This document shows positions 1-64,000 of a stretch of DNA of 64,000 nt, one piece after another. This DNA is from an uncultured Mycoplasmatota bacterium (GTDB lineage: Bacteria; Bacillota_I; Bacilli_A; RF39; UBA660). A model generated the notes under the pieces. The model had not been told where the DNA came from and made no database searches. It worked only from the letters and a program-made list of their open reading frames with translations. Both the position numbers and the translations under genes were made by a program. Numbering within the stretch: position 1 is the stretch's first letter; each line of letters begins with the position of its first letter. Location: positions 62,001 to 126,000 of the forward strand of contig CAMJBC010000003.1 in NCBI GenBank assembly GCA_946403755.1, read 5' to 3'.

Positions 1-365
1 ACTTATATCTTGAAGTTAGAGTAAAGAGCCATGAACTATATAGAAGAGAAGGATATGATGTTTATATTGATTTACCTGTAACTATTACTGATTTATGTTT
101 AGGATGTAAGAAAGATATTAAAACTATGGATGGAACAGTTGAACTTAAGATAAAAGAAGGTTCTCAACCAGGTGACATTCTTAAAATTAAAGGTAAAGGT
201 ATCTCAGGAGATGATTCATGGAAAAAGGGAGATTTCTTCTGTGTTCTTAAATTAATTATTCCAACTAGTTTATCTAGAAAACAAAGAAGTATATTAGAAG
301 ATTTAGAAGATACTGATTTAGAGGATGAAGCAGTATTTAGAAAATTCAATAAATTAAATAAATAG
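1..365 (+). CDS. dnaJ: DnaJ chaperone, C-terminal part (5' truncated by window)
   Basis: The frame is open from the first bases and ends at TAG 363-365. It encodes about 120 residues of the DnaJ C-terminal substrate-binding domain: an EVRVKSHELYRREGYDVY stretch, then DLPVTITDL and the glycine-rich turn KIKEGSQPGDILKIKGKG, all typical of Hsp40 domain II. The J-domain and zinc fingers lie outside the window. In the family the protein works with DnaK and GrpE in protein folding. An ATG inside at 126 is not a real start, because DnaJ-like sequence continues upstream of it. A terminator overlaps the stop codon, so dnaJ ends its transcription unit before dnaG. Confidence 0.9.
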   Translation, partial: LYLEVRVKSHELYRREGYDVYIDLPVTITDLCLGCKKDIKTMDGTVELKIKEGSQPGDILKIKGKGISGDDSWKKGDFFCVLKLIIPTSLSRKQRSILEDLEDTDLEDEAVFRKFNKLNK

Positions 366-386
366 CACTATAAAGTGCTATTTTAA
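361..386 (+). terminator. Rho-independent terminator after dnaJ
   Basis: A perfect 9-bp stem AATAGCACT/AGTGCTATT (361-369 with 374-382) with a 4-nt loop is followed by a short T tract. The stem includes the dnaJ stop codon. The dnaG -35 box begins immediately after it at 387. Confidence 0.75.
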
Positions 387-415
387 TTGTATTTTTTTAC
401 TAAAAATGCTATAAT
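387..415 (+). promoter_or_regulatory. Sigma-A promoter of dnaG-rpoD-trmK
   Basis: TTGTAT (387-392), a 17-bp spacer and a perfect TATAAT (410-415). It lies directly after the dnaJ terminator and about 80 bp before the dnaG start codon. Confidence 0.85.
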
Positions 416-495
416 ATGAGCGTTTTTTTAAATATTTGTTAAAAAAAGAAGTGTTTTTTCATTTTTTGGCGTATATATTAATTGGAGGCAAAAAA

Positions 496-2235
496 ATGGC
501 TAATATTTCACAAGAGAAAATTAATGAAATAAAATCAGCTAATAATATTGTTGATGTTATTAAAGAATATATTAGTTTAGATGATAAATATAAAGCTGTT
601 TGTCCTTTTCATGATGATCACTCTCCATCATTTAGTGTTCATCCTGAAAAACAAATATATAAATGTTTTTCTTGTGGAGAAAGTGGAAATGTAATAACAT
701 TTGTACAAAGATATGAAGGTATTAGTTTTGTAGATGCCTTAAAGAAACTTGCTGATAGAGCAGGAATTAAAATTGATATATCTACACCTAAAAAATCAAC
801 AGCATATGATAAGTATTATGAAATAAATGATACTGTACTTAAATATTATAAAAATAATTTGTTATCTAGTGATGGAAAAGAGGCAATGAAATATTTAAGT
901 GATAGAGGTCTAGATAAAGAATTAATTAATGAATTTAATATTGGCCTTGCTGGTCAAAATAAATTAACAGATATTTTAAAAAAGAAATATTCTGAAAGTG
1001 ATTTAATAGAACTTGATATTTGTAAAGAAGTTAATTCAAGTTTATATGATACTTTTCAGAATAGAATTATATTTCCAATATTAGATGAAAATTCTAAAGT
1101 AATTGGTTTTTCTGGAAGAAAATATTTAAGTGATGATTTAAAAGATGATAAATTATCAAAATATGTTAATTCTAAAGAAACTAAAATATTTAGAAAAAGT
1201 AATATTTTCTATAATATTAACAATGCACTACAAGTAATAAAAAAATCAAAAGAAATTATTATTTGTGAAGGATTTATGGATGTAATTAGAGTATCTTCAG
1301 TGGGATATAAAAATGCAGTTGCTTTAATGGGAACAGCATTTACTAAAGACCATTTAGAAAAGATACTTAAGTTAAAATGCAAGGTTATATTAAATCTAGA
1401 TCAAGATAATGCTGGTAAAATAGCAACAATATCTATTGGAGATGAACTTGTTAAAAATAATGTAGATGTTAGTGTTATTGTTTTTGATGATTATAAAGAT
1501 AGTGATGAATTCATTGTTAATAAAGGAAAAGAAGAATTTGATATATCATATAAAAATAGAGTATCTTTTATAGATTTTAAACTTAATTATTTAAAATCTA
1601 ATAAAAATTTAAAAGATTCTGTTGAGATAAGTGAATATATTAATGAGGCAATTGAATCATTAAACAAATTAGATGATGATATATTGAAAGAATTAAAAAT
1701 TAAAGAAATATCTAATGAGTTTGGAATAGATGAAAGTGTTATAAAAAATAAAATAACAGCATCTAATAAACCTCAAACTAAACAAGAAGAAGTAAAAGTC
1801 GCTAGAAAAACAAGATATAACAAATATGACATTAGTGAAATTAGAATATTATATTTAATGTTACATTATGATGATGTTATATTATACTTTGAAAATTCTC
1901 TTGGATATTTAATTAATGATGATAGAAGTGCTTTTGCATATAAGATATTAGAATTTAGAAATAATTATGGTTATTTTGATTATGGAGATTTTATTGATTA
2001 TATAGCTGAAGATGAAAAATTATGTGAAACATTAAAAGAAATAAATAAATATCATAATTTAGAAGAATATACTGAGAAAGAACTTGATGAATATTTTGAT
2101 ACGATTAAACAATATACTGTTAAATTAAGAGTTGAGAAGTTAAAGAGTCAAATGGCTAGTACATTAGATGTTAATAAAAAAATAGAAATTGCTAAAAAGA
2201 TTGAGAATATAAATAAGGAAGTGTTGAAATGGTAA
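496..2235 (+). CDS. dnaG: DNA primase DnaG
   Basis: This 579-aa protein synthesises the RNA primers for replication. The N-terminal CHC2 zinc finger shows C36, H39, C57 and C60 (CPFH ... CFSC). The Toprim core follows with the catalytic Glu near 258 ([10 protein letters not shown]) and the metal-binding LNLDQDNAG near 302. The C-terminal 150 residues are the poorly conserved helicase-interaction region. The start is ATG 496 with GGAGGC seven bases upstream; a longer frame back to a TTG at 436 has no ribosome site. The gene overlaps rpoD by 7 bp (ATGGTAA), so translation is probably coupled. dnaG followed by the primary sigma factor is the Bacillus macromolecular-synthesis order, here without rpsU. 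Confidence 0.95.
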
Positions 2236-3323
2236 ACAATATTAAATCTTTTGATGAAAGAATAGAAGAATTAGTTAAAACTGGAAAGGAACAAGGCTAT
2301 TTAACATATGAACAAATAGCTAAGAAAACATTAGATTTAGATTTAGACAGTAATGCTTTAGATGAACTTTATAATGTACTTACTGAAAATAAAATTGAAG
2401 TAAGAGCAGAAGATGAAGATGAAGGCGGAGGAGAAATAGATCTTAAAGATGATATTATTATTGATGATGTACCTGATGAAAGTAAAGATATGTCAGTTAA
2501 TGATAATGTTAGAATGTATCTTAAAGAAATAGGTAAAATTAGCCTTTTAACTTTAGAAGAAGAACAAGAATTATCTAAAAAAGTTGCTGATGGAGATGAA
2601 CATGCTAAAAATATGTTAGCTGAATCTAACTTACGTTTAGTTGTTAGTATTGCTAAAAGATATGTAGGTAGAGGATTATTATTCTTAGATTTAATTCAAG
2701 AAGGTAATATTGGTTTAATGAAAGCAGTAGAAAAATTTGATTATGATAAAGGATATAAATTTTCTACATACGCAACATGGTGGATTAGACAAGCTATTAC
2801 AAGAGCTTTAGCAGATCAAGCTAGAACAATTAGAGTTCCTGTTCACATGGTTGAAACTATTAACAAAATGGCTAGAATAGAAAGACAAATGACTCTAGAG
2901 TTAAATAGAGAACCAACAGATCAAGAATTATCTAAGAAAATGGGATTATCTGTTGATAAAATAGCTGAAATTAGAAAAATAAGTCAAGATCCAGTATCAT
3001 TAGAGACACCAATTGGTGAAGAAGATGATTCACATTTAGGAGACTTCCTTGCTGATGAAAGAACTATGTCACCTGAAGATTTTGCAACATATGAAATATT
3101 AAAAGATGAATTAAGAGAAGTTTTAGATACATTAACTGTAAGAGAAAAAGAAGTATTAGAACTTAGATTTGGTTTATTTGATGGTTCTTCTCATACATTA
3201 GAAGAAGTAGGAAAACAATTTAAAGTTACAAGAGAAAGAATTAGACAAATTGAAGCAAAAGCTCTTAGAAAATTAAGACACCCATCAAGAGCTAAGAAAC
3301 TAAAAGATTTCTTAATTGAATAG
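2229..3323 (+). CDS. rpoD: Primary RNA polymerase sigma factor (SigA/RpoD)
   Basis: The 364-aa housekeeping sigma factor has a region 1.1-like N-terminus, an acidic linker near 55-85, region 1.2 ([12 protein letters not shown]), and region 2 with the -10 recognition helix around 174-200 ([16 protein letters not shown]). Region 3 follows, and the region 4.2 helix-turn-helix near 322-354 ([21 protein letters not shown]) contacts the -35. Its length is close to B. subtilis SigA (about 370 aa). The many TTGACA/TATAAT-like promoters with 17-bp spacing in this window fit a factor of this type. The start ATG overlaps the dnaG stop. Confidence 0.97.
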
Positions 3324-3921
3324 AATAGAATCAATATATTCATTTATATCTGAATCTGATAGAGTAGTTGATGTAGGGTGCGATCAAGCTAAATTAGGAA
3401 TTATGCTTGCCAAAAGAAATCAGTCTTCAATTGCATCAGACATAAGTGAAAAAGTAATAGAAAAAGCTAAAAATGATATTAAAAGTGATTTAATTGATTT
3501 AAGAGTATCAAATGGGTTAGAAAAAATAAAAGAGGGTGAAGCTGATACTCTTGTATTATCAGGAATGGGTTCACATACTATATTAGATATATTAAATAAT
3601 ACAAAATTAAGATTTAATAAAATAATAACTATATCTAATAATGATCATGATTTATTAAGAGTTAAAATGAATGAATTAAATTATATGGTTGATAGTGAAC
3701 AAATTATTAAAGAAAATAACAAATATTATAATTTGATTGTTTTTGTTCCTGGTAATAGAAAATATAATGATTATGAAATAAATTTTGGATTAAATCATAA
3801 AGATAAAGAATTATATAATGAATACTTAGATTATTTAAAAAATAAGTATAAAAATATTAAAAAATCATCTAAAAATAAAAATAAAAAAATAAGTTCATTA
3901 TTAGTACTATTAGATGCTTAA
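3316..3921 (+). CDS. trmK: tRNA (adenine(22)-N1)-methyltransferase TrmK
   Basis: The 201-aa Rossmann-fold SAM methyltransferase carries [16 protein letters not shown] (motif I, near residue 18), an acidic SASDIS-type motif II, and the family [11 protein letters not shown] motif near 78. In B. subtilis the orthologue (YqfN) methylates A22 of tRNA and lies just after sigA, as here. Translation apparently starts at TTG 3316, inside the last codons of rpoD (8-bp overlap); no in-frame ATG gives a complete motif I. The Lys/Asn-rich C-terminal tail is a helical extension seen in the family. Confidence 0.88.
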
Positions 3922-3922
3922 A

Positions 3923-3951
3923 TTGACTCATTAAGTAAAATATGGTATAAT
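3923..3951 (+). promoter_or_regulatory. Sigma-A promoter with extended -10
   Basis: TTGACT (3923-3928), 17 bp, TATAAT (3946-3951) preceded by TG (TGGTATAAT). It drives the carboxypeptidase gene at 3980. Confidence 0.87.
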
Positions 3952-3979
3952 AACAGCACTTTTAAGGGGGATAGAAACT

Positions 3980-4633
3980 ATGGAAAGATTAAGTATTGAT
4001 ACATTAGTTAATAAGGAAAATCCATTATCTATAAGCTATGTTCCTAGTGATTTAATAGCTGTAGACAACAATGAATATAATTTTCATGGATATAGTGATC
4101 CTAACTTAAAACCAATGGTAAGTTCACAAATATATATTCCATTTTTAGATTTAGAAATGGCATCTGTTTATGATGGACTTCATATTACTGTTGATAGTGG
4201 TTATAGAAGTGCTCAATATCAAAGAGCATTATTTATGAATAGATTTGTTCTAAATAGAGTTGATATTAAAGCAAAATTTCCAGATATTAGTCCTGAAGAA
4301 TTAGATGCAGAAGCATATAAGTTAACAACAAGTCAAGTTGCTAAAATGGGATGTTCAGAACATCAAACAGGTTATGCTTTTGATATAGCTTGTTATAAAA
4401 ATGGTGAATATAGTGCAGCAACTACTGAAGAAGAACGTGGTTGGATGAATGAAAATGCACATAGATTTGGATTTATATTAAGATATCCAAAAGGTAAAGA
4501 AGAAATCACAGGATTTGATTTTGAACCTTGGCATTATAGATATGTAGGTAATGATATTGCTAATAGATTATATAATGGTGGAGATTGGATAACTTTAGAA
4601 GAATATCATAAATCATTAAAACTTAAATTATAA
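3980..4633 (+). CDS. D-alanyl-D-alanine carboxypeptidase family protein (M15B, VanY-like)
   Basis: The 217-aa zinc peptidase has SEHQTGYAFDI (zinc ligands H128 and D135), EPWHYRYVG (catalytic E182, zinc H185) and the substrate-binding GYRS at 74-77. These are the full set of VanY/M15B motifs. Family members trim the terminal D-Ala from peptidoglycan stem peptides. No signal peptide or membrane segment is visible, which is unusual for a wall enzyme, so a cytoplasmic precursor or another peptide is a possible substrate. The start has AAGGGGG nine bases upstream. It is monocistronic, between its own promoter and a strong terminator. No vancomycin-resistance genes are nearby, so resistance should not be inferred. 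Confidence 0.85.
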   Translation: MERLSIDTLVNKENPLSISYVPSDLIAVDNNEYNFHGYSDPNLKPMVSSQIYIPFLDLEMASVYDGLHITVDSGYRSAQYQRALFMNRFVLNRVDIKAKFPDISPEELDAEAYKLTTSQVAKMGCSEHQTGYAFDIACYKNGEYSAATTEEERGWMNENAHRFGFILRYPKGKEEITGFDFEPWHYRYVGNDIANRLYNGGDWITLEEYHKSLKLKL

Positions 4634-4641
4634 TAGTATAT

Positions 4642-4676
4642 AAAGAGAGATTTTCTTGTAAATCTCTCTTTTTTTT
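4642..4676 (+). terminator. Terminator after the M15B gene
   Basis: An 11-bp stem AAAGAGAGATT/AATCTCTCTTT (4642-4652 with 4661-4671) is followed by a T run. The loop contains the -35 element of the next promoter. Confidence 0.85.
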
Positions 4677-4684
4677 GGTATAAT
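4656..4684 (+). promoter_or_regulatory. Promoter nested in the preceding terminator
   Basis: TTGTAA (4656-4661), 17 bp, TATAAT (4679-4684) with TG at -15/-14. The -35 sits in the loop and right arm of the upstream terminator, so termination and initiation signals share bases. Confidence 0.75.
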
Positions 4685-4710
4685 ATGCCTTGCGTTTGTA
4701 GGGGGTTTTT

Positions 4711-7700
4711 ATGCAAACAGTAAATTTTGAAAAATTTAAAACTATGGTACCATCTCAAACATATGATTATGTTTATAGATTGTTAAGATATTTAGATGAT
4801 AATAGTAGTATAGATATTTCAGGTAGATATATATATGAAGAAGATGATAAAGTATTATTTAGAGCTTTAAAAACATATCAATTAACACCAGAGGGTAAAG
4901 CATTATTAAGTAGTGTTGGCTTTACAGATGAACATTATATTAATGATGAAATTTATTCATTTGATAAAGCTTTTGCTAAGTATTATAAATATATTATGCC
5001 TTTTGAAAAGGAAGAAGAATATTTAGCATTAACACCAGAAGATATTATACTTAGAGTTCTTTCATTTAATGATAGTGATTCTAGAACTATGGGTATGATA
5101 AGAGTAAAACCAAGAACTTTTATAAATAAACTAGCTGCTGCTAGAGAAGAAAAAATAGAAGAAATAATTGAAGCTTATGAAAATCAATATTATACTAAAT
5201 GTACTATTTCATTAGTTAATTATTTTAATACTGTTAGTAAAATATATAATTATTTAGATCCTAGAAGAGAATATATTAAAAATATTAAACCTACTGATGA
5301 AAATTTAAAAGCAATTTCTTATTTATTAGGATTATTCTATTATGATAATGTTGCTTATGGAAAAGATTTATTTGATGAAAAACAAGCTATTTTAGATTAC
5401 TTAAAAAATCTTGGTATTACTTCTGAAAAGATAGAAGAAGCTATCGGTATTGATTTAAGTAAGGCAGATGCAAATCCATCAATATTAACACTTAAATCTA
5501 ATTTAGATATTGATATAGTTAATAGAGTATCTAGTAATGATTTAACTGTAGGTGGAATATTTTATAACGTAGTTAATAATGCTTATAAAGATAATCAAAG
5601 TTTTAAATATTTATTTGGATTATTAGGTGTTTCAGGTACTGATGTATTAAAATTTTATAATAATGTAACAACATTAGCAAAAGAATATAATAATGATGAA
5701 TATCAGGAAATATATAAGGGATTATTACCAGAAACAACTAAAATACTTAATAGATTTATTAAGATTTATACATATTTAATAAATGAAAAAAAATTAGATC
5801 GTACTTATGTTACTTCAGCACAAGATTATGTAGCTTTATCAGTATTAATATCAAGCTATATAGATGGCGCTAATGTATCTAAATTCTTATCAAGCAATGG
5901 TTTATCTTTTGTTAAGTTATTAGAAATATTAAATTTACCAGCAATAGATGAATTATTAAAAAATATTGAATCTCAAAAAGTTAATTCAAGATTAGCAACT
6001 AAGTTTAAAAGATATATATATAATGGTTATCCATCTAATAAATCAAAAAATGAAATAACTCCTTCTTTAATGTATAGAAACTTACATGATAAAGATTATT
6101 CTGAATCAACTGTTGTTAATAAATTATTCTATAGTGTTAGTAAATCAATGTTACCAAATGATTTTGATGGTAGAGTTAAAGCACATATTGAGAAAGAAGA
6201 AGAAAGCAAACAATTAGAAATAAGAGAAAGATTATTTAAAGATATAGATATAGAAGTATATAATTATTTGGTAATAGTTTATTCTTACTTTTGTATTTTT
6301 AGAAATAAAGTTGCATCTATTGAAGATGCTAGACAATTAGCAATTATTTATGCAGCATGTAGATATAATGAAAAATTAAATAATTATTTAGAAAGTATTG
6401 GAGTTACAAGACCAAAAATATCAAAATCATTTAATATGGATATTAATTATGAAACTAAAAAATTAGATGTTGAAGAATTAGAAAGAGAATTTGGTAAATA
6501 TGTTTTTGATAGAGACCCAGATAAAATATCAGTTTATTCAATATTTGAAAATGCTTTTGTACCAGAATTAACTAATTCAGTTAGATTGAGACAAGCATTA
6601 CATGAAATGGGAAAAGAACCAGAAGATTTCTTAGGCATTGAAAAACAATTAGAAAATTATGACAAAGAATTAGCAGAAAAACAAAAACAAGAAGAAATTA
6701 AAAAAGTATTTTCTAAATTAACTAAAAGTGCTGTACAAACTAATAGAAGTGTATTAGTTTTATATGATTTTTTAAGAACAAAAGTTAAAGGTAATGAATA
6801 TTTAACATGTGATAAAGATTGTAAAGAAATGGCTTTAATAATAGTTAATCTAATGCCAGATAATAATCATGCTAAATACTTTGAAATGTATGGTATTACT
6901 TTAGAATATGTTTTATCTTTAATTGGTTTAGAACCAAGTGATATTAGTTTAATATTAAAAAATAAATGTAATGATGAATTAATAAATGAATTTAAAACAT
7001 ATTTTGGGCAAGCTTCAACTGTTAGTGTTGATAGTTATGCTCACTATGCTATAAATAGTGATTTAATCAAAAAAATAGCTAAAGACTTAGATATTAGTTA
7101 TGATCAATTAAGTGAATCAGTATTAAAAGAGAAGAAAAGAATATTATCACCTAAAGAAGAACTAAGTAAACTAAATGAAGAGGTAGTTCCTCCAGTTGAT
7201 AAAAGTAGTTTTTCTTCACTTGCTAGATATGGTGATAGTTTATCTAGTCATTCACTTGTAATTAACTCATCTTTAAGTAGTTTAATGAATAGTGGTTCAA
7301 TTAGTACATCAGTTAAGAGAATAAATGATGCTCTTGATAGTTTAGTAATAGTTGAAAAAGAAGAACCTAAAAAATTAGGCTTTTGGGAAAGTATGTTTGC
7401 TTTACCTGAACCACCAAAAGTTACTAAAAAATATGATTATACAAAAATAGGTGAACTACAAGAAGCTATTGATAGTCAATTAGAAGTATTATCTTCTGAA
7501 TTAAGTGATTTTGAATATATTAGAACTAGTTTAGAAGTATTATTACAAAAAACATTAATGCAATTAGAGAAACTAAGAAAAGTTGCTGAAGAACCTATGC
7601 CAGAACAAAAACAAACAAATGATGATTATACATTCCCAGATACATTAAATAGAAATACTAGAAAAACTCTTTTAGAGAATAAAATAAGTGCTTTAGAAAC

Positions 7701-8106
7701 TACAAAAACATTAATAGAAAGAGAATTATTTGCAGTTCATACTGCTATTACTAATCATTCTGTAACAATTAATGCGCTTTCTATGTCTAAAAATGTATTA
7801 ATGCCTGTTCTTGGAATTGAAATGGCTATTAATAAAGGAAACAGAACTGAATCTAATGCATTAGATTTAACTAGTAATTTACTTGGTTTAGTACAAGGAG
7901 TAGTTAATAATAATGAAGAATTAACTAAGGCAAATCTAAATCAATTAAAAGCTGTATCTGAAAGTGATGCTTTATATGCACGTTTAGGTACTGAAGTTCA
8001 AAGATATTTAGAATCAGCAAAAACAGTACATTCTTTAGAAGAGCCTAAACAAGAAGAAACAGGTAGTGGTCCTAGATTAACATTAGATCCACCTGATAAA
8101 ATGTAA
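4711..8106 (+). CDS. 1131-aa protein with Clp-N-like repeats and a TelA-like C-terminal region
   Basis: There is no signal peptide or transmembrane segment, so the protein is probably cytoplasmic. Residues about 45-750 hold several divergent copies of a helical unit that reads roughly as a hydrophobic helix, then L..(L/Y)GI(T/S)...(I/L): for example LKNLGITSEKIEEAIGI near 235, FLSSNGLSFVKLLEILNL near 390, YLESIGVTRPKISKSF near 558 and YFEMYGITLEYVLSLIGL near 722. The pattern resembles half-repeats of the Clp ATPase N-domain, but no AAA module follows. Residues about 885-1095 (from LGFWESMFALPEPP onward, with two coiled-coil stretches and NVLMPVLGIEMAINKG) resemble the TelA/KlaA family in helix order and spacing. 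Both assignments are by eye. The start ATG has AGGGGG six bases upstream. Function unknown. Confidence 0.6.
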   Translation: MQTVNFEKFKTMVPSQTYDYVYRLLRYLDDNSSIDISGRYIYEEDDKVLFRALKTYQLTPEGKALLSSVGFTDEHYINDEIYSFDKAFAKYYKYIMPFEKEEEYLALTPEDIILRVLSFNDSDSRTMGMIRVKPRTFINKLAAAREEKIEEIIEAYENQYYTKCTISLVNYFNTVSKIYNYLDPRREYIKNIKPTDENLKAISYLLGLFYYDNVAYGKDLFDEKQAILDYLKNLGITSEKIEEAIGIDLSKADANPSILTLKSNLDIDIVNRVSSNDLTVGGIFYNVVNNAYKDNQSFKYLFGLLGVSGTDVLKFYNNVTTLAKEYNNDEYQEIYKGLLPETTKILNRFIKIYTYLINEKKLDRTYVTSAQDYVALSVLISSYIDGANVSKFLSSNGLSFVKLLEILNLPAIDELLKNIESQKVNSRLATKFKRYIYNGYPSNKSKNEITPSLMYRNLHDKDYSESTVVNKLFYSVSKSMLPNDFDGRVKAHIEKEEESKQLEIRERLFKDIDIEVYNYLVIVYSYFCIFRNKVASIEDARQLAIIYAACRYNEKLNNYLESIGVTRPKISKSFNMDINYETKKLDVEELEREFGKYVFDRDPDKISVYSIFENAFVPELTNSVRLRQALHEMGKEPEDFLGIEKQLENYDKELAEKQKQEEIKKVFSKLTKSAVQTNRSVLVLYDFLRTKVKGNEYLTCDKDCKEMALIIVNLMPDNNHAKYFEMYGITLEYVLSLIGLEPSDISLILKNKCNDELINEFKTYFGQASTVSVDSYAHYAINSDLIKKIAKDLDISYDQLSESVLKEKKRILSPKEELSKLNEEVVPPVDKSSFSSLARYGDSLSSHSLVINSSLSSLMNSGSISTSVKRINDALDSLVIVEKEEPKKLGFWESMFALPEPPKVTKKYDYTKIGELQEAIDSQLEVLSSELSDFEYIRTSLEVLLQKTLMQLEKLRKVAEEPMPEQKQTNDDYTFPDTLNRNTRKTLLENKISALETTKTLIERELFAVHTAITNHSVTINALSMSKNVLMPVLGIEMAINKGNRTESNALDLTSNLLGLVQGVVNNNEELTKANLNQLKAVSESDALYARLGTEVQRYLESAKTVHSLEEPKQEETGSGPRLTLDPPDKM

Positions 8107-8117
8107 ATATTAATATA

Positions 8118-8148
8118 AAAAGCAATATAATTTCTATATTGCTTTTTT
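8118..8148 (+). terminator. Terminator after the 1131-aa gene
   Basis: A 10-bp stem AAGCAATATA/TATATTGCTT (8120-8129 with 8135-8144) is followed by a T tract. Confidence 0.8.
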
Positions 8149-8178
8149 ATTGTGATAAAATGATAATAAGGAAAACAT

Positions 8179-8868
8179 ATGACAAGAGAAGAAAGTGTTA
8201 AAAAAGTAAAAGATATCTTGGTTAATAATAGTGTTTATGGTGCGTATCATAAACAAAATTTTGATGCTTTTTCTGCGTATGGTGAAAATGCTCCAATTAA
8301 TTCTAGTATTTTATATAATATGCCAACTGGAGCAATTGTTCTTAGTGAAGATGTATATTTTGCATTAACGACTGTCATGGATGTAACATCAACATCTTAT
8401 CAAGAATTTCCTTTCTTCTTATATGGTAAAGAACAAGGAGATAATAATGTTGTTTTTGATGAATTCTTTTCTGCTAGTTCACAAAGGTATGGTGATCAAG
8501 CTTTGTTTGATGATAGAATGAATGAAAATATTACTAATAAAGTAAGAAATAATCCAGCACCAAATTTAGTTGTATGTCATGGACACTCTCATCCTCCTAT
8601 AGGAAATTATCATCAAAACTTTTCATTAGGAGATTTTGCTTCATATGTAGCGTTAAATGAAAGTACTCCTGAATTTAAAAGCGGTAGAGTAGAATTAACT
8701 GGTTGTTTAGTTACAAGTACTGGTGATATTAATTTTGTATATTATGATAATAAAGCAAGAAATTTTTATAGATACACGAATGTGTATGTTAGAGAATATA
8801 ATGGAAATCTTGTACCTGTTAATTGTTATGGAATGAATCAGGGAGAACAAACACAAATGAGCCAATAA
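8179..8868 (+). CDS. JAMM/MPN-domain metalloprotease-like protein
   Basis: The 229-aa protein contains an exact JAMM zinc motif: H136-x-H138 followed by ten residues, then S149-x-x-D152 (HSHPPIGNYHQNFSLGD). A candidate catalytic Glu is E76 in YQEFPFFLYG at the end of a beta strand. JAMM enzymes cleave isopeptide or peptide bonds, and bacterial ones process ubiquitin-like or peptide substrates, but the substrate here is unknown. It lies 73 bp after the Clp-N/TelA-like gene, past a terminator, behind a poor promoter (TAAAAT 8156-8161); AAGGA precedes the ATG. No ubiquitin-like or E1-like gene is in the window. The last 15 residues are Gln-rich and probably disordered. Confidence 0.72.
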   Translation: MTREESVKKVKDILVNNSVYGAYHKQNFDAFSAYGENAPINSSILYNMPTGAIVLSEDVYFALTTVMDVTSTSYQEFPFFLYGKEQGDNNVVFDEFFSASSQRYGDQALFDDRMNENITNKVRNNPAPNLVVCHGHSHPPIGNYHQNFSLGDFASYVALNESTPEFKSGRVELTGCLVTSTGDINFVYYDNKARNFYRYTNVYVREYNGNLVPVNCYGMNQGEQTQMSQ

Positions 8869-8872
8869 AAAA

Positions 8873-8898
8873 AGAACTATATTTAGTTCTATTTTTTT
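8873..8898. terminator. Terminator between the JAMM gene and tRNA-Leu
   Basis: A 7-bp stem AGAACTA/TAGTTCT (8873-8879 with 8884-8890) is followed by a T run. The A run on its left lets it also end the tRNA-Leu transcript arriving on the minus strand. Confidence 0.75.
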
Positions 8899-8901
8899 AT
8901 T

Positions 8902-8988
8902 TGGTGCAAGAGATGGGAATCGAACCCACAAGGTATTACTACCGGCAGATTTTGAGTCTGCTGCGTCTACCAATTCCGCCACACTTGC
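8902..8988 (-). tRNA. tRNA-Leu (anticodon CAA)
   Basis: Read on the minus strand, the gene runs from GCAAGTG at 8988 to an encoded CCA (8902-8904). The loop CTCAAAA sits between GCAGA and TCTGC and gives anticodon CAA. The D-arm GGCGGAATTGGTAGAC, a long class II variable arm and TTCGATT are all typical of tRNA-Leu. The acceptor stem has one U-U mismatch (position 6-67). Confidence 0.95.
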
Positions 8989-8996
8989 ATAGCAAA

Positions 8997-9025
8997 ATTA
9001 TAACATTTTTAATATTGTTTTTCAA
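8997..9025 (-). promoter_or_regulatory. Promoter of tRNA-Leu
   Basis: On the minus strand: TTGAAA (9025-9020), 17 bp, TATAAT (9002-8997), eight bases before the mature tRNA 5' end. It is divergent from the sufC-like gene, whose own TATAAT is at 9035-9040 without a clear -35. Confidence 0.85.
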
Positions 9026-9059
9026 TTATTATGTTATAATACTCTCGGAGGAAAAAAGT

Positions 9060-9770
9060 ATGATTGAGTTAGTTAATGTATCTTATGAAATAGATAACAA
9101 AAAGATACTAGATAACATTAATATAAAATTTGATAGTAATTTTACTGTTATAACTGGCCCAAATGGTAGTGGTAAATCAACATTAGCTAAAATAATAATG
9201 GGCATTATAAAACCAACTAGTGGAAAAATACTATTTAATGGTGAAGATATTGCTTCATGGTCTATTGATAAAAGAGCTAAAGAGGGTATATCATTTTCTT
9301 TTCAACAACCAGTTAAATTTAAAGGATTAACTGTTCATGATTTAATAAATATAGCATCAGGTCAAGAACTAGAAGCATGTGATGCTTGTGAAGTATTATC
9401 ACAAGTTGGATTGTGTGCTAAAGAATATATTAATCGTGAAATTGATAATTCTTTATCAGGTGGTGAATTAAAACGTATTGAAATAGCATCTGTATCAGTA
9501 AGAAATTCTAAAGTAACTATATTTGATGAACCTGAAGCTGGTATAGATTTATGGAGTTTTAATAATTTAATTAAAATATTTAGAAATCTTAGAGATAAAA
9601 ATAATAGTAAAACTATAATAATATCTCATCAAGAAAGAATAATAAATATAGCTGATAAAATTATATTATTAGATTCTGGTAAAGTTAAAGAAATTAAATC
9701 TAAAGATGAATTAGGAAATGTTATGGAATTAACTCCTTGTTGTAGAGTAGGAGGTAATTTAAATGAATGA
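9060..9770 (+). CDS. sufC: SufC-type ABC ATPase of a minimal SUF (SmsC-like) Fe-S system
   Basis: This 236-aa soluble ABC ATPase has Walker A GPNGSGKST near 33-41, the signature LSGGELKRIEIA, and Walker B TIFDEPEAGID, in which DEPEAGID is characteristic of SufC rather than transport ATPases. It powers the SufB-type scaffold during Fe-S cluster assembly. The start is ATG 9060, eight bases after GGAGG; an open frame running back to 8823 crosses the tRNA gene and is not coding. The gene overlaps the next by 8 bp. No sufS, sufU or sufD lies alongside, matching the two-gene SmsCB layout of minimal SUF systems. Confidence 0.85.
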   Translation: MIELVNVSYEIDNKKILDNINIKFDSNFTVITGPNGSGKSTLAKIIMGIIKPTSGKILFNGEDIASWSIDKRAKEGISFSFQQPVKFKGLTVHDLINIASGQELEACDACEVLSQVGLCAKEYINREIDNSLSGGELKRIEIASVSVRNSKVTIFDEPEAGIDLWSFNNLIKIFRNLRDKNNSKTIIISHQERIINIADKIILLDSGKVKEIKSKDELGNVMELTPCCRVGGNLNE

Positions 9771-10680
9771 TTTAGATAAACATATTCTTAAAATAATAAA
9801 TGAAGAATTAGGTAAAAAAGATAGTGCTTTTAATATTAGAAAAGATGGTAAAAGTATAGATAGAGCATCTACAGATAATATTAAAATTGAATCTAAAACA
9901 GATGTTGAAGGAATTAATATTATTGTTAAAGAAGGTACTATTAATGGATATGTTCATATACCAGTAATTCTTACTAAAGGTGGATTTAGTGATAAAGTAT
10001 ATAATGATTTTCATATTGGTAAGAATGCTATTGTAACAATAAACGCTGGATGTGGAATTCATAATGATGCTCATAAAGATAGTTCTCATAATGGTATACA
10101 TAGATTCTTTGTAGGTGAAGGTTCTTATGTAAAATATATTGAAAAACATTATGGAGAAGGTGATGGGGATGGTAAAAAAATACTAGATCCAGTTACTGAA
10201 ATATATTTAGAAAAGAATGCAACTTTAGAGATGGATACTGCTCAAATAAAAGGCGTTAGTTCTGCTATTAGAACTACTAAAGCTGAATTATCTGAAGGTT
10301 CTAAATTAGTTATTAATGAAAAAATATATACTCATGAAGAACAAACTGCTAAAACTATATTTAATGTTGAATTAAATGGAAAAGGTTCTAGTGCTAAAGT
10401 TACATCAAGAAGTGTTGCTACTGAAGAATCTCATCAAGAATTTGTATCTAATGTAGTAGGAAATAATGATTGTTTTGCACATGTAGAATGTGATGCTATT
10501 ATTAAAGATAATGGTAGTGTTACTAGTGATCCTAAGATAACATCTAATCATATAGATGCTAGATTAATACATGAAGCTACTATAGGTAAAATAGCAGGAG
10601 AACAATTAATTAAATTAATGACTCTTGGTTTATCTAAAAAGAAAGCAGAAGAAACTATTATCAATGGATTCTTAAAGTAA
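9763..10680 (+). CDS. sufB: SufB/SufD-family Fe-S scaffold (SmsB-like)
   Basis: This 305-aa protein belongs to the SufB/SufD beta-helix family: IVTINAGCGIHND in the core, then the C-terminal HVECDAII, SDPKITSNHIDARLIHEATIGKI and a helical tail. HVECDA corresponds to the conserved SufB cysteine strand, and the HEA(T)IGKI motif is the family hallmark that contacts SufC. At about 300 residues it is much shorter than SufB (about 470) and matches the compact single scaffold of SMS-type systems, which may form a homodimer in place of SufB-SufD. It starts with ATGAATGA overlapping the sufC stop, after AGGAGGT. No cysteine desulfurase is nearby. Confidence 0.82.
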   Translation: MNDLDKHILKIINEELGKKDSAFNIRKDGKSIDRASTDNIKIESKTDVEGINIIVKEGTINGYVHIPVILTKGGFSDKVYNDFHIGKNAIVTINAGCGIHNDAHKDSSHNGIHRFFVGEGSYVKYIEKHYGEGDGDGKKILDPVTEIYLEKNATLEMDTAQIKGVSSAIRTTKAELSEGSKLVINEKIYTHEEQTAKTIFNVELNGKGSSAKVTSRSVATEESHQEFVSNVVGNNDCFAHVECDAIIKDNGSVTSDPKITSNHIDARLIHEATIGKIAGEQLIKLMTLGLSKKKAEETIINGFLK

Positions 10681-10682
10681 AA

Positions 10683-10711
10683 TTGACTATTTTAAGGTTT
10701 TATGGTATAAT
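10683..10711 (+). promoter_or_regulatory. Sigma-A promoter with extended -10
   Basis: TTGACT (10683-10688), 17 bp, TATAAT (10706-10711) with TG at -15. It begins three bases after the SufB-like stop codon and no terminator intervenes. Confidence 0.87.
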
Positions 10712-10743
10712 ATGCATGCTTTAAAAAAAGGGGGAATAATAAA

Positions 10744-11292
10744 ATGATAAAAACATATTTTATGATTAGACCATCTGATTTTGTTATTCATGGTGATATA
10801 GATAAACATGGTGAATCTGAATATCAAGATTGTAATGATTTTGATGTTGAAGATATTGAGGAAAATTTTCTTATTTTTGAAGTAGAATATTCAGTGCGTC
10901 CTAATGGAAAATATAAAGGATATGCTAGAGAATTAATTACTAAAAGAGAATTTGAAGTAACTATGTCTAAAGATCGTGATAGTAAGGAAGAACCAAAAGT
11001 ATTACTTACATCAGATGAACATGGGGTTTTTCAAAAAGAATATAAAAAACTAAGTGAGGTAGAAGTTCCTAGAAGAAGAATTAGTGGACTATTAAATTAC
11101 TTTGATAGAAATGAAATACCTAGAAATAAATACTTTGATGAAATAGATGAATTTTTTGAAAAAGCTAGAGCATTTAATCATATACATAATCAATCTGAAA
11201 TAGGACCAAGTAATTATTTATTAAAAAGAATTAGAAGATTTTATAAAACAAGTAAATCATTTACTTTTCCTGAAGATGAAGATTATTATTAA
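10744..11292 (+). CDS. Hypothetical protein, 182 aa
   Basis: I do not recognise this family. The protein is soluble, highly charged and acidic (EYQDCNDFDVEDIEEN near 26-42; EDEDYY at the C-terminus) and has no signal peptide or membrane segment. A central segment of alternating strands (FLIFEVEYSVRPNGKYKGYARELITKR) suggests a beta-rich domain, followed by two helices. It has its own strong promoter, AAAGGGGG ahead of the start, and a terminator after it, so it is a well-expressed single-gene unit between the Fe-S genes and the CofE-like gene. Confidence 0.75.
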   Translation: MIKTYFMIRPSDFVIHGDIDKHGESEYQDCNDFDVEDIEENFLIFEVEYSVRPNGKYKGYARELITKREFEVTMSKDRDSKEEPKVLLTSDEHGVFQKEYKKLSEVEVPRRRISGLLNYFDRNEIPRNKYFDEIDEFFEKARAFNHIHNQSEIGPSNYLLKRIRRFYKTSKSFTFPEDEDYY

Positions 11293-11304
11293 TAAATAAA
11301 TTGT

Positions 11305-11340
11305 AAACTAATTGTATTTTATATATGATTAGTTTTTTTT
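11305..11340 (+). terminator. Terminator after the 182-aa gene
   Basis: An 8-bp AAACTAAT/ATTAGTTT stem (11305-11312 with 11328-11335) with a 15-nt loop is followed by a run of T. Confidence 0.65.
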
Positions 11341-11373
11341 ATATGCTAAAATTATAAAGTAGGAGAGTGATTT

Positions 11374-12564
11374 ATGAGAGACGTAGGTACTGTTGTAAGA
11401 GGTATCAGAACACCTATCGTTAAAGAGGGTGATGATCTTGCTAAAATAGTAGTTGATTCAGTTTTAAAAGCAGCAGATAGCGAACATTTTGAAATTGAAG
11501 ATAAAGACGTAATTGCTATTACTGAAGCAGTAGTTGGTATTAGTGAAGGTAACTTCGCAACTTTAGATCAAATTGCTAAAGATATTAGAACTAAACTAAA
11601 TAATGCTGAACATATTGGTATTGTATATCCAATATTAAGTCGTAATAGATTTGCTGTTTTATTATCAGCTATGGCAAGAAGTACTAAAAAAATTACTTTA
11701 ATGAGTAGTTTCCCAGCTGATGAAGTAGGTAATGATATTCTTTACAAAAATGATTTAGTTAAGTACAAAGTAAGTCTTAACGATTTAATTACTGAAGAAG
11801 AATACAAAGAAAAATTCGGACATTTTAAACATTTATTTACTGGCGTTAATATGTACGAAGTATATAAGGAATTAGTTGAAAAAGAAGGCTGTGAATTTGA
11901 AATGATATGGTCTAATACAGCAACTGATATTCTAAAATATACTAATGATATTATATGCTGTGATATTCATAGTAGAGAAGAAACTAAAGCTAGAATACTA
12001 GAAGCTAATCCAAATGCACATGTTATTTTAATGAGTGATATTCTAAATCAAAGTGTTGATGGTAGTGGATATTCACCATATGGGCTTTTAGGAAGTAATA
12101 GAAGTACAGAAGAAAGAGTTAAACTATTCCCAAGAACTGGACAACAATTAGTAGAAAAAGTTCAAGAAATGATGAAAGAAAGAACTGGAAAAACTGTTGA
12201 AGTTATGGTTTATGGAGATGGTGCATTTAGAGATCCAGTTGGAAAGATTTGGGAACTTGCTGACCCAGTAGTAAGCCCAGCTTATACTAAAGGTTTAGAA
12301 GGAAGTCCAAATGAAATTAAATTAAAATACTTTAGTGAAAATCAATTTAAAGATCTTCATGGAGAAGAACTTCAAAATGCTATGAAAGAAGCTATTCGTG
12401 AAAAAGATAAGGAATTAAAAGGAACTATGGCTACTCAAGGTACTACACCAAGACGTTATACAGATTTACTTGGAAGTTTATGTGATTTAACTAGTGGTAG
12501 TGGTGATAAGGGTACACCAGTTATATTAGTTCAAAGATATTTCACAAATTATAGTAATGATTAA
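11374..12564 (+). CDS. CofE-like gamma-glutamyl ligase (F420-0:L-glutamate ligase family)
   Basis: The 396-aa protein matches the long bacterial branch of the CofE fold: VVRGIRTPIVKEGDDLAKIV at the start, DVIAITEAVVGISEG near 45-60 (conserved TEAVV nucleotide/metal loop), SRNRFAVLLSAMARS, and the C-terminal ATQGTTPRRYTDLLGSL. CofE adds gamma-linked glutamates to F420-0 with GTP. Relatives in bacteria that lack F420 have been proposed to act on folate or other acceptors, and no F420 gene is in the window, so the substrate is open. It has a good Shine-Dalgarno (AGGAGAGTG), a weak promoter and a strong terminator; codon use (more C-ending codons) suggests high expression. Confidence 0.8.
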   Translation: MRDVGTVVRGIRTPIVKEGDDLAKIVVDSVLKAADSEHFEIEDKDVIAITEAVVGISEGNFATLDQIAKDIRTKLNNAEHIGIVYPILSRNRFAVLLSAMARSTKKITLMSSFPADEVGNDILYKNDLVKYKVSLNDLITEEEYKEKFGHFKHLFTGVNMYEVYKELVEKEGCEFEMIWSNTATDILKYTNDIICCDIHSREETKARILEANPNAHVILMSDILNQSVDGSGYSPYGLLGSNRSTEERVKLFPRTGQQLVEKVQEMMKERTGKTVEVMVYGDGAFRDPVGKIWELADPVVSPAYTKGLEGSPNEIKLKYFSENQFKDLHGEELQNAMKEAIREKDKELKGTMATQGTTPRRYTDLLGSLCDLTSGSGDKGTPVILVQRYFTNYSND

Positions 12565-12589
12565 AAGGAGTAAAAAACTCCTTTTTTTT
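12563..12589 (+). terminator. Terminator after the CofE-like gene
   Basis: An 8-bp stem AAAGGAGT/ACTCCTTT (12564-12571 with 12577-12584) is followed by eight T. The stem begins in the stop codon. Confidence 0.85.
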
Positions 12590-12590
12590 A

Positions 12591-12619
12591 TTGAAATAAA
12601 AGCTAAATCTTTGTATAAT
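12591..12619 (+). promoter_or_regulatory. Sigma-A promoter of the pilin-like gene
   Basis: TTGAAA (12591-12596), 17 bp, TATAAT (12614-12619), directly after the preceding terminator. Confidence 0.85.
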
Positions 12620-12641
12620 TGTTCTTAGGATGGAGATAGAA

Positions 12642-13070
12642 ATGAACAAAAAAGGTTTAACATTTATGCAATTTGCCATATCAGTAATATGCTTAAGCAT
12701 AGTACTAATAATTATGTGGCCTAAGATAAATAAAATAATAGAAAACTCATATGAAAATATCTTTAGTAATAAAGTAAAAGATATGATAAGTAGTGTTGGT
12801 AAGACATATGTTACTGATCAAAGTAGAAATTATTCTAATGTAGTAGCAGGTGGTAAAAGATTAAAAGATGTTAATGAAAAGTATCAATATGTTATATATT
12901 TAAATGGAACTGGAAAAGTATATTCATTTAAAATTACAAATGGTGATTATAAAATAGAAGGTAGTAATCCGGATGGGGTAGATCCTACAGAGATAGGTAA
13001 AACATATAAAATAGTTCATGCTACTAAAAAATATAAACTTACTTCTAAAGGAGAGTTTGTAGAAGAATAG
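12642..13070 (+). CDS. Type IV pilin/pseudopilin-like protein
   Basis: The 142-aa protein begins MNKKGLTFMQFAISVICLSIVLIIMWPKI. A short basic leader ending in Gly is followed by a single hydrophobic helix, the class III prepilin architecture. The usual Glu at mature position 5 is Gln here, so processing or assembly may differ. The rest is a small hydrophilic domain, as in pseudopilins. ATG 12642 is preferred (GGAG six bases upstream) over ATG 12630, which would overlap its own ribosome site. No prepilin peptidase, assembly ATPase or other pilin gene is in the window. It could also be a plain N-anchored surface protein. Confidence 0.55.
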   Translation: MNKKGLTFMQFAISVICLSIVLIIMWPKINKIIENSYENIFSNKVKDMISSVGKTYVTDQSRNYSNVVAGGKRLKDVNEKYQYVIYLNGTGKVYSFKITNGDYKIEGSNPDGVDPTEIGKTYKIVHATKKYKLTSKGEFVEE

Positions 13071-13090
13071 ACTTATTATTAAGTCTTTTT
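13068..13090 (+). terminator. Short terminator before recX
   Basis: A 6-bp AGACTT/AAGTCT stem with ATTATT loop (13069-13086) is followed by T5. It is weak, so recX may be partly expressed by read-through, as no separate promoter is evident. Confidence 0.6.
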
Positions 13091-13106
13091 ATTTATAGGA
13101 GGTTTT

Positions 13107-13844
13107 ATGGAAATAAGAAAGTTTAAAAAAGTAGGTAAGAATAAATATAAAATATTATTTGATACTGAAGAATTAACTTTATATGAAGATATTATTTTAA
13201 AATATGAATTATTAATAAAAAAAGAAATCTCTTTAGATGATTTAGATAAAATAATAAAAGATAACAATGATTATGATGCTTATAATATGGCTTTAAATTA
13301 TATAGAAGTTAAAATGCGTAATAGAAAAGAATTATATTTATATTTATCTAAAAAAGGATTTGAAAAGTCTTTGATAAATAAAACTATTTCTAAAATAGAA
13401 AAACTTGGTTTATTAAATAATAAAGCATATATAAAAGCATATATTAATGATAAAGTTAATCTTACTTTAGATGGACCATATAAAATAAAAAAATCTTTAA
13501 TTGATTTAGATTTTAATGAAAATGATATAGATAATTATTTAAATACCTTTGATGATAAAATATGGAAGAGTAAAATAGAGAAACTTATTAATAAAAAGAA
13601 ATCTATTATGAAGAATAAAAGTTATTATATGTTTATTCAAAAAATGAAGAATGATTTATATAATATGGGTTATGATTCATATATGATAGATGATAAATTA
13701 AAAGATATTAAATATGAATCTAATGCTTTAGAAAATGATTATAAAAAAGCATGTAAAAAATATGATGATGAAACCAAGATTATTAATTATTTATTAAGAA
13801 AAGGTTATAGTTATGAAGAAATAAAAACACTTACTAAAATGTAA
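13107..13844 (+). CDS. recX: Regulatory protein RecX
   Basis: The 245-aa protein has tandem three-helix RecX repeats. The hallmark is AYNMALNYIEVKMRNRKELYLYLSKKGF near 72-100 (A..AL..L..R.RS..EL...L..KGF), then a second unit LGLLNNKAYIKAYINDK and further degenerate repeats to the C-terminus. RecX inhibits RecA filament growth and so limits recombination. Its length matches Bacillus-type RecX (about 260 aa), longer than the proteobacterial form. It is preceded by AGGAGG and ends inside a bidirectional terminator facing prsA. Confidence 0.88.
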   Translation: MEIRKFKKVGKNKYKILFDTEELTLYEDIILKYELLIKKEISLDDLDKIIKDNNDYDAYNMALNYIEVKMRNRKELYLYLSKKGFEKSLINKTISKIEKLGLLNNKAYIKAYINDKVNLTLDGPYKIKKSLIDLDFNENDIDNYLNTFDDKIWKSKIEKLINKKKSIMKNKSYYMFIQKMKNDLYNMGYDSYMIDDKLKDIKYESNALENDYKKACKKYDDETKIINYLLRKGYSYEEIKTLTKM

Positions 13845-13855
13845 GTGTTTTATTT
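13823..13855. terminator. Bidirectional terminator between recX and prsA
   Basis: An 11-bp AAAACACTTAC/GTAAGTGTTTT stem (13824-13834 with 13841-13851) covers the recX stop codon. U tracts form on both strands, so it ends both convergent genes. Confidence 0.9.
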
Positions 13856-13856
13856 A

Positions 13857-14822
13857 TTAATAATTTTTATGTAATTCATCAAATGCTTTCTTTAACTTAC
13901 TATCATTAATAGCCATTTCATTTTTTTCTCTTAATGCTTTCATAGCAGTTAATTTATAATTAGATGTTGTAGATGCTGTTTCTTCAGCTATTGTAGTAAT
14001 TATTTCTTCTTTTAAAGTGTCATCTAATTCTTTCTTTTCATCTTGACTTGTTCTATATAAAATATAATATCCTGTTGTATCTTCAATAGGTGTTTTAGTA
14101 TAGCTTCCATTTTCTAATGAAATTAATGCTTTAATAACTGCATCACTAACATCACCTTTATTAACTTTTCCAAGTGATCCACCATTATTAGAAGTTAATG
14201 AATCATCAGAATATTTTTGAGCTAGAGTAGCAAAATCTCCACCATCTTTTAATTGTTTAATTACATCTTCTGCTTTCTTTTTAGCAGCTTGTTTAGCAGT
14301 TTCTTTTTCTTCATCAGTAGTTGCTTTACTTGTATCAACACTAATTAATATTTGACTAGCTTCAATATCACCAATTACTTCTTTTTCATAGTATTCTTTT
14401 ATTTGTGTTTCAGTAACATTTTCTTTAGCATATTCAGTAGCATAAATACCTCTTCTATAATCTAAAGATAATTGTTTTTTATAGTGATCTACATCAGCTA
14501 CACCATAGTAATAAAGTAAATAAATATCTGTTGTAACTCCCATTGATTTAGCAGCTTCTTCAGCACTTTTTACTTGTCCTTTGATATAATCTTTTTCTTC
14601 TTGAGTTTCATCATACATAGCATCTAATAAATATGTATCAACTAAATTAGTTAATGTTTCAGCTCCATAAATATCTTTCATTTCATTATAGAAAGTTTCA
14701 GTACTGATTGGATCTTTTTCCTTAAATGAAACTAAATCAGTATCTCCATCTTTTAATTTTGCATTTTTACATCCACTAAGTAATAGTAAGACACATAATG
14801 ATAATAATATTTTTTTCTTCAT
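13857..14822 (-). CDS. prsA: PrsA-like foldase lipoprotein (parvulin peptidyl-prolyl isomerase)
   Basis: The 321-aa lipoprotein starts MKKKILLSLCVLLLLSGC, a signal peptide with lipobox LSGC (lipidated Cys18). ATG 14822 has GGAGG five bases upstream; ten more in-frame residues before it lack a ribosome site. A helical N-terminal chaperone region is followed by a parvulin domain: ASQILISVDTS near 165, then DFATLAQKYSDDSLTSNNGG and GSLGKVNKGDVSDAVIKALISL, ending with TTGYYILYRTSQDEK. PrsA acts on the outer face of the membrane to fold secreted proteins; the window encodes several large exported proteins that could be clients. Confidence 0.9.
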   Translation of the reverse strand: MKKKILLSLCVLLLLSGCKNAKLKDGDTDLVSFKEKDPISTETFYNEMKDIYGAETLTNLVDTYLLDAMYDETQEEKDYIKGQVKSAEEAAKSMGVTTDIYLLYYYGVADVDHYKKQLSLDYRRGIYATEYAKENVTETQIKEYYEKEVIGDIEASQILISVDTSKATTDEEKETAKQAAKKKAEDVIKQLKDGGDFATLAQKYSDDSLTSNNGGSLGKVNKGDVSDAVIKALISLENGSYTKTPIEDTTGYYILYRTSQDEKKELDDTLKEEIITTIAEETASTTSNYKLTAMKALREKNEMAINDSKLKKAFDELHKNY

Positions 14823-14842
14823 AAATTCCTCCAATACATAAT

Positions 14843-14871
14843 ATAATAGCAAACTAAGAAGAAAAAAACAA
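14843..14871 (-). promoter_or_regulatory. Promoter of prsA
   Basis: On the minus strand: TTGTTT (14871-14866), 17 bp, TATTAT (14848-14843), 20 bp before the prsA start codon. serS is divergent, with an extended -10 TGGTATTAT ending at 14922. Confidence 0.7.
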
Positions 14872-14940
14872 GTTTTTGAAATACAAGTTTTTCTTTTTAT
14901 TTTAGATAAATAATGGTATTATATTAATGAGGTGTTGAAG

Positions 14941-16227
14941 ATGATTGATATTAACTTAATTAGAGAAAATAAAGATCTAGTAAAAGAAAATATTAAAAAG
15001 AAATTTCAAGATGAAAAGTTACCTTTAGTAGATGACGTCTTTAACTTGGATAAAGAATATAGAGAATGTAAACTAAAAGGGGACACTTTAAGAGGAGAAA
15101 AAAATAAATTAAGTTCATCTATTGGCGAATTAATGAGAGATGGTAAAAAAGATGAAGCTGAAAAAGTTAAAAAAGAAGTATCGTCTATGCAAGCTGAAAT
15201 AGAAGAACTTGGAAATAGAGAAGTAGAACTAGAAGCTAAAATCAAAGAAATAATGATGGTTATTCCAAACATTATTGATGAAAGTGTTCCAATTGGAAAA
15301 GATGATAGTGAAAATGTAGAAGTAGAAAGATTTGGGGAACCTGTTGTTCCTAAATATGAAGTACCATATCATGCAGATATTATTCTTGCATTAAACGGAA
15401 TGGATAAAGAAGCAGCTGGAAGAACTAGCGGTGAGGGATTCTATTATTTACTTGGAGATATTGCTAGACTTCATGAAGCAATGATAGCATATGCTAGAGA
15501 TTATATGATTGATAAAGGATTTACTTATGCTATACCTCCATTTATGATTCATAGTAATGTAGTTACTGGAGTTATGTCTTTCCCTGAAATGGAAGCAATG
15601 ATGTATAAAATTGAAGGTGAAGATTTATACTTAATCGGAACTAGTGAACACTCAATGATAGGTAAATTTAAAGATCAATTATTAAATAAAGCAGATTTAC
15701 CAATTAGAATGACTTCATATAGTCCATGCTTTAGAAAAGAAGGTGGAAGTCATGGATTAGAAGAAAGAGGTTTATATAGAGTACATCAATTTGAAAAACA
15801 AGAAATGATTGTTCTTTGTGAACCAGAAGAATCTATGAAATATTATGAAGATATGTGGAAATACACTGTAGAAGTATTTAGAAATATGGATATTCCAGTT
15901 AGACAACTTGAATGTTGTAGTGGAGACTTAGCTGACTTAAAAGTTAAATCATGTGATATTGAAGCATGGAGTCCAAGACAACAAAAATATTTTGAAGTTG
16001 GATCATGTTCTAATTTAGGTGATGCTCAAGCTAGAAGATTAGGTATTAGAGTTAAAGGTGAAAAAGGAAATTATTTCTTACATACTTTAAATAATACAGT
16101 ACTTGCTAGTCCAAGAGGTTTAATAGCATTACTTGAAAATAATTATAATAAAGATGGTAGCGTTAATATACCAAAAGTATTACAACCATATATGGGTGGT
16201 AAGAAAAAGATTGAAAAAGTTAATTAA
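14941..16227 (+). CDS. serS: Seryl-tRNA synthetase
   Basis: The 428-aa class II synthetase charges tRNA-Ser. It starts MIDINLIRENKDLVKENIKKK, followed by the two-helix coiled-coil arm (about 30-105) that grips the tRNA-Ser variable arm. The catalytic domain has ACFRKEGG-type motif 2 (SPCFRKEGGSHGLEERGLYR) and motif 3 near the end (LASPRGLIALLENN), plus the TSEHS serine/ATP loop. ATG 14941 follows GAGG by 8 bp; the GTG at 14932 lies in the ribosome site itself. The leader from the promoter is only about 15 nt, so there is no T-box. A tRNA-Ser(GCU) gene lies elsewhere in the window. Confidence 0.95.
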   Translation: MIDINLIRENKDLVKENIKKKFQDEKLPLVDDVFNLDKEYRECKLKGDTLRGEKNKLSSSIGELMRDGKKDEAEKVKKEVSSMQAEIEELGNREVELEAKIKEIMMVIPNIIDESVPIGKDDSENVEVERFGEPVVPKYEVPYHADIILALNGMDKEAAGRTSGEGFYYLLGDIARLHEAMIAYARDYMIDKGFTYAIPPFMIHSNVVTGVMSFPEMEAMMYKIEGEDLYLIGTSEHSMIGKFKDQLLNKADLPIRMTSYSPCFRKEGGSHGLEERGLYRVHQFEKQEMIVLCEPEESMKYYEDMWKYTVEVFRNMDIPVRQLECCSGDLADLKVKSCDIEAWSPRQQKYFEVGSCSNLGDAQARRLGIRVKGEKGNYFLHTLNNTVLASPRGLIALLENNYNKDGSVNIPKVLQPYMGGKKKIEKVN

Positions 16228-16249
16228 GCTTATGATAATAAGCTTTTTT
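16226..16249 (+). terminator. Terminator after serS
   Basis: An 8-bp stem AAGCTTAT/ATAAGCTT (16226-16233 with 16238-16245) starts in the stop codon and is followed by T. Confidence 0.8.
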
Positions 16250-16251
16250 AA

Positions 16252-16280
16252 TTGATTAAAATTATATAAAATGATACAAT
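16252..16280 (+). promoter_or_regulatory. Promoter of the M3-like peptidase gene
   Basis: TTGATT (16252-16257), 17 bp, TACAAT (16275-16280). Confidence 0.7.
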
Positions 16281-16305
16281 ATATCTTAATTTTTAGGGGG
16301 ATAAA

Positions 16306-17430
16306 ATGCAAATAGATCAAAAGAGGCTACATGATGATATAGATAGAATTAAACGCATTATGAATCATTCTTGTTCAAGAGATTTAGTTCAAAGCAATGC
16401 GATTTATTTACTTGGCCTTGATGATTTATTAAAAGGTACATGTGGTGAAGAAATAGATTTCAAAGAAATGTTTGTTTCAGTAAGACAAGCTCAATTATTT
16501 ACCTATGAAATGGAAGGAAAAGTATTGGATGAAGTTAAAAGGTTTATTCAAAATAATTGTGAAGAACTATTAAAAATATTTAGTGTTCATGATCAAGCAA
16601 TGGATAAAATTGGCTTTTTAACATATCCATATCCTATGGATGTTTATTCATATGATGAATCATTTTTTAAAGATGTAATACTTGCGTTTTATTCTACTTT
16701 AGGAAAAGATTATTATAAAATAGTAAAAAAATACTTTGATGAAAATAGAATCGGAATGTGTTTTGTTCATGAAACTAATACTTCTTCAGCTTTATATTAT
16801 AAAATACCACTGTTAAAGTCTGGATATGTAGTAAGTAAAAGTCAAGTTTATAATACATGGTCTTTGTGCGATATAGTACATGAATTAGGTCACGCAATTG
16901 ATGCTGAAACTTTGATGTTTCCCCAAAGTAAAAAAATGAATATATCTGAAGATTTATATTCTGAAGTATTTTCATTAGCAATTCAAAGATGTCTTACAGA
17001 TTTTCTAATTGATAAAAATGTTGATGTAATTGGTGGTAGACTTATAGATAATGAAACATTTTTAGATAATTATGGTTTTTCTAAGAAAATAGGTTGTGCT
17101 TTTCCAATAAAAAATGCTACTAAAAAACAACTTAAAAAGCAAAGAGAAGATATTTTAAATTTAGATGATAATGTAAGATATTTTTTAGGGCATATTATTT
17201 CATGCAATTTAATAAATTTATATAGGGCAGACCCTAAAGAATTTATGCAAACTTTATTAAGATTTTCTATGAGTAGAAGAGAATTAAATTCATTAGATGA
17301 TGCTGTAGAAAAACTTGGAATAGATATTGATTCATTTTATAGAGGAGATGCTGTTATAAACGAAATGATAGATAATCAAGGCGCTTTAAAATTAATTTAT
17401 CATAAGGCAGGTATTCCAAGAGATAATTAG
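16306..17430 (+). CDS. M3-family-like zinc metallopeptidase
   Basis: The 374-aa protein has a gluzincin site HELGH at 192-196 with a downstream Glu (E220 in SEDLYSEVFS), the arrangement of M3 oligopeptidases (PepF/oligoendopeptidase F). The flanking residues VHELGHAIDAE fit this family. It is much shorter than PepF (about 600 aa) and keeps mainly the catalytic half, so it may be a distinct small branch. No signal peptide is visible, suggesting cytoplasmic peptide turnover. It has AGGGGG before the start and no clear terminator after it; the next gene has its own promoter. Confidence 0.68.
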   Translation: MQIDQKRLHDDIDRIKRIMNHSCSRDLVQSNAIYLLGLDDLLKGTCGEEIDFKEMFVSVRQAQLFTYEMEGKVLDEVKRFIQNNCEELLKIFSVHDQAMDKIGFLTYPYPMDVYSYDESFFKDVILAFYSTLGKDYYKIVKKYFDENRIGMCFVHETNTSSALYYKIPLLKSGYVVSKSQVYNTWSLCDIVHELGHAIDAETLMFPQSKKMNISEDLYSEVFSLAIQRCLTDFLIDKNVDVIGGRLIDNETFLDNYGFSKKIGCAFPIKNATKKQLKKQREDILNLDDNVRYFLGHIISCNLINLYRADPKEFMQTLLRFSMSRRELNSLDDAVEKLGIDIDSFYRGDAVINEMIDNQGALKLIYHKAGIPRDN

Positions 17431-17459
17431 TTGTAATTTTTAAATATTATTTATATAAT
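17431..17459 (+). promoter_or_regulatory. Promoter of the ATP-grasp gene
   Basis: TTGTAA (17431-17436), 17 bp, TATAAT (17454-17459), starting one base after the previous stop codon. Its predicted start site leaves room for ATG 17482 but almost no leader for ATG 17470. Confidence 0.75.
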
Positions 17460-17481
17460 TAAAGTATAAATGGGTGGTATT

Positions 17482-18486
17482 ATGGGTGAAGCTATTAAGA
17501 AGTTATTTAGAAATATTGGTAAGTGTTTAAAAGCAACACATAGAACAATAAATGCAGTTCAAAGAAGAAAGTTTAATTTAAGATTAATTATTCTTTTAGA
17601 TTTAATATGGTGTAGAATTAGATATAGAATTAAACTTAAAGAATATGTAATATTTGAATTTTATTTAATACCAGGTTTTTTAAGAAATACGTATATTAGT
17701 ATTAAAGAATATGAATCATATAAACCATATTTATATAGCCCAGATACATTACATATTTTAAATAATAAAAAATTATTATTTGCTAGATTAAAAAAATATT
17801 TAAATAGACCTGTTATAGATGTTAATGATTGTAGTTTTAAAGATTTTGAATTATTTGCTTTAAAATATCATGATGTTTTAGCAAGAAAATCTAATAAGAG
17901 TTTCTTATCATCTAATAAAGAATATTATTTAAAAGATTTTAGAAGTCATGCTTTTATGTTAGATAAAATTAAACTTGATGATAATGTAATAGTTGAACCA
18001 TTATTTAAACAAGATCCATTATTAGAAAAAATATCACCTAATTTAGTTACAATAATAATTATTACTTTATGTAATGTTAATACAAAGAGAATTCATGTAA
18101 CTGGAGCTTGTATTAAATTTAGAGAAAATGAAACAACTATTAATGGATATATAGATGTTAATAATTTAAGCATTAAAGGTCATTTAAGAGATAATACTAA
18201 TAGAATATATCCTAAAAATATAGATGGTTATGAAATACCTTCACTACAAAAAGCCTTTGATTTAGTTAAAAAATTAGCTAGTGAATTAGATGAAATAAGA
18301 GAGATAGAGTGGAGTATATGTTTAACTGATAAAGGAGAAGCATATTTAGTAGATGCTAATGTAAGTGAAGATTTAGTATTTGAACAAACACCAGAATATT
18401 TAAGAAATAGAGTAGGATTAAAACCATTTTATAAAAGACATATGGTTGGAATGAGAAAATATAGATATAAAAAAGAGAGAAGTTAA
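17482..18486 (+). CDS. Sugar-transfer-associated ATP-grasp-like protein
   Basis: The 334-aa protein begins with a basic helical region, then IKLKEYVIFEFYLIPGFLRNTYISIKEY and NNKKLLFARLKKYLNRPVID. This EF(Y)-(x)-R..(Y/F)I...E plus N-K..F...L arrangement, and the C-terminal EIEWSICLTDKGEAYLVDANV, follow the ATP-grasp family associated with sugar transfer (capsule/teichoic-type loci). Members are thought to ligate or modify cell-surface sugars. No glycosyltransferases are adjacent, so the role is uncertain. The longer start at 17470 would be nearly leaderless; GGGTGG supports 17482. Its TAA overlaps the stop codon of the convergent polymerase gene by 4 bp. Confidence 0.6.
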   Translation: MGEAIKKLFRNIGKCLKATHRTINAVQRRKFNLRLIILLDLIWCRIRYRIKLKEYVIFEFYLIPGFLRNTYISIKEYESYKPYLYSPDTLHILNNKKLLFARLKKYLNRPVIDVNDCSFKDFELFALKYHDVLARKSNKSFLSSNKEYYLKDFRSHAFMLDKIKLDDNVIVEPLFKQDPLLEKISPNLVTIIIITLCNVNTKRIHVTGACIKFRENETTINGYIDVNNLSIKGHLRDNTNRIYPKNIDGYEIPSLQKAFDLVKKLASELDEIREIEWSICLTDKGEAYLVDANVSEDLVFEQTPEYLRNRVGLKPFYKRHMVGMRKYRYKKERS

Positions 18487-18517
18487 ATTAAGTTTTTAAA
18501 CTTCTCTCTATTTTTTA
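18474..18517. terminator. Bidirectional terminator at the convergent overlap
   Basis: An 11-bp AGAGAGAAGTT/AACTTCTCTCT stem (18474-18484 with 18499-18509) has U tracts on both sides. It lies across the overlapping stop codons of the ATP-grasp and polymerase genes. Confidence 0.85.
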
Positions 18518-19724
18518 TTGTAGAATGTTTTTCTAATGAAGATGCTCGGAGTAGTGCAGTATTACCAAATTTTTCATTTATTTGATCAATTAATTCATAA
18601 TATTCATTAGTATTATATTTTTCTTCTAAATCAAATAATGATATTTGAGTAGCAGTTTTTTTAGATAATCTAGAATATGCAATAGCTACTTTTCTAATAG
18701 GTAAATCTTTTACATTTTTAAAATACATATATTTTAAAGAATCTAATATTATATCTTTATTATCAGTATAATCATCTAATGAAATTGTTTCATGAAAACC
18801 TAGTTTTAAATCTCTTGAATAAGTTATTCCTAAATATATTAATTTTGTTGTTAAATGTTTTTTTCTTAAATCTCTATTTAACATATCATTCATTTCTTCT
18901 ATTATTAATAGTGCTTCATTAACATTATAATTTTTATATAATATTTGACTCATACTCATAGATTTATCATGAGTTTGACTATTAAAATCTTTTATAGTTG
19001 TATCATAAATACCATTGGCTTTATTAATAATATCATTACCCATAACATTGCCAAATCTTTTTATATAAAACTCTCTTGTGTAGTTATTTATATCTCCAAC
19101 TTTATGTATATTTAAATTATTTAATTTTTTTTCTAATCTAAAACCAAAACCCCATACTTTAGAAATAGGAGATAGATTCCATAATTTAGTTTTAACTTCA
19201 TCATATGTCCATTTAGCTATATTATTTTTATTATGTTTAGCTTCTATATCCATAGCAACTTTAGCTAAGAAAATATTAGGACCTATACCTGCTGTTGTAG
19301 TAAGACCAAGTCTTTCTTTAACAGTTTTCATTATTTTTTCTGCTAGTTCTATATCAGTTAATTTATAATATTTTAAATAATCAGTAGCATCTATAAAAGC
19401 TTCATCAATAGAATAAACATGTATATCATCTGGAGATACAAATTCTTTATATATATTCATTACTTTTTTACTAGTTTCTTCATATAGCTTCATTCTAGGC
19501 TTAACATACATTATTTTTATATTTTTAGGTAATTCATATAATCTACTTCTTGATTTAACTCCTAGGTTCCTTAAATAGGGTGTAACAGCTAGTGTAATAG
19601 CTCCTTGTCCTCTTGAATAATCAGAAACTACTAGAGGTACTTTATATGGATCTAAACCTCTATTAATACATTCAGCAGATGCAAAAAAACTTTTTAAATC
19701 AATACTTATAATAGTTTTATTCAT
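18483..19724 (-). CDS. Y-family DNA polymerase (UmuC/DinB superfamily, UvrX-like)
   Basis: The 413-aa translesion polymerase has SIDLKSFFASAEC with catalytic D9, and YSIDEAFID with D107-E108. A helix-hairpin-helix-like NLNIHKVGDINNY follows, then the little-finger domain. A beta-clamp binding motif QISLF is at 360-364. LKSFFASAECINRGLDP and the C-terminal extension resemble the UvrX/YqjW group more than classical DinB. It copies damaged DNA at the cost of fidelity. AAAGGTG precedes the start. A LexA-like box lies at the presumed transcription start, suggesting SOS control. Confidence 0.88.
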   Translation of the reverse strand: MNKTIISIDLKSFFASAECINRGLDPYKVPLVVSDYSRGQGAITLAVTPYLRNLGVKSRSRLYELPKNIKIMYVKPRMKLYEETSKKVMNIYKEFVSPDDIHVYSIDEAFIDATDYLKYYKLTDIELAEKIMKTVKERLGLTTTAGIGPNIFLAKVAMDIEAKHNKNNIAKWTYDEVKTKLWNLSPISKVWGFGFRLEKKLNNLNIHKVGDINNYTREFYIKRFGNVMGNDIINKANGIYDTTIKDFNSQTHDKSMSMSQILYKNYNVNEALLIIEEMNDMLNRDLRKKHLTTKLIYLGITYSRDLKLGFHETISLDDYTDNKDIILDSLKYMYFKNVKDLPIRKVAIAYSRLSKKTATQISLFDLEEKYNTNEYYELIDQINEKFGNTALLRASSLEKHSTIKNREKFKNLI

Positions 19725-19725
19725 A

Positions 19726-19739
19726 CAAACACCTTTTCG
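19726..19739 (-). promoter_or_regulatory. LexA/DinR-like SOS box
   Basis: On the minus strand the sequence CGAAAAGGTGTTTG differs at one position (C5 to A) from the Gram-positive consensus CGAACRNRYGTTYG. It falls at about +1 to +14 of the polymerase promoter, ending one base before the start codon, and also contains the ribosome site. Confidence 0.5.
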
Positions 19740-19745
19740 CTTTTT

Positions 19746-19774
19746 AATATATCATTATTAAAATGGTAAAACAA
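19746..19774 (-). promoter_or_regulatory. Promoter of the Y-family polymerase gene
   Basis: On the minus strand: TTGTTT (19774-19769), 17 bp, TATATT (19751-19746), 21 bp before the start codon. Confidence 0.6.
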
Positions 19775-19799
19775 GCGAACAAATTAAAATTTATGTCAA

Positions 19800-19828
19800 T
19801 TGATTTATAATATTTAAAATGATATAAT
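19800..19828 (+). promoter_or_regulatory. Promoter of the Hpt gene
   Basis: TTGATT (19800-19805), 17 bp, TATAAT (19823-19828), divergent from the polymerase promoter. Confidence 0.8.
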
Positions 19829-19845
19829 ACACCTGGAGAATGAAT

Positions 19846-20214
19846 ATGAATAAAGAACATAATTTAAATTATTTAAAAGTAGCAGATTGGGCCGTAGATA
19901 AAGCAATTGAAGATCTTGGCGGTTTAGATATGTATGATGAAATAATAAATGATTTTTATAGTGAGAATTTAGAAAGAGTCAAAAAAATTATTGAATTTCA
20001 AAAAACAGGTGATTTAAAAAACTATACTATAGAAGTTCATGCTATGAAAAGTGAATGCATGTATTTAGGTATTAATCATTTAGCTGATATGTGTTTAGAA
20101 CATCAACTTAAAGGTGAAGCTAATGATATAGAATATATTAATTCGCATTTTGATGAACTAATGACTGAAGTAGCTAAAGCACTTACTGTAATAAAAGGAT
20201 ACTTAGGAAAGTAG
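19846..20214 (+). CDS. Stand-alone Hpt (histidine phosphotransfer) domain protein
   Basis: The 122-aa helical protein carries the Hpt signature IEVHAMKSECMYLGINHLADMCLEHQ; H65 is the phosphoacceptor and K68 and G73 are the usual neighbours. Hpt proteins relay phosphoryl groups between receiver domains. It is clearly related to the N-terminal domain of the Hpt-REC protein at 52249-53520, sharing IEVHA.KS....YLG...LAD and the ending YLG. No histidine kinase or receiver gene is adjacent. ATG 19846 is preferred because GGAG lies seven bases upstream, while ATG 19840 is only one base from it. Only a weak A/T hairpin (20236-20253) follows. Confidence 0.8.
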   Translation: MNKEHNLNYLKVADWAVDKAIEDLGGLDMYDEIINDFYSENLERVKKIIEFQKTGDLKNYTIEVHAMKSECMYLGINHLADMCLEHQLKGEANDIEYINSHFDELMTEVAKALTVIKGYLGK

Positions 20215-20235
20215 GTGAAATAAGTATGGATTATT

Positions 20236-20255
20236 AAAATAATATATTATTTTTT
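20236..20255 (+). terminator. Weak A/T-only hairpin after the Hpt gene
   Basis: An 18-bp perfect palindrome of A and T only (20236-20253), followed by further T. Its stability is low, so it is a marginal terminator. The rest of 20256-20283 shows no clear feature. Confidence 0.35.
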
Positions 20256-20283
20256 AAATATAGCCCATTTTAGTAATTTGTAC

Positions 20284-20312
20284 TTGTATCATAAAATATA
20301 TTATGTTATAAT
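20284..20312 (+). promoter_or_regulatory. Promoter of the rimP-nusA-infB operon
   Basis: TTGTAT (20284-20289), 17 bp, TATAAT (20307-20312). Confidence 0.8.
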
Positions 20313-20320
20313 ACGTTTGA

Positions 20321-20356
20321 CTGGAAGAGAGTGGGCAAAACCCACTCTTTAATTTT
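20321..20356 (+). ncRNA. rimP leader hairpin (putative attenuator)
   Basis: An 8-bp GC-rich stem AGAGTGGG/CCCACTCT (20328-20335 with 20341-20348) closes a CAAAA loop and is followed by TTAATTTT. It lies between the promoter and rimP. This matches the rimP leader element known in Firmicutes, a conserved terminator-like hairpin thought to attenuate the operon. The family match is from memory of its shape and position. Confidence 0.7.
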
Positions 20357-20372
20357 AAAAAAGGAGGTAGTT

Positions 20373-20627
20373 ATGGAAGAAAAAATAATTCATGCTATTG
20401 AAGGACCACTAAATGAAAAAAATATAGATTTAGTTGGTGTTCATTTTGGAGAAGAAGATGGACAAAAAACATTATTTGTAACTATTGATAGTGAAAATGG
20501 AGTTGATTTAGATTTATGTGTTGAAGCAACACATATAGTTGATCCAATAATAGATTCATTAGATTTAGAAATAGAAGATTATGTTTTAGATGTTGGAAGT
20601 AAAGGAGTGAGTGAAGATGAGAACTAA
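20373..20627 (+). CDS. rimP: Ribosome maturation factor RimP, N-terminal domain only
   Basis: The 84-aa protein corresponds to the RimP N-terminal alpha/beta domain, which helps mature the 30S subunit: IEGPLNEKNIDLVGVHFGEEDGQK, DLDLCVEATHIVDPIID and the conserved DYVLDVGSKGVSEDE (compare the usual YxLDVSSPG). Ordinary RimP is about 150 aa; the C-terminal SH3-like domain is absent, and the stop lies within the nusA start region. ATG 20373 follows AAGGAGGT by four bases; the frame back to 20331 is inside the leader hairpin. nusA overlaps by 11 bp. Confidence 0.8.
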   Translation: MEEKIIHAIEGPLNEKNIDLVGVHFGEEDGQKTLFVTIDSENGVDLDLCVEATHIVDPIIDSLDLEIEDYVLDVGSKGVSEDEN

Positions 20628-21759
20628 AAAGACTAAGGAAGCAACTGAAGCAGAAAAAGCAGCAGAATTTAAAGCTGCATTAGATTACATTGTTAAAGAA
20701 AAAGGTATTGATGAAGATACAGTTATTGAAGCAATGCAAACAGCATTATCAACAGCATTTAGAAAAAATGAAAAAGCAGATTATGCTAGTCGTGTATTAA
20801 TTGATAGAAACACAGGAGAAATAAAAGTATTTAAAGTTACAACTGTTGTTGATGATTATAAAGATGAAGATGATGAAATAGATCCAGAAACAGGAGAAGT
20901 TAAAGTACAACATGATTATTTAAATGAAATGACTATTTCAGAAGCAAAAGATAAGAAACTTGATTATCATATAGGAGATGAAATCTTAGAAGAAGTAACT
21001 CCTAAGAATTTTGGTAGAGTTGCTATTTCTGTTGCTAAACAAGTAGTATTACAAAAAATAAGAGAAGCTGAAAGAGAAAAAGTCATGAGTGAATTTGAAG
21101 ATAAAGAAGATGAACTTATGGTTGGTTTCTTAGCTATGGAAGATGTTAAAAATTATTATGTTGATTTAGGAAAAGCAAGAGGAATTTTACCTAAGAGTGA
21201 ATTAATTCCTGGTGAAAAATTAACTATGGGAGATAGTATTAAAGTTTATATTACTAAAATAGAATCTACTCCTAAAGGACCACTTATTCTTGTATCTAGA
21301 AAGAATTTTGGTTTTGTTAAAAGATTATTTGAACATGAAATTCCTGAATTTGCAGATGGTACTTTAGAACTTAGAGGAGTAGCTAGAGAAGCAGGTGTTA
21401 GAAGTAAAGTAGCAGTTGCATCTACTAATCCAAATGTAGATCCAATAGGAAGTTGTATTGGTGAAAAAGGAAGAAGAATTGCAAATATTATAAATGAACT
21501 TGGTGGAGAAAAAGTTGATTTAATTGAATATTCAAATGATCCAGAAGAATTTATAGCACATGCATTAAGTCCTGCTAAGAATTTAAATGTATCTATTACT
21601 GATGAAAAGAAGAAAGAAGCATTAGTAATAGCTGATGATGAAAATTTAAGTTTAGCTATAGGTAAGAAAGGAATTAATATTAAACTTGCTAGTAGATTAA
21701 CTAAATATACAATTAATATTAAGACTCTTGCAGATATTAATAAATCTATTAATTCATAG
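20617..21759 (+). CDS. nusA: Transcription termination/antitermination factor NusA
   Basis: The 380-aa protein binds RNA polymerase and nascent RNA to modulate pausing and termination. An N-terminal polymerase-binding domain (to about 140) is followed by an S1 domain (about 140-205), then KH1 with IGSCIGEKGRRIANIINELGG and KH2 with LAIGKKGINIKLASRL. ATG 20617 is chosen because AAAGGAG lies nine bases upstream, whereas the GTG at 20611 is only three bases away. It overlaps rimP, so rimP translation may couple to nusA. The many strong hairpin terminators in the window fit a NusA-assisted system. Confidence 0.95.
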   Translation: MRTKKTKEATEAEKAAEFKAALDYIVKEKGIDEDTVIEAMQTALSTAFRKNEKADYASRVLIDRNTGEIKVFKVTTVVDDYKDEDDEIDPETGEVKVQHDYLNEMTISEAKDKKLDYHIGDEILEEVTPKNFGRVAISVAKQVVLQKIREAEREKVMSEFEDKEDELMVGFLAMEDVKNYYVDLGKARGILPKSELIPGEKLTMGDSIKVYITKIESTPKGPLILVSRKNFGFVKRLFEHEIPEFADGTLELRGVAREAGVRSKVAVASTNPNVDPIGSCIGEKGRRIANIINELGGEKVDLIEYSNDPEEFIAHALSPAKNLNVSITDEKKKEALVIADDENLSLAIGKKGINIKLASRLTKYTINIKTLADINKSINS

Positions 21760-21768
21760 GAGGAAAAT

Positions 21769-22029
21769 ATGAAACAGAGAAAGATACCAATGAGAACATG
21801 TGTTGTCAGTGGAGAAAAATGTGAAAAGAAAGACTTACTTAGAATAGTAAGAAATAATGAAGGACAAGTATTTGTAGATGATACTCTAAAAGCTAATGGA
21901 AGAGGAGCATATCTTAAAAAAGATAAAGATGTAATAGAAAAAGCTCGTAAAACTAAAGTTTTAGAAAGACATCTAGAAGTAACAATAGAAGATAGTATAT
22001 ACGATGAATTATTAGAAAAAATTAAATAA
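21769..22029 (+). CDS. rnpM: YlxR-family RNase P modulator RnpM
   Basis: The 86-aa protein has the family signature IPMRTCVVSGEKCEKKDLLRIVR near 6-28 and GRGAYL near 44-49. YlxR of B. subtilis binds the RNase P RNA and modulates its activity. It keeps the standard place between nusA and infB with AGGAGG ahead. The ylxQ (L7Ae-like) gene that usually follows is missing: infB begins 11 bp after the stop. Confidence 0.9.
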   Translation: MKQRKIPMRTCVVSGEKCEKKDLLRIVRNNEGQVFVDDTLKANGRGAYLKKDKDVIEKARKTKVLERHLEVTIEDSIYDELLEKIK

Positions 22030-22040
22030 GGAGGTAAATT

Positions 22041-24179
22041 ATGAGTATAGAAGATTATGCTTTAGAACTTGGAATTACTACAGATGAAGTTATAAGTACA
22101 TTAAAAAGTTTAGGTTATAAGTATTCAAATAAAGATGATATTCTTGATGATGAAGCTATCATAGTACTTGATAATGAAATAGGTTCAGTATCTAATAATG
22201 AGGAAAATATTAGTGAAGAATTATTAGATAAATTTGAAATGGAAGATAGAGCTGAAGAAGCTGCTATGGCATATAATATTGAACTTGATTCAGATACACA
22301 AGTAAAGGAAAAAATTAAAAAGAAAGATACTTCTAATAAATCAAGTAAAAAAGAAAAAGAAGAATTAAATTTAGAAAAGAAAAATATTTATAAAAACAAA
22401 GAAAAACTTCAAAGTAATAAAGAAGAAGTAGAAAGTAATGTAGTTTTATATAAAGAAGGAATGAGTGTTGCTGATTTAGCTGATAGATTACATGTTAATG
22501 TAACAGAAGTAGTTAAAAAGTTAATTGGTATGGGACTTATGATTTCTTCAAATCAAGCTATTTCTTATGATGATGCTAGTGTAGTTGTACTTGATTATAA
22601 TAAAGAACTTGCTAGAGAAGAAACAGCTGATATTAGTAATTTTGAAGAGTATGTAATTAATGATAAAGAAAGTGATTTAAAACCAAGACCTGCAGTAGTA
22701 ACAATAATGGGACATGTTGATCATGGTAAAACAACACTTCTTGATTATATTAGAAATTCTCATGTTGCTCTTGGAGAAGCTGGAGGAATTACTCAAGCAA
22801 TAGGAGCATATCAAGTTGAAAAAGATGGAAAGAAAATTACATTTATAGATACTCCAGGACATGCAGCATTTACTGAAATGAGAGCACGTGGTGCTAGTGT
22901 CACAGATATTGTTATTATAATAGTTGCTGCTGATGATGGAGTAATGCCTCAAACTAAAGAAGCAATTGATCATGCTAAAGCTGCTAATGTTCCAATTATA
23001 GTAGCAGTTAATAAAATAGATAAACCTGGTATTAATGTTGACAAAATAATGAGTGAATTATCTGAATTAGGACTTACTCCAGAAGAATGGGGTGGAGACA
23101 CTATATTTGTTAAAATAAGTGCTAAAACTGGTGAAGGAGTAGATTTACTTTTAGATAACATTAATGCATTATCTGAAGTATTAGAATTAAAAGCTAATCC
23201 AAATAGATATGCTGTAGGTAGCGTTATTGAAGCAAGACTTGATAAAAATAAAGGTCCTGTAGTAACATTATTAATTCAAAATGGTACTTTAAGATTAGGA
23301 GATCCAATTGTAGTTGGAACTGCTCATGGTAAAGTTAGAACTTTAAGAGATGATGCTGGAAGAGAAGTAGTATTTGCAGAACCTTCTAAACCAGTAGAAG
23401 TAACAGGATTAGAAGAAGTACCTGTAGCTGGTGATAAATTCATGGCATTTGAAAGTGAAAAAGAATCACGTAGTGTAGCTATGAAGAGAAAAGAAGTTCA
23501 AAAATCACAAAAATTTGCTAGAAAAGCTTTATCTTTAGATGAATTATTTGATTCTATTAAAGAAGGTAGAAAAGAAATAAATGTAGTATTAAAAACTGAT
23601 GTTAAAGGTAGTGAAGAAGCTGTTAAAAATGCACTTCTTAAAATTAATGTTGAAGGTGTAAAAGTAAATGTTATTAGAAGTGGATGTGGAACTGTTACAG
23701 AAAGTGATATAGTTCTAGCACATGCATCAAATGCTATTGTAATAGGATTTAATGTAATACCACCTAAATCAGTAAAAGAAGCTGCTAAATCATATGAAGT
23801 AGAAATTAGACTTTATAATATTATTTATAAATTAGTAGAAGAAATAGAAGCTGCTATGAAAGGTATGTTAGATCCAGAATATGAAGAAGTTATAATTGGT
23901 GAAGCAGAAGTAAGACAATTATTCCATTTCTCAAAAGTTGGAAATATAGCAGGATCTCATGTAACAAGTGGTATTGTTAAAGTAAATACACCATGTAGAG
24001 TTATAAGAGATGGTATAGTAGTAACTACTTCTAAGATTGGTTCTCTACAAAGAGAAAAAGATCAAGCTAAAGAAGTTAAAGAAGGATATGATTGTGGTAT
24101 CATAGTAGAAGCATTTCCTGATATAAAAGAAGGAGATGTAATCGAAGTCTTTGAAGAAAGAGAAGTGAAGAGAGCATGA
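22041..24179 (+). CDS. infB: Translation initiation factor IF-2
   Basis: The 712-aa GTPase places initiator tRNA on the 30S subunit. Two IF2-N helical modules occur, one at the very N-terminus ([25 protein letters not shown]) and one near 145-200 ([21 protein letters not shown]), joined by a Lys/Glu-rich linker. The G domain has [15 protein letters not shown] (near 229), DTPGHAAF and NKID. Domains II, III and IV follow, ending in [18 protein letters not shown]. It is shorter than many IF-2 proteins because the N-terminal linker is short. It ends in ATGA, overlapping rbfA by 4 bp. Confidence 0.97.
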
Positions 24180-24514
24180 CAAGTTTAAAAGGCGAAAGAA
24201 TCTCTTCAGATATTCAAAGAGAAATATCTAATATCTTATTAACAGAAGCAAAAGATGAAGATTTTAAACATGTTACTATTACTGCTGTAGAAGCAACTAA
24301 CGATTTATCATTTGCAAAAGTATTTTTTACAACTACAGATGATAGAGAAAAAGTAGAACATGATTTAAATAACGCAGCTGGATTCTTTAGAAGCTTACTT
24401 GCTGAAAGATTAGAAGTAAGACATACACCAGAATTAAGATTCATTTTTGATGAATCTATAGAGTATGGTGCTAAGATAGAAAAGATAATTGAACAATTAC
24501 ATGAAGAAGAGTAA
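24176..24514 (+). CDS. rbfA: Ribosome-binding factor A
   Basis: The 112-aa single KH-like domain protein matures 16S rRNA in the 30S subunit. GERISSDIQREISNIL at the start and VRHTPELRFIFDESIEYGAKIEKII near the end are diagnostic. Translation is coupled to infB by ATGA overlap. A strong terminator follows at once, so the usual truB and ribF genes are not in this operon. Confidence 0.95.
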   Translation: MTSLKGERISSDIQREISNILLTEAKDEDFKHVTITAVEATNDLSFAKVFFTTTDDREKVEHDLNNAAGFFRSLLAERLEVRHTPELRFIFDESIEYGAKIEKIIEQLHEEE

Positions 24515-24528
24515 TACTCTTCTTTTTT
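24504..24528 (+). terminator. Terminator of the rimP-rbfA operon
   Basis: An 8-bp AAGAAGAG/CTCTTCTT stem (24504-24511 with 24517-24524) is followed by T; it contains the rbfA stop codon. Confidence 0.85.
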
Positions 24529-24529
24529 A

Positions 24530-24558
24530 TTGACTTTAAACCTTTAAAAATTTATAAT
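24530..24558 (+). promoter_or_regulatory. Promoter of the 251-aa membrane protein gene
   Basis: TTGACT (24530-24535), 17 bp, TATAAT (24553-24558), two bases after the preceding terminator. Confidence 0.87.
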
Positions 24559-24583
24559 TAATATAGAATAAGGAAGTGTTATT

Positions 24584-25339
24584 ATGGATGATGATAAAAT
24601 TAGAGAACAATTAAATTTACCTCCGGAGAATCCAGTTACTGAGCCAGAACAAGTAGTTCAACCAGCAGCTCAACCATTAAACAATATTGAACAAGTACCT
24701 ATGGAATCTCAATACGAGGAACCTAAGAAAAGGAAATTAAGAAAAGGTACAATTCCTAAATTAATTTTATCAGTTATACTATTTGTAGCTGGTGTATCTT
24801 TAATTATTTGGTCAATTAATTATGAAGAACCAGAAGAAAATCCTCCTGAGAATAACACAACTGTTTCAGATGATAATCAAACACAACCAGATGCATTTGT
24901 TGGATTATATTATTTATCAAAAGAATCAGCTGCAGCAAATAGCACTGAAACAGATGTAACTGATGAAGCATATATACTAAGAGCAGATGGTACATTTGTA
25001 TATGTAAAAGATACTCTAGCAGAACATCCAACAGCTAAAGTAGGTAGATATACAATAACTAATGGAAATATTACTTTAGAAGAAGTAGTATCTTATGGAA
25101 GTGATAATTGCTTCTATACGCCAGAAGATAAAGATTTAGTATTTAATACTTATATTGGAACAATAACTGAACAAGAATTAGTATTAAATAATATTATTTA
25201 TACAAATTCTTATGATAGTAATAATATTCAAGGTAGATTTAATGAAACTTGGTATGTAGTTAATCCAGTAGACGGCGCTAGTCCTGATAATTCAACTAGT
25301 GTTGATCAATGGACTAAATGTGATAACGTTGAAAATTAA
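24584..25339 (+). CDS. Single-pass membrane protein with an extracytoplasmic domain
   Basis: The family is not recognised. The 251-aa protein has a Pro/Gln/Glu-rich cytoplasmic head (1-45), a basic patch KKRKLRKGTIPK, one transmembrane helix near 55-75 (LILSVILFVAGVSLIIWSI), an acidic linker, and an outside domain from about 105. The outer part (AYILRADGTFVYVKDTLAEHPTAKVGRYTITNGNITLEE) looks like a small beta-barrel of the kind that reports ligand or substrate (DGTF...GRY..NG.I), but no family is claimed. It is monocistronic with its own promoter and a shared terminator facing mgtE. Confidence 0.7.
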   Translation: MDDDKIREQLNLPPENPVTEPEQVVQPAAQPLNNIEQVPMESQYEEPKKRKLRKGTIPKLILSVILFVAGVSLIIWSINYEEPEENPPENNTTVSDDNQTQPDAFVGLYYLSKESAAANSTETDVTDEAYILRADGTFVYVKDTLAEHPTAKVGRYTITNGNITLEEVVSYGSDNCFYTPEDKDLVFNTYIGTITEQELVLNNIIYTNSYDSNNIQGRFNETWYVVNPVDGASPDNSTSVDQWTKCDNVEN

Positions 25340-25345
25340 CAAATA

Positions 25346-25371
25346 AAAAAAGCTCAGTAATGAGCTTTTTT
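25346..25371. terminator. Bidirectional terminator between the membrane protein gene and mgtE
   Basis: A 10-bp AAAAAGCTCA/TGAGCTTTTT stem with GTAA loop (25347-25370). Confidence 0.88.
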
Positions 25372-25372
25372 A

Positions 25373-26710
25373 TTATGCAAGACTTAATAAGTGACATGCT
25401 ATATTAAAGTATACAATTAATGATATAGCATCTACTATTGTTGTAATAAATGGACTAGCCATAACAGCTGGGTCAAACCCTAATTTTTTAGCAAATATTG
25501 GAAGAGAACATCCAACTATTTTAGCTATTGATACAGTAAGTACAAGAGTTAAACAAACAACTAATGCAACACTTGTAGAAACTTTATCAATAAGCATTAA
25601 TTTTGCAAAGTTTGCTATTGCTAGAGTAATACCAATTATTAATGATACTCTAAATTCTTTCCATATTACTTTTAATAAATCTGAAAATTCAATATCATTT
25701 AATGATAAGCTACGAATAATAGTAACACTAGCTTGTCCACCAGCATTACCACCAGTATCCATTAGCATTGGTATAAATGATGTTAATATTACCATTGATG
25801 CTAGAGCTGTTTCATAATGTTGAATTATTTTTCCAGTAAATGTAGCAGAAATCATAAGTAATAATAACCAAGGAATTCTACTTTTCCATATATCAAATAT
25901 TGATAGTTTTAAATAAGATTTTTCTGTTGGTAAGATGGCAGCCATCTTTTCGATATCTTCTGTTGCTTCAGCTTCGATAATATCGATAACATCATCAATT
26001 GTAATAATACCAACCAATTTATGTTCCGAATCAACAACTGGCACAGATGTAATATCATATTCTTGAATTAGTTTAGCAACATCTTCTTGGTCAGTTAATG
26101 TACTAACAGATACAAAGTCTTCTTCCATTATTTCAGACAATGGAGTATTTTCATCATGTACAACTAAATCTTTTAATGTAACTGTTCCGATTAATTCACG
26201 TTTTTTATCAGTTATGAAACAAACATTAATTGTTTCTTTTTCATCATATTCATTTCTAATCTTTTTTAAAGCGTCTTTTATAGTATTATATTCTTTAAAA
26301 TCTAAATATTCTACAGTCATAATACTACCTGCTGAATTATCAGGATACTTAAGTAATTGATTAATTTCACGTCTTGTTTCTTTATCAACTTTATTAAGTA
26401 ACTTAGTAACTACATTAGCAGGCATTTCATCCATTAAGTCAGTAGCATCATCAGCAGCCATATCACTAATAATATCAGCAGCTTCTGCTTCTGTTAATGA
26501 TGTAATAATTCTTGCTTCTGTATCAGTTTCTAAATATGAAAAAACTTCAGCAGCTATATCTTTAGGTAATAATCTAAATAATTTAACTGTCTCTTTATGA
26601 GGTAATTCTTCTAATACTTCTGCTATATCATGTTCATTCATATCAGTAAGCATTCTTTTAATATCAGCATATCTTTTGTTTTCAATTAATTCTTCAATTC
26701 TTTCAAACAT
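25373..26710 (-). CDS. mgtE: Magnesium transporter MgtE
   Basis: The 445-aa Mg2+ channel has an N-terminal superhelical MgtE_N domain (about 1-125), a CBS pair (about 130-250; motifs VCFITDKKRELIGTVTLKDL and VVDSEHKLVGIITIDDVIDII), then a plug helix and five transmembrane helices. The conserved pore sequence MDTGGNAGGQASVTIIRSLSL is intact. ATG 26710 is favoured (GGTG six bases upstream) over GTG 26719. The N and CBS domains sense cytosolic Mg2+. The upstream gap of about 110 bp shared with uppS has no room for an M-box riboswitch; a TATAAT for this gene is at 26743-26738. Confidence 0.94.
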   Translation of the reverse strand: MFERIEELIENKRYADIKRMLTDMNEHDIAEVLEELPHKETVKLFRLLPKDIAAEVFSYLETDTEARIITSLTEAEAADIISDMAADDATDLMDEMPANVVTKLLNKVDKETRREINQLLKYPDNSAGSIMTVEYLDFKEYNTIKDALKKIRNEYDEKETINVCFITDKKRELIGTVTLKDLVVHDENTPLSEIMEEDFVSVSTLTDQEDVAKLIQEYDITSVPVVDSEHKLVGIITIDDVIDIIEAEATEDIEKMAAILPTEKSYLKLSIFDIWKSRIPWLLLLMISATFTGKIIQHYETALASMVILTSFIPMLMDTGGNAGGQASVTIIRSLSLNDIEFSDLLKVIWKEFRVSLIIGITLAIANFAKLMLIDKVSTSVALVVCLTLVLTVSIAKIVGCSLPIFAKKLGFDPAVMASPFITTIVDAISLIVYFNIACHLLSLA

Positions 26711-26822
26711 ATATATCACCGCCTTTTTACGCCCTAGATTATATCATAAAAATGTAAAAAAGTCTCAAAAATTATGAAATTTATAATATTTTTAGTATAA
26801 TAATAAAAACAAGGAGATAAAT

Positions 26823-27527
26823 ATGAAAAATAGTATACCTACACATGTAGGAATAATTATGGATGGAAATGGTAGATGGGCTACTAGAAGAGGTCTTGTT
26901 AGAAGTGCTGGTCATCAAGCAGGCTATGATAGACTTAAAAAGACAGCATTATATATTTTACACAAAGGAGTTAAATATTTAAGTATATTTGCTTTTTCAA
27001 CAGAAAACTTTAAAAGAAGTAAAGAAGAAGTAGATTTCTTAATGAATTTATTTTGTACAGGTTTTGGTAAAGAAAAAGATTTTTTTAGAGAGAATGATGT
27101 TAAAGTAGTATTTTCTGGAAGAGATAAACCTTTATCTAAAAAACTAATGAAAATAATGGATGAATTAGAAGATTATACTAAAGATTGTAAGGCAGGTATT
27201 TTAAATATATGTTTAAATTATGGAGGACAAGCTGAAATAGTAGATGCTTCTAAAAAAATAGCTTTATTAGTTAAAGAAGATAAATTAAATATAGAAGATA
27301 TAACTGAAGAAACATTTTACAAATACTTATATAATGATCTTCCTCCAATTGATTTATTAATAAGAACCAGTGGAGAAATAAGAATAAGTAACTTTATGTT
27401 ATATAGTTTAAGTTATGCTGAACTTGTATTTACAAGTACATGTTTTCCTGATTTTGATGAAAAAGAATTTGATGCATGTTTAGAAGACTATCAAAATAGA
27501 AATATAACAAAAGGTAGTGTTAAATAA
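26823..27527 (+). CDS. uppS: Undecaprenyl diphosphate synthase
   Basis: The 234-aa cis-prenyltransferase makes C55-PP, the carrier lipid for cell wall synthesis. The signature HVGIIMDGNGRWATRRG (catalytic Asp near 14) is followed by SIFAFSTENFKR and the C-terminal LLIRTSGEIRISNFMLY with the substrate-binding RTSGE.R.SNF. The length is slightly below the usual 240-250. A TATAAT lies at 26796-26801, and AAGGAG precedes the start. The common neighbours cdsA and dxr are absent; the gene stands alone before a terminator. Confidence 0.94.
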   Translation: MKNSIPTHVGIIMDGNGRWATRRGLVRSAGHQAGYDRLKKTALYILHKGVKYLSIFAFSTENFKRSKEEVDFLMNLFCTGFGKEKDFFRENDVKVVFSGRDKPLSKKLMKIMDELEDYTKDCKAGILNICLNYGGQAEIVDASKKIALLVKEDKLNIEDITEETFYKYLYNDLPPIDLLIRTSGEIRISNFMLYSLSYAELVFTSTCFPDFDEKEFDACLEDYQNRNITKGSVK

Positions 27528-27558
27528 AAAAATACTTTTTTTTGAAGTATTTTTTTTA
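27526..27558 (+). terminator. Terminator after uppS
   Basis: AAAAATACTT/AAGTATTTTT stem (27528-27537 with 27545-27554) with a T-rich loop and T tail. The TATAAT of the next gene lies at 27559-27564, immediately after. Confidence 0.75.
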
Positions 27559-27580
27559 TATAATTATACTAGGTGATAGT

Positions 27581-30500
27581 ATGAAGAAGATTATATCTTA
27601 CCTAATAGTACTTATTATGTTAGTACCTTGTATAGTACTAGCAGATTATAAATATGCTGATGGAGTAATTAAAACAGATACATATATTTTTACATATAGT
27701 GACTATGCAAGATATATAAAAATAAGAGAAGGTATACCATATGGATTTAATAATGGAGCAGCTGTTTCAGCTACTAGTTTTAAATTTGGTGGATTTATAA
27801 CAAGACCAGAATATGATATAACAAACTCTGGGCCATCAGTATCATGGTTAGCACCTGGAATAGAGTATTGGTTAATTGGAAAGGATAAACTAGATACTAA
27901 AATAAGTACAGGAACAGATGAAGATAAATCAGGAGTAAGAATAACAGAATATGTTCTTCATAATACAAAAGTAAAAGGAACAGGCACAATAACAGATCCA
28001 TGGACATTTAGAGATGGATATAATGTTACAGTAGGAGTAACAGATAAAACAATAGGACAAATATCACCAGAACATGGATATGAACATGTAGAAACATCAG
28101 AAGGAGCAAAAGAGTTCATATTAACATATGATAATAAATATGAAATAGATGCCAAAGCATGTGAAAATGAAGCTTCATCAACAGGAGCAACATTTAGTAT
28201 AGTTAATGGATCAAGTTCAAATACTAAAAAGATAACAATTAATAATATATCTAAAGATTTCTCATGTTTTATTAACTTTGGTACAAATTGTTATGCAATA
28301 ACATTAAATAATAATAGTGGAACAACAACAAATGGACTTCATAACAAAACAATATATTACCAATATGGAAAAGGATGGTTTGATGATAATATATGTAAAA
28401 CACCATTATCATTAACAATAACTTCTCCAACAAGAGTAGGATATAATTATCAAGGTTATAAATATAAAATAAATGCAAATGAATATGGAAAATTAATAAT
28501 AAATACATCAAATAAAATAGTTCCAGGGGTAAAAGACTCAGATGTTCAAACTGATACAGCATACGCTCATTGGATTCCAATCGAATATAATATTACATAT
28601 GATTATAATAATGGAGCTGGAGCTAGTGGTGGAAGTTATCCAAGTAAAGGAACTTATGATAAAGTAATAGAAGTAACACCGCCAACAAGAACAGGATATA
28701 CATTTGCAGGATGGACAGCAACAGATTTAACAACAAGTACAGCAAAATACGGAACAACAAATAATCCATCAACAGCATGGAATGGAACAACAAAAGTAAC
28801 ATCAAGATACTTTAAGAATTTAAGAAGCACTGCCGGAACTGTTAAATTAACTGCTAATTGGACAGCTAATACTTATATTGTTGCTTATGAATTAAATGGT
28901 GGATCATATGGAACAAATCATCCGACTACTGGAACATATGACACTGCATTCACAGTAAATAATCCAACTAAAACAGGATATACATTTACAGGATGGAAGA
29001 TAACAGGAATGGATAGTGTAACACATACATATGGAAGTAATACTACAACAAACACATCAATAGATAGTACGAAAGAAACATCATTTAAGAATTTAAGAAG
29101 TACATCGGGAACAGTAACATTTACTGCACTATGGTCAGCTAATACTTATACAGTTGCATATACATTAAATAGTGGAACAGCTGGAACTAATAAACCAGAA
29201 AGTGGAACATATGATTCAGTTCTTACAATAGATAATCCAACAAGAACAGGATATACGTTTGCAGGATGGACAGCTGCTAATCTAACGACAAGTACAGCAA
29301 AATATGGAACAACAAATAATCCAGCAACAGCATGGTCAAATGGATCAACAAAAGTTACAGCAAAGTACTTTAAAAACCTAAGAAGTACATCAGGAACAGT
29401 AACATTAACAGCAAACTGGAATATTAACAAATATACAATTTCATATAATTTAGATGGCGGATCATATGGAACAAACCATCCAACTGAAGGAACATATAAT
29501 TCTGCATTTACAGTAAATAATCCAACAAAGACAGGATACACATTTACAGGATGGAAGATAACAGGAATGGATAGTATAACACATACATATGGAAGTAGTA
29601 CAACAACAAGTACATCAATAAGTAGTACAAAAGCAACGTCATTTAAGAACTTAAGAGCTACACCAGGAACAGTAACATTTACTGCACTATGGTCAGCTAA
29701 TACTTATACGCTTGCTTATACATTAAATAGTGGAACAGCTGGAACTAATAAACCAACAAGTGGAACATATGATTCAGTTCTTACAATAGATAATCCAACA
29801 AGAACAGGATATACGTTTGCAGGATGGACAGCTGCTAATCTAACAACTAGTACAGCAAAATATGGAACGACAAATAATCCAGCAACTGCATGGTCAAATG
29901 GATCAACGAAAGTAACAGCAAAGTACTTTAAGAATTTAAGAAGTACTTCTGGAACAGTAACATTAACAGCAAGCTGGACAGCTAATACTTATACAGTTAC
30001 ATATAATTTAAATGGTGGATCATATGGAACAAATCATCCGACATCAGCAACATATGATAGTGCATTCACAGTAAATAAACCAACAAAAACAGGATATACA
30101 TTTGCAGGATGGAATATAACAGGAATGGATAGTGTAACACATACATATGGAAGTAGTACAACAACAAATACATCAATAAATGGTACTACTGCAACATCAT
30201 TTAAGAATCTAAGAGGTACATCAGGAACAGTAACATTTACAGCCCAATGGACAGCCAATACATATACAATTTCATATTCATTAGGTGGTGGATCATATGG
30301 AACAAATCATCCTACAACAGGAACATATGATAGTGCATTCACAGTAAATAATCCAACTCGAACAAATTATATATTTACAGGCTGGAAAATAACAGGAATG
30401 GATAGCGTAACACATACATATGGAAGTAGTACAACAACAAGTACATCAATAAGTAGTACAAAAGCAACGTCATTTAAGAATTTAAGAAGTACATCAGGAA

Positions 30501-30823
30501 CAGTAACATTTACAGCACAATGGGTTGATAGATGTAGTAGTGTAACAACCACTTATGGTAGTTGGGGATCATATGGATCATGCTCGGCATCATGTGGTGG
30601 AGGTACACAATATAGATATAGATCATGGTCAAAAACTTCAAATTATGATGGTGGAAGTTGTGGTACTGGAACTGAATCACAAAGTAGAAGTTGTAATACA
30701 CAATCATGCTGTACACCACAACAAGTAATACCATGGCAATGTTGTACATCTGCTTGTCAATGGTATTGTTGTCCATCTGGTAGTAACTTACACAGTGATG
30801 GTACATGTTGGTATGAATGTTAA
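27581..30823 (+). CDS. Secreted surface protein: InlB-type repeats with a C-terminal thrombospondin type-1 domain
   Basis: The 1080-aa exported protein starts MKKIISYLIVLIMLVPCIVLA, a signal peptide; ATG 27581 follows AGGTGAT. After a unique N-terminal region (to about 330) come seven beta-grasp repeats of the InlB B-repeat (Listeria-Bacteroides) type, each with GTYDS..TVNNPT.TGYTF.GW and ending FKNLRSTSGTVTFTA.W. A thrombospondin type-1-like domain follows at about 992-1040: GSWGSYGSCSASCGGG, an Arg-rich RYRSW strand, then paired cysteines CGTG...RSC..QSC. The last 40 residues are Cys-rich (CC motifs). There is no LPXTG or terminal membrane anchor, so it may be released or held by disulfides. 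Likely role: adhesion; this is inference. Confidence 0.75.
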   Translation: MKKIISYLIVLIMLVPCIVLADYKYADGVIKTDTYIFTYSDYARYIKIREGIPYGFNNGAAVSATSFKFGGFITRPEYDITNSGPSVSWLAPGIEYWLIGKDKLDTKISTGTDEDKSGVRITEYVLHNTKVKGTGTITDPWTFRDGYNVTVGVTDKTIGQISPEHGYEHVETSEGAKEFILTYDNKYEIDAKACENEASSTGATFSIVNGSSSNTKKITINNISKDFSCFINFGTNCYAITLNNNSGTTTNGLHNKTIYYQYGKGWFDDNICKTPLSLTITSPTRVGYNYQGYKYKINANEYGKLIINTSNKIVPGVKDSDVQTDTAYAHWIPIEYNITYDYNNGAGASGGSYPSKGTYDKVIEVTPPTRTGYTFAGWTATDLTTSTAKYGTTNNPSTAWNGTTKVTSRYFKNLRSTAGTVKLTANWTANTYIVAYELNGGSYGTNHPTTGTYDTAFTVNNPTKTGYTFTGWKITGMDSVTHTYGSNTTTNTSIDSTKETSFKNLRSTSGTVTFTALWSANTYTVAYTLNSGTAGTNKPESGTYDSVLTIDNPTRTGYTFAGWTAANLTTSTAKYGTTNNPATAWSNGSTKVTAKYFKNLRSTSGTVTLTANWNINKYTISYNLDGGSYGTNHPTEGTYNSAFTVNNPTKTGYTFTGWKITGMDSITHTYGSSTTTSTSISSTKATSFKNLRATPGTVTFTALWSANTYTLAYTLNSGTAGTNKPTSGTYDSVLTIDNPTRTGYTFAGWTAANLTTSTAKYGTTNNPATAWSNGSTKVTAKYFKNLRSTSGTVTLTASWTANTYTVTYNLNGGSYGTNHPTSATYDSAFTVNKPTKTGYTFAGWNITGMDSVTHTYGSSTTTNTSINGTTATSFKNLRGTSGTVTFTAQWTANTYTISYSLGGGSYGTNHPTTGTYDSAFTVNNPTRTNYIFTGWKITGMDSVTHTYGSSTTTSTSISSTKATSFKNLRSTSGTVTFTAQWVDRCSSVTTTYGSWGSYGSCSASCGGGTQYRYRSWSKTSNYDGGSCGTGTESQSRSCNTQSCCTPQQVIPWQCCTSACQWYCCPSGSNLHSDGTCWYEC
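28570..30528 (+). repeat. Tandem array of seven InlB-type repeat units in two alternating forms
   Basis: Units start about every 272-288 bp and follow the order B-A-B-A-B-A-A. Type B carries TAANLTTSTAKYGTTNNP; type A carries ITGMDSVTHTYGSSTTT. The A-B dimer (about 555 bp) is the higher-order period. Blocks near 29146-29420 and 29686-29960 are almost identical in DNA, pointing to recent duplication or gene conversion. Confidence 0.85.
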
Positions 30824-30828
30824 AATAT

Positions 30829-30861
30829 AAAAAAGAAGTTATTCATAACTTCTTTTTATTT
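30829..30861 (+). terminator. Terminator after the repeat protein gene
   Basis: A 10-bp AAAAGAAGTT/AACTTCTTTT stem (30831-30840 with 30847-30856). Confidence 0.85.
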
Positions 30862-30867
30862 GTATAG

Positions 30868-30896
30868 TTGTTAAAAATATGTTTTTTTGATAAAAT
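30868..30896 (+). promoter_or_regulatory. Promoter of the ireB-mltG-trmR operon
   Basis: TTGTTA (30868-30873), 17 bp, TAAAAT (30891-30896). Confidence 0.7.
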
Positions 30897-30916
30897 ATGT
30901 ATGAGGAAGTGATTAT

Positions 30917-31165
30917 ATGTTAAAAGATAAAACTACTGTTATTGATACTAAAAGTATTATTAACGCTAATGCAAAAGAAGAATTACATAAAATATGTGAT
31001 GATTTAGATGAGAGAGGTTATAATTCAACTAAACAAATAGTTGCTTATTTAGTAAGTGGAGATCCTGGTTATATTTCTAGTTATAAAGAATGTAGAAATA
31101 GAATAGCTAAATTTAAAAGAGAAGATTTACTTGAGGTAATGTTAGTTGACTTTTTAAATAAATGA
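30917..31165 (+). CDS. ireB: IreB-family regulatory protein
   Basis: The 82-aa protein belongs to the IreB/YrzL (DUF965) family, recognisable by LDERGYNSTKQIVAYLVSGDPGYISSYKECRNRIAKFKRED. In enterococci IreB is a small phosphoprotein target of the PASTA kinase IreK and a negative regulator of cephalosporin resistance; Thr residues sit near the N-terminus here (TTVIDT). The kinase is not in this window. It is first in the standard order ireB-ruvX-DUF1292 and overlaps ruvX by 4 bp (ATGA). Confidence 0.9.
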   Translation: MLKDKTTVIDTKSIINANAKEELHKICDDLDERGYNSTKQIVAYLVSGDPGYISSYKECRNRIAKFKREDLLEVMLVDFLNK

Positions 31166-31581
31166 TATATTTAGGATTAGATTTAGGTAGTAAAACATTA
31201 GGTTTATCAATTAGTGATAAAACTTCTTTAATAGCAACATCTCTAGAAGTAATTAGATATTCTAATAATGAAGAATTATTTAATAGATTAGATGAAGTTG
31301 TTTATAATAGACATGTTGATGCTTTTGTACTAGGAAATCCTTTAAATTTAGATGGAACTATGAGTACTCGTAGTGAGATTACTTTAGAATTTAAAAAATT
31401 ACTTGAGGAAAGATATAAAAAAGAAGTAATTATGCAAGATGAAAGACTTAGTACTGTTGAAGCAGAACGTATGTTAATTAATAATGATACTAAGAGAAAA
31501 AATAGAAAAAAGGTTATTGATAAAATAGCTGCTACTATAATATTACAGGGATATTTAGATAGGATTAATCATGAAAAATAA
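31162..31581 (+). CDS. ruvX: Putative pre-16S rRNA nuclease / Holliday-junction resolvase-like YqgF
   Basis: The 139-aa RNase H-fold protein has the first catalytic Asp in MIYLGLDLGSKTLGLSIS (D7), FVLGNPLNLDGTMSTR in the middle, and DERLSTVEAERMLI near 95 with the remaining acidic residues. The family (YqgF/RuvX/YrrK) matures the 16S rRNA 5' end in E. coli. It overlaps ireB by 4 bp and the next gene by 11 bp, indicating tight co-expression. Confidence 0.92.
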   Translation: MIYLGLDLGSKTLGLSISDKTSLIATSLEVIRYSNNEELFNRLDEVVYNRHVDAFVLGNPLNLDGTMSTRSEITLEFKKLLEERYKKEVIMQDERLSTVEAERMLINNDTKRKNRKKVIDKIAATIILQGYLDRINHEK

Positions 31582-31834
31582 TTATATTACTTTAAAAGAC
31601 AAAAAAGGGAATAAAAAGGAATATAGAATATTATTAAATATTGAAGAAACTACTAATAATGTAAATTATGTTATATATACAGATGATAGTATAAATAAAG
31701 ATGGTGAGGTAAAAGTATATGCTTCTACTTATGTTTTGAGTGAGAAAGGAAACATGACTAAACTAAAACCAGTTGAAATGAAAGAAGAATTTGATTTTAT
31801 TGAACAAATATTATCATCTTTGGAAGGAAAATAA
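31571..31834 (+). CDS. DUF1292 (YrzB-like) protein
   Basis: The 87-aa protein fits DUF1292: ITLKDKKGNKKEYRILLNIE at the start, then NYVIYTDDSINKDGEVKVYASTYVLS and an acidic C-terminus EEFDFIEQILSSLE. Function is unknown, but the gene is almost always third in the ireB-ruvX-DUF1292 set. It overlaps ruvX by 11 bp and touches mltG with no gap. Confidence 0.85.
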   Translation: MKNNYITLKDKKGNKKEYRILLNIEETTNNVNYVIYTDDSINKDGEVKVYASTYVLSEKGNMTKLKPVEMKEEFDFIEQILSSLEGK

Positions 31835-32908
31835 ATGAAAAAACTAAGTATTAAAAAAATTATAATAGGTTTATTAATATTAGTTATTATATGTACTTCT
31901 ATTTGTATAGGAGTATATTTTTATCTAATATCACCAACTTCTAAAGTAAGTGAAGAAGTTAGTTTTAATGTATCAGAAAGTGAAGCTTATAGTACGCTTG
32001 GAGATGATTTAAAAGCATCTGGTTTAATTAGAAGTGAATTAGCATATAGAATATATTTAAAATTAAATCATATTAATTATCATTTAGAATATGGAGATTA
32101 TACTTTAAATAAAAATAGTGGAGTAGAAGGATTAATAGAGACATTTAAAAAAGGAAGTAATACTCTTGCTAAAACAATAACTGTTAAGTTTATTGAAGGT
32201 AAGAATATGAGAAGTGTTATTAAAACTATTCAAGATAATTTTAGTATTAGTGATAAAGATGTTTTAGATAAATTATCTGATCAAGATTATTTAGATTCTT
32301 TAATAGAAAAATATTGGTTTTTAACAGATGAGATTAAAAATAAAGATATTTATTATAGTTTAGAAGGATATTTATATCCTGATACATATGAATTTTTTAA
32401 AGAAGCTAGTGTTGAAAATATATTTGAAAAGATGTTAGATAATTTTGATAAAAAAGTATCAAGTTATAAAACTGATATAGAAAAATCTAAATATAGTGTT
32501 CATGAACTTGTTACATTAGCATCAATAATAGAACTTGAAGCAGGTGGTGCTGATAGAAAGAGTGTTAGTGGAGTATTTTATAATAGAATTAAGGCAGGTA
32601 TGTCTTTAGGAAGCGATGTAACAGGTTATTATGGAGCTAAAATGGATGATTGGTCAAAAGGATTGGGTAGTCATGTAAATGATTGTAATGCTTATAATAC
32701 ACGTGGTAAATGTGTTAAAACTTTACCAGTTGGAGCTATATGTAATCCAAGTATCAAATCTATTGAAGCTGCTATTAAACCAGAATCTCATAAATATTAT
32801 TATTTTGTAGCAGATTGTAAAGGTAAAACATATTTAAATGCTAATTATAGTGGTCACTTAAATACAATAGCTAAATTAAAAAGAGAAGGTAATTGGTGTG
32901 ATAAATAA
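31835..32908 (+). CDS. mltG: Endolytic murein transglycosylase MltG
   Basis: The 357-aa membrane protein has one N-terminal helix (about 8-32), a LysM-like region (about 38-110) and the YceG catalytic domain. The catalytic Glu is E233 in LVTLASIIELEAGGADRKSVSGVFYNRI; SLGSDVTGYYG and the C-terminal CNPSIKSIEAAIKPESHKYYYFV motif complete it. MltG cleaves nascent glycan strands and sets their length. The gene starts one base after the DUF1292 stop and overlaps trmR by 11 bp. Confidence 0.93.
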   Translation: MKKLSIKKIIIGLLILVIICTSICIGVYFYLISPTSKVSEEVSFNVSESEAYSTLGDDLKASGLIRSELAYRIYLKLNHINYHLEYGDYTLNKNSGVEGLIETFKKGSNTLAKTITVKFIEGKNMRSVIKTIQDNFSISDKDVLDKLSDQDYLDSLIEKYWFLTDEIKNKDIYYSLEGYLYPDTYEFFKEASVENIFEKMLDNFDKKVSSYKTDIEKSKYSVHELVTLASIIELEAGGADRKSVSGVFYNRIKAGMSLGSDVTGYYGAKMDDWSKGLGSHVNDCNAYNTRGKCVKTLPVGAICNPSIKSIEAAIKPESHKYYYFVADCKGKTYLNANYSGHLNTIAKLKREGNWCDK

Positions 32909-33488
32909 TCTTATAGATGAAATAAGAGAATATGGTATTAAAAATGATGTGCCTATTATGAGCGTTGAATCTATTGAAACAATTACTAAGATAATAAAAG
33001 ATAATAATATACATTCAATTCTAGAAATAGGAACAGCTATTGCATATTCAACTATATGTTTAGCAAGTATAGATGGTATTAATAAAATAACTAGTATTGA
33101 AAGAGATAATGATAGATTTGAAATAGCTAAATCTAACGTTAAAAAAAGTAAGCTTAATAATATAGAATTAATACATGATGATGCTCTAAATACAGTTATT
33201 AATGATATGTATGATTTAATAATAATAGATGCAGCTAAAAGTCAAAATAAAAGATTTCTTGATAAATATAAATCTAATTTAAATGAGAATGGAATTATTA
33301 TTGTAGATAATTTAGATTTTCATGGATATGTAGGTAAGAGTAGTGAAATTAAAAGTAGAAATCTTAGACAAATGGTTAGAAAAATAGAAAAATTCTTAGA
33401 TTATTTAAATACTCAAGAAGAATTTAGTGTTGAATATTTAGAAGTTGGAGATAGAATGTGTTTATTAAAGAATCAAAAATCAAATTGA
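32898..33488 (+). CDS. trmR: tRNA 5-hydroxyuridine methyltransferase TrmR-like (YrrM)
   Basis: The 196-aa class I SAM methyltransferase has SILEIGTAIAYSTICLAS (motif I near 40), a SIERD acidic motif II, LIIIDAAKSQNKRFLD and GIIIVDNLDFHGYV. YrrM/TrmR methylates 5-hydroxyuridine at tRNA position 34 and in B. subtilis sits after mltG and before the U32 genes that make the hydroxyuridine, as here. It starts at GTG 32898 inside mltG, eight bases after AAGG. The terminator hairpin lies over its last codons. Confidence 0.85.
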   Translation: MINNLIDEIREYGIKNDVPIMSVESIETITKIIKDNNIHSILEIGTAIAYSTICLASIDGINKITSIERDNDRFEIAKSNVKKSKLNNIELIHDDALNTVINDMYDLIIIDAAKSQNKRFLDKYKSNLNENGIIIVDNLDFHGYVGKSSEIKSRNLRQMVRKIEKFLDYLNTQEEFSVEYLEVGDRMCLLKNQKSN

Positions 33489-33499
33489 TTCTTTTTTAT
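33467..33499 (+). terminator. Terminator over the 3' end of trmR
   Basis: A 10-bp AAAGAATCAA/TTGATTCTTT stem (33467-33476 with 33485-33494) plus T run, overlapping the last seven codons. The next gene has a TATAAT at 33515-33520. Confidence 0.8.
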
Positions 33500-33537
33500 T
33501 TGTTAATAATGATATATAATTATTATAGGTGAATAAT

Positions 33538-35802
33538 ATGAGTGATGATTACTCTGGTGAAAAATTCTTAGATAGATTATTTAAAGATTTATATAGTAGC
33601 CCTGAAGTGCAACATGGTAAATTTGATAAACAAAACCATGCTAAAGCAATTAAGGCATACATGGATAGATTAGAAAGAGTTCATGGTAAAGCAAAAACAG
33701 AAAGAAAAAAAGAACTCTTAAAAAGCTATTATTATAAAAAATATGTTATTAAAGAATCTTTTTTATATGGTTTACCAAATGAAGAAAAACAATTAATAAT
33801 AAGTGCTCAAAAGAAAAGCTTAGATGCATGGATAGATTATTTATCTGATGAAAATGCTATGTATCCTATGTGGGCAAAGTATTGGGCTTTTCAAGGAATG
33901 CTAAAATTAGGAACATATGATGCTGGTCATGAAACATATCAAAGAAGGTCTGCTAAAACAACTCATCCTTTTGTAGAGGCAAATCCAACTGTAATAGCAG
34001 CTTGTATTCTTGCTATGATGAATTATGTTAAATATAAAAAAGTGCCTGAAGGTGAAAATTTAGAAGAACCAATAAAATCAGGAAGTTTTAAAAAACTATA
34101 TGAATATTATTCAAAGAAGTTTCAAAAAACAAAAGCAGTTAATTCTGGTATAGAAGGAATATGGATTAAATATAATCATAATAATGAAGATGATGCTAAA
34201 AGATTATATGATTCTCTTCAAGGAAAAGGTACAGGATGGTGTACTGAAGCTGATGCTGGTTATGCTAAAAGCCAAGTTTGTGGTGGCGATATTTATGAAG
34301 GCGGGGACTTTTATGTTTACTATACAGCAGATCAAGATGGCAAAATGACAATTCCAAGAATCGCAATTAGAATGAATGGAACTGATAGAATTGGTGAAAT
34401 AAGAGGTATAGAAGAAAATCAAAATCTAGAACCTGAAATGATTCCTATATTAGAAAAAAAACTTAATGAAATGACTGGTATTTCTGAAGAAGATAAAGCA
34501 GACAATATAGAAAAAGTAAATGGATTAAAATTATTAACAGAGATTTATAAAAAAACTGTTAAAAAAGAGATACTTCCTACTAGTTATATAGTTAAACTGT
34601 ATACAACTAAATTTGGTTTTGGTTGGCAACAAGATCCAATGTTTAATAAAGTGGTTGCATTAAGAGATTTAAAAGCAGATTTTTATTCTGCTGATAATGA
34701 ATATGCTAAAAATTCAATAGCTAAACTTTATATTGAAAATAGTAAAACCTTTCATTATTCAGTAGAAGATTTTTTGAAAGATAAAGAACTGTTCTTACGT
34801 GCTATTAGATGTGATATTAAATACATGTATGTTATACCAAAAGCATTATTAGCTGATAAAAACTTTGTAATTGAAGTATTAGGATATTGTTCTGAAATAT
34901 ATAGAAAACTTTCGGATGATTTGAAAGAAGATAAGGATGTTATAATAGCAGCATTAAATAGTGGACTTGATTTTTATTTAATTCTAGATGAAAAGAAAAA
35001 AGATAGAGACGTAGCAATAGCAGCTATTAAATATCGTTCATCTGCTTTTGATTATTTAGATGAATCGTTTAAAGATGATAAAGAAATCGTACTTCTTTCT
35101 TTAGAGGGAACAAATAATATTTATAGTGATATATCTGACAGATTAAGAAGCGATAAAGATGTTTGCTTAGCAACGTTAGCTTTATTCCCATATGAATATC
35201 AGATAATGCCTGTAGAAATAAAAGAAGACAAAGAGTTTATTAAAATAGCAATCGTTACAAATAAGTATGTATATGAATATCTTCCTGATAGTATTAAAGA
35301 AGACAAGGAAATAACTGAAATAGCATTAACTGTGGATGCGTGGATATATAGATATTTGCCAGAAAAATTAAAAACTGATAAAGAATTTATTACTAAAATG
35401 ATAGAAATAAATCCTCAAATATTTGAATATGTAAGAGATATGTTTGATAAAGAAGAAAAAATTAGATTAATTAGAGAATATCCTGAAATAGTAGAATATT
35501 TAGCTGATGAAGATATTTATGATAGAGACATTCTAGCGGTAGCTATTGAAGTAAGGCCAGAAGATTTTAGAGAAATGTATGCTGAAATGAGATTTTCAAC
35601 TGATTTTGATGAAACTTATACAGAGGAAACATATAAAGCAGAAATGTATTTTAAATCTGTATATGATGAAGTAATGGGAAGAAAAAAATTTAAAGATATT
35701 CCTGAAAAAGAAGAATCAAAAAAAGAATCAAAAGAAGAGAAACCAGTTAGTGTTGTTGTACAAAATATGGAACCAGAAGAAGATCCTGGGATGAAATTAT
35801 AA
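33538..35802 (+). CDS. Large soluble protein with DUF4116-like repeats and a TGWCT-type domain
   Basis: The 754-aa protein has no signal or membrane segment. The N-terminal third is helical and charged. Around 225-300 is a compact domain with GTGWCTEADAGYAKSQVCGG, FYVYYTADQDG, IPRIAIRMNG and IGEIRGIEENQ, a pattern of a Trp-Cys-Thr strand followed by beta strands that resembles PcfJ-type domains of plasmid/phage proteins (by eye). From about 460 to 660 come six or more 25-residue units of DUF4116 type: DKDVIIAALNSG, then a Y/F-L turn, then the next (F/L)K.DKE(I/F). A Glu/Lys-rich tail ends the protein. GTG 33529 is rejected in favour of ATG 33538 (AGGTG upstream). It interrupts the trmR-U32 synteny. 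Function unknown. Confidence 0.65.
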   Translation: MSDDYSGEKFLDRLFKDLYSSPEVQHGKFDKQNHAKAIKAYMDRLERVHGKAKTERKKELLKSYYYKKYVIKESFLYGLPNEEKQLIISAQKKSLDAWIDYLSDENAMYPMWAKYWAFQGMLKLGTYDAGHETYQRRSAKTTHPFVEANPTVIAACILAMMNYVKYKKVPEGENLEEPIKSGSFKKLYEYYSKKFQKTKAVNSGIEGIWIKYNHNNEDDAKRLYDSLQGKGTGWCTEADAGYAKSQVCGGDIYEGGDFYVYYTADQDGKMTIPRIAIRMNGTDRIGEIRGIEENQNLEPEMIPILEKKLNEMTGISEEDKADNIEKVNGLKLLTEIYKKTVKKEILPTSYIVKLYTTKFGFGWQQDPMFNKVVALRDLKADFYSADNEYAKNSIAKLYIENSKTFHYSVEDFLKDKELFLRAIRCDIKYMYVIPKALLADKNFVIEVLGYCSEIYRKLSDDLKEDKDVIIAALNSGLDFYLILDEKKKDRDVAIAAIKYRSSAFDYLDESFKDDKEIVLLSLEGTNNIYSDISDRLRSDKDVCLATLALFPYEYQIMPVEIKEDKEFIKIAIVTNKYVYEYLPDSIKEDKEITEIALTVDAWIYRYLPEKLKTDKEFITKMIEINPQIFEYVRDMFDKEEKIRLIREYPEIVEYLADEDIYDRDILAVAIEVRPEDFREMYAEMRFSTDFDETYTEETYKAEMYFKSVYDEVMGRKKFKDIPEKEESKKESKEEKPVSVVVQNMEPEEDPGMKL

Positions 35803-35806
35803 TTAG

Positions 35807-35834
35807 TTGACAAAAATATTATTTATGATATTGT
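35807..35834 (+). promoter_or_regulatory. Promoter of the U32 gene pair
   Basis: TTGACA (35807-35812), 16 bp, TATTGT (35829-35834). Confidence 0.6.
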
Positions 35835-35855
35835 ATTTTGTTGAAAGAGGTAATT

Positions 35856-36653
35856 ATGGAAAATAGAATAGTATTACCAAACAAAAAGGATTTAAAGTTT
35901 TATGAAAAGTATGGAATAAATACTTTTCTTTTGCCTTTAGAAGAATATAGTGTAGGATGTGATGTTTATTTTAATATAGATGAAATAAATACATATTCTA
36001 ATGAGTATAATATCTATGTTTATATGAATAAGTTTTTACATAAAGATATAGATAGTTTTGATATTAAAAAATTTAATAAAAATATTAAATTTATAGTAGA
36101 AGATATAGGATTAGTTAATAAGATTGAATCTGATAGATTAGTATTATATGAAAATCATATTTTATCTAATTATAAAGCTATTAATTATTTAAGAGATTTA
36201 AGTATATTTAATGTAGTTATTAATAATGATTTAACTATTAAAGAGTTAGAAAGTATTAGTAAGAATACTAGTTCAAATATATATTATTTCTATGTATCTA
36301 AAAATATACTTATGTATTCTAGAAGACCTTTAGTATCTGCTTATAAGAAACATTATGATATTAAGAATGATAAAAATGAATTTTTATTAAATGAAAAAGT
36401 TACTCATAAGACATTAGATATTAAAGAGGAAAAGTATTCTTCTGTAGTTAGATTTAATAAGATATTTTGTGCTTCTAGATATTTAGATAAACTAAATGGT
36501 TTTAATTTAATATATGATTTTAGTAATATAGATGAAACTAATGAAAAGATGATTCTTGAGAATTTAGATAATCCTGGATTATGTGATTTAATTGATAGTG
36601 ATTATTATTTCTTGGAGAATGATATTAAATATAAGGTAGGTGACTTAGAATGA
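35856..36653 (+). CDS. U32-family-like protein (TrhP1/YrrN-type)
   Basis: The 265-aa protein is a divergent, short U32-like barrel fragment. It keeps a beta/alpha pattern (NTFLLPLEEYSVGCDVYFNIDEI, YNIYVYMNKF) and lacks the Cys cluster. Its position directly ahead of a full U32 protein, after trmR and before greA, matches yrrN of B. subtilis, where the YrrN/YrrO pair (TrhP1/TrhP2) forms 5-hydroxyuridine in tRNA. ATG 35856 follows AGAGGT; a start at 35838 lies without a ribosome site. It overlaps the next gene by 4 bp (ATGA). The assignment leans on context. Confidence 0.62.
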   Translation: MENRIVLPNKKDLKFYEKYGINTFLLPLEEYSVGCDVYFNIDEINTYSNEYNIYVYMNKFLHKDIDSFDIKKFNKNIKFIVEDIGLVNKIESDRLVLYENHILSNYKAINYLRDLSIFNVVINNDLTIKELESISKNTSSNIYYFYVSKNILMYSRRPLVSAYKKHYDIKNDKNEFLLNEKVTHKTLDIKEEKYSSVVRFNKIFCASRYLDKLNGFNLIYDFSNIDETNEKMILENLDNPGLCDLIDSDYYFLENDIKYKVGDLE

Positions 36654-37825
36654 AATATGAATTATTGTTACCTGCTGGGGATTTGGATAGACTTAAAATA
36701 GCATGTTTATATGGTGCTGATGCTGTATATATTGGTGGATATAATTATAGTTTAAGGGCTAATGCTAATAATTTTAGTTTAGATGAAATTAAAGAAGGGG
36801 TAGATTTTGCTCATAAATTAAACAAAAAAGTATATGTTACTGTTAATATGATCTTTCATAATGATGATTTAGATGGTTTAGACAAGTATTTAAGCGATTT
36901 AGATCGTATTGGTATAGATTCATATATTGTAAGTGATTTTGCTGTTATAGAGGCTTTAAAAAGGCTTAAAATAAAGACTCCTTTCTTTATATCTACTCAA
37001 AAGTCTATTACTAATAAAGAAGCAGTTAAATTTTATAAAGATTTAGGTGCTTATAGAGTAGTACTTGCTCGTGAATGTTCTCGTGAAGATATATTAGATA
37101 TTAAGAAGAATGTTGATACTGAAGTAGAGGTATTTATACATGGAGCAATGTGTACTAGTTATAGTGGTAGATGTGTTATGTCTAATTATGTAACATTAAG
37201 AGATTCTAATAGAGGAGGATGTTCTCAAGTATGTAGATTCTCATTTGATTGTGGTGAAGAAAATGAATATGCATTCTCATCTAAAGATTTAAATATGATA
37301 GATTTTTTACCTGATATGATGAAAATAGGTATTGAATCATATAAAATTGAAGGTAGAATGAAAAGTCTATATTATATAGCTACTGTTGCTAATGCATATA
37401 GAACTATAATGGATAAAGTAATTGATAATACATTAACTCAAGATGATATGGATTATTATAAAAAAGTATTAAATAGAGTATCTAACAGAGAAAACACTCC
37501 ACAATTCTATGGAGAAGAAATAGATTATAAAGCACAATATTATAGTGGAAGACAAGAAGTAAGTAATCAAGATTTTTTAGCAATAGTAAAATCTTATAAT
37601 AAGAAAAATAAGAGTATAGTTATTGAACAAAGAAATAAATTTAGTGTTGGAGATGAAGTAGAAATATTTGGTCCAAATACTAAAGTTAAATCATTTAAAA
37701 TAGATTATATATTAAATGAAAACAATGAATATATGGAGTCTTGTCCTCATGCACAAGAAACTGTTACTATAAACTGTCCTTTTGAAGTATCAAAAGGAGA
37801 TATTATAAGAGTCAAAATTGCTTGA
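36650..37825 (+). CDS. U32 family peptidase-like tRNA hydroxylation protein (TrhP2/YrrO-type)
   Basis: The 391-aa protein shows U32 hallmarks: ELLLPAGDLDRLKIACLYGADAVYIGG at the start, VEVFIHGAMCTSYSGRCVMSNYV near 160-185, and RGGCSQVCRF soon after, giving the cysteine set thought to bind an Fe-S cluster. SSKDLNMIDFLPDM and IEGRMKS follow, and a small beta domain ends the protein. Family members are involved in tRNA or rRNA hydroxylation rather than proteolysis. It would supply the ho5U that TrmR (32898-33488) methylates. The greA -35 overlaps its stop codon. Confidence 0.85.
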   Translation: MKYELLLPAGDLDRLKIACLYGADAVYIGGYNYSLRANANNFSLDEIKEGVDFAHKLNKKVYVTVNMIFHNDDLDGLDKYLSDLDRIGIDSYIVSDFAVIEALKRLKIKTPFFISTQKSITNKEAVKFYKDLGAYRVVLARECSREDILDIKKNVDTEVEVFIHGAMCTSYSGRCVMSNYVTLRDSNRGGCSQVCRFSFDCGEENEYAFSSKDLNMIDFLPDMMKIGIESYKIEGRMKSLYYIATVANAYRTIMDKVIDNTLTQDDMDYYKKVLNRVSNRENTPQFYGEEIDYKAQYYSGRQEVSNQDFLAIVKSYNKKNKSIVIEQRNKFSVGDEVEIFGPNTKVKSFKIDYILNENNEYMESCPHAQETVTINCPFEVSKGDIIRVKIA

Positions 37826-37850
37826 CAAATTGTTCATTTTATAGTATCAT
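37822..37850 (+). promoter_or_regulatory. Promoter of greA-tig
   Basis: A consensus TTGACA (37822-37827) overlaps the U32 stop codon; 17 bp, then TATCAT (37845-37850). Confidence 0.8.
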
Positions 37851-37882
37851 TTTTTGGTAATTGAGAAAGAGGTGACTACACT

Positions 37883-38353
37883 GTGAAAAAGAAAGAAATC
37901 TTTTTAACTAGTGAAGGATATTTAGAACTAGAACAAGAGTTACATTATTTAAAAACTACTAAGAGAAATGAAGTAACTCAAACTCTAAAAGAAGCAAGAG
38001 CACTTGGTGATCTATCAGAAAATTCTGAATATGATCAAGCAAGAGAAGATCAAGCAAATTTAGAAAAAAGAATTGCAGAAATAGAGTATTCTCTAGAACA
38101 TGCAACAGTTATAGATAATAATGAAAGTGATGGAAAAGTTGGTATTGGTAGTTCAGTAGAATTACAATATGAAGATGAAGACGATACTGAAAGTTATAAA
38201 ATCGTTGGTAGTCAAGAAGCTGATCCATTTAATAATAAGATATCAAATGAAAGTCCAATTGCTGCCGCTATTATGGGTAAGAAAGTTGGAGAAGTAGTTG
38301 AAGTATCATCTCCAGATGGAGTTTATTCAGTAAAAATAGTTGCAATAGGATAG
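37883..38353 (+). CDS. greA: Transcription elongation factor GreA
   Basis: The 156-aa protein rescues backtracked RNA polymerase. The N-terminal coiled coil (about 8-75) has the signature EARALGDLSENSEYDQAREDQA, whose acidic residues at the coil tip stimulate cleavage. The C-terminal FKBP-like domain ends SPDGVYSVKIVAIG. It starts at GTG 37883 after AAAGAGGTGA. Its location after the U32 pair is the conserved Bacillus order (with udk missing). Confidence 0.95.
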   Translation: MKKKEIFLTSEGYLELEQELHYLKTTKRNEVTQTLKEARALGDLSENSEYDQAREDQANLEKRIAEIEYSLEHATVIDNNESDGKVGIGSSVELQYEDEDDTESYKIVGSQEADPFNNKISNESPIAAAIMGKKVGEVVEVSSPDGVYSVKIVAIG

Positions 38354-38368
38354 AAATATCCTATTTTT
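38344..38368 (+). terminator. Intercistronic terminator/attenuator between greA and tig
   Basis: A 9-bp AATAGGATA/TATCCTATT stem with GAAA loop (38344-38352 with 38357-38365) and only T5. No separate tig promoter is evident, so partial read-through from greA is expected. Confidence 0.7.
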
Positions 38369-38389
38369 GAGCTTGTAAGGGAGGAAAAA

Positions 38390-39634
38390 ATGAAAGAAAC
38401 TTATACTGTTAAATTAGAAGGAAAAGACTGGAAGGATTGCTTAAAAGGCGCTTATGGAAAAAAGAAAAAGGATGTTAAATTAGATGGTTTTAGAAAAGGA
38501 AATGTTCCATTTGATATTTATGTTAAACATTTTGGTTTAGAATCATTATTTATGGATGCAGTTGATGATGCTATTGAAACATTATATGCAAGATTACTAG
38601 AAGATCCAAAAACAGTAGTACCAGCAGCAACACCAGGTGTAGATATTAAAAATATTGATAAAGATCATATAGAAGTAGTATTTACTTTAGTATCTAGTCC
38701 AGAAGTTAAATTAGGTAAATATAAAAAACTAGGTGTTAAGAAAGAAAAAATTGAAGTAGACAAAGCTGAAATAGATCATGAAATAGGTCATTTAAAAGAA
38801 CAATTTGTTGAATTAAAGACTTGTGAAGATAAAACTAAAATTAAAAAAGGTATGGTAGCTGTTATTGATTTTGAAGGATTTGTCAATGGAGAATCATTCA
38901 AAGGTGGAAAAGGTGAAGATTATAACTTAGAAATAGGTTCTAATACATTTATTCCTGGATTTGAAGATGCATTAGTAGGTCTTAAAAAAGGCGATAAGAA
39001 AGATGTAGAAGTTACATTCCCAGAAAACTATCATGCTGATAATTTGGCTGGAAAACCTGCTGTATTTAAAGTAGAAGTTAAAGAAGTTAAAGAAAGAGTA
39101 CTTCCTGAATTAAATAAAGAATTCTTTGAGGATTTAAATGTTGCTGGTGTAACTAATGAAGAAGAATTAAGAAATTATATTAAAGAACAAATTGAAGCAG
39201 AAAAATCTCGTAAGTTAGAAGATGAATTCTTATTTAAATGTTTAGATAAAGTAGTTGAAAATTCTAAATTTGAAATTCCTACTGAAATGATTGATGATGA
39301 AGTAAATAGAATGACTAATGAATTTAGAGAAAGATTACAATATCAAGGATTAAATTTTGAAGATTATTTAAAATTCTCAAAAACTAGTATTGATGACTTT
39401 AAAGCTCAATTAGCACCAGAAGCTAATAAGAGAGTTGGATATAGATTAGTTATGGATGCAGTTGTAAATAAAGAAAATATTGAAGTAACTGAAGAAGAAT
39501 TAAATGCTGAACTTGATAAAGCTGCTGAACAATATAAAATGACTAGAGATGAATTTGTTAAAGAAATGGGTTCATTAGATTTATTTAAACAAGATATGAT
39601 TGTTAAAAAAGCAATGAAAGCTATTACAGAATAA
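38390..39634 (+). CDS. tig: Trigger factor
   Basis: The 414-aa ribosome-associated chaperone has the ribosome-binding loop LDGFRKGNVP near 32-41, a central FKBP-type PPIase domain (about 145-240; GMVAVIDFEGFVNGESFKGG, IGSNTFIPGFEDALVGLKKG) and a long helical C-terminal chaperone domain. The N-terminal strand-helix before the GFRKG loop is roughly ten residues shorter than usual. A strong GGGAGG precedes the ATG. Two foldases (Tig here and PrsA at 13857-14822) cover cytoplasmic and extracellular folding. Confidence 0.93.
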   Translation: MKETYTVKLEGKDWKDCLKGAYGKKKKDVKLDGFRKGNVPFDIYVKHFGLESLFMDAVDDAIETLYARLLEDPKTVVPAATPGVDIKNIDKDHIEVVFTLVSSPEVKLGKYKKLGVKKEKIEVDKAEIDHEIGHLKEQFVELKTCEDKTKIKKGMVAVIDFEGFVNGESFKGGKGEDYNLEIGSNTFIPGFEDALVGLKKGDKKDVEVTFPENYHADNLAGKPAVFKVEVKEVKERVLPELNKEFFEDLNVAGVTNEEELRNYIKEQIEAEKSRKLEDEFLFKCLDKVVENSKFEIPTEMIDDEVNRMTNEFRERLQYQGLNFEDYLKFSKTSIDDFKAQLAPEANKRVGYRLVMDAVVNKENIEVTEEELNAELDKAAEQYKMTRDEFVKEMGSLDLFKQDMIVKKAMKAITE

Positions 39635-39660
39635 AAAAAGAGATTTTATCTCTTTTTTAT
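39634..39660 (+). terminator. Terminator after tig
   Basis: AAAAAAGAGAT/ATCTCTTTTTT stem (39634-39644 with 39648-39658), loop TTT. A TATAAT for the next gene is at 39676-39681. Confidence 0.82.
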
Positions 39661-39702
39661 TTATTTAAATTTTTATATAATATTTTTGAAAGGAATGATT
39701 AT

Positions 39703-40782
39703 ATGAAAAGAGTAGGAAATTCATTTAAAGGAATTTTTGGTGGAGTTATTGCTATTGTAATAGGAGTTATCTTATTATGGTGGAATGAAGGAAACAATGT
39801 TAGAAATATTAAATCTACTGCAGAAATGGAGAAGATTTATGTAGATGTTAAAAGTGATGCAATTGATCCTAATAATGAAGGAAAATTAATAGCAACATCT
39901 GGTAAACTTGTTAATGAAGAAGAATTAACTGATTCAACTTTTGGAGTAACTATTAAAACTCCATATATGAGAAGAATAGTAGAGGTTTATCAATGGGAAG
40001 AAGATAGTGATACTGATGAAGATGGAGATACAACTTATACTTATAAGAAAAAATGGTCTTCTGATATAATCAATTCTACTAGTTTCCATCAATCTGGTCA
40101 TGATAATCCTTTACAAAAACCATATCAAGATGAAATGTATTATTCTAGTAAAGTAACATTAGGTGCTTTTACATTATCATCTAATCAAGTACAAAGTTTA
40201 AGTACTAATGGTAACTATAATAGTTATGATGTTAATAAAATAACTGAACTAAATTTATATGTTTCTGGTAATTATATAACTTCATCTACTGATTTAAATA
40301 ATCCAAAGATAGGTGATACTAGAATATCATTTGTATATAATAATTCTACTGATATTAGTATTCTTGCTGTTCAACAAGGTGAAACTTTTGTAGATTTTGT
40401 TTCTAAAGAAGGAGTATCTACTAATAGAGTAATGGATGGTGTTCATTCTGGTATTGAAATGATTAACATCATTAAACAAGAAAATAACATGTTAAAATGG
40501 ATTTTAAGAGCAGCAGGTATAATATTACTATTTATGGGATTTGCAACTATTTTGAAGCCTATAAGTGCTATTACAAGCTATGTTCCAATATTAGGAAATT
40601 TAGTTGGTTCAGCAGTAGGAATAGTATCATTTGTACTAGGATTAATTCTTGGATTACTTGTAATAACTATTGCATGGATAAGATTTAGACCAGTGCTGGG
40701 TATTTGCTTATTAGTAGTAATTGCGGTTTTAATAGCATTCTTAATTATAAGAGGAAAAAAATCTAAACAAATAAGTGAATAA
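39703..40782 (+). CDS. TMEM43-family membrane protein
   Basis: The 359-aa protein begins with one transmembrane helix (about 10-27, GGVIAIVIGVILLWWNEG). The sequence WWNEGNNVRN followed by DPNNEGKLIATSGKL, FGVTIKTPYMRRIVEVYQW and a C-terminal block of three or four helices (about 260-350) matches the TMEM43/LUMA family pattern. In animals TMEM43 is an inner nuclear membrane protein; bacterial relatives are of unknown function. The long middle domain would be extracytoplasmic. It has its own promoter and terminator, so neighbours give no clue. Confidence 0.72.
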   Translation: MKRVGNSFKGIFGGVIAIVIGVILLWWNEGNNVRNIKSTAEMEKIYVDVKSDAIDPNNEGKLIATSGKLVNEEELTDSTFGVTIKTPYMRRIVEVYQWEEDSDTDEDGDTTYTYKKKWSSDIINSTSFHQSGHDNPLQKPYQDEMYYSSKVTLGAFTLSSNQVQSLSTNGNYNSYDVNKITELNLYVSGNYITSSTDLNNPKIGDTRISFVYNNSTDISILAVQQGETFVDFVSKEGVSTNRVMDGVHSGIEMINIIKQENNMLKWILRAAGIILLFMGFATILKPISAITSYVPILGNLVGSAVGIVSFVLGLILGLLVITIAWIRFRPVLGICLLVVIAVLIAFLIIRGKKSKQISE

Positions 40783-40810
40783 AAAAAAGAATCAATTGAT
40801 TCTTTTTTAA
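40781..40810. terminator. Bidirectional terminator between the TMEM43-like gene and tex
   Basis: AAAAAAGAATC/GATTCTTTTTT stem with AATT loop (40783-40793 with 40798-40808). Confidence 0.88.
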
Positions 40811-42948
40811 TTGTTTGGATTTATTAGAGAAAGAGAAACTTTTTCTTTTTCTTTGTTAATATCTATTACATAACATGTAACAATATCACCAACACTTAAT
40901 ACTTCACTAGGATGTTTAATATATTTATTTGTTATTTTAGAAATGTGTACAAGTCCATCATTATGAAGACCTATATCAATAAATGCTCCAAAATCAACAA
41001 CATTTCTTACTGTACCTTCTAAACTCATACCTAAATGTAGATTATCTATTGTAAGAATATCACTTTTTAATATTGGAGTTTCAAAATCATCTCTAAAGTC
41101 TCTATTAGGACGTTTTAATGACTCTATAATATCATTTAAAGTATATAAATCTATATCTAATTCTTTTGATATTTTATTTAAATCTAATTCATCTAATTTA
41201 ACAGATAATTCTTTAGTACCAATATCTTTTATAGAAGAATTAATATGTTCTAAAAGTTTTAAAGTTTTATCATAACTTTCTGTATGAATATTTGTTTCAT
41301 CTAAAGGATTATCTCCATTAATAACTCTCATAAATCCGATAGATTGTTCATATGCTTTATCAGATATTAATTTTTTCTTTTTAAGTTCTTCTCTTGAATT
41401 AATCTTTCCATGTTCTTCTCTATATTTAATTATTTTATCAATTATAGTTTTAGTTAAACCAGAAATATATTTAAGTATAGAAGGGGAAGCAGTATTAATA
41501 TTAACACCAACATTATTAACACATTTAGATACTGTAAAATCTAATGATTCAGATAATTTCTTTTGAGAAACATCATGCTGATATTGCCCAACTCCAATAC
41601 TTTTAGGATCTATTTTAACTAATTCGTTTAATGGATCTTGAAGTCTTCTTGCTATTGAAATAGCGCTTCTTTTTTCAACTGTTAAATTTGGAAATTCACT
41701 TATTGCAAGTGGACTAGCACTATATACACTAGCTCCTGCTTCAGATACAATAGCATATTTACAATGACCTAATTCTTGAATAGTTTCAGAAACTAATTTT
41801 TCACTTTCTCTTGATGCAGTTCCATTTCCAATAGCAACAATATCAACTTTATATTTATCTATTAAATCTTTAATAGTTTGTTTAGCTTCTTCCCATTTAT
41901 TATGAGGTTCATGTGGATATATAACAGATATATTAAGTACTTTAGAAGTAGGGTCTACTACTGCAAGTTTACAACCTGTTCTAAAAGCTGGATCAAATCC
42001 AAGAACAGTTTTTTCTTTCATAGGAGCTATTAATAATAAATGTTCTAAATTATCTTTAAAAACTTCTATTGAATCATCCTCACTTTTTAAAGTAAGTTCA
42101 CTTCTAATCTCTCTTTCCATAGAAGGACCAATAAGTCTTTTATATGAATCTTTAATAGCATCAATTACATACTTTTTAGTGGGTGAATCTTTCTTAATTA
42201 TTTTAGATTCTAAATAACTTTCTATTTCATCAACATTAACATCTATTGAAACATTAAGTATTTTTTCATTTTCACCTCTATTAATAGCAAGAACTCTATG
42301 AGGCTTTATGTATTTAACATTTTCACTAAAGTCATAATACATCTCATAAACTTTATTTTCATCATTAGCATTCTTTTTAAATTTAGAAGTCATTATACCA
42401 TTTTTATAAAAATAACTTCTTATCCATTTTCTATAATATGCATTATCACTTATCCATTCAGCTATTATATATTTAGCTCCTTCTAAAGCTTCATCAATAG
42501 TTTTAACGTTTTCATTTAAGAATTTAGATACACTAGATTCATCAAATTTATCTGGAAAACTCATTATTATTTTAGCTAGAGGTTCAAGTCCATTTTTAAT
42601 TGCTTCAGTTGCTTTAGTTTTTTTCTTTTCTTTGAATGGAGCATATATATCTTCAACTTCAACTAATTTTTTAGCATTCATAATATTAGTTTTAATTTCA
42701 TCAGTTAATAGTCCTTTTTCATCTATTAATCTAATAACATCTTCTTTTCTTTTTAATAAATTAACTTCATATTCATATCTATTAGATATAACTCTTATTT
42801 GTTCTTCATCTAAAGCACCTGTTGCTTCTTTTCTATATCTAGCTATAAATGGAATAGTATTTCCATCTTCTAGTAGTTTTAAAACACTTTCAATTTGTTT
42901 AGAAGAAATACCTAGTTCTAAACTTACATCATCAATTATTTCTTTCAT
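40807..42948 (-). CDS. tex: Tex-family RNA-binding protein
   Basis: The 713-aa protein has an N-terminal helical region with TIPFIARYRKEATGALDEEQIR, a YqgF/RNase H-like domain (VLGFDPAFRTGCKLAVVD), then helix-hairpin-helix segments (SQKKLSESLDFTVSKCVNNVGVNINTAS, a hallmark of Tex) and a C-terminal S1 domain (GTVRNVVDFGAFIDIGLHNDGLVHISKI). Tex-like proteins bind nucleic acid and are related to eukaryotic Spt6. ATG 42948 is chosen because AAAGGAG lies upstream; a frame extending to 43020 lacks a ribosome site. A TAAAAT -10 is at 42979-42974. Confidence 0.94.
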   Translation of the reverse strand: MKEIIDDVSLELGISSKQIESVLKLLEDGNTIPFIARYRKEATGALDEEQIRVISNRYEYEVNLLKRKEDVIRLIDEKGLLTDEIKTNIMNAKKLVEVEDIYAPFKEKKKTKATEAIKNGLEPLAKIIMSFPDKFDESSVSKFLNENVKTIDEALEGAKYIIAEWISDNAYYRKWIRSYFYKNGIMTSKFKKNANDENKVYEMYYDFSENVKYIKPHRVLAINRGENEKILNVSIDVNVDEIESYLESKIIKKDSPTKKYVIDAIKDSYKRLIGPSMEREIRSELTLKSEDDSIEVFKDNLEHLLLIAPMKEKTVLGFDPAFRTGCKLAVVDPTSKVLNISVIYPHEPHNKWEEAKQTIKDLIDKYKVDIVAIGNGTASRESEKLVSETIQELGHCKYAIVSEAGASVYSASPLAISEFPNLTVEKRSAISIARRLQDPLNELVKIDPKSIGVGQYQHDVSQKKLSESLDFTVSKCVNNVGVNINTASPSILKYISGLTKTIIDKIIKYREEHGKINSREELKKKKLISDKAYEQSIGFMRVINGDNPLDETNIHTESYDKTLKLLEHINSSIKDIGTKELSVKLDELDLNKISKELDIDLYTLNDIIESLKRPNRDFRDDFETPILKSDILTIDNLHLGMSLEGTVRNVVDFGAFIDIGLHNDGLVHISKITNKYIKHPSEVLSVGDIVTCYVIDINKEKEKVSLSLINPNN

Positions 42949-43025
42949 ATTTTCTCCTTTAACACACTTACTTATTTTATCAAAAAAATAGTGCTTTTTG
43001 TACTTATTTTGCACCCTCATTTACA

Positions 43026-43054
43026 TTGACTGTTTATGGAAAATATTGTAGAAT
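43026..43054 (+). promoter_or_regulatory. Promoter of the protease-dockerin / cohesin gene pair
   Basis: TTGACT (43026-43031), 17 bp, TAGAAT (43049-43054). Confidence 0.75.
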
Positions 43055-43075
43055 TATATTAGAATAGGTGAGAAT

Positions 43076-45136
43076 GTGAAAAGACTTAAAAATATTTTAA
43101 TTATTTTTATTTGTTTTTTAATGTTATGTAGTTTTACTGATGATGAAACTGCTCCTTTAGAATACGTTCAGTCTTTTGATCAAATAAATAGTTATGTTGG
43201 TTATACATCTGCTTATCCTACTAGTTATGATAGTAGAGTAGCAATTGATACATTCAATAATCAAGCAAATGAAAATCAAAAAAATTTAAATATATGTTGG
43301 GCATTCGCATCTAATAATGTTTTAGAAGCATATATGAAAAAAGTAAAATCATATACTGTTAATTATTCTGAAAATCAACCTGAATATGTTGCTAGATATT
43401 TAGGAGATATTTCTAGTTTTGGAAATGCTAATAATACTTTTAATGTAGTAAAGTATTTATTTTATAATATAACACCTATTGATGAAACAACATTTGATCC
43501 TAGTGGTTATTTTACTTCTTATAAAGAGAAAGAATTAAAATCATATATGTCTACATCAGCTGTTGGTATTGATGTTCAAAAATTAAAATTATTTAATCAA
43601 TATCCTATACAAGAATTATTAAATGGAAGTTATACTGAAACACAAATATATGATAATATTGCTAAATATAATGAAAAAGTAAAAGAATATGTTTATAAAT
43701 ATGGCTCTGTTATGGGTATTATTCATACTGATTTTATGACAAAAACATATGATGGATCATATGGTTGGTGCTATAACAATGGTTCTAAAGCTGAAAGCGA
43801 ATATAAAAGTAGTGCCCATGCTATTACAATAATTGGTTGGGATGATAATTATGTATGGCAAGGTAGTAATCCCGCACCATATAAAGGAGCTTGGTTAGCT
43901 GCTAACTCTTGGGGAACAGGTACAACATTCTTCTATATATCATATTTTGATGTATCAATAGTTAGAGGTTTTTTAGGAGTATCAAGTATTAATATTAATA
44001 ATAATTCTTTGCTATATAACAATAGTTATTTAGTAGCAGAATCAGCTAAATTTGCAAACTCATATAAAGATAATAGAGATAAGTATTATACAAGAACAAA
44101 CACTTCAAATACTACTGAATCATTTACTTATTATATTGGAGATAATACAGAAAAATTAGTATCAGCAAAACTATTATTCTTTGGATTTAGTAATTCACAA
44201 GAAGCAATAAATAATTTACAAGTTAAAATAGAAGTGGTTGGTCCAGATGATTCAACATTTAATACAACAACTATAGAACCAGGAATAACTGGATTTAGTT
44301 TAAGAGGTATTAATTTAAGTGGAACTATTAAAGTAAATGTAACTATTACAAATCCAACTAATTTAAAAATATCTAATATGTATTATGCAGTTGAATTATA
44401 TACTAAGAATTCTAATACATCAAAAACTTTATATATTAATAGTACGAATAGTTCATATAATAATTTAGTTAATAGTAACACTCAATTTAATGTAGTAACT
44501 AAAAATATTGAAACTACACCTAAATCAAATATAACTGTTAAAGTGTTAGATTCAAGTTCTAATGATATAACAAGTAAATTTAATATTACTAAATCTGATT
44601 TAGTATTTAATAGTATATCGTTAAACTTATTACAAAAAGAAACATTATCAACAAGTAGTATTACGCTTAAAGTAACAGCGGGAGGAGTAACAAGCAGTAA
44701 AACATTATCATCATCTTCTCCAAATTATAGTTTTAATAATTATAGTGTTGATGAAACAAATAAAATAGTTAAATATATTTCACCTAAAACAACCGTTTCA
44801 ACTTTAATTTCTAATGTAAATGGAGGAGTTAAAACAGTAACAGATAAAAATGGAAATGTTCTTTCTGAATCAACTTATGTAAACACAGGAAACAAGTTAA
44901 AAATAGTTGTAAATAATAATACATATATATATGATTTATCTGTACTTGGTAATGTAAATTCAGATAATAATATAGATATAAATGATGTTATGAAAGTCGC
45001 AACACATTCAATAAAAGGTGGCAAGTTGACAACTCAATTAGAATTATATTCAGCAGATGTCACAAAAGATGGTAAAATTAATATAAACGATGTTATGAAA
45101 ATAGCAACCTATTCAATAAAAGGGGTGGGATTATGA
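43076..45136 (+). CDS. Secreted papain-like (C1A) cysteine protease with C-terminal dockerin
   Basis: The 686-aa protein starts at GTG 43076 (AGGTGA upstream) with signal peptide MKRLKNILIIFICFLMLCSF. The catalytic domain has the papain set: oxyanion Q68, nucleophile C74 (NICWAFASN), H248 (SAHAITIIGWDD) and N277 (ANSWGTG). A beta-rich region (about 310-620) follows. The last 63 residues are a type I dockerin: two 22-residue Ca-binding repeats, GNVNSDNNIDINDVMKVATH and ADVTKDGKININDVMKIATY, with N/D at 1, 3, 5 and D at 12. Dockerins bind cohesins, and the overlapping next gene (ATGA) encodes a cohesin-like membrane protein. Role: surface-docked proteolysis, by inference. Confidence 0.88.
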   Translation: MKRLKNILIIFICFLMLCSFTDDETAPLEYVQSFDQINSYVGYTSAYPTSYDSRVAIDTFNNQANENQKNLNICWAFASNNVLEAYMKKVKSYTVNYSENQPEYVARYLGDISSFGNANNTFNVVKYLFYNITPIDETTFDPSGYFTSYKEKELKSYMSTSAVGIDVQKLKLFNQYPIQELLNGSYTETQIYDNIAKYNEKVKEYVYKYGSVMGIIHTDFMTKTYDGSYGWCYNNGSKAESEYKSSAHAITIIGWDDNYVWQGSNPAPYKGAWLAANSWGTGTTFFYISYFDVSIVRGFLGVSSININNNSLLYNNSYLVAESAKFANSYKDNRDKYYTRTNTSNTTESFTYYIGDNTEKLVSAKLLFFGFSNSQEAINNLQVKIEVVGPDDSTFNTTTIEPGITGFSLRGINLSGTIKVNVTITNPTNLKISNMYYAVELYTKNSNTSKTLYINSTNSSYNNLVNSNTQFNVVTKNIETTPKSNITVKVLDSSSNDITSKFNITKSDLVFNSISLNLLQKETLSTSSITLKVTAGGVTSSKTLSSSSPNYSFNNYSVDETNKIVKYISPKTTVSTLISNVNGGVKTVTDKNGNVLSESTYVNTGNKLKIVVNNNTYIYDLSVLGNVNSDNNIDINDVMKVATHSIKGGKLTTQLELYSADVTKDGKININDVMKIATYSIKGVGL

Positions 45137-47208
45137 TAAAAAAATTATTATTTATTTTCATATTTAGTATTTTAATAATACCAAATATTATTTTAGCAAG
45201 CACATTTTCTGTTAATATGAGTTGTCCTAATGCTGCAAGTGCAGGAGAAAAGATAACTTGCAAAATAACAGCTAATGTAGATGCAGATATAAATGAAATT
45301 AAAGGTAATTTTTCAAATGAAGGACTTGGTAGTTTAACATTTGATAAAAATAATAAACTTAATTTTACTCAAGCAGATTCTAATGGATTTAGAATAAGTG
45401 AAGAAGGTAGTATTCTTTCTAAAACTGGTAGTAATAGTTTTGAAATAGGTACTGTAAATGCTACTATACCAGGTAATGCTACCGAAGGTAATTCATTTAA
45501 AATAACAATAAATAGCATTACAGCTAATGGTAATTTAACTTATGCAACAATAACATCTAATATACATATTAAATCAAGTGATAATACCTTAAAAAGTTTA
45601 AGTGTAGGTAATTATCCATTATCACCTGTATTTAATAGTTCTACAACATCTTATAAAGTACAAGCAGAAGATGTTCCTAAAGTTAATATTACTGCTGTTG
45701 CTAATAATAGTGGAGCAACTATTAGTGGGGCAGGAGATGTTAATTTAAAATATGGAGATAATACTATAAATGTAGTTGTTAAGAGTGAAACAGGGGCAAC
45801 TAAAACTTATAAAATAGTAATTAATAGATTTGATTCAAGAGATAAAACAAATACTTTAAATAACCTTGTTGTAGCAGGTTATGATTTGGATAAAGCATTC
45901 TCACCAGAAACAACCAAATATAAAGTAACTGTTGAATCAAATGTTACTTCTGTAAAAATAAATGCTGAGTTAACTCCATCAGAAGAAAAACAAAAAATAA
46001 TGTCTACTTTTGTTAAAAAGTATGGACCTAGAACTCAAAAACTTAATTATGGAGATAACAATGTTCAAATAAGAGTAAGAGCTGAAAATGAGAAAGTTAG
46101 AACTTATACTTTAATAATACATAGAATTGATGATAGAGATCCTAATAATTATCTAAAATCACTTGAAATAAGTAGTGGTAAATATAAATTTGATAAAGAA
46201 ATAGGACAATATATTATAAATGTAGAAAACAATGTAAGCGTAGTTAGTATTAAAGCTATAGCTGAAAGTGAAAAAGCTAAAGTAGATTCAGTAAGTAAAT
46301 TAGAATTAAAAGAAGGTAGTAATAAAATTACTATTAAAGTAACAGCAGAAAATGAAAAAGAAAGAAAATATGTTATTACTATTAATAGATTAAAAGAAGG
46401 TACAACTATTGAAGAAGTTGAAAATATTGTATATTTAAAACAATTAAAAGTTTTAAATAAAAATATCAGTTTTAATCAAAAAACAACTACTTATGAAATA
46501 CCTATTACTGATGAAAGTGAAGTAACATTTACATATGAATTATATGAAGGTACAACTGGTACTATTGAATTAAAAGATGATGAAACTGGACCAATAAAAC
46601 TTTCTAGTGAGAAGAGTGATATAACTATTTCTCCAGTAATAGATGGATCAATAATATATCTAAATCTTATGTCACCTGAAGGATATACAAGACAATTCAC
46701 ATTTAATGTTAAAACAGCTGATTATTATATTGGTGATATAGAAATTCCAATAGAAAAAGATCCACTTGTTATAAAATGGACTTGGCAATTAATAGTGGCT
46801 TTAGTTTCTATATTAATAATATTGGTAGAACTTGGTTTTGCAATTTACTTTGCTATTAAGAATGGTGGAGTAGAAAATAAGAGACGTCAAACTGAAGAAT
46901 CTATTAAATCAGGAATTGATGATATAAAGAAAATACCAGAAAAGAATGAACAAAGAAAATTACAAAGAGCTGAAGCAGCTAAATTAAAGAAAGCCGAAAA
47001 AGAAAGACTTGCTGAAGAAAAGAAAAAAGCTAAAGAAGAATGGAAAAAACAAAGAGAATTAGATAAGATTCAAAGAGAACAAAATAAGATATTAGAAAAG
47101 CAAGCTAAAGAGATGGAAAAGAAAATAGATGAAGAAAAGAAACGTATTGCTGCAGAGGCAGCTAAGTCTCAAAAAGAATATGAAAAGTCTATAGAAAAAC
47201 CTCAATAA
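45133..47208 (+). CDS. Membrane-anchored protein: cohesin-like domain, cadherin-like beta-sandwich repeats, TM helix, cytoplasmic coiled coil
   Basis: The 691-aa protein starts with signal peptide MIKKLLFIFIFSILIIPNIILA. Residues about 23-150 form a beta domain with cohesin features: paired strands with AGEKITCKITANVDADINEIKG, then GLGSLTFD and NSFEIGTVNATIP. Four cadherin-like beta-sandwich repeats follow (about 152-540), each with (N/Y)(T/Y)L..L.V....L...F......Y.V and ending Y.I.I.R. One transmembrane helix (about 550-575) leads to a 110-residue Lys/Glu coiled coil inside the cell. Overlap with the dockerin-protease gene (ATGA) implies co-translation and a shared complex. The cohesin call is by eye and context. 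Confidence 0.75.
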   Translation: MIKKLLFIFIFSILIIPNIILASTFSVNMSCPNAASAGEKITCKITANVDADINEIKGNFSNEGLGSLTFDKNNKLNFTQADSNGFRISEEGSILSKTGSNSFEIGTVNATIPGNATEGNSFKITINSITANGNLTYATITSNIHIKSSDNTLKSLSVGNYPLSPVFNSSTTSYKVQAEDVPKVNITAVANNSGATISGAGDVNLKYGDNTINVVVKSETGATKTYKIVINRFDSRDKTNTLNNLVVAGYDLDKAFSPETTKYKVTVESNVTSVKINAELTPSEEKQKIMSTFVKKYGPRTQKLNYGDNNVQIRVRAENEKVRTYTLIIHRIDDRDPNNYLKSLEISSGKYKFDKEIGQYIINVENNVSVVSIKAIAESEKAKVDSVSKLELKEGSNKITIKVTAENEKERKYVITINRLKEGTTIEEVENIVYLKQLKVLNKNISFNQKTTTYEIPITDESEVTFTYELYEGTTGTIELKDDETGPIKLSSEKSDITISPVIDGSIIYLNLMSPEGYTRQFTFNVKTADYYIGDIEIPIEKDPLVIKWTWQLIVALVSILIILVELGFAIYFAIKNGGVENKRRQTEESIKSGIDDIKKIPEKNEQRKLQRAEAAKLKKAEKERLAEEKKKAKEEWKKQRELDKIQREQNKILEKQAKEMEKKIDEEKKRIAAEAAKSQKEYEKSIEKPQ

Positions 47209-47224
47209 TAATTGAGGTTTTTTA
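47195..47224 (+). terminator. Terminator after the cohesin-like gene
   Basis: AAAAACCTCAAT/ATTGAGGTTTTT stem (47195-47206 with 47211-47222) with AATA loop, covering the final codons. Confidence 0.88.
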
Positions 47225-47236
47225 AACAAATAAAAA

Positions 47237-47266
47237 AGTCTTGAATAATCAAGACTAATTTTTTAT
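47237..47266. terminator. Second terminator, also ending tRNA-Ser
   Basis: An 8-bp AGTCTTGA/TCAAGACT stem (47237-47244 with 47249-47256). The A run to its left gives a U tract for the minus-strand tRNA-Ser transcript. Confidence 0.8.
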
Positions 47267-47267
47267 A

Positions 47268-47358
47268 TGGCGGAGACAGAGAGATTTGAACTCTCGCGCC
47301 AGTTTCCCGACCTACACCCTTAGCAGGGGCGCCTCTTCAGCCTCTTGAGTATGTCTCC
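47268..47358 (-). tRNA. tRNA-Ser (anticodon GCU)
   Basis: Read on the minus strand, it runs from GGAGACA (47358) to an encoded CCA (47268-47270). The loop CTGCTAA between CGCCC-type stems gives anticodon GCU. A long class II variable arm (GTAGGTCGGGAAACTGGC region) and GTTCAAATC T-arm are present. The acceptor stem GGAGAC/GTCTCC is intact. Confidence 0.95.
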
Positions 47359-47373
47359 AAAGTCCTCATAAAA

Positions 47374-47402
47374 ATAATACATTAATATTAGCAATAAGTC
47401 AA
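47374..47402 (-). promoter_or_regulatory. Promoter of tRNA-Ser
   Basis: On the minus strand: TTGACT (47402-47397), 17 bp, TATTAT (47379-47374), 15 bp before the mature tRNA end. Confidence 0.8.
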
Positions 47403-47409
47403 GAAATTC

Positions 47410-47438
47410 TTGAAATATTAGCCACTTTTTGGTATCAT
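47410..47438 (+). promoter_or_regulatory. Promoter of the tail-anchored protein gene
   Basis: TTGAAA (47410-47415), 17 bp, TATCAT (47433-47438), divergent from the tRNA-Ser promoter. Confidence 0.7.
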
Positions 47439-47463
47439 TAAAGTAACAAATAGGAAGTGCAAT

Positions 47464-47685
47464 ATGGAAGATAATAGTAAAGTTATGACAGAGGAAGAAA
47501 AGAAAGAAGAAGAACTATTAAGAACAATTAAAATGGAACCAATTCTTGAAACAACTGAATTAAAAGAAGAAGAATCTGTTACAACAAAGAAAAAGAAGTT
47601 TAAAAAGGCAAATATACTATTAATACTTGTAATAGTGATTTTACTTGCGGCCTTAGCATTTATTATCTATAAAAAAGTATTATAA
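47464..47685 (+). CDS. Small tail-anchored membrane protein, 73 aa
   Basis: The family is not recognised. The first 40 residues are very acidic and Glu/Lys-rich (EEEKKEEELLRTIKMEP), then a basic stretch KKKKFKK precedes one C-terminal transmembrane helix (about 51-69, ILLILVIVILLAALAFIIY) and a short YKKVL end. The positive patch before the helix predicts a cytoplasmic N-terminus. It is a single-gene unit with promoter, AGGAAG ribosome site and a GAAA-loop terminator. Confidence 0.75.
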   Translation: MEDNSKVMTEEEKKEEELLRTIKMEPILETTELKEEESVTTKKKKFKKANILLILVIVILLAALAFIIYKKVL

Positions 47686-47687
47686 TT

Positions 47688-47712
47688 CAGGACTCGAAAG
47701 AGTCTTGTTTTA
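47688..47712 (+). terminator. Terminator after the tail-anchored protein gene
   Basis: An 8-bp stem CAGGACTC/GAGTCTTG with one G-U pair and GAAA loop (47688-47707), followed by a short T tract that is also part of the gltX -35. Confidence 0.7.
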
Positions 47713-47733
47713 ATTAATAAAATATTATATAAT
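47705..47733 (+). promoter_or_regulatory. Promoter of gltX
   Basis: TTGTTT (47705-47710), 17 bp, TATAAT (47728-47733). The -35 starts inside the preceding terminator. Confidence 0.75.
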
Positions 47734-47755
47734 CTAAACGATTGAGGTGAAATAT

Positions 47756-49405
47756 ATGACAAATAAAGATTTAGCTGATTTTTTATTTCCTAATATTAAT
47801 AAAACAATAGCAGATTATGAAAAAGAATATCCTGCAAGAGATTTACCTGAAAATGCATGTGTTACTAGATATGCACCTAGTCCAACTGGATTTATGCATA
47901 TAGGTAATTTCTATCAAGTAGTAGTTGACTATGTTATTGCTAAAAGAAATAATGGAGTATTCTATTTAAGAAATGAAGATACAGATCAAGCACGTGAGAT
48001 AGAAGGTGCTGTAGAATATATAAGACATGTTTTAGAACATTATAAATTACTACCAGATGAATATGAATTTAGAGATACAAAAGAAACAAAAGGTAATTAT
48101 GGACCTTATATTCAATCTGAAAGAAAAGATATTTATAAAGCATTTATTAAAGAACTAGTAGAAAAAGGAAAAGCATATCCATGTTTCTTAACTCAAGAAG
48201 AAATGGATATTATTAGAGAAAACCAATCTGCTAAAAAAGCTAGAATAGGTATATATGGTAAATTTGCTAAATACAGAAATGCAACTCCAGAAGAATTAAT
48301 CGAACATTTAAAAAATGGAGAAAGTTATACAATTAGATTAAAGAGTGAAGGAGACTTTGATGAAAAGTTTAAATTTGATGATTTAGCTAATGGAGAAATG
48401 GAATTACATGAAAATGATTTAGATACTATTATTTATAAATCATCAACAGAATTACCAACATATCATTTTGCTCATTTAGTAGATGATCATTTAATGCGTA
48501 CTACTCATGTTATAAGAGGACAAGAATGGATGAGTTCTATACCTGTTCATTATGAGTTATTTAAAACTTTTGGATTTGAGCTTCCTAAATATATACATAC
48601 ACCACTAATTCTTAAAAAAGATGGTGATAAGATTAGAAAGATTTCTAAGAGATTAGATCCAGAAGCTAGAATGACTTATTATGAAGAAAAAGGATATCCA
48701 ATATATGCTGTTATTGAAGCTATAATGACAATAGCTAACTCTAATTATGAAGCATGGAGAGAACAAAATCCTGATGCAAACTTTACTGAATTTGATTTTT
48801 CTCCTAAAAAGATGAGTCCATCTGGAGCATTATTTGATTTAGATAAATTAGATAATATTTCTAAAAATTATATTAGTAAATTAAAAGCTACTGAAGTATT
48901 TGATTTATTAAATGACTATACTAAAGAGTATGATACTGAATTTAATGAATTAATAAATAAGTATAAAGAATATACAATTAATATTCTAAATATTGAAAGA
49001 GAACAAGAAAAACCAAGAAAAGACTACGCTTGTATGAAAGATGTTAGAGAACTTATTTGGTATATGTATGATGAACTATATAAAGTATCTGAATATGAAT
49101 GGAAGAATATAACTGATAAAGATGAAATAAAGAATATTCTAAATGTTTATGTAAATAAATATTATGATGAATCTGATGATAAAGATACATGGTTTAATAA
49201 AGTTAAAGAATTATGTGATGAATTGGGTTATGCATCTAATATTAAAGAGTATAAAGCAGATCCAAGTAAGTTTAAAGGTAATGTAGCAGATGTAAGTACT
49301 GTTATAAGAGTTGCTATTACATCTAAATCTAATACACCTGATTTATATGAATTAATGAGATTACTTGGTAAAGAAAGAATTATTAATAGAATTAATATGA
49401 TATAA
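47756..49405 (+). CDS. gltX: Glutamyl-tRNA synthetase (divergent)
   Basis: The 549-aa class I synthetase has CVTRYAPSPTGFMHIGNFYQ (HIGH-type motif, HIGN) near 38-57, the YLRNEDTDQAREIEGAVEYI block specific for Glu/Gln enzymes, and KIRKISKR in place of the usual KLSKR/KMSKS loop near 290. FVDDHLMRTTHVIRGQEW-type sequence (HLVDDHLMRTTHVIRGQEW) follows the family. It differs from typical bacterial GltX in the middle insertion (SNYEAWREQNPDANF) and C-terminal anticodon region. GTG 47747 lies inside the ribosome site, so ATG 47756 is the start. A second, canonical gltX elsewhere is possible. Confidence 0.85.
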   Translation: MTNKDLADFLFPNINKTIADYEKEYPARDLPENACVTRYAPSPTGFMHIGNFYQVVVDYVIAKRNNGVFYLRNEDTDQAREIEGAVEYIRHVLEHYKLLPDEYEFRDTKETKGNYGPYIQSERKDIYKAFIKELVEKGKAYPCFLTQEEMDIIRENQSAKKARIGIYGKFAKYRNATPEELIEHLKNGESYTIRLKSEGDFDEKFKFDDLANGEMELHENDLDTIIYKSSTELPTYHFAHLVDDHLMRTTHVIRGQEWMSSIPVHYELFKTFGFELPKYIHTPLILKKDGDKIRKISKRLDPEARMTYYEEKGYPIYAVIEAIMTIANSNYEAWREQNPDANFTEFDFSPKKMSPSGALFDLDKLDNISKNYISKLKATEVFDLLNDYTKEYDTEFNELINKYKEYTINILNIEREQEKPRKDYACMKDVRELIWYMYDELYKVSEYEWKNITDKDEIKNILNVYVNKYYDESDDKDTWFNKVKELCDELGYASNIKEYKADPSKFKGNVADVSTVIRVAITSKSNTPDLYELMRLLGKERIINRINMI

Positions 49406-49406
49406 A

Positions 49407-49440
49407 AAAAGAAGTTTCAATTTTGAAACTTCTTTTATTC
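49407..49440. terminator. Bidirectional terminator between gltX and the ABC permease gene
   Basis: AAAAGAAGTTTCAA/TTGAAACTTCTTTT inverted repeat (49407-49420 with 49423-49436) with U tracts both ways. Confidence 0.88.
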
Positions 49441-51099
49441 TTGTTCAATCATATTTTTAATACCATCAGTATTACTAATAATTAACATAATTAAATTAAT
49501 AAATAATAATAATCCTGATATAGCTAAGTATATTTCTTCAAATCCAAACATTTTAGTTTTATATAAATAACTATATGATCCAATACAAGTAAGTATAAAT
49601 ATGAATGATACTATTCCCATAGATATAAATGTATTATAGTTCTCTCTTAATGCATTATTTTCGTCATCCCAATTTAATTTTGGTTGTAATGAATCAATAT
49701 ATAATCCAATAAATGATACAGCTGATATACTAAGTATACTAATAACTACAAATTGCATTATAGATAGTATATTCATACCAACTACTATATAGAATATAAA
49801 TGTATAAACAAATATACCTACAAAAGATATTAGAAAACTAATTAAGTATTTTATAAACCATTGTTTCTTATATGATAATGGAATATATTTAATAAATTGA
49901 TAATTTTTTCCTTCTCTTGAGAAAGAAGAAGATGCTATTGAATTCATTGCAGGTATTAATAATGATATACCAACTATGAATAATAATAGTATTATTTTAA
50001 TCTTATCATTGTTAATAGATAATAATACTTTAATAGAATTAAAATCATATCTAATAGTTCCTATTTGATATAAAGCATATATTATTACAGGCCATAGTAT
50101 ATTAATAATCATACAGTTTATAAAGAAACTAGGAGTTCTAACTAATGTTTTAAATTCTTTTCCTAAATATGTTTTAACAACATTTTCTTGTTTAATATTT
50201 TTTAATAATTTAGTAGAGTTTTTATTAGTATTGGTATTTTTATTTGATAAGTCTATAACACTATTTAAATATACTTTTTTAGCTAATAATAACATTATTC
50301 CAATATAAGCTACGTTTATAATAATATATTTTAATAATGATAAAATATTCATATTAGTTAAAGTATCTGTAAATAATCTTATTTGTGGAAATATATAATT
50401 CATAGTATCTAAAAATTTATGATTACCATTTACAAAACTTTCTAAATAAGCATTAAAGTCAAATCCTTTTAATGAATTGATAAAACATATTAATACAATA
50501 AATAATATTATTACAAATAGAGTAGATATCTTTTTAACACTTTCTTTGTTTTTAATAAATTTAGTAAAATACATAATTATTAAACAAAATATAGTAGCAT
50601 ATACCATAGGTATAATAGGTAAAGTAACTATTTGTAATAATGATATTAATAAATTAGGTACTTTTAAGTGAAGAGCTAACATATAACTAATTATGCTAAC
50701 TAATATTAGAAATATTTGCATAATATTTTCTAATATAAAACATACAGTAAATTTAGATGAAACTAATTGTACTGGTTTAATAGGTAATGGTAAAAGTTTT
50801 TCTATATCAGTACTAAAATATAATTCATTTAATAAAGCAGATATACTAAATACAAAAGTAAATATACAAATTATATAACACATTATTTGAAGTCCAATGC
50901 TTTCATATTCAATATCCATTAATTGAATAGTAGTATCATATACAAATGATGCACTTACTATTAAAAAAGGAATTATAATGAATAGTATTGTAAAAAATAG
51001 TAATAAACCAAAAATTATTTTAGTTCTAGTTCTATTTGATTTAGTTCTTCTAAGAGAAGATTTAAGAAAAACTTTTGTTAAAGATAAATAATTATCCAT
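49435..51099 (-). CDS. ABC transporter permease
   Basis: The 554-aa polytopic protein has about twelve hydrophobic segments, beginning after a basic N-terminus (SSLRRTKSNRTRTK) with GLLLFFTILFIIIPFLIVSA. Hydrophilic loops such as STDIEKLLPLPIKPVQLVSSKF are typical of ABC-2-like exporter permeases of the long type. It overlaps the ATPase gene upstream by 8 bp, so the two form one transporter. The substrate is unknown. Confidence 0.8.
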   Translation of the reverse strand: MDNYLSLTKVFLKSSLRRTKSNRTRTKIIFGLLLFFTILFIIIPFLIVSASFVYDTTIQLMDIEYESIGLQIMCYIICIFTFVFSISALLNELYFSTDIEKLLPLPIKPVQLVSSKFTVCFILENIMQIFLILVSIISYMLALHLKVPNLLISLLQIVTLPIIPMVYATIFCLIIMYFTKFIKNKESVKKISTLFVIILFIVLICFINSLKGFDFNAYLESFVNGNHKFLDTMNYIFPQIRLFTDTLTNMNILSLLKYIIINVAYIGIMLLLAKKVYLNSVIDLSNKNTNTNKNSTKLLKNIKQENVVKTYLGKEFKTLVRTPSFFINCMIINILWPVIIYALYQIGTIRYDFNSIKVLLSINNDKIKIILLLFIVGISLLIPAMNSIASSSFSREGKNYQFIKYIPLSYKKQWFIKYLISFLISFVGIFVYTFIFYIVVGMNILSIMQFVVISILSISAVSFIGLYIDSLQPKLNWDDENNALRENYNTFISMGIVSFIFILTCIGSYSYLYKTKMFGFEEIYLAISGLLLFINLIMLIISNTDGIKNMIEQE

Positions 51100-51814
51100 T
51101 TTTAATAACCTCTAAGAATAATTCCTCTAAGTCTTTCTTTTTATATTTTTTAATTAAATCATCTAAAGTACCATAATAGATTATTTTACCTTTATCAATT
51201 ATTGCTATTTCATCACATAATTTTTCGGCTACTTCAAGAACATGAGTAGAGAAGAATACTGTATTACCAGAATCAGCATGTTCTTTCATCATTTTCTTCA
51301 AAACAACAGCACTTCTAGGATCTAATCCTACCATTGGTTCATCTAATATCCAAACTTTTGGTTCATGAACTAATGCAGCAACAACCATCATTTTTTGTCT
51401 CATACCATGTGAATAACCTTGCATAGGTTTATCTAAAACATCTTCAAGTTCAAATTGTTCAACTAAGTATTTGATTCTTTCTTTTCTTTTTTTAGAATCA
51501 ACATTATAAATATCAGATATAAAATTAATAAATTCAATTCCAGTTAGTTTTAAAAACATATCTGGACTATCAGTTATATATCCGATATTTTGTTTTGCAT
51601 CTAAAGCATCTTTGATAATATCTAAATCATTAATAGTAATAGTGCCTTTATCAGGTTTTAATATACCAGTCATCATTTTAATAAGAGTTGTCTTACCAGC
51701 ACCATTTAATCCTATAAAACCAATTATTTTGCCATCAGGAATATCTAATGATAAGTTTTTAATAGCAGTAATATTGTTATTATAGGTTTTAGTTACATTT
51801 TTAATTTTTATCAT
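51092..51814 (-). CDS. ABC transporter ATP-binding protein
   Basis: The 240-aa ATPase has Walker A GLNGAGKTT near 36-44, the Q-loop region, a signature YSHGMRQKMMV in place of LSGGQ, Walker B VWILDEPMVGLDPR and the switch His in FFSTHVLE. The YSHGM signature is common in EcsA-like ABC-2 ATPases. It pairs with the permease encoded downstream. AGGAGG precedes the start. No obvious substrate gene is nearby. Confidence 0.92.
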   Translation of the reverse strand: MIKIKNVTKTYNNNITAIKNLSLDIPDGKIIGFIGLNGAGKTTLIKMMTGILKPDKGTITINDLDIIKDALDAKQNIGYITDSPDMFLKLTGIEFINFISDIYNVDSKKRKERIKYLVEQFELEDVLDKPMQGYSHGMRQKMMVVAALVHEPKVWILDEPMVGLDPRSAVVLKKMMKEHADSGNTVFFSTHVLEVAEKLCDEIAIIDKGKIIYYGTLDDLIKKYKKKDLEELFLEVIKNG

Positions 51815-51861
51815 ATCAAATCCTCCTAATTATATTTTACTATATATAACAAATTCATAGC

Positions 51862-51886
51862 AATAAAAAAATGAGTTGCCTCATTT
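51862..51886 (-). terminator. Terminator of the XRE gene (minus strand)
   Basis: On the minus strand: a 7-bp AAATGAG/CTCATTT stem with GCAA loop, then a U-rich tail. It overlaps the stop codon. Confidence 0.8.
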
Positions 51887-52141
51887 CTTAACTTTTTCAA
51901 TTTTTATTGTATATCCTAATGGTCCTAATATTTGTAATAGATTTTTAACAGTAGGGGAATGCATCATAGATTCTATTCTAGCAATCTTAGTTCTATTAAC
52001 ATTTGAATATAGTGCTAATAGTTCTTGTGTTAGATTATTTTCTTTTCTAAACATGATAAATTCCTCCGTGAAATCTTTTTCTAATTCTTCAGGAGTTTTA
52101 GTAGTACTAATATAATTGACATAATCATACATGTTTTTCAT
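51881..52141 (-). CDS. XRE-family helix-turn-helix regulator, antitoxin-like
   Basis: The 86-aa protein has an HTH from about 33 to 75: FRKENNLTQELLALYSNVNRTKIARIESMMHSPTVKNLLQIL, where TQELLALYSNV is the first helix pair and RTKIARIE the recognition helix. The C-terminal LGYTIKIEKVKK strand is typical of HigA/RelB-type antitoxins of the XRE group. No toxin gene lies beside it, so it may be an orphan or a plain repressor. No Shine-Dalgarno precedes either ATG (52141 or 52132), and the predicted transcription start coincides with the first, suggesting a leaderless mRNA. A palindromic operator covers its promoter. Confidence 0.78.
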   Translation of the reverse strand: MKNMYDYVNYISTTKTPEELEKDFTEEFIMFRKENNLTQELLALYSNVNRTKIARIESMMHSPTVKNLLQILGPLGYTIKIEKVKK

Positions 52142-52147
52142 GCAAGT

Positions 52148-52177
52148 ATTGTATCATAATTGATACTTTAATTGCAA
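52148..52177 (-). promoter_or_regulatory. Promoter of the XRE gene with internal operator
   Basis: On the minus strand: TTGCAA (52177-52172), 18 bp, TACAAT (52153-52148). The perfect inverted repeat GTATCA-TAAT-TGATAC lies at 52151-52166, between and over these boxes; outer arms TGCAA (52141-52145) and TTGCA (52172-52176) extend the symmetry. It suits autorepression by the XRE protein. Confidence 0.6.
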
Positions 52178-52193
52178 TAGTAAATTTACTATT
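52176..52193. promoter_or_regulatory. 18-bp perfect palindrome over the Hpt-REC -35 box
   Basis: AATAGTAAA/TTTACTATT is a gapless inverted repeat. Its right half contains TTTACT (52185-52190), the likely -35 of the Hpt-REC gene. A repressor bound here would block that promoter. Confidence 0.5.
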
Positions 52194-52213
52194 AATATTT
52201 TTAGTGTTATAAT
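52185..52213 (+). promoter_or_regulatory. Promoter of the Hpt-REC gene
   Basis: TTTACT (52185-52190), 17 bp, TATAAT (52208-52213). Confidence 0.65.
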
Positions 52214-52248
52214 TTTTAATAGAATAGGTTGATAAGTAGGTGATACGA

Positions 52249-53520
52249 GTGAAAGATGTTAATATTTTAACTAATAATGGGGTTAATGTTGCTCAAAGTT
52301 TAGAATTATTTGGGGACATGGAAATGTATGATGAAACACTTAAAGATTTTCTAGATATGGTTGATGGAAAACTTCAATCATTAGAAAATAGAAAAGCTAT
52401 GAGTGATATGGTTAATTATGCTATAGAAGTTCATGCATTAAAAAGTGATGCAAGATATCTAGGTTTTACAACTTTAGCTGATTTATCTTATGAATCAGAA
52501 TTAAAGAGTAAAGCTGGAGATATAATGTTTGTTCAAGAAAATCATCCTAAAATTATCGCAGAAGCTAAAAGAATGATAGATGTATCAAAACAATATTTAG
52601 GTTTAGCAGCAGGTCCTGCACCAGTACAAGTAGCACCTCAACAAGCTATGCCTGGACCAGCACCACAACCAGTGCCACAACCTCAAGCTGTAGTTCAACC
52701 ACAAATGGTACAACAACCTCAAGTAGCACCACAACAGGTGCCAGTACAAGATCCAAATGCACAAGTACAAATGATGCAGCCACAAATGGCTATGCCAGCT
52801 ATGGATCCAAATGCAATGCAAGACCCAATGGCAGCAGCTATAGTAACTCAAGCTGGACCAGCACCACAACCAATGCCACAACCTCAAACTGTAGTTCAAC
52901 CACAAATGGTACAACAACCTCAACCAATGCCTGTTCAACCTGCACCTGCTGTAGCAGAACCTCAACCAACAGTACAATTTTTCCCTGCAGATCAACCAGC
53001 ACAGCCAACAGTTCAATTTTTTCCAGCAGATCAACCAGTTCAACCAACAGTACAATTTTTTCCAGCTGGAAATCAACAACCAATGGGGGGAGCTATGCCA
53101 CAACCTGGATATGCTGCTCCAGCAGCTAATGGTCAAAAAGAAGGAACTATATTAATAGTTGATGATTCAAGTTTGGTTGCTAATTTTGTTAAAAAGATAT
53201 TTGATTCTAGATATAATGTTTTAACTGCAGAAGATGGAGCTAAAGCAATAGAATTACTAGATCAAGATGATATAAGAAAAGAAATAAAAGCTTGCTTATT
53301 AGATTTAAATATGCCTAATGTTGATGGATATCAAGTATTAGAGCATTGTAAGCAAAAAGGTTATTTTGTAAGAATGCCTGTTGCTGTAGAAAGTGGAGTA
53401 GAGGATATGGCATCATTAGATAGAGTTAATGCTTATCCAATAGTAGATGTTTTATCTAAACCATTTAATGAAAGAGATGTACAAAGAGTTATAGAGAAAT
53501 GTTTAGCAACATATTTTTAA
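52249..53520 (+). CDS. Hpt - Pro/Gln-rich linker - receiver (REC) fusion protein
   Basis: The 423-aa protein has an N-terminal Hpt domain (about 1-118) with IEVHALKSDARYLGF and phosphoacceptor H62, a low-complexity Pro/Gln/Val linker (about 120-295), and a C-terminal receiver with the acidic pair D305-D306 (ILIVDDSS), phosphoacceptor D352 (LLDLNMPNVDG) and K404 (SKPFNE). There is no kinase or DNA-binding output domain, so it could shuttle phosphate within one chain or to partners. The Hpt part is a paralogue of the protein at 19846-20214. The start is GTG 52249 five bases after AGGTGA; a GTG at 52240 lies in the ribosome site. Its promoter overlaps a palindrome. Confidence 0.82.
   Translation: MKDVNILTNNGVNVAQSLELFGDMEMYDETLKDFLDMVDGKLQSLENRKAMSDMVNYAIEVHALKSDARYLGFTTLADLSYESELKSKAGDIMFVQENHPKIIAEAKRMIDVSKQYLGLAAGPAPVQVAPQQAMPGPAPQPVPQPQAVVQPQMVQQPQVAPQQVPVQDPNAQVQMMQPQMAMPAMDPNAMQDPMAAAIVTQAGPAPQPMPQPQTVVQPQMVQQPQPMPVQPAPAVAEPQPTVQFFPADQPAQPTVQFFPADQPVQPTVQFFPAGNQQPMGGAMPQPGYAAPAANGQKEGTILIVDDSSLVANFVKKIFDSRYNVLTAEDGAKAIELLDQDDIRKEIKACLLDLNMPNVDGYQVLEHCKQKGYFVRMPVAVESGVEDMASLDRVNAYPIVDVLSKPFNERDVQRVIEKCLATYF
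52611..53100 (+). repeat. Repeated Pro/Gln linker-coding DNA
   Basis: A block of about 70 bp coding PAPQPVPQPQAVVQPQMVQQ recurs nearly unchanged (about 52651-52721 and 52856-52923). A 36-bp-type unit coding QPTVQFFPAD is repeated three times (about 52965-53070). Confidence 0.8.
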
Positions 53521-53542
53521 GAGTTTTATAACTCTTTTTTTT
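53518..53542 (+). terminator. Terminator after the Hpt-REC gene
   Basis: AAGAGTT/AACTCTT stem (53519-53525 with 53530-53536) plus T run. Confidence 0.82.
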
Positions 53543-53559
53543 ATTTTTCAAGAAAACAC

Positions 53560-53588
53560 TTGAAAAATCTAAGTTTTTGTTGTATACT
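53560..53588 (+). promoter_or_regulatory. Promoter of tRNA-Arg
   Basis: TTGAAA (53560-53565), 17 bp, TATACT (53583-53588), 20 bp before the tRNA. Confidence 0.8.
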
Positions 53589-53607
53589 TTTATTCGTAAT
53601 TTCAGTT

Positions 53608-53684
<77 letters not shown>

Positions 53685-53694
53685 CTTAAATAAT

Positions 53695-53718
53695 AAAATG
53701 CCTAAAAAGGCATTTTTT
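53695..53718 (+). terminator. Terminator after tRNA-Arg
   Basis: AAATGCCT/AGGCATTT stem (53696-53703 with 53708-53715), loop AAAA, T run. Confidence 0.88.
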
Positions 53719-53805
53719 TATTGAAAAAATTAATAATGTTTACTTAGTTGTCTATTATAAAAAAATAATAAAATATAAAATAATAATAAGGAGTAGGAAA
53801 ATTTT

Positions 53806-53938
53806 ATGAAAGACAAGAAAATAATATAAAAGCAGTATATGAAAAGAAAAAGGTAGAAGAAGCTCAAAGTACTACATGTGTTGTTACATTTATTGTCCAA
53901 CTAATGGAACATCAAATTTTGCTAAGAAAATCATATAA
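53806..53938 (+). pseudogene. Frameshifted remnant of a small gene (or a short non-coding transcript)
   Basis: The 270-bp gap 53720-53990 holds one candidate unit. AGGAG (53789-53793) precedes ATG 53806, but that frame stops after seven codons. The next frame reads ERQENNIKAVYEKKKVEEAQ then STTCVVT, and a third frame continues YCPTNGTSNFAKKII and stops at 53936-53938. Read across two frameshifts this gives a plausible 45-residue protein ending just before a terminator. It may instead be a small RNA or have no function; the promoter is poor (TTGTCT 53748-53753 with badly spaced -10 candidates). Confidence 0.4.
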
Positions 53939-53968
53939 AAAAATACCTATTGTTAGGTATTTTTTAAT
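53937..53968. terminator. Bidirectional terminator
   Basis: AAATACCTA/TAGGTATTT stem (53941-53949 with 53954-53962), loop TTGT, with U tracts both ways. It ends the remnant unit and the minus-strand gene 53991-54599. Confidence 0.85.
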
Positions 53969-53990
53969 TTAATTAAATACATCATCGAAT

Positions 53991-54599
53991 TTAAAGACTT
54001 CTTTTATTCCTCTCTTGAAATAACCAGCATTTTCCATAAGCACCTGCTTTCATAGCATTATCCCAAAATCTTTTTATTTCATCTGGATATAATTGACATA
54101 CGTCTTGCATAAGTTCTAAATCATAAACAGAACCACTTTCTTCAACATGGTATCTTCTATTTGACATATAATGATTTACTATATCATATTCCATACTAGT
54201 AGGATCCAAAAACACACTATATGAATCATTTGTAGGAGTTTTACCTATATAATGATAAGCATCTTTTTTACCAGATGTTTTAGGTTGTTGTTGGTTAGAT
54301 GATTTTTGTTCAGTACCTATTGAATCTGAAAATTTATTTGATTTTTCTAAATATGCTTTCTTATTTAAATAATCTCTAGAAACTGGTTCATACTGTTTAT
54401 CATATATAACTGAACCTCTACTTTCAGATTTTCTAATAATGTCATCTAAATCTTTTTCTGTTACCCTGTATAATTGTGCAGGATCTCCTTTAACCCTAGA
54501 ACTTGCACCTATTGATTGAAGAGTATATCCTTCTAAATACAACTCATTATTATATGTATAAACTCTTATAATCTTTTTTTCTGCTACTACTACTACCAT
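53991..54599 (-). CDS. Hypothetical protein, 202 aa
   Basis: The family is not recognised. The N-terminus is beta-rich (KKIIRVYTYNNELYLEGYTLQSIGA), the middle is a Ser/Gln/Lys linker (about 90-110), and the C-terminal third is helical and aromatic (YDLELMQDVCQLYPDEIKRFWDNAMKAGAYGKCWLF). No signal or membrane segment is seen. GGAGGT precedes the start and a TATAAT lies at 54635-54630. It is next to a second unknown minus-strand gene, but a terminator separates them. Confidence 0.7.
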   Translation of the reverse strand: MVVVVAEKKIIRVYTYNNELYLEGYTLQSIGASSRVKGDPAQLYRVTEKDLDDIIRKSESRGSVIYDKQYEPVSRDYLNKKAYLEKSNKFSDSIGTEQKSSNQQQPKTSGKKDAYHYIGKTPTNDSYSVFLDPTSMEYDIVNHYMSNRRYHVEESGSVYDLELMQDVCQLYPDEIKRFWDNAMKAGAYGKCWLFQERNKRSL

Positions 54600-54691
54600 A
54601 CGTTACCTCCATTGTTATTTTATCAACAAATTATAGAACGATAAACACTTATGACATTTTTTTTACATATCATATACATATTTAGATAGAA

Positions 54692-54724
54692 TAAAAAAGA
54701 TTAAGTTTTGACTTAATCTTTTTA
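54692..54724. terminator. Terminator downstream of the 153-aa gene
   Basis: AAAGATTAAGT/ACTTAATCTTT stem (54696-54706 with 54711-54721); the U tract for the minus strand comes from the A run at 54693-54698. Confidence 0.83.
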
Positions 54725-55183
54725 AATGCTTCTATTATTACCTTCAGTTAAATCCATATTGTTTTCACTACAAATATTTTTCATTAATTGATCAATATTT
54801 TCAGTTAATAATTCAGTTCTAAAAGGAACTTCATCAGGCATTTTTTGTTGTGGATAACTTTCAATATTAAGTTGTTCTCTAGCAATAGGTAAAGCTAAAC
54901 ATATAAGTGGTCCAAATTTACTAAATGTAAATAACAATGATTCAACTTGATGTGCAAAGCTAGGATCTTTTCTTTCTATATTTTTTGCACATTTAAATAT
55001 ATTATCTGTTGTTGGTTCATTTTCTAAAGCTTCCATTACACTTATAGCATTTTGTAATACTGCCAAATTTAATTCTTGTACACTGGAATTAGTATATAAA
55101 TTAATTAAATTATTCCATTCTTCTTGACGATGTGGAAGAACATATTTTTTTCCTGTTTCAATTATTTCCTCAAAACTAGCCAT
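54722..55183 (-). CDS. Hypothetical protein, 153 aa
   Basis: The family is not recognised. The protein is predicted all-helical (FEEIIETGKKYVLPHRQEEWNNLINLY; LAVLQNAISVMEALENEP) with one mildly hydrophobic helix (FGPLICLALPIAREQ) too short to be a clear membrane segment. It has its own ribosome site (GGTG) and a TATAAT about 30 bp upstream on the minus strand, divergent from the gene at 55291. Confidence 0.68.
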   Translation of the reverse strand: MASFEEIIETGKKYVLPHRQEEWNNLINLYTNSSVQELNLAVLQNAISVMEALENEPTTDNIFKCAKNIERKDPSFAHQVESLLFTFSKFGPLICLALPIAREQLNIESYPQQKMPDEVPFRTELLTENIDQLMKNICSENNMDLTEGNNRSI

Positions 55184-55243
55184 AAATTCACCATCCTTAT
55201 TTAAATTATATCATAACAGTATTTAGATTATAAACTAGAAACA

Positions 55244-55271
55244 TTGACTTTTTAATAAAAAAGTGTATAAT
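55244..55271 (+). promoter_or_regulatory. Promoter of the 288-aa gene
   Basis: TTGACT (55244-55249), 16 bp, TATAAT (55266-55271). Confidence 0.75.
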
Positions 55272-55290
55272 ATACGCCCAGGTGAAAGAA

Positions 55291-56157
55291 ATGAATATAT
55301 ATCGTAATAAAGAAGTAAATATGTTTTTTCGTCCAACATCTAGATTCCCAAGAGTATCTAAAAAAATAACTGAAAATTTATGGTTAGCTAAGGGAAGAAG
55401 TGGACAAGAATTATTGGAATCAATGTTAAATTTAATAGGAGACTATGATTTTGATAGAAGATATCTAAGAGAAATAGATAATAGAACATTTGAATTAAAG
55501 ACTAGAGCAGGCAAAATAATTAAAGTAAAATTAGTATGTGGTAATTTTGATGATTGTCCTCAAATAATAGTAACTGAAGATAACGTTGAAATGTCATATG
55601 ATTATGTTCCAATATCAAGTAATCATGATTTATTATATTTTGATACTACAGAGCAAAAAGATGTTGAAACTGGATTTATCCAATACTTTAATGGTGAATA
55701 TGATAAAGTATCTATGAGTAATGATGGCGTTTCTACAATTATACATTTTTATAATCCAAATGTGCCAGAAACATATGATGAAAGAAAAGGCTCAACATTT
55801 TTAGTAAGTGATAGATTAAAAGAAGCAGTTAAAAGATCTATAAAATTAGATACTGTTGAATTATATAATTCAATAGCTAGTAATTTAGATGAAAATGTTA
55901 ATGGATTTGACATTCTTAGATATGATGAAAAAACACGTAAAACTATGGATGAAATAATAGTGTCAGATGGAAGAATTGCATATATTTTATTAACTAAGAA
56001 ATATGCTAATGGTTCAGTAACATTAGAAGAAGATAATAGGGAAGAAAAAAGATTCTCAGCTAATATTGATAATGTAGATATTGATTATGTTGAAACTTTA
56101 TCTGAGTTTAATTCTTTAAAAACAAACTTAGAAATGAAATTAAGAAAGGAGCTTTAA
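55291..56157 (+). CDS. Hypothetical protein, 288 aa
   Basis: The family is not recognised. The protein is soluble, with alternating strands and a duplicated look: DRRYLREIDNRTFELKTRAGKIIKVKLV near 50-80, and a later strand-rich part ISTIIHFYNPNVPETYDERKG. No signal peptide or catalytic motif is evident. The start is ATG 55291 (AGGTGA five bases upstream) rather than the GTG at 55282 in the ribosome site. A terminator overlaps the stop. Confidence 0.7.
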   Translation: MNIYRNKEVNMFFRPTSRFPRVSKKITENLWLAKGRSGQELLESMLNLIGDYDFDRRYLREIDNRTFELKTRAGKIIKVKLVCGNFDDCPQIIVTEDNVEMSYDYVPISSNHDLLYFDTTEQKDVETGFIQYFNGEYDKVSMSNDGVSTIIHFYNPNVPETYDERKGSTFLVSDRLKEAVKRSIKLDTVELYNSIASNLDENVNGFDILRYDEKTRKTMDEIIVSDGRIAYILLTKKYANGSVTLEEDNREEKRFSANIDNVDIDYVETLSEFNSLKTNLEMKLRKEL

Positions 56158-56170
56158 AAAGCTCTTTTTA
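56145..56170 (+). terminator. Terminator after the 288-aa gene
   Basis: GAGCTTT/AAAGCTC stem (56149-56155 with 56158-56164) and T run, covering the stop codon. Confidence 0.78.
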
Positions 56171-56208
56171 TTTTAAATAATAAATAGATTGATATTACAT
56201 TATTATCA

Positions 56209-56237
56209 TTGTAAAATATTATTAGAATAGTTATTAT
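56209..56237 (+). promoter_or_regulatory. Promoter of the 185-aa membrane protein gene
   Basis: TTGTAA (56209-56214), 17 bp, TATTAT (56232-56237). Confidence 0.62.
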
Positions 56238-56274
56238 ATTGAATAAGATATTGTAAAAAAGGAGTATATAACTT

Positions 56275-56832
56275 ATGAAAAAAGATATTATATATTTAAT
56301 CATTATAGGAGTTTTATTTGGCGCTTGTGTTTGTTTTGGAACATTATATTTTACTCAAGTAGGAACTGTTACTGATTGTTATGATGATGAAGATATTGAT
56401 TATGAAGAAGAATCAAAACAAGTTTATGAAGAATCAGAAATTGATAAATTACAAAGTGCTCTTAAAAATGATGGCTTTGAATTAACTGATTTTGGATATG
56501 ATAATTCTGAAGAAAATGATATTATTTATACTAAAACAATAGAAGGAAAAGTTTATAGAATAAATATTAGTGATAAAAAATATTTAACAGATAAAGAAAA
56601 TAAATTAGGATCTAGTAAAATACAATACGTAGATAAATATTATTGGAGTGATGATATGTTTTCTTCTGATACTATTACAACAAATTCTAAAGGTGAAGTA
56701 ACAAATTATATTAAGAGGGAATATAATTTTAAGAGTGGTACTGGTAATGGGTATGACTGGGGTAAAAGTACTAAAGAAGAATTTGTTAAATTAATAGAAG
56801 GATATGGAATTAATTTAGAAAAGATTAAATAA
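56275..56832 (+). CDS. Membrane-anchored or secreted protein, 185 aa
   Basis: The family is not recognised. An N-terminal hydrophobic helix (about 4-27, IIYLIIIGVLFGACVCFGTLYF) acts as signal or anchor, then a strongly acidic linker (DCYDDEDIDYEEESKQ) and an extracytoplasmic domain with aromatic strands (KIQYVDKYYWSDDMF, YIKREYNFKSG). AAGGAG precedes the start. It lies just before the glucosaminidase gene but is separated by a terminator. Confidence 0.7.
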   Translation: MKKDIIYLIIIGVLFGACVCFGTLYFTQVGTVTDCYDDEDIDYEEESKQVYEESEIDKLQSALKNDGFELTDFGYDNSEENDIIYTKTIEGKVYRINISDKKYLTDKENKLGSSKIQYVDKYYWSDDMFSSDTITTNSKGEVTNYIKREYNFKSGTGNGYDWGKSTKEEFVKLIEGYGINLEKIK

Positions 56833-56862
56833 AAACTGAAGTTATTTCAGTTTTTGTTTTTA
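56829..56862 (+). terminator. Terminator before the glucosaminidase gene
   Basis: AAAAACTGAA/TTCAGTTTTT stem (56831-56840 with 56846-56855). A TATAAT for the next gene follows at 56874-56879. Confidence 0.82.
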
Positions 56863-56896
56863 TATAAATATGTTATAATTTAGTCGAGGTGTTAGT

Positions 56897-57919
56897 ATGA
56901 TCTTAGATATATGTGGAAGTCCTAGTGTATTAAAAGTAATGAGAATAGTTAAAATAGTAATTAATTTCATTAAGATTATAGTTCCAATTATTTTAATAGT
57001 TACTGGCGCTATGACATTTTTAAAAGCAGTATCTAATGGAGATAATCCTAAAGCTATGAAAGCTTTTATTAGAAAATGTGTTGGTGCTATTGCTATATTT
57101 ATGGTACCTACAATAGTTGGAATAATTTTTAAATTAGTTGATACTGAAAAAATATATTATAGTTGTTTAGAAAATGCTAATAAAGAAGGTATAGCAGCAG
57201 CAGAAGCTGAAGAAGCAGAGTATTATATGATAAGCGCTAAATCTACATTAACTGAGGGTAATTATAGATCAGCACTTTCATATGTAAATAATATGGAAGA
57301 TGGTCCTGCTAAGACAAAATTATTACAAGAGTTAGTTCAAGTTAAAAAAGATACTGAAGCTGCTATTAAAGAAAGAGAAGAGAAAATTAAAAAAGCTAAT
57401 ACTATAACATCTGGTGTTTCAACTGGTATATCATCAACCGGGCAATATACTCCTGTTGAAGCAATGGATATGGAAGAAGCTAAAGTTAAAGCTATGTCTA
57501 AACAAGAATGTATGGATTATGTAGCTTCTATGGCAAGAGATATTTATTTTAAAAATGGTGGTGTACTTCCAAGTATTACTGTAGCTCAAGCTGTACTAGA
57601 ATCTGGATATTGTAAGCATTTTATTAATGGAACTCATAATCTTTATGGATTAAGAGGATATCCTGGTAATAAACCTAAAATATATGGTTCTAAAAACTAT
57701 TTAAGAGGGTTTGATAATTTTTATGAAGCGACATATTATCATTATTCATATTTTCAACATTATTCAAATGTATATGGTAATTTCTTAAAGGCATGTGCTA
57801 AACATGATGCTATAGGAGCGGCATCATATTTACACGCTTATGCTGGTGGTTCTAAAACATATGGGCCAACAATACAACAATTAATTAGACAATATAATTT
57901 AACAAAATATGATTATTAA
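56897..57919 (+). CDS. Membrane-anchored N-acetylglucosaminidase (GH73) with TrbC/pilin-like N-terminus
   Basis: The 340-aa protein has two hydrophobic helices near the N-terminus (about 20-45 and 62-82) joined by a short polar turn, like the TrbC/VirB2-type pilin fold. A helical Ala/Glu/Lys region (about 95-170) follows. The C-terminal GH73/FlgJ-like domain (about 205-340) shows PSITVAQAVLESGYCKHF with catalytic E235, then HNLYGLRGYPG and FDNFYEATYYHYSYF. GH73 enzymes cut the MurNAc-GlcNAc backbone of peptidoglycan. The two-helix head would anchor the enzyme in the membrane. GAGGTG precedes the ATG. Confidence 0.78.
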   Translation: MILDICGSPSVLKVMRIVKIVINFIKIIVPIILIVTGAMTFLKAVSNGDNPKAMKAFIRKCVGAIAIFMVPTIVGIIFKLVDTEKIYYSCLENANKEGIAAAEAEEAEYYMISAKSTLTEGNYRSALSYVNNMEDGPAKTKLLQELVQVKKDTEAAIKEREEKIKKANTITSGVSTGISSTGQYTPVEAMDMEEAKVKAMSKQECMDYVASMARDIYFKNGGVLPSITVAQAVLESGYCKHFINGTHNLYGLRGYPGNKPKIYGSKNYLRGFDNFYEATYYHYSYFQHYSNVYGNFLKACAKHDAIGAASYLHAYAGGSKTYGPTIQQLIRQYNLTKYDY

Positions 57920-57946
57920 AAAAGCATTTAAATGCTTTTTTATTTT
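57917..57946 (+). terminator. Terminator after the glucosaminidase gene
   Basis: AAAAAAGCAT/ATGCTTTTTT stem (57918-57927 with 57932-57941), loop TTAA. A TAAAAT for trmB is at 57955-57960. Confidence 0.85.
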
Positions 57947-57978
57947 GTTTATGATAAAATATGTACGAGGCGAATAAT

Positions 57979-58596
57979 ATGAGACTTAAACATATTAAAA
58001 ATGCAGATATTATTGTTAGTAATTCTGAATATACAATTAATAATCCAAAAGATTATAAAGGAAAATGGAATGAATTATTTAATAATACTAATCCTATTGA
58101 AATAGAAATAGGTACTGGTAAAGGTAAATTTATTATAAGTAAGGCATTAAATAATAAGAATACTAATTATATTGGTATAGAAAAATATGATAGTCCTTTA
58201 GTAGGAGCTATTAAAAGAATTGGGCAAGATAAAATACCTAATTTAAGATTAATATGTTTTGATGCGATTAATATTGAAGAAATATTTGATCATGAAATAT
58301 CTAAATTATATCTTAATTTTAGTGATCCATGGCCTAAGAAGAAACATGCTAAAAGAAGATTAACTTCTAGTAATTTTTTAGAAAGATATAATAATATATT
58401 TATTAATAAACCAGATATTGAATTTAAAACTGATAATGATGATTTATTTGATTATTCATTAATATCTTTTGAAGAGAATGGATATGAAATAGTTGAGATA
58501 GATAGAAACTATTTTGATGAGTATACAACTGAATATGAAGATAAATTTATTGGACTTGGTAAGAATATTAATTATGTTCATATTGTTAAAAAATAA
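57979..58596 (+). CDS. trmB: tRNA (guanine(46)-N7)-methyltransferase TrmB
   Basis: The 205-aa SAM methyltransferase makes m7G46 in tRNA. It has EIEIGTGKGKFIISKA (motif I, near 45), NYIGIEKYDSPLV and the family signature LYLNFSDPWPKKKHAKRRL near 115-133. ATG 57979 is used because GAGGCG lies upstream; ATG 57961 would begin before the expected transcription start. A sigma-A -35 for the next gene lies within its 3' end. Confidence 0.95.
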   Translation: MRLKHIKNADIIVSNSEYTINNPKDYKGKWNELFNNTNPIEIEIGTGKGKFIISKALNNKNTNYIGIEKYDSPLVGAIKRIGQDKIPNLRLICFDAINIEEIFDHEISKLYLNFSDPWPKKKHAKRRLTSSNFLERYNNIFINKPDIEFKTDNDDLFDYSLISFEENGYEIVEIDRNYFDEYTTEYEDKFIGLGKNINYVHIVKK

Positions 58597-58611
58597 ATAA
58601 TTTGTTATAAT
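58583..58611 (+). promoter_or_regulatory. Promoter of the lipoprotein gene, inside the trmB 3' end
   Basis: TTGTTA (58583-58588), 17 bp, TATAAT (58606-58611). Confidence 0.75.
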
Positions 58612-58630
58612 TCTAAGAGTAGGAGATTAT

Positions 58631-59251
58631 ATGTATAAAAAATTAATAATTATAATTTGTTTAGTATTATTAGTTGGATGTAATAAGAATATAAATACTT
58701 TATCTTTAAATGAAATAATTGATGAAACTATAGATAGTAAACCTGTTAAAGCAAATACTAATGCTAAAGGATTTAAATATTATCTACCAAGTGGATTTAA
58801 TTTATATAAAGATAATGGTTATATACATGAATTACATTCTAAAAATAATACATATTATTTAAATGTAGATGTTATTAGTTATTTTTATAAAAATGATATT
58901 AGTACTGAGCATGAATTAGATGATTTTGAGTACTATGAATTTGAAGAAAATGATAAAAAAGGTTATCTAAGAATAACAAAAAATAATAGCAATTTTTTTG
59001 TTGAGTTGTGTTATAATTATGCTATAATAGAAGTAGAGGTAAAAGAGGAAGATTTGAGGTATGTTGTTTCAAGAGGAATGAGCATATTAAACTCTATTGA
59101 ATATAATGATTTAGTAATTGAAAAAAACATTAATGATGGAGATGCTGATTTAAAAGAAACAATATATAAAATACCTGAACCTGAAAAGAAAAATGTTAAA
59201 AATGTTCTTGAATATATAGATGATAGTGATATTGAAGAGAATGAAGAATAA
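58631..59251 (+). CDS. Putative lipoprotein, 206 aa
   Basis: MYKKLIIIICLVLLVGC is a lipoprotein signal with lipobox LVGC (Cys17). The mature part has a beta-rich domain (FKYYLPSGFNLYKDNGYIHELHSKNNTYYLNVDVISYF) and an acidic tail rich in Asp/Glu (EYIDDSDIEENEE). The family is not recognised. It is followed 18 bp later by the acidic cytoplasmic protein gene without an obvious terminator, so the two and the following YtxH group may form one operon. Confidence 0.75.
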   Translation: MYKKLIIIICLVLLVGCNKNINTLSLNEIIDETIDSKPVKANTNAKGFKYYLPSGFNLYKDNGYIHELHSKNNTYYLNVDVISYFYKNDISTEHELDDFEYYEFEENDKKGYLRITKNNSNFFVELCYNYAIIEVEVKEEDLRYVVSRGMSILNSIEYNDLVIEKNINDGDADLKETIYKIPEPEKKNVKNVLEYIDDSDIEENEE

Positions 59252-59269
59252 TGAGAAAGAGGTGCTATA

Positions 59270-60166
59270 ATGGCGTTTTTATCTAAATTAAAAGATATTT
59301 TTTATGATAAAGTTGAAGTAGATCCTGAAGATGAAGTGGAAGAAATCGAGGAACCTATCAAACCAGTTAAGGAAGTTAGGGAAGAAAAGCCAAGAGTTGA
59401 AGAAATCAAGTCATTTGAAGATGAATTAGAAGAAATAGTTACTGAAAAAGCAGAAGAACCTGTAAGAGAAAGAGATTTATTTAGAAATGATAAACCATTT
59501 ACTTTTACAGAACTTGAAGATGAAGAGGATTTACCTCCAAGAAAGAGTGTACTTGATTTAGATAATAGGGATGTTAGACCAGCTGCTCCAGTAGTTGAAG
59601 ATAGAACTAGATATGAAAGTCCTAAAACTGATGCTCCTAGAGTATTTAAGCCAACACCAGTTATTTCTCCAATATATGGTATCTTAGATAAAGATTACAA
59701 AAAAGAAGAAATTAGAGAAAAGAGTGAAAGTACTTCTAAACCTATAGTTAGTGCTACTACTACATATGATAGTGTTAGAAGAAAAGCTTATGGTACTTTA
59801 GAAGATGATTTAGAAGATACATTAAATTCAATGAATAAATTATCTACTAATGATGTAAGTAATGCTGCAGATGATGATGTTAATACTGCTGACTTAGAAG
59901 ATGCAAGTAAAACATTAGCTGAATTAAATGAAAAGACTCAAAAGATAGAAAATTTAATTAATAGAATAGAAGAAGCTTCTGATGAATTAGATAGAACAAT
60001 GAGTATTGGTGAACTTGAAGATACTGCTGAACTTGATAATTTTGAAACTGAAGATAATAAAACAGTTGGAACTTTAGAACCAGAAGATAAAACAATGACA
60101 GATAGTACTTTAGAACATGACTTATTTAACCTAATAGATTCTATGTATGATGATAAGGAGGAATAA
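59270..60166 (+). CDS. Acidic, largely disordered protein, 298 aa
   Basis: MAFLSKLKDIFYDKVEVD at the start is an amphipathic helix, which may touch the membrane. The rest is Glu/Asp/Lys-rich and low in hydrophobics, so probably unstructured, except a conserved-looking motif RVFKPTPVISPIYGILDKDY near 125-145 and a helical stretch ASKTLAELNEKTQKIENLINRIEEASDEL near 212-245. It resembles envelope or division adaptor proteins in layout, but no family is assigned. AAAGAGGTG precedes the ATG and the next gene starts two bases after the stop. Confidence 0.65.
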   Translation: MAFLSKLKDIFYDKVEVDPEDEVEEIEEPIKPVKEVREEKPRVEEIKSFEDELEEIVTEKAEEPVRERDLFRNDKPFTFTELEDEEDLPPRKSVLDLDNRDVRPAAPVVEDRTRYESPKTDAPRVFKPTPVISPIYGILDKDYKKEEIREKSESTSKPIVSATTTYDSVRRKAYGTLEDDLEDTLNSMNKLSTNDVSNAADDDVNTADLEDASKTLAELNEKTQKIENLINRIEEASDELDRTMSIGELEDTAELDNFETEDNKTVGTLEPEDKTMTDSTLEHDLFNLIDSMYDDKEE

Positions 60167-60168
60167 TA

Positions 60169-60465
60169 ATGAGTGAATCTTTAGTAATAATAATATATGC
60201 ATTATTAATAGTATTCTTAATTATAGCTATTATAATAGGAGTTAAAGTATTAATTACTTTAAACAAAGTAAATGATTTAATTGATGATGCAACTGAGAAA
60301 TTAAGTGCATTGGATAAGTTATTTGATGTAATTAATTTTGCAACAGATAGAATGTCAATGGTTACTGAGGTTGTTATTGGTTTTTTAACAAATGGTCTTG
60401 GTAAACTATTTAAACCATCTAGAAAGTCTAAAAAATCAAAAAAGGAGGATGAGGAAGATGAGTAA
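60169..60465 (+). CDS. Small membrane protein with coiled coil (DUF948-like)
   Basis: The 98-aa protein has an N-terminal transmembrane helix (about 4-32, LVIIIYALLIVFLIIAIIIGVKVLITL), then a helix with heptad-like spacing (KVNDLIDDATEKLSALDKLFDVINF) and a basic/acidic tail. This matches the DUF948/YtxG-type layout. It is immediately followed by, and overlaps by 8 bp, a YtxH-like gene, the same pairing as ytxG-ytxH. Confidence 0.72.
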   Translation: MSESLVIIIYALLIVFLIIAIIIGVKVLITLNKVNDLIDDATEKLSALDKLFDVINFATDRMSMVTEVVIGFLTNGLGKLFKPSRKSKKSKKEDEEDE

Positions 60466-60859
60466 AAAAGGTGGATTTGGAAAATTCTTAGGAGGACTTG
60501 CTATAGGAGCAGGTTTAGGATTATTACTTAGTCCTGATACAGGAGAAAACAATAGAAAAGCTTTAGCTAAAAAGATTGATGAATTAGTTAAGAGAATTAA
60601 AGAAGTAGATCTTGATGAAGTTAAAGATGAATTATTATATAAAGCTGAAATGTTACAATCTGAATTAAGTAACTTAGATAAAGAAACTGCTAAGGAGAAA
60701 ATTTTAGATAAAGCAGAAGATATTAGAAAAAAAGCAGAAGAATTATATAAACTTGCTATTGAAAAAGGAACTCCAGTAGTTGAAAGATCAGCAGATAATG
60801 TTAGAAAACAAGCTATTAAGTTTCTTAAAAATGCAGAAAAGAAATTAGAAAATAAGTAA
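60458..60859 (+). CDS. YtxH-domain protein
   Basis: The 133-aa protein starts MSKKGGFGKFLGGLAIGAGLGLLLSPDTGENNRKAL: a short Gly-rich membrane helix followed by SP.TG..NRK, the YtxH signature. The remainder is one long charged helix (coiled coil or amphipathic), as in LEA-like stress proteins. ATG 60458 has GGAGG/GAGGAAG upstream; a longer frame from 60392 overlaps the previous gene fully and is not used. YtxH in B. subtilis is a general stress protein. Confidence 0.85.
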   Translation: MSKKGGFGKFLGGLAIGAGLGLLLSPDTGENNRKALAKKIDELVKRIKEVDLDEVKDELLYKAEMLQSELSNLDKETAKEKILDKAEDIRKKAEELYKLAIEKGTPVVERSADNVRKQAIKFLKNAEKKLENK

Positions 60860-60860
60860 T

Positions 60861-60890
60861 ATTAAAAACTACCTTTATGGTAGTTTTTTT
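60861..60890 (+). terminator. Terminator after the YtxH-like gene
   Basis: AAAAACTACC/GGTAGTTTTT stem (60864-60873 with 60879-60888), T run. Confidence 0.88.
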
Positions 60891-60891
60891 A

Positions 60892-60920
60892 TTGAAAGAT
60901 AATAGAATATATTATATAAT
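60892..60920 (+). promoter_or_regulatory. Promoter of the large membrane protein gene
   Basis: TTGAAA (60892-60897), 17 bp, TATAAT (60915-60920). Confidence 0.85.
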
Positions 60921-60941
60921 TTATAATAGGGATGTGATGAT

Positions 60942-63900
60942 ATGAAAAAAGAAAAAACTATGATACTTATAGCATCAATACTTTTAATTATTAGAGGAGT
61001 TTTAGGAAGCCTTTTAGGAATATTTGCTTATATTGATTCATATACTTATAGTGATCATATATTTGAAATAATTGTACTTGTATATTCACTAGTTGCATTA
61101 GGAATTGGTATTACTGCAATTAGTGTTTCTAGAAAAGATGAAACGTTATTGAAAAGAAAGGGTCTTATATTAACATTTGCAATTCTTTCAATATTCCAAA
61201 CTATAGTTGCTAGTGTATTATTATTTATAGCATATGATGGAGTAAGTAGAATGGCTAAGAGTAATAATGCTGTACCAAATGCTCCTAATAATACAACTAA
61301 GAGTGTTGCTAAAAAAGAAGTAGTTAAAGAATATGTATCTCCTGAAAAGAAAAAGATTGATATTCTTGCTAAATTGGGTGTATTTTTAGTTGTTTTATCT
61401 GGATTCATATTATCAACAAGTTATAATAATTTATTTTCATCTGATATATCTAAACCAATTATAATGATAATATTATTCTTAATATTTAGATTGTTATATA
61501 GATTATTTGATCAAAGAATTAAAATTGAAAGTTCTAGTAAATTATATTACATATTATCTTATGTATTCTTTGTATTAATTTTTGTGTCTATTGGATATTT
61601 TAATATAATTAGTTATGATTTATCATTTAGTGGATATTATTCAAATTTAATGTATGCAATTGTATTACTAAGTTTATCTTTTTCACTTGCTAGTATTAAG
61701 AATAAATATGGATACAAAGTATTAGGAGAGATTAGTTTCTCATTAGTAATTTTATCTATTATATTAGTTTTAGATCAATTTAATTTTGATAGAACTCAAA
61801 TAATGGGTATATTATTAATAATATCTTTATTTATCTATATGAATAAAGATAGATTAAATAATTGTATTCTTAATATAAATGATATTATGTTTGCATTAGT
61901 TGGGCTTGTATATTTATCTACATATATATTTAGTGGTGAATTTAAACTATTTGAATTAATAATTGGAATATTTATTATAGCTTTATTAAGACAAAGAATA
62001 GTTATGAATGATAGGTTTGCTTGTGCTACTAAATATATATTACCAATATTTATAAATATATTAATTGTATCTACAATTACTCAAGCAAGTAATTCTTGTT
62101 CTATGGGTGATGCTAGTGAAATATTTATTACTCCACAAATATTCAATTATAGAATGATTACTATTATTGTATTGTTATTAGGAAATTATTTATTTTTAAG
62201 AGCTAGAGATAAAGAAACAATACATAGTGGACTTATTAGTTCTATAGTATTAATATTATTAGAAACAATATCTTTAGTTAATTTAGAATATAGTATGCTA
62301 GGTGTATTAGCATCAATTGTTACATTTAGTTATATAACAGTAATATTAACTGTAGCTCAAAAAGATTTTATTAAAAAGACATGTTTAATTACTCAATTTA
62401 TTAGTTTATTATTGCTTGCTATAAGTGGAGTATTATTCTATAAAAATAATGGTATAAGTGTATCTTATGATACATTTGTTAATGTATTCTTAATATTTGT
62501 TATGATATTAAATAAATTTGAGAAAAAACTATTTGAAGAATATAAACTAATTAGACCTGTATATTTTACAACAGTTATTACTTTATTATTAACTTGTAGT
62601 ATATTTATTTCACAACATAATATTGCTTATAATTTATTAATGTTAGCTTTATTATTTATATATAGAAGATATGCCAATATATATGAAAATAAAAAGCATG
62701 TATTTAATTATTTAATACTTGCTTGCGCTTTCTTAAATTTATCTGCTATTGTTATTACATTTACTAGTACATTAATTACTAATTTAATATTATTAGTATC
62801 ATTATTAATAACAGCATATTATGTAAGTAAACAAAAATATAGTTCATATTTTATATTTTGTTTAGCTTATTTACCATATGTACAAGCATTAAGTGAAGTT
62901 ACTATGGGACATGAAATGTTTGTAATATTATCTAGATTACCATTAATATTTATTACATTTGTAATATCTAGAAAGATATTATCAATGAATAAAGTAGGAA
63001 ACTTAGTAGTTGAAATTATATTATTAGCAATGGTATTCTTTAGTTATATTTTTGAAGTAGAATTAACTTTAGGATTATTTACATTTGTACTTGCTCTTAT
63101 AATGATTTATATAGGATTTAAAAATGAAAAATATAATTCATTATTTATAGTAGGTATAGGAGCAACATTATTAAATATAATAGTTCAATTAGCTGATTTC
63201 TGGGCTTCAGTACCATTACCAGTATATTTACTTGTAAGTGGTCTTGCTATTATTGGATATGTTACTTATAAAGAAATAAATAAAAATAAAGCAAAAGAAG
63301 AGCCTAAGAAAGAAAAAGTAATAGAAGAAAATATAGATACTAAAAATAATGCTATTAATATTGTGTTATTATTAATTACTTGTTCTTGTATTTTAATTAA
63401 TCACTACAATATTAGAACAGAAATTAAAGCAAAAGAATTAAAAGAAATTGAAACAAAATTAGTAGCAAAAGGAATAGATATTAATACAGTTTATTATAAT
63501 GAAGATAATGAATACTTATATATAGTAGAAGGTAATCATTATGATGTAGAAACTATTCTAAGAGAATATGTTAAAGATTATGATAGTATTAGATATAAAT
63601 CATATCATATTAAATATGTTCCTTCAGATAAATTACAAGAAATAAAAGATGATTATAAAAGAATAGGTTATTATGATTATTCAGATGATTATGATTACTT
63701 ATATGAATATCATATGGGAACACAAAGATCTTTCTATTATAGCGGGCCAGTTAAAAGAGATATTAAAATTGGTGGTGTTAATTTAGAAGTTAAAAATAAA
63801 ATTATTAATTATTTAAATGGCGCTAATGATTACTATAGTAAATATAATACTTATACTAAACTTGTATATAATGTTTATGATGCTAATTATTTAGAATTAT

Positions 63901-64000
63901 ACATTTCTAATGTTGGTGATAATATAGTAGTTGTTAGTACTTCTGAAGGAAATAAACAAATAACAAAAGATGGATTATATAGATTTAAAGATAAATATGG
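60942..64000 (+). CDS. Large polytopic membrane protein (3' truncated by window)
   Basis: The frame opens at ATG 60942 and stays open to the window end (at least 1019 codons). Three hydrophobic helices come first (about 7-95), then a polar loop with SVAKKEVVKEYVSPEKKK (about 105-135), and then some twenty consecutive helices up to about 785. A Lys/Glu-rich loop follows, with one more helix near 805-822 and a soluble C-terminal region continuing past the edge. The order resembles large DUF2339/DUF2157-like membrane proteins, but no motif allows a name. A strong promoter and a GGGATGTGATGAT leader precede it. Function unknown. Confidence 0.75.
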   Translation, partial: MKKEKTMILIASILLIIRGVLGSLLGIFAYIDSYTYSDHIFEIIVLVYSLVALGIGITAISVSRKDETLLKRKGLILTFAILSIFQTIVASVLLFIAYDGVSRMAKSNNAVPNAPNNTTKSVAKKEVVKEYVSPEKKKIDILAKLGVFLVVLSGFILSTSYNNLFSSDISKPIIMIILFLIFRLLYRLFDQRIKIESSSKLYYILSYVFFVLIFVSIGYFNIISYDLSFSGYYSNLMYAIVLLSLSFSLASIKNKYGYKVLGEISFSLVILSIILVLDQFNFDRTQIMGILLIISLFIYMNKDRLNNCILNINDIMFALVGLVYLSTYIFSGEFKLFELIIGIFIIALLRQRIVMNDRFACATKYILPIFINILIVSTITQASNSCSMGDASEIFITPQIFNYRMITIIVLLLGNYLFLRARDKETIHSGLISSIVLILLETISLVNLEYSMLGVLASIVTFSYITVILTVAQKDFIKKTCLITQFISLLLLAISGVLFYKNNGISVSYDTFVNVFLIFVMILNKFEKKLFEEYKLIRPVYFTTVITLLLTCSIFISQHNIAYNLLMLALLFIYRRYANIYENKKHVFNYLILACAFLNLSAIVITFTSTLITNLILLVSLLITAYYVSKQKYSSYFIFCLAYLPYVQALSEVTMGHEMFVILSRLPLIFITFVISRKILSMNKVGNLVVEIILLAMVFFSYIFEVELTLGLFTFVLALIMIYIGFKNEKYNSLFIVGIGATLLNIIVQLADFWASVPLPVYLLVSGLAIIGYVTYKEINKNKAKEEPKKEKVIEENIDTKNNAINIVLLLITCSCILINHYNIRTEIKAKELKEIETKLVAKGIDINTVYYNEDNEYLYIVEGNHYDVETILREYVKDYDSIRYKSYHIKYVPSDKLQEIKDDYKRIGYYDYSDDYDYLYEYHMGTQRSFYYSGPVKRDIKIGGVNLEVKNKIINYLNGANDYYSKYNTYTKLVYNVYDANYLELYISNVGDNIVVVSTSEGNKQITKDGLYRFKDKY

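Follow-up and report, generated by a model that had tools for sequence, protein, structure and literature searches.

A protease gene ending in a dockerin and an overlapping gene for a predicted membrane-anchored cohesin protein in an uncultured Mycoplasmatota bacterium

The window analysed here, a stretch of 64,000 nucleotides from an uncultured Mycoplasmatota bacterium, contains two consecutive genes, P1 and P2, whose features are collected in Table 1. A first-pass annotation had reported a 4-bp overlap between them, and both open reading frames are indeed present and share the ATGA that joins the stop of P1 to the start of P2, with an AAGGGG ribosome-binding site immediately 5' of the P2 start. 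The promoter-like site 5' of P1 is weak evidence, because promoter-like matches occur locally at a frequency near the shuffled background, and the likely intrinsic terminator at the end of P2 is absent from the list produced by the signal scan.

Table 1. Features of the P1/P2 locus (window positions) and of a second gene pair in the same genome (L005 positions)
Feature	Position	Strand	Basis or remark
Promoter-like TTGACT-17-TAGAAT, 5' of P1	43026..43054	+	consensus scan, 10/12 matches
P1 gene	43076..45136	+	papain-family (C1A) cysteine protease, predicted secreted, C-terminal dockerin; 686 aa; GTG start
P1 catalytic residue span Q68-N277	43277..43906	+	invariance in five papain-dockerin proteins
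Pre-dockerin beta module, P1 residues ~562-622	44759..44941	+	alignment with glucosaminidase-dockerin C-termini; conserved pattern in A1
Type I dockerin, P1 residues 624-682	44945..45121	+	two Ca-binding repeats; Pfam PF00404 and HMM
ATGA, P1 stop/P2 start overlap	45133..45136	+	read from sequence
P2 gene	45133..47208	+	predicted membrane-anchored cohesin protein; 691 aa
P2 signal peptide, residues 1-22	45133..45198	+	hydrophobic N-terminus
Divergent cohesin (supported), P2 residues 23-150	45199..45582	+	AlphaFold2 model, profile-profile comparison, PDB profile match
Cadherin-like domain 1, P2 residues 153-232	45589..45828	+	Pfam PF12733, E 1.6e-9
Cadherin-like domain 2, P2 residues 242-331	45856..46125	+	Pfam PF12733
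Cadherin-like domain 3, P2 residues ~340-425	46150..46407	+	third PF12733 stretch; approximate limits
Degenerate cadherin-like domain 4, P2 residues ~434-530	46432..46722	+	by eye
Transmembrane helix, P2 residues ~552-572	46786..46848	+	hydropathy 2.94 over 19 residues (window 553-571)
Lys/Glu-rich tail of P2, 116 aa	46858..47205	+	37 K/R and 27 D/E
Likely intrinsic terminator CCTCAATAATAATTGAGG-TTTTTT, P2 end	47200..47223	+	read from sequence
Second-pair glucosaminidase-dockerin	L005:8640-10880		dockerin E 2.3e-8
Second-pair cohesin anchor	L005:7140-8630		PF00963 E 5.3e-5

The protease part of P1 has what defines a C1A peptidase, an oxyanion Gln (Q68) together with Cys, His and Asn (C74, H248, N277) in motif context (CWAF at C74, NSWG at N277), and the four residues are invariant in all five papain-dockerin proteins compared. 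The P1 sequence alone gives no PF00112 match in Pfam; relatives of P1 do match (L041, E 6.5e-12; L049, E 7.8e-25). The end of the protein had been read as a type I dockerin with two Ca-binding repeats, and PF00404 and an independent dockerin HMM agree with this reading. Residues 626-677 match PF00404 at E 1.6e-4 with 22.2 bits, just under the cut-off of 22.9, the score in the genome-wide search is 26.2 bits, above the cut-off, and an HMM built from the dockerins of other genomes only matches a single open reading frame in the window, P1 (E 1e-9). The terminal pair of Ca-binding loop-helix repeats that characterizes the type is present, with N rather than D at position 1 of the first Ca loop, and the recognition residues I10, V13, M14, A17 and T18 are the same in both repeats, which makes the dockerin symmetrical. 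Over residues ~553-683, P1 can be aligned with the C-terminal ends of glucosaminidase-dockerin proteins from the same genus, and the module before the P1 dockerin resembles the one that precedes the glucosaminidase dockerins.

For the N-terminal domain of P2, described earlier as cohesin-like, structural modelling, profile-profile comparison and a PDB profile match point in the same direction. Cohesin 2w1n was the best Foldseek match of an AlphaFold2 model of residues 23-236, and the top 20 structural matches were mostly cohesins, with Z 8.9-9.6 over 112-119 residues (4uyp_A Z 9.6 and 2jh2 Z 9.5, over 112-118 residues), alpha-2-macroglobulin and integrin beta-sandwiches scoring within about 1 Z of them and the loop at model residues 52-72 being poorly predicted. 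With the cohesin model of a sister pair, cohesins made up almost the whole of the top 50 matches, at Z up to 13.6. Against the sister cohesins, hhalign gave a weak result for the first eight P2-type domains (E 0.004); a clear one required 25 sequences, with which the profile of the window type matched at 95% (E 3.8e-8), and the PDB profile matched by the P2-type domain is that of the archaeal cohesin 2xdh (E 7e-4). P2 alone has no match to the Pfam Cohesin family, PF00963, which we regard as a limit of sensitivity because only half of the anchors in our set match it (34/68); two of the 25 members of the window type do so, the better at 3.7e-7. A cysteine pair, C31/C43, is conserved in the P2 cohesin. 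These sequence and model comparisons support the assignment of residues 23-150 as a divergent cohesin.

The remainder of P2 follows the layout first outlined for it, with a signal peptide that would be cleaved after A22 ahead of the cohesin, and with cadherin-like domains, a transmembrane helix and a charged tail behind it. Three of the four cadherin-like sandwiches that had been counted are recognized by Pfam as PF12733 stretches (E 1.2e-29); the fourth is degenerate, seen by eye and without a Pfam match. No LPxTG motif was found in P2, nor in the last 80 residues of any of 64 anchors, and Pfam gives no SLH match in P2, which thus has neither the sortase (LPXTG) nor the SLH anchoring of ScaE/OlpA-type proteins. 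The tail is probably a coiled coil and, by the positive-inside rule, is predicted to be cytoplasmic. Its retention in P2 at this length, and a range of 4-236 aa among the tails of the set, would fit a protein that is primarily a transmembrane receptor, sensing docking and relaying it through the charged tail with anchoring as a secondary role; we find this distinctly unlikely, since tail length and sequence are highly variable and some tails are shorter than 10 aa, which makes signalling an unlikely shared function.

The source genome is an incomplete metagenome-assembled genome (MAG; 88.6% complete, 5.7% contamination). A direct search of genome contigs with P2 alone gave no match, whereas an alignment of glucosaminidase-dockerin proteins succeeded as a query. 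The source genome holds a second pair, in which the gene of a peptidoglycan glucosaminidase with a dockerin is followed 9 nt on by the gene of a cohesin membrane anchor, and a solitary P2-like anchor of 708 aa on contig C5, whose cohesin shares 37% identity and the Cys pair with the P2 cohesin. This gives two full dockerins and, counting the solitary one, three anchors with a single cohesin each. A third dockerin match (C7:24871) was not counted, being a half-motif within a 1420-aa protein, and a weak cohesin match on contig C10 was rejected as chance, its surroundings being histidine kinases. No multi-cohesin protein or scaffoldin was seen in this 88.6% complete MAG, and a cellulosome, with a scaffoldin of several cohesins gathering many dockerin enzymes, does not describe what the genome contains. 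The first-pass annotation had proposed a docking system for one enzyme with no carbohydrate enzymes involved. Its first part describes each pair well but not a single-enzyme curiosity, the genome having at least two pairs and a solitary anchor; its second part is confined to P1/P2, since the cargo most often encountered in the system at large is a peptidoglycan glucosaminidase.

Dockerins occur in 109 of the 145 genomes of the family to which the source genome belongs, and dockerins and cohesins co-occur there (p 1.5e-9). An anchor gene comes next in 28 of the best 30 dockerin loci, and of 74 dockerin ORFs from independent named contigs, 63 have a gene with a signal peptide and a transmembrane helix directly 3'. 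For 58 of the 61 strong cohesin matches there is a dockerin 85-148 bp upstream, where about 0.03 would be expected. Dockerin-less glucosaminidases served as a negative control, an unclean one because two of them (L155, L156) also have an anchor-like gene next. The commonest cargo is a wall hydrolase with SH3 and glucosaminidase (GH73-type) domains, and the catalytic domain of the sister pair matches the glucosaminidase 6u0o (E 6.7e-25); further cargo comprises NAGPA-type phosphodiester glycosidases and LRR and InlB-like proteins. Similar dockerin-anchor pairs are present in Clostridia. The design of P1/P2 is widespread in the source family and conserved in uncultured gut bacteria, in which the pairs seem to keep single enzymes at the cell instead of forming cellulosomes, and we found no description of such paired genes or of their breadth in the open-access papers searched.

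To assess whether dockerins and cohesins have changed together, we used 72 glucosaminidase pairs, a set that leaves the protease pairs outside. Dockerin and cohesin sequences covary (r 0.64, partial r 0.567, 0/2000 permutations), the comparison value for dockerin and cadherin domain being 0.013. On the dockerin side, covariation falls on positions 10, 13, 14, 17 and 18 in both repeats, with no Ca-ligand position among them; published contacts with cohesin are at positions 10, 11, 17, 18 and 22 (PMC6780208), so that 10, 17 and 18 coincide. A read-through dockerin-cohesin model (pLDDT 92, pTM only 0.66) is evidence for the folds only. Covariation on the dockerin surface, where contact with a protease inhibitor would not be expected, speaks against the idea that the P2 N-terminal domain inhibits the protease (as a chagasin-like, I42 protein) or helps it to fold, the dockerin being partnerless or a Ca sensor. 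An inhibitor gene adjoining a protease gene is a common arrangement, and 9/68 related anchor domains give weak I42 chagasin matches; we rejected these as a sign of protease-inhibitor function, the cargo of those nine anchors being mostly non-protease. P2 itself has no I42 match and the same anchors stand behind glucosaminidase, phosphodiester-glycosidase and LRR proteins, which makes an inhibitor highly improbable. The choice of partner is a more serious matter, as P1 may dock chiefly on another cohesin such as the C5 anchor, whose cohesin has the likeness to that of P2 noted above, with P2 serving a different or extra partner and adjacency being historical. Within the genus, the four genomes (of 18) that have a papain-dockerin protein are also the four that have a P2-type cohesin, and in two of these (G004, G008) protease and P2-like anchor are unlinked, so that partners are not necessarily neighbours. 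Against this stand the strong covariation between neighbours in related pairs and a genome in which just two complete dockerins were seen, of which the C7 one has an adjacent cohesin, and we consider docking elsewhere unlikely.

A one-enzyme, membrane-anchored dockerin-cohesin tether is the best explanation of P1/P2 and a likely one, on the strength of sequence and models: cohesin fold and homology, the second pair, strict adjacency and covariation are four independent lines of support for the docking idea, and binding is what we infer from them. P1 and P2 would form a bicistronic one-to-one docking system with both products exported. The C-terminal dockerin of P1, loaded with Ca, would plug into the lone cohesin at the tip of P2, and the stalk of cadherin-like domains, the transmembrane helix and the tail on the cytoplasmic side would hold P2 in the membrane of the producer. 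In this way the cell would display a secreted papain-like protease through a non-covalent tether that needs no sortase; Ca dependence, topology and the role of the tail are likewise presumed. Across the scheme every cargo would have its own cognate anchor, and pairs within the source genome are probably insulated from one another, because its two dockerins differ at the recognition positions.

The closest parallel is in Ruminococcus flavefaciens, where the peptidase-Doc RflaF_05439 binds the single-cohesin anchor ScaE (PMC5301203, PMC3573020). There, as proposed here for P1, a cysteine peptidase with a dockerin is attached to the cell directly through an anchor with one cohesin, and its dockerin is symmetrical, with a dual binding mode, as the P1 dockerin is symmetrical. 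That peptidase is, however, NlpC/P60-like and belongs to a cellulosome system, whereas P1 is papain-like and no scaffoldin was found; ScaE is sortase-anchored (LPXTG) and common to several dockerins rather than adjacent one-to-one, whereas P2 is a predicted transmembrane protein with a cytoplasmic tail, encoded by a gene that overlaps the gene of a single enzyme. Non-cellulosomal cohesins and dockerins of archaea and other bacteria are described as modules of unclear purpose (PMC9012536, citing Peer 2009). Such sets, that of Archaeoglobus with cohesin 2xdh among them, resemble ours in their few dockerins and cohesins, cell-surface cargo and lack of a multi-cohesin scaffoldin, and differ in that here enzyme and anchor genes are recurrently adjacent and their interfaces covary. 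The nearest folds to the sister-pair model are Clostridium perfringens cohesins (2w1n, 2jh2, 2vo8; Z 13.6 to 12.9), modules that, like P1/P2, are outside any cellulosome. In C. perfringens the cohesin is on the secreted glycoside hydrolase itself, so that enzymes join one another, whereas here it is on a separate membrane anchor. The structure 6u0o, which we take to be SagB of the Staphylococcus aureus SagB-SpdC complex, a membrane-held glucosaminidase, offers a further likeness, in that the sister-pair glucosaminidase is also predicted to depend on a partner for its retention at the membrane. SagB itself carries a transmembrane helix, and its partner is polytopic; the hold here would instead be a dockerin-cohesin plug.

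Dockerin-cohesin binding ranks among the strongest protein-protein interactions known and, to our knowledge, work on it has been almost confined to cellulosomes. We lean towards the broader view that membrane-anchored dockerin-cohesin pairs are a general, undescribed hold for single wall hydrolases, proteases and adhesins in small-genome gut Bacilli and many gut Clostridia, each pair with its own recognition code, which would amount to dozens of natural orthogonal pairs, including cohesins shortened to ~100 residues. Experiments are feasible, since an intact pair is present in the record of a named isolate, Pseudoflavonifractor sp. An44 (L132). In bacteria of ~1 Mb genome size, dockerin-cohesin docking seems to serve as a routine tether for single enzymes, its commonest cargo being a peptidoglycan hydrolase, an enzyme class that needs positional control. 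The pairs suggest a route to sortase-free enzyme display in uncultured gut lineages, and they make up a large natural collection of covarying interfaces for the study and engineering of specificity.

Reading the sequence, we found the two overlapping genes of the first-pass annotation, P1 for a dockerin-tagged papain-family protease and P2 for a membrane anchor, where it had placed them, with the start codon of P2 falling inside the stop codon of P1. The 686-aa product of P1 is predicted to be secreted, and it ends in the dockerin already described, recognised by Pfam (E 1.6e-4) and by an HMM built from other genomes only (E 1e-9), for which it is the sole match within the window. The papain domain has no Pfam match in the P1 sequence itself; it is matched in the syntenic relative of genome G014 (6.5e-12) and in a relative from genome G029 (7.8e-25), and the papain-type residues Q68, C74, H248 and N277 are invariant when P1 is aligned with four other papain-dockerin proteins. 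For P2, Pfam and sequence features recover the layout claimed earlier, namely a signal peptide and an N-terminal beta domain, then cadherin-like domains (Pfam calls three, and a degenerate fourth can be made out by eye), a single transmembrane helix and a charged tail of 116 aa; no LPxTG motif was found in P2. Because both starts have a likely ribosome-binding site in front of them and P2 is followed by a hairpin with a run of T, all by reading, the two genes look like a single operon. In G014, Tex-like and glutamyl-tRNA synthetase-like genes flank the papain-dockerin and anchor genes, just as they do in the window.

A search of the window's own genome (13 contigs, 1.19 Mb, 88.6% complete) returned two complete dockerins. 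The second, on contig C7, forms the C-terminus of a 746-aa SH3-domain protein whose profile matches glucosaminidases (e.g. 6u0o, E 6.7e-25) and autolysins; 9 nt downstream starts the gene of an anchor of 496 aa, in which a signal peptide precedes a cohesin (Pfam 5.3e-5), a cadherin-like domain, a transmembrane helix and a charged tail. For this sister type, a model of a read-through joining two in-frame genes from a relative (L110) shows a clear cohesin (Z up to 13.6), and the dockerin of the same model fits a solved dockerin at 1.2 A rmsd over 65 residues. A third anchor of the genome stands alone on contig C5 and shares 42% identity with P2 across 479 residues.

The N-terminal domain of P2, proposed to be cohesin-like, is by itself below Pfam detection as a cohesin. 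An AlphaFold2 model of P2 residues 23-236 (pLDDT 79, with lower values in the first domain) supports the proposal, its top Foldseek match being a C. perfringens cohesin construct; the first domain matches many cohesins at Z 8.9-9.6, and a few other beta-sandwiches score not far below. Profile search found further domains of this P2 type in 35 of the 145 genomes of the window's family. A 25-sequence alignment of them, with a Cys pair in 24, matches the sister cohesins at 95% probability (E 3.8e-8), and its best PDB match is an archaeal cohesin (E 7e-4). Several P2-type domains lie directly 3' of dockerin genes, and at locus L206, in a different genus, one directly follows another papain-dockerin gene.

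Dockerins are present in 109 of the 145 genomes, and at 28 of the 30 best dockerin loci the gene that follows, 0-24 nt on, reads as a signal-peptide gene of the anchor type (in L060 and L075, the remaining two, the parse is ambiguous). A cohesin profile built from the sister anchors gave 61 strong matches across the family, 58 of which share the strand of a dockerin and sit 85-148 bp downstream of it, where about 0.03 are expected; dockerins and cohesins also co-occur across genomes (p 1.5e-9). In a separate sample of named genome contigs (80 loci from gut and rumen Bacilli, 'Tenericutes', Lachnospiraceae and Oscillospiraceae), a dockerin is found in 71 loci, and 63 of 74 dockerin ORFs have a signal-peptide and transmembrane anchor directly downstream of them. 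Pfam Cohesin is matched by 34 of 68 anchor N-domains, P2 being counted among the 68, and for a shortened class ('LAGKF') the alignment to the cohesin profile has a probability of 97.8%.

Coordinates of the genes and of other features observed
Location	Strand	Feature
Window 27542-30823		surface-type protein, 1093 aa; InlB-like repeats, weak spondin-TSP1 match
Window 39703-40782		359-aa protein, strong match to TMEM43 family (PF07787, 1.7e-62)
Window 43076-45136	+	P1
Window 45133-47208	+	P2
Window 47268-47358	-	tRNA-Ser (GCT), just 3' of P2
L004:4676-8938 (own genome)		1420-aa protein, half a dockerin motif; within or close to a cluster of pilin-like and secretion genes
L180:5705-6718 (G001); L179:6623-7810 (G008)		dockerin-like repeats in or near such clusters
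G020:C4:102723-103238; G172:C38:239-1156; G113:C62		at least three tandem dockerins, proteins of about 330-790 aa
L092:89-1438		dockerin-ending protein, N-terminus resembling P2-type cohesin; overlaps following P2-type anchor gene by 4 bp
L155:6463-8615; L156:6756-7009 (Lachnospiraceae-type)		glucosaminidase without recognised dockerin; anchor-like gene next
L140 about 7100-7300 (Roseburia inulinivorans DSM 16841 draft)		dockerin out of frame with its glucosaminidase (draft error or broken gene); anchor gene downstream

Among 72 glucosaminidase pairs, dockerin distances correlate with cohesin distances (r 0.64), and with the effects of the catalytic and cadherin-like domains removed the partial r is 0.567, a value that none of 2000 permutations reached (maximum 0.267); dockerin against cadherin domain, taken as control, gives 0.013. 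The covarying dockerin columns are positions 10, 13, 14, 17 and 18 of each repeat; published cohesin contacts are at 10, 11, 17, 18 and 22 and Ca ligands at 1, 3, 5, 9 and 12 (PMC6780208), and the Ca ligands are not among the covarying columns. A follow-up with the covarying columns gives a partial r of 0.73, a figure that is not independent, since they were picked from the same data. At these positions the window dockerin has I, V, M, A and T in both repeats, and the C7 dockerin I, L, L, R or Q, and K; as the two differ at recognition positions, separate partners are predicted for them. None of the 72 glucosaminidase dockerins carries DV[IM]K, a motif of the P1-type dockerins. Within the genus, 4 of 18 genomes encode full-length papain-dockerin proteins, and it is these 4 that also have P2-type cohesins, a coincidence expected once in 3060 if they were independent, and in two of those 4 the genes are unlinked.

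Dockerin-like repeats also occur in other arrangements. Those of the pilin and secretion clusters include three within a 337-aa protein and one within a 395-aa type IV pilin-like protein, and the tandem-dockerin proteins could cross-link several cohesin anchors.

The closest precedent for P1 and P2 is the peptidase-Doc of R. flavefaciens, which binds the single cohesin of sortase-anchored ScaE (PMC5301203, PMC3573020); cohesins and dockerins outside cellulosomes are known from archaea and bacteria (PMC9012536). In contrast to these relatives, the systems described here have a transmembrane anchor, strict gene pairing and no scaffoldin, and they extend broadly across uncultured gut Bacilli and Clostridia; we found no prior description of such systems among the open-access papers covered by our search.

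The best-supported reading is that P1 and P2 are a bicistronic docking pair with putative dockerin-cohesin binding. The protease would be secreted, and its dockerin, folded with Ca bound, would plug into the cohesin that P2 presents on its stalk. With the transmembrane helix at residue 553 in P2, as against about 400 in the glucosaminidase anchors, the P2 stalk is the longer, and it would set a protease further out than a wall hydrolase.
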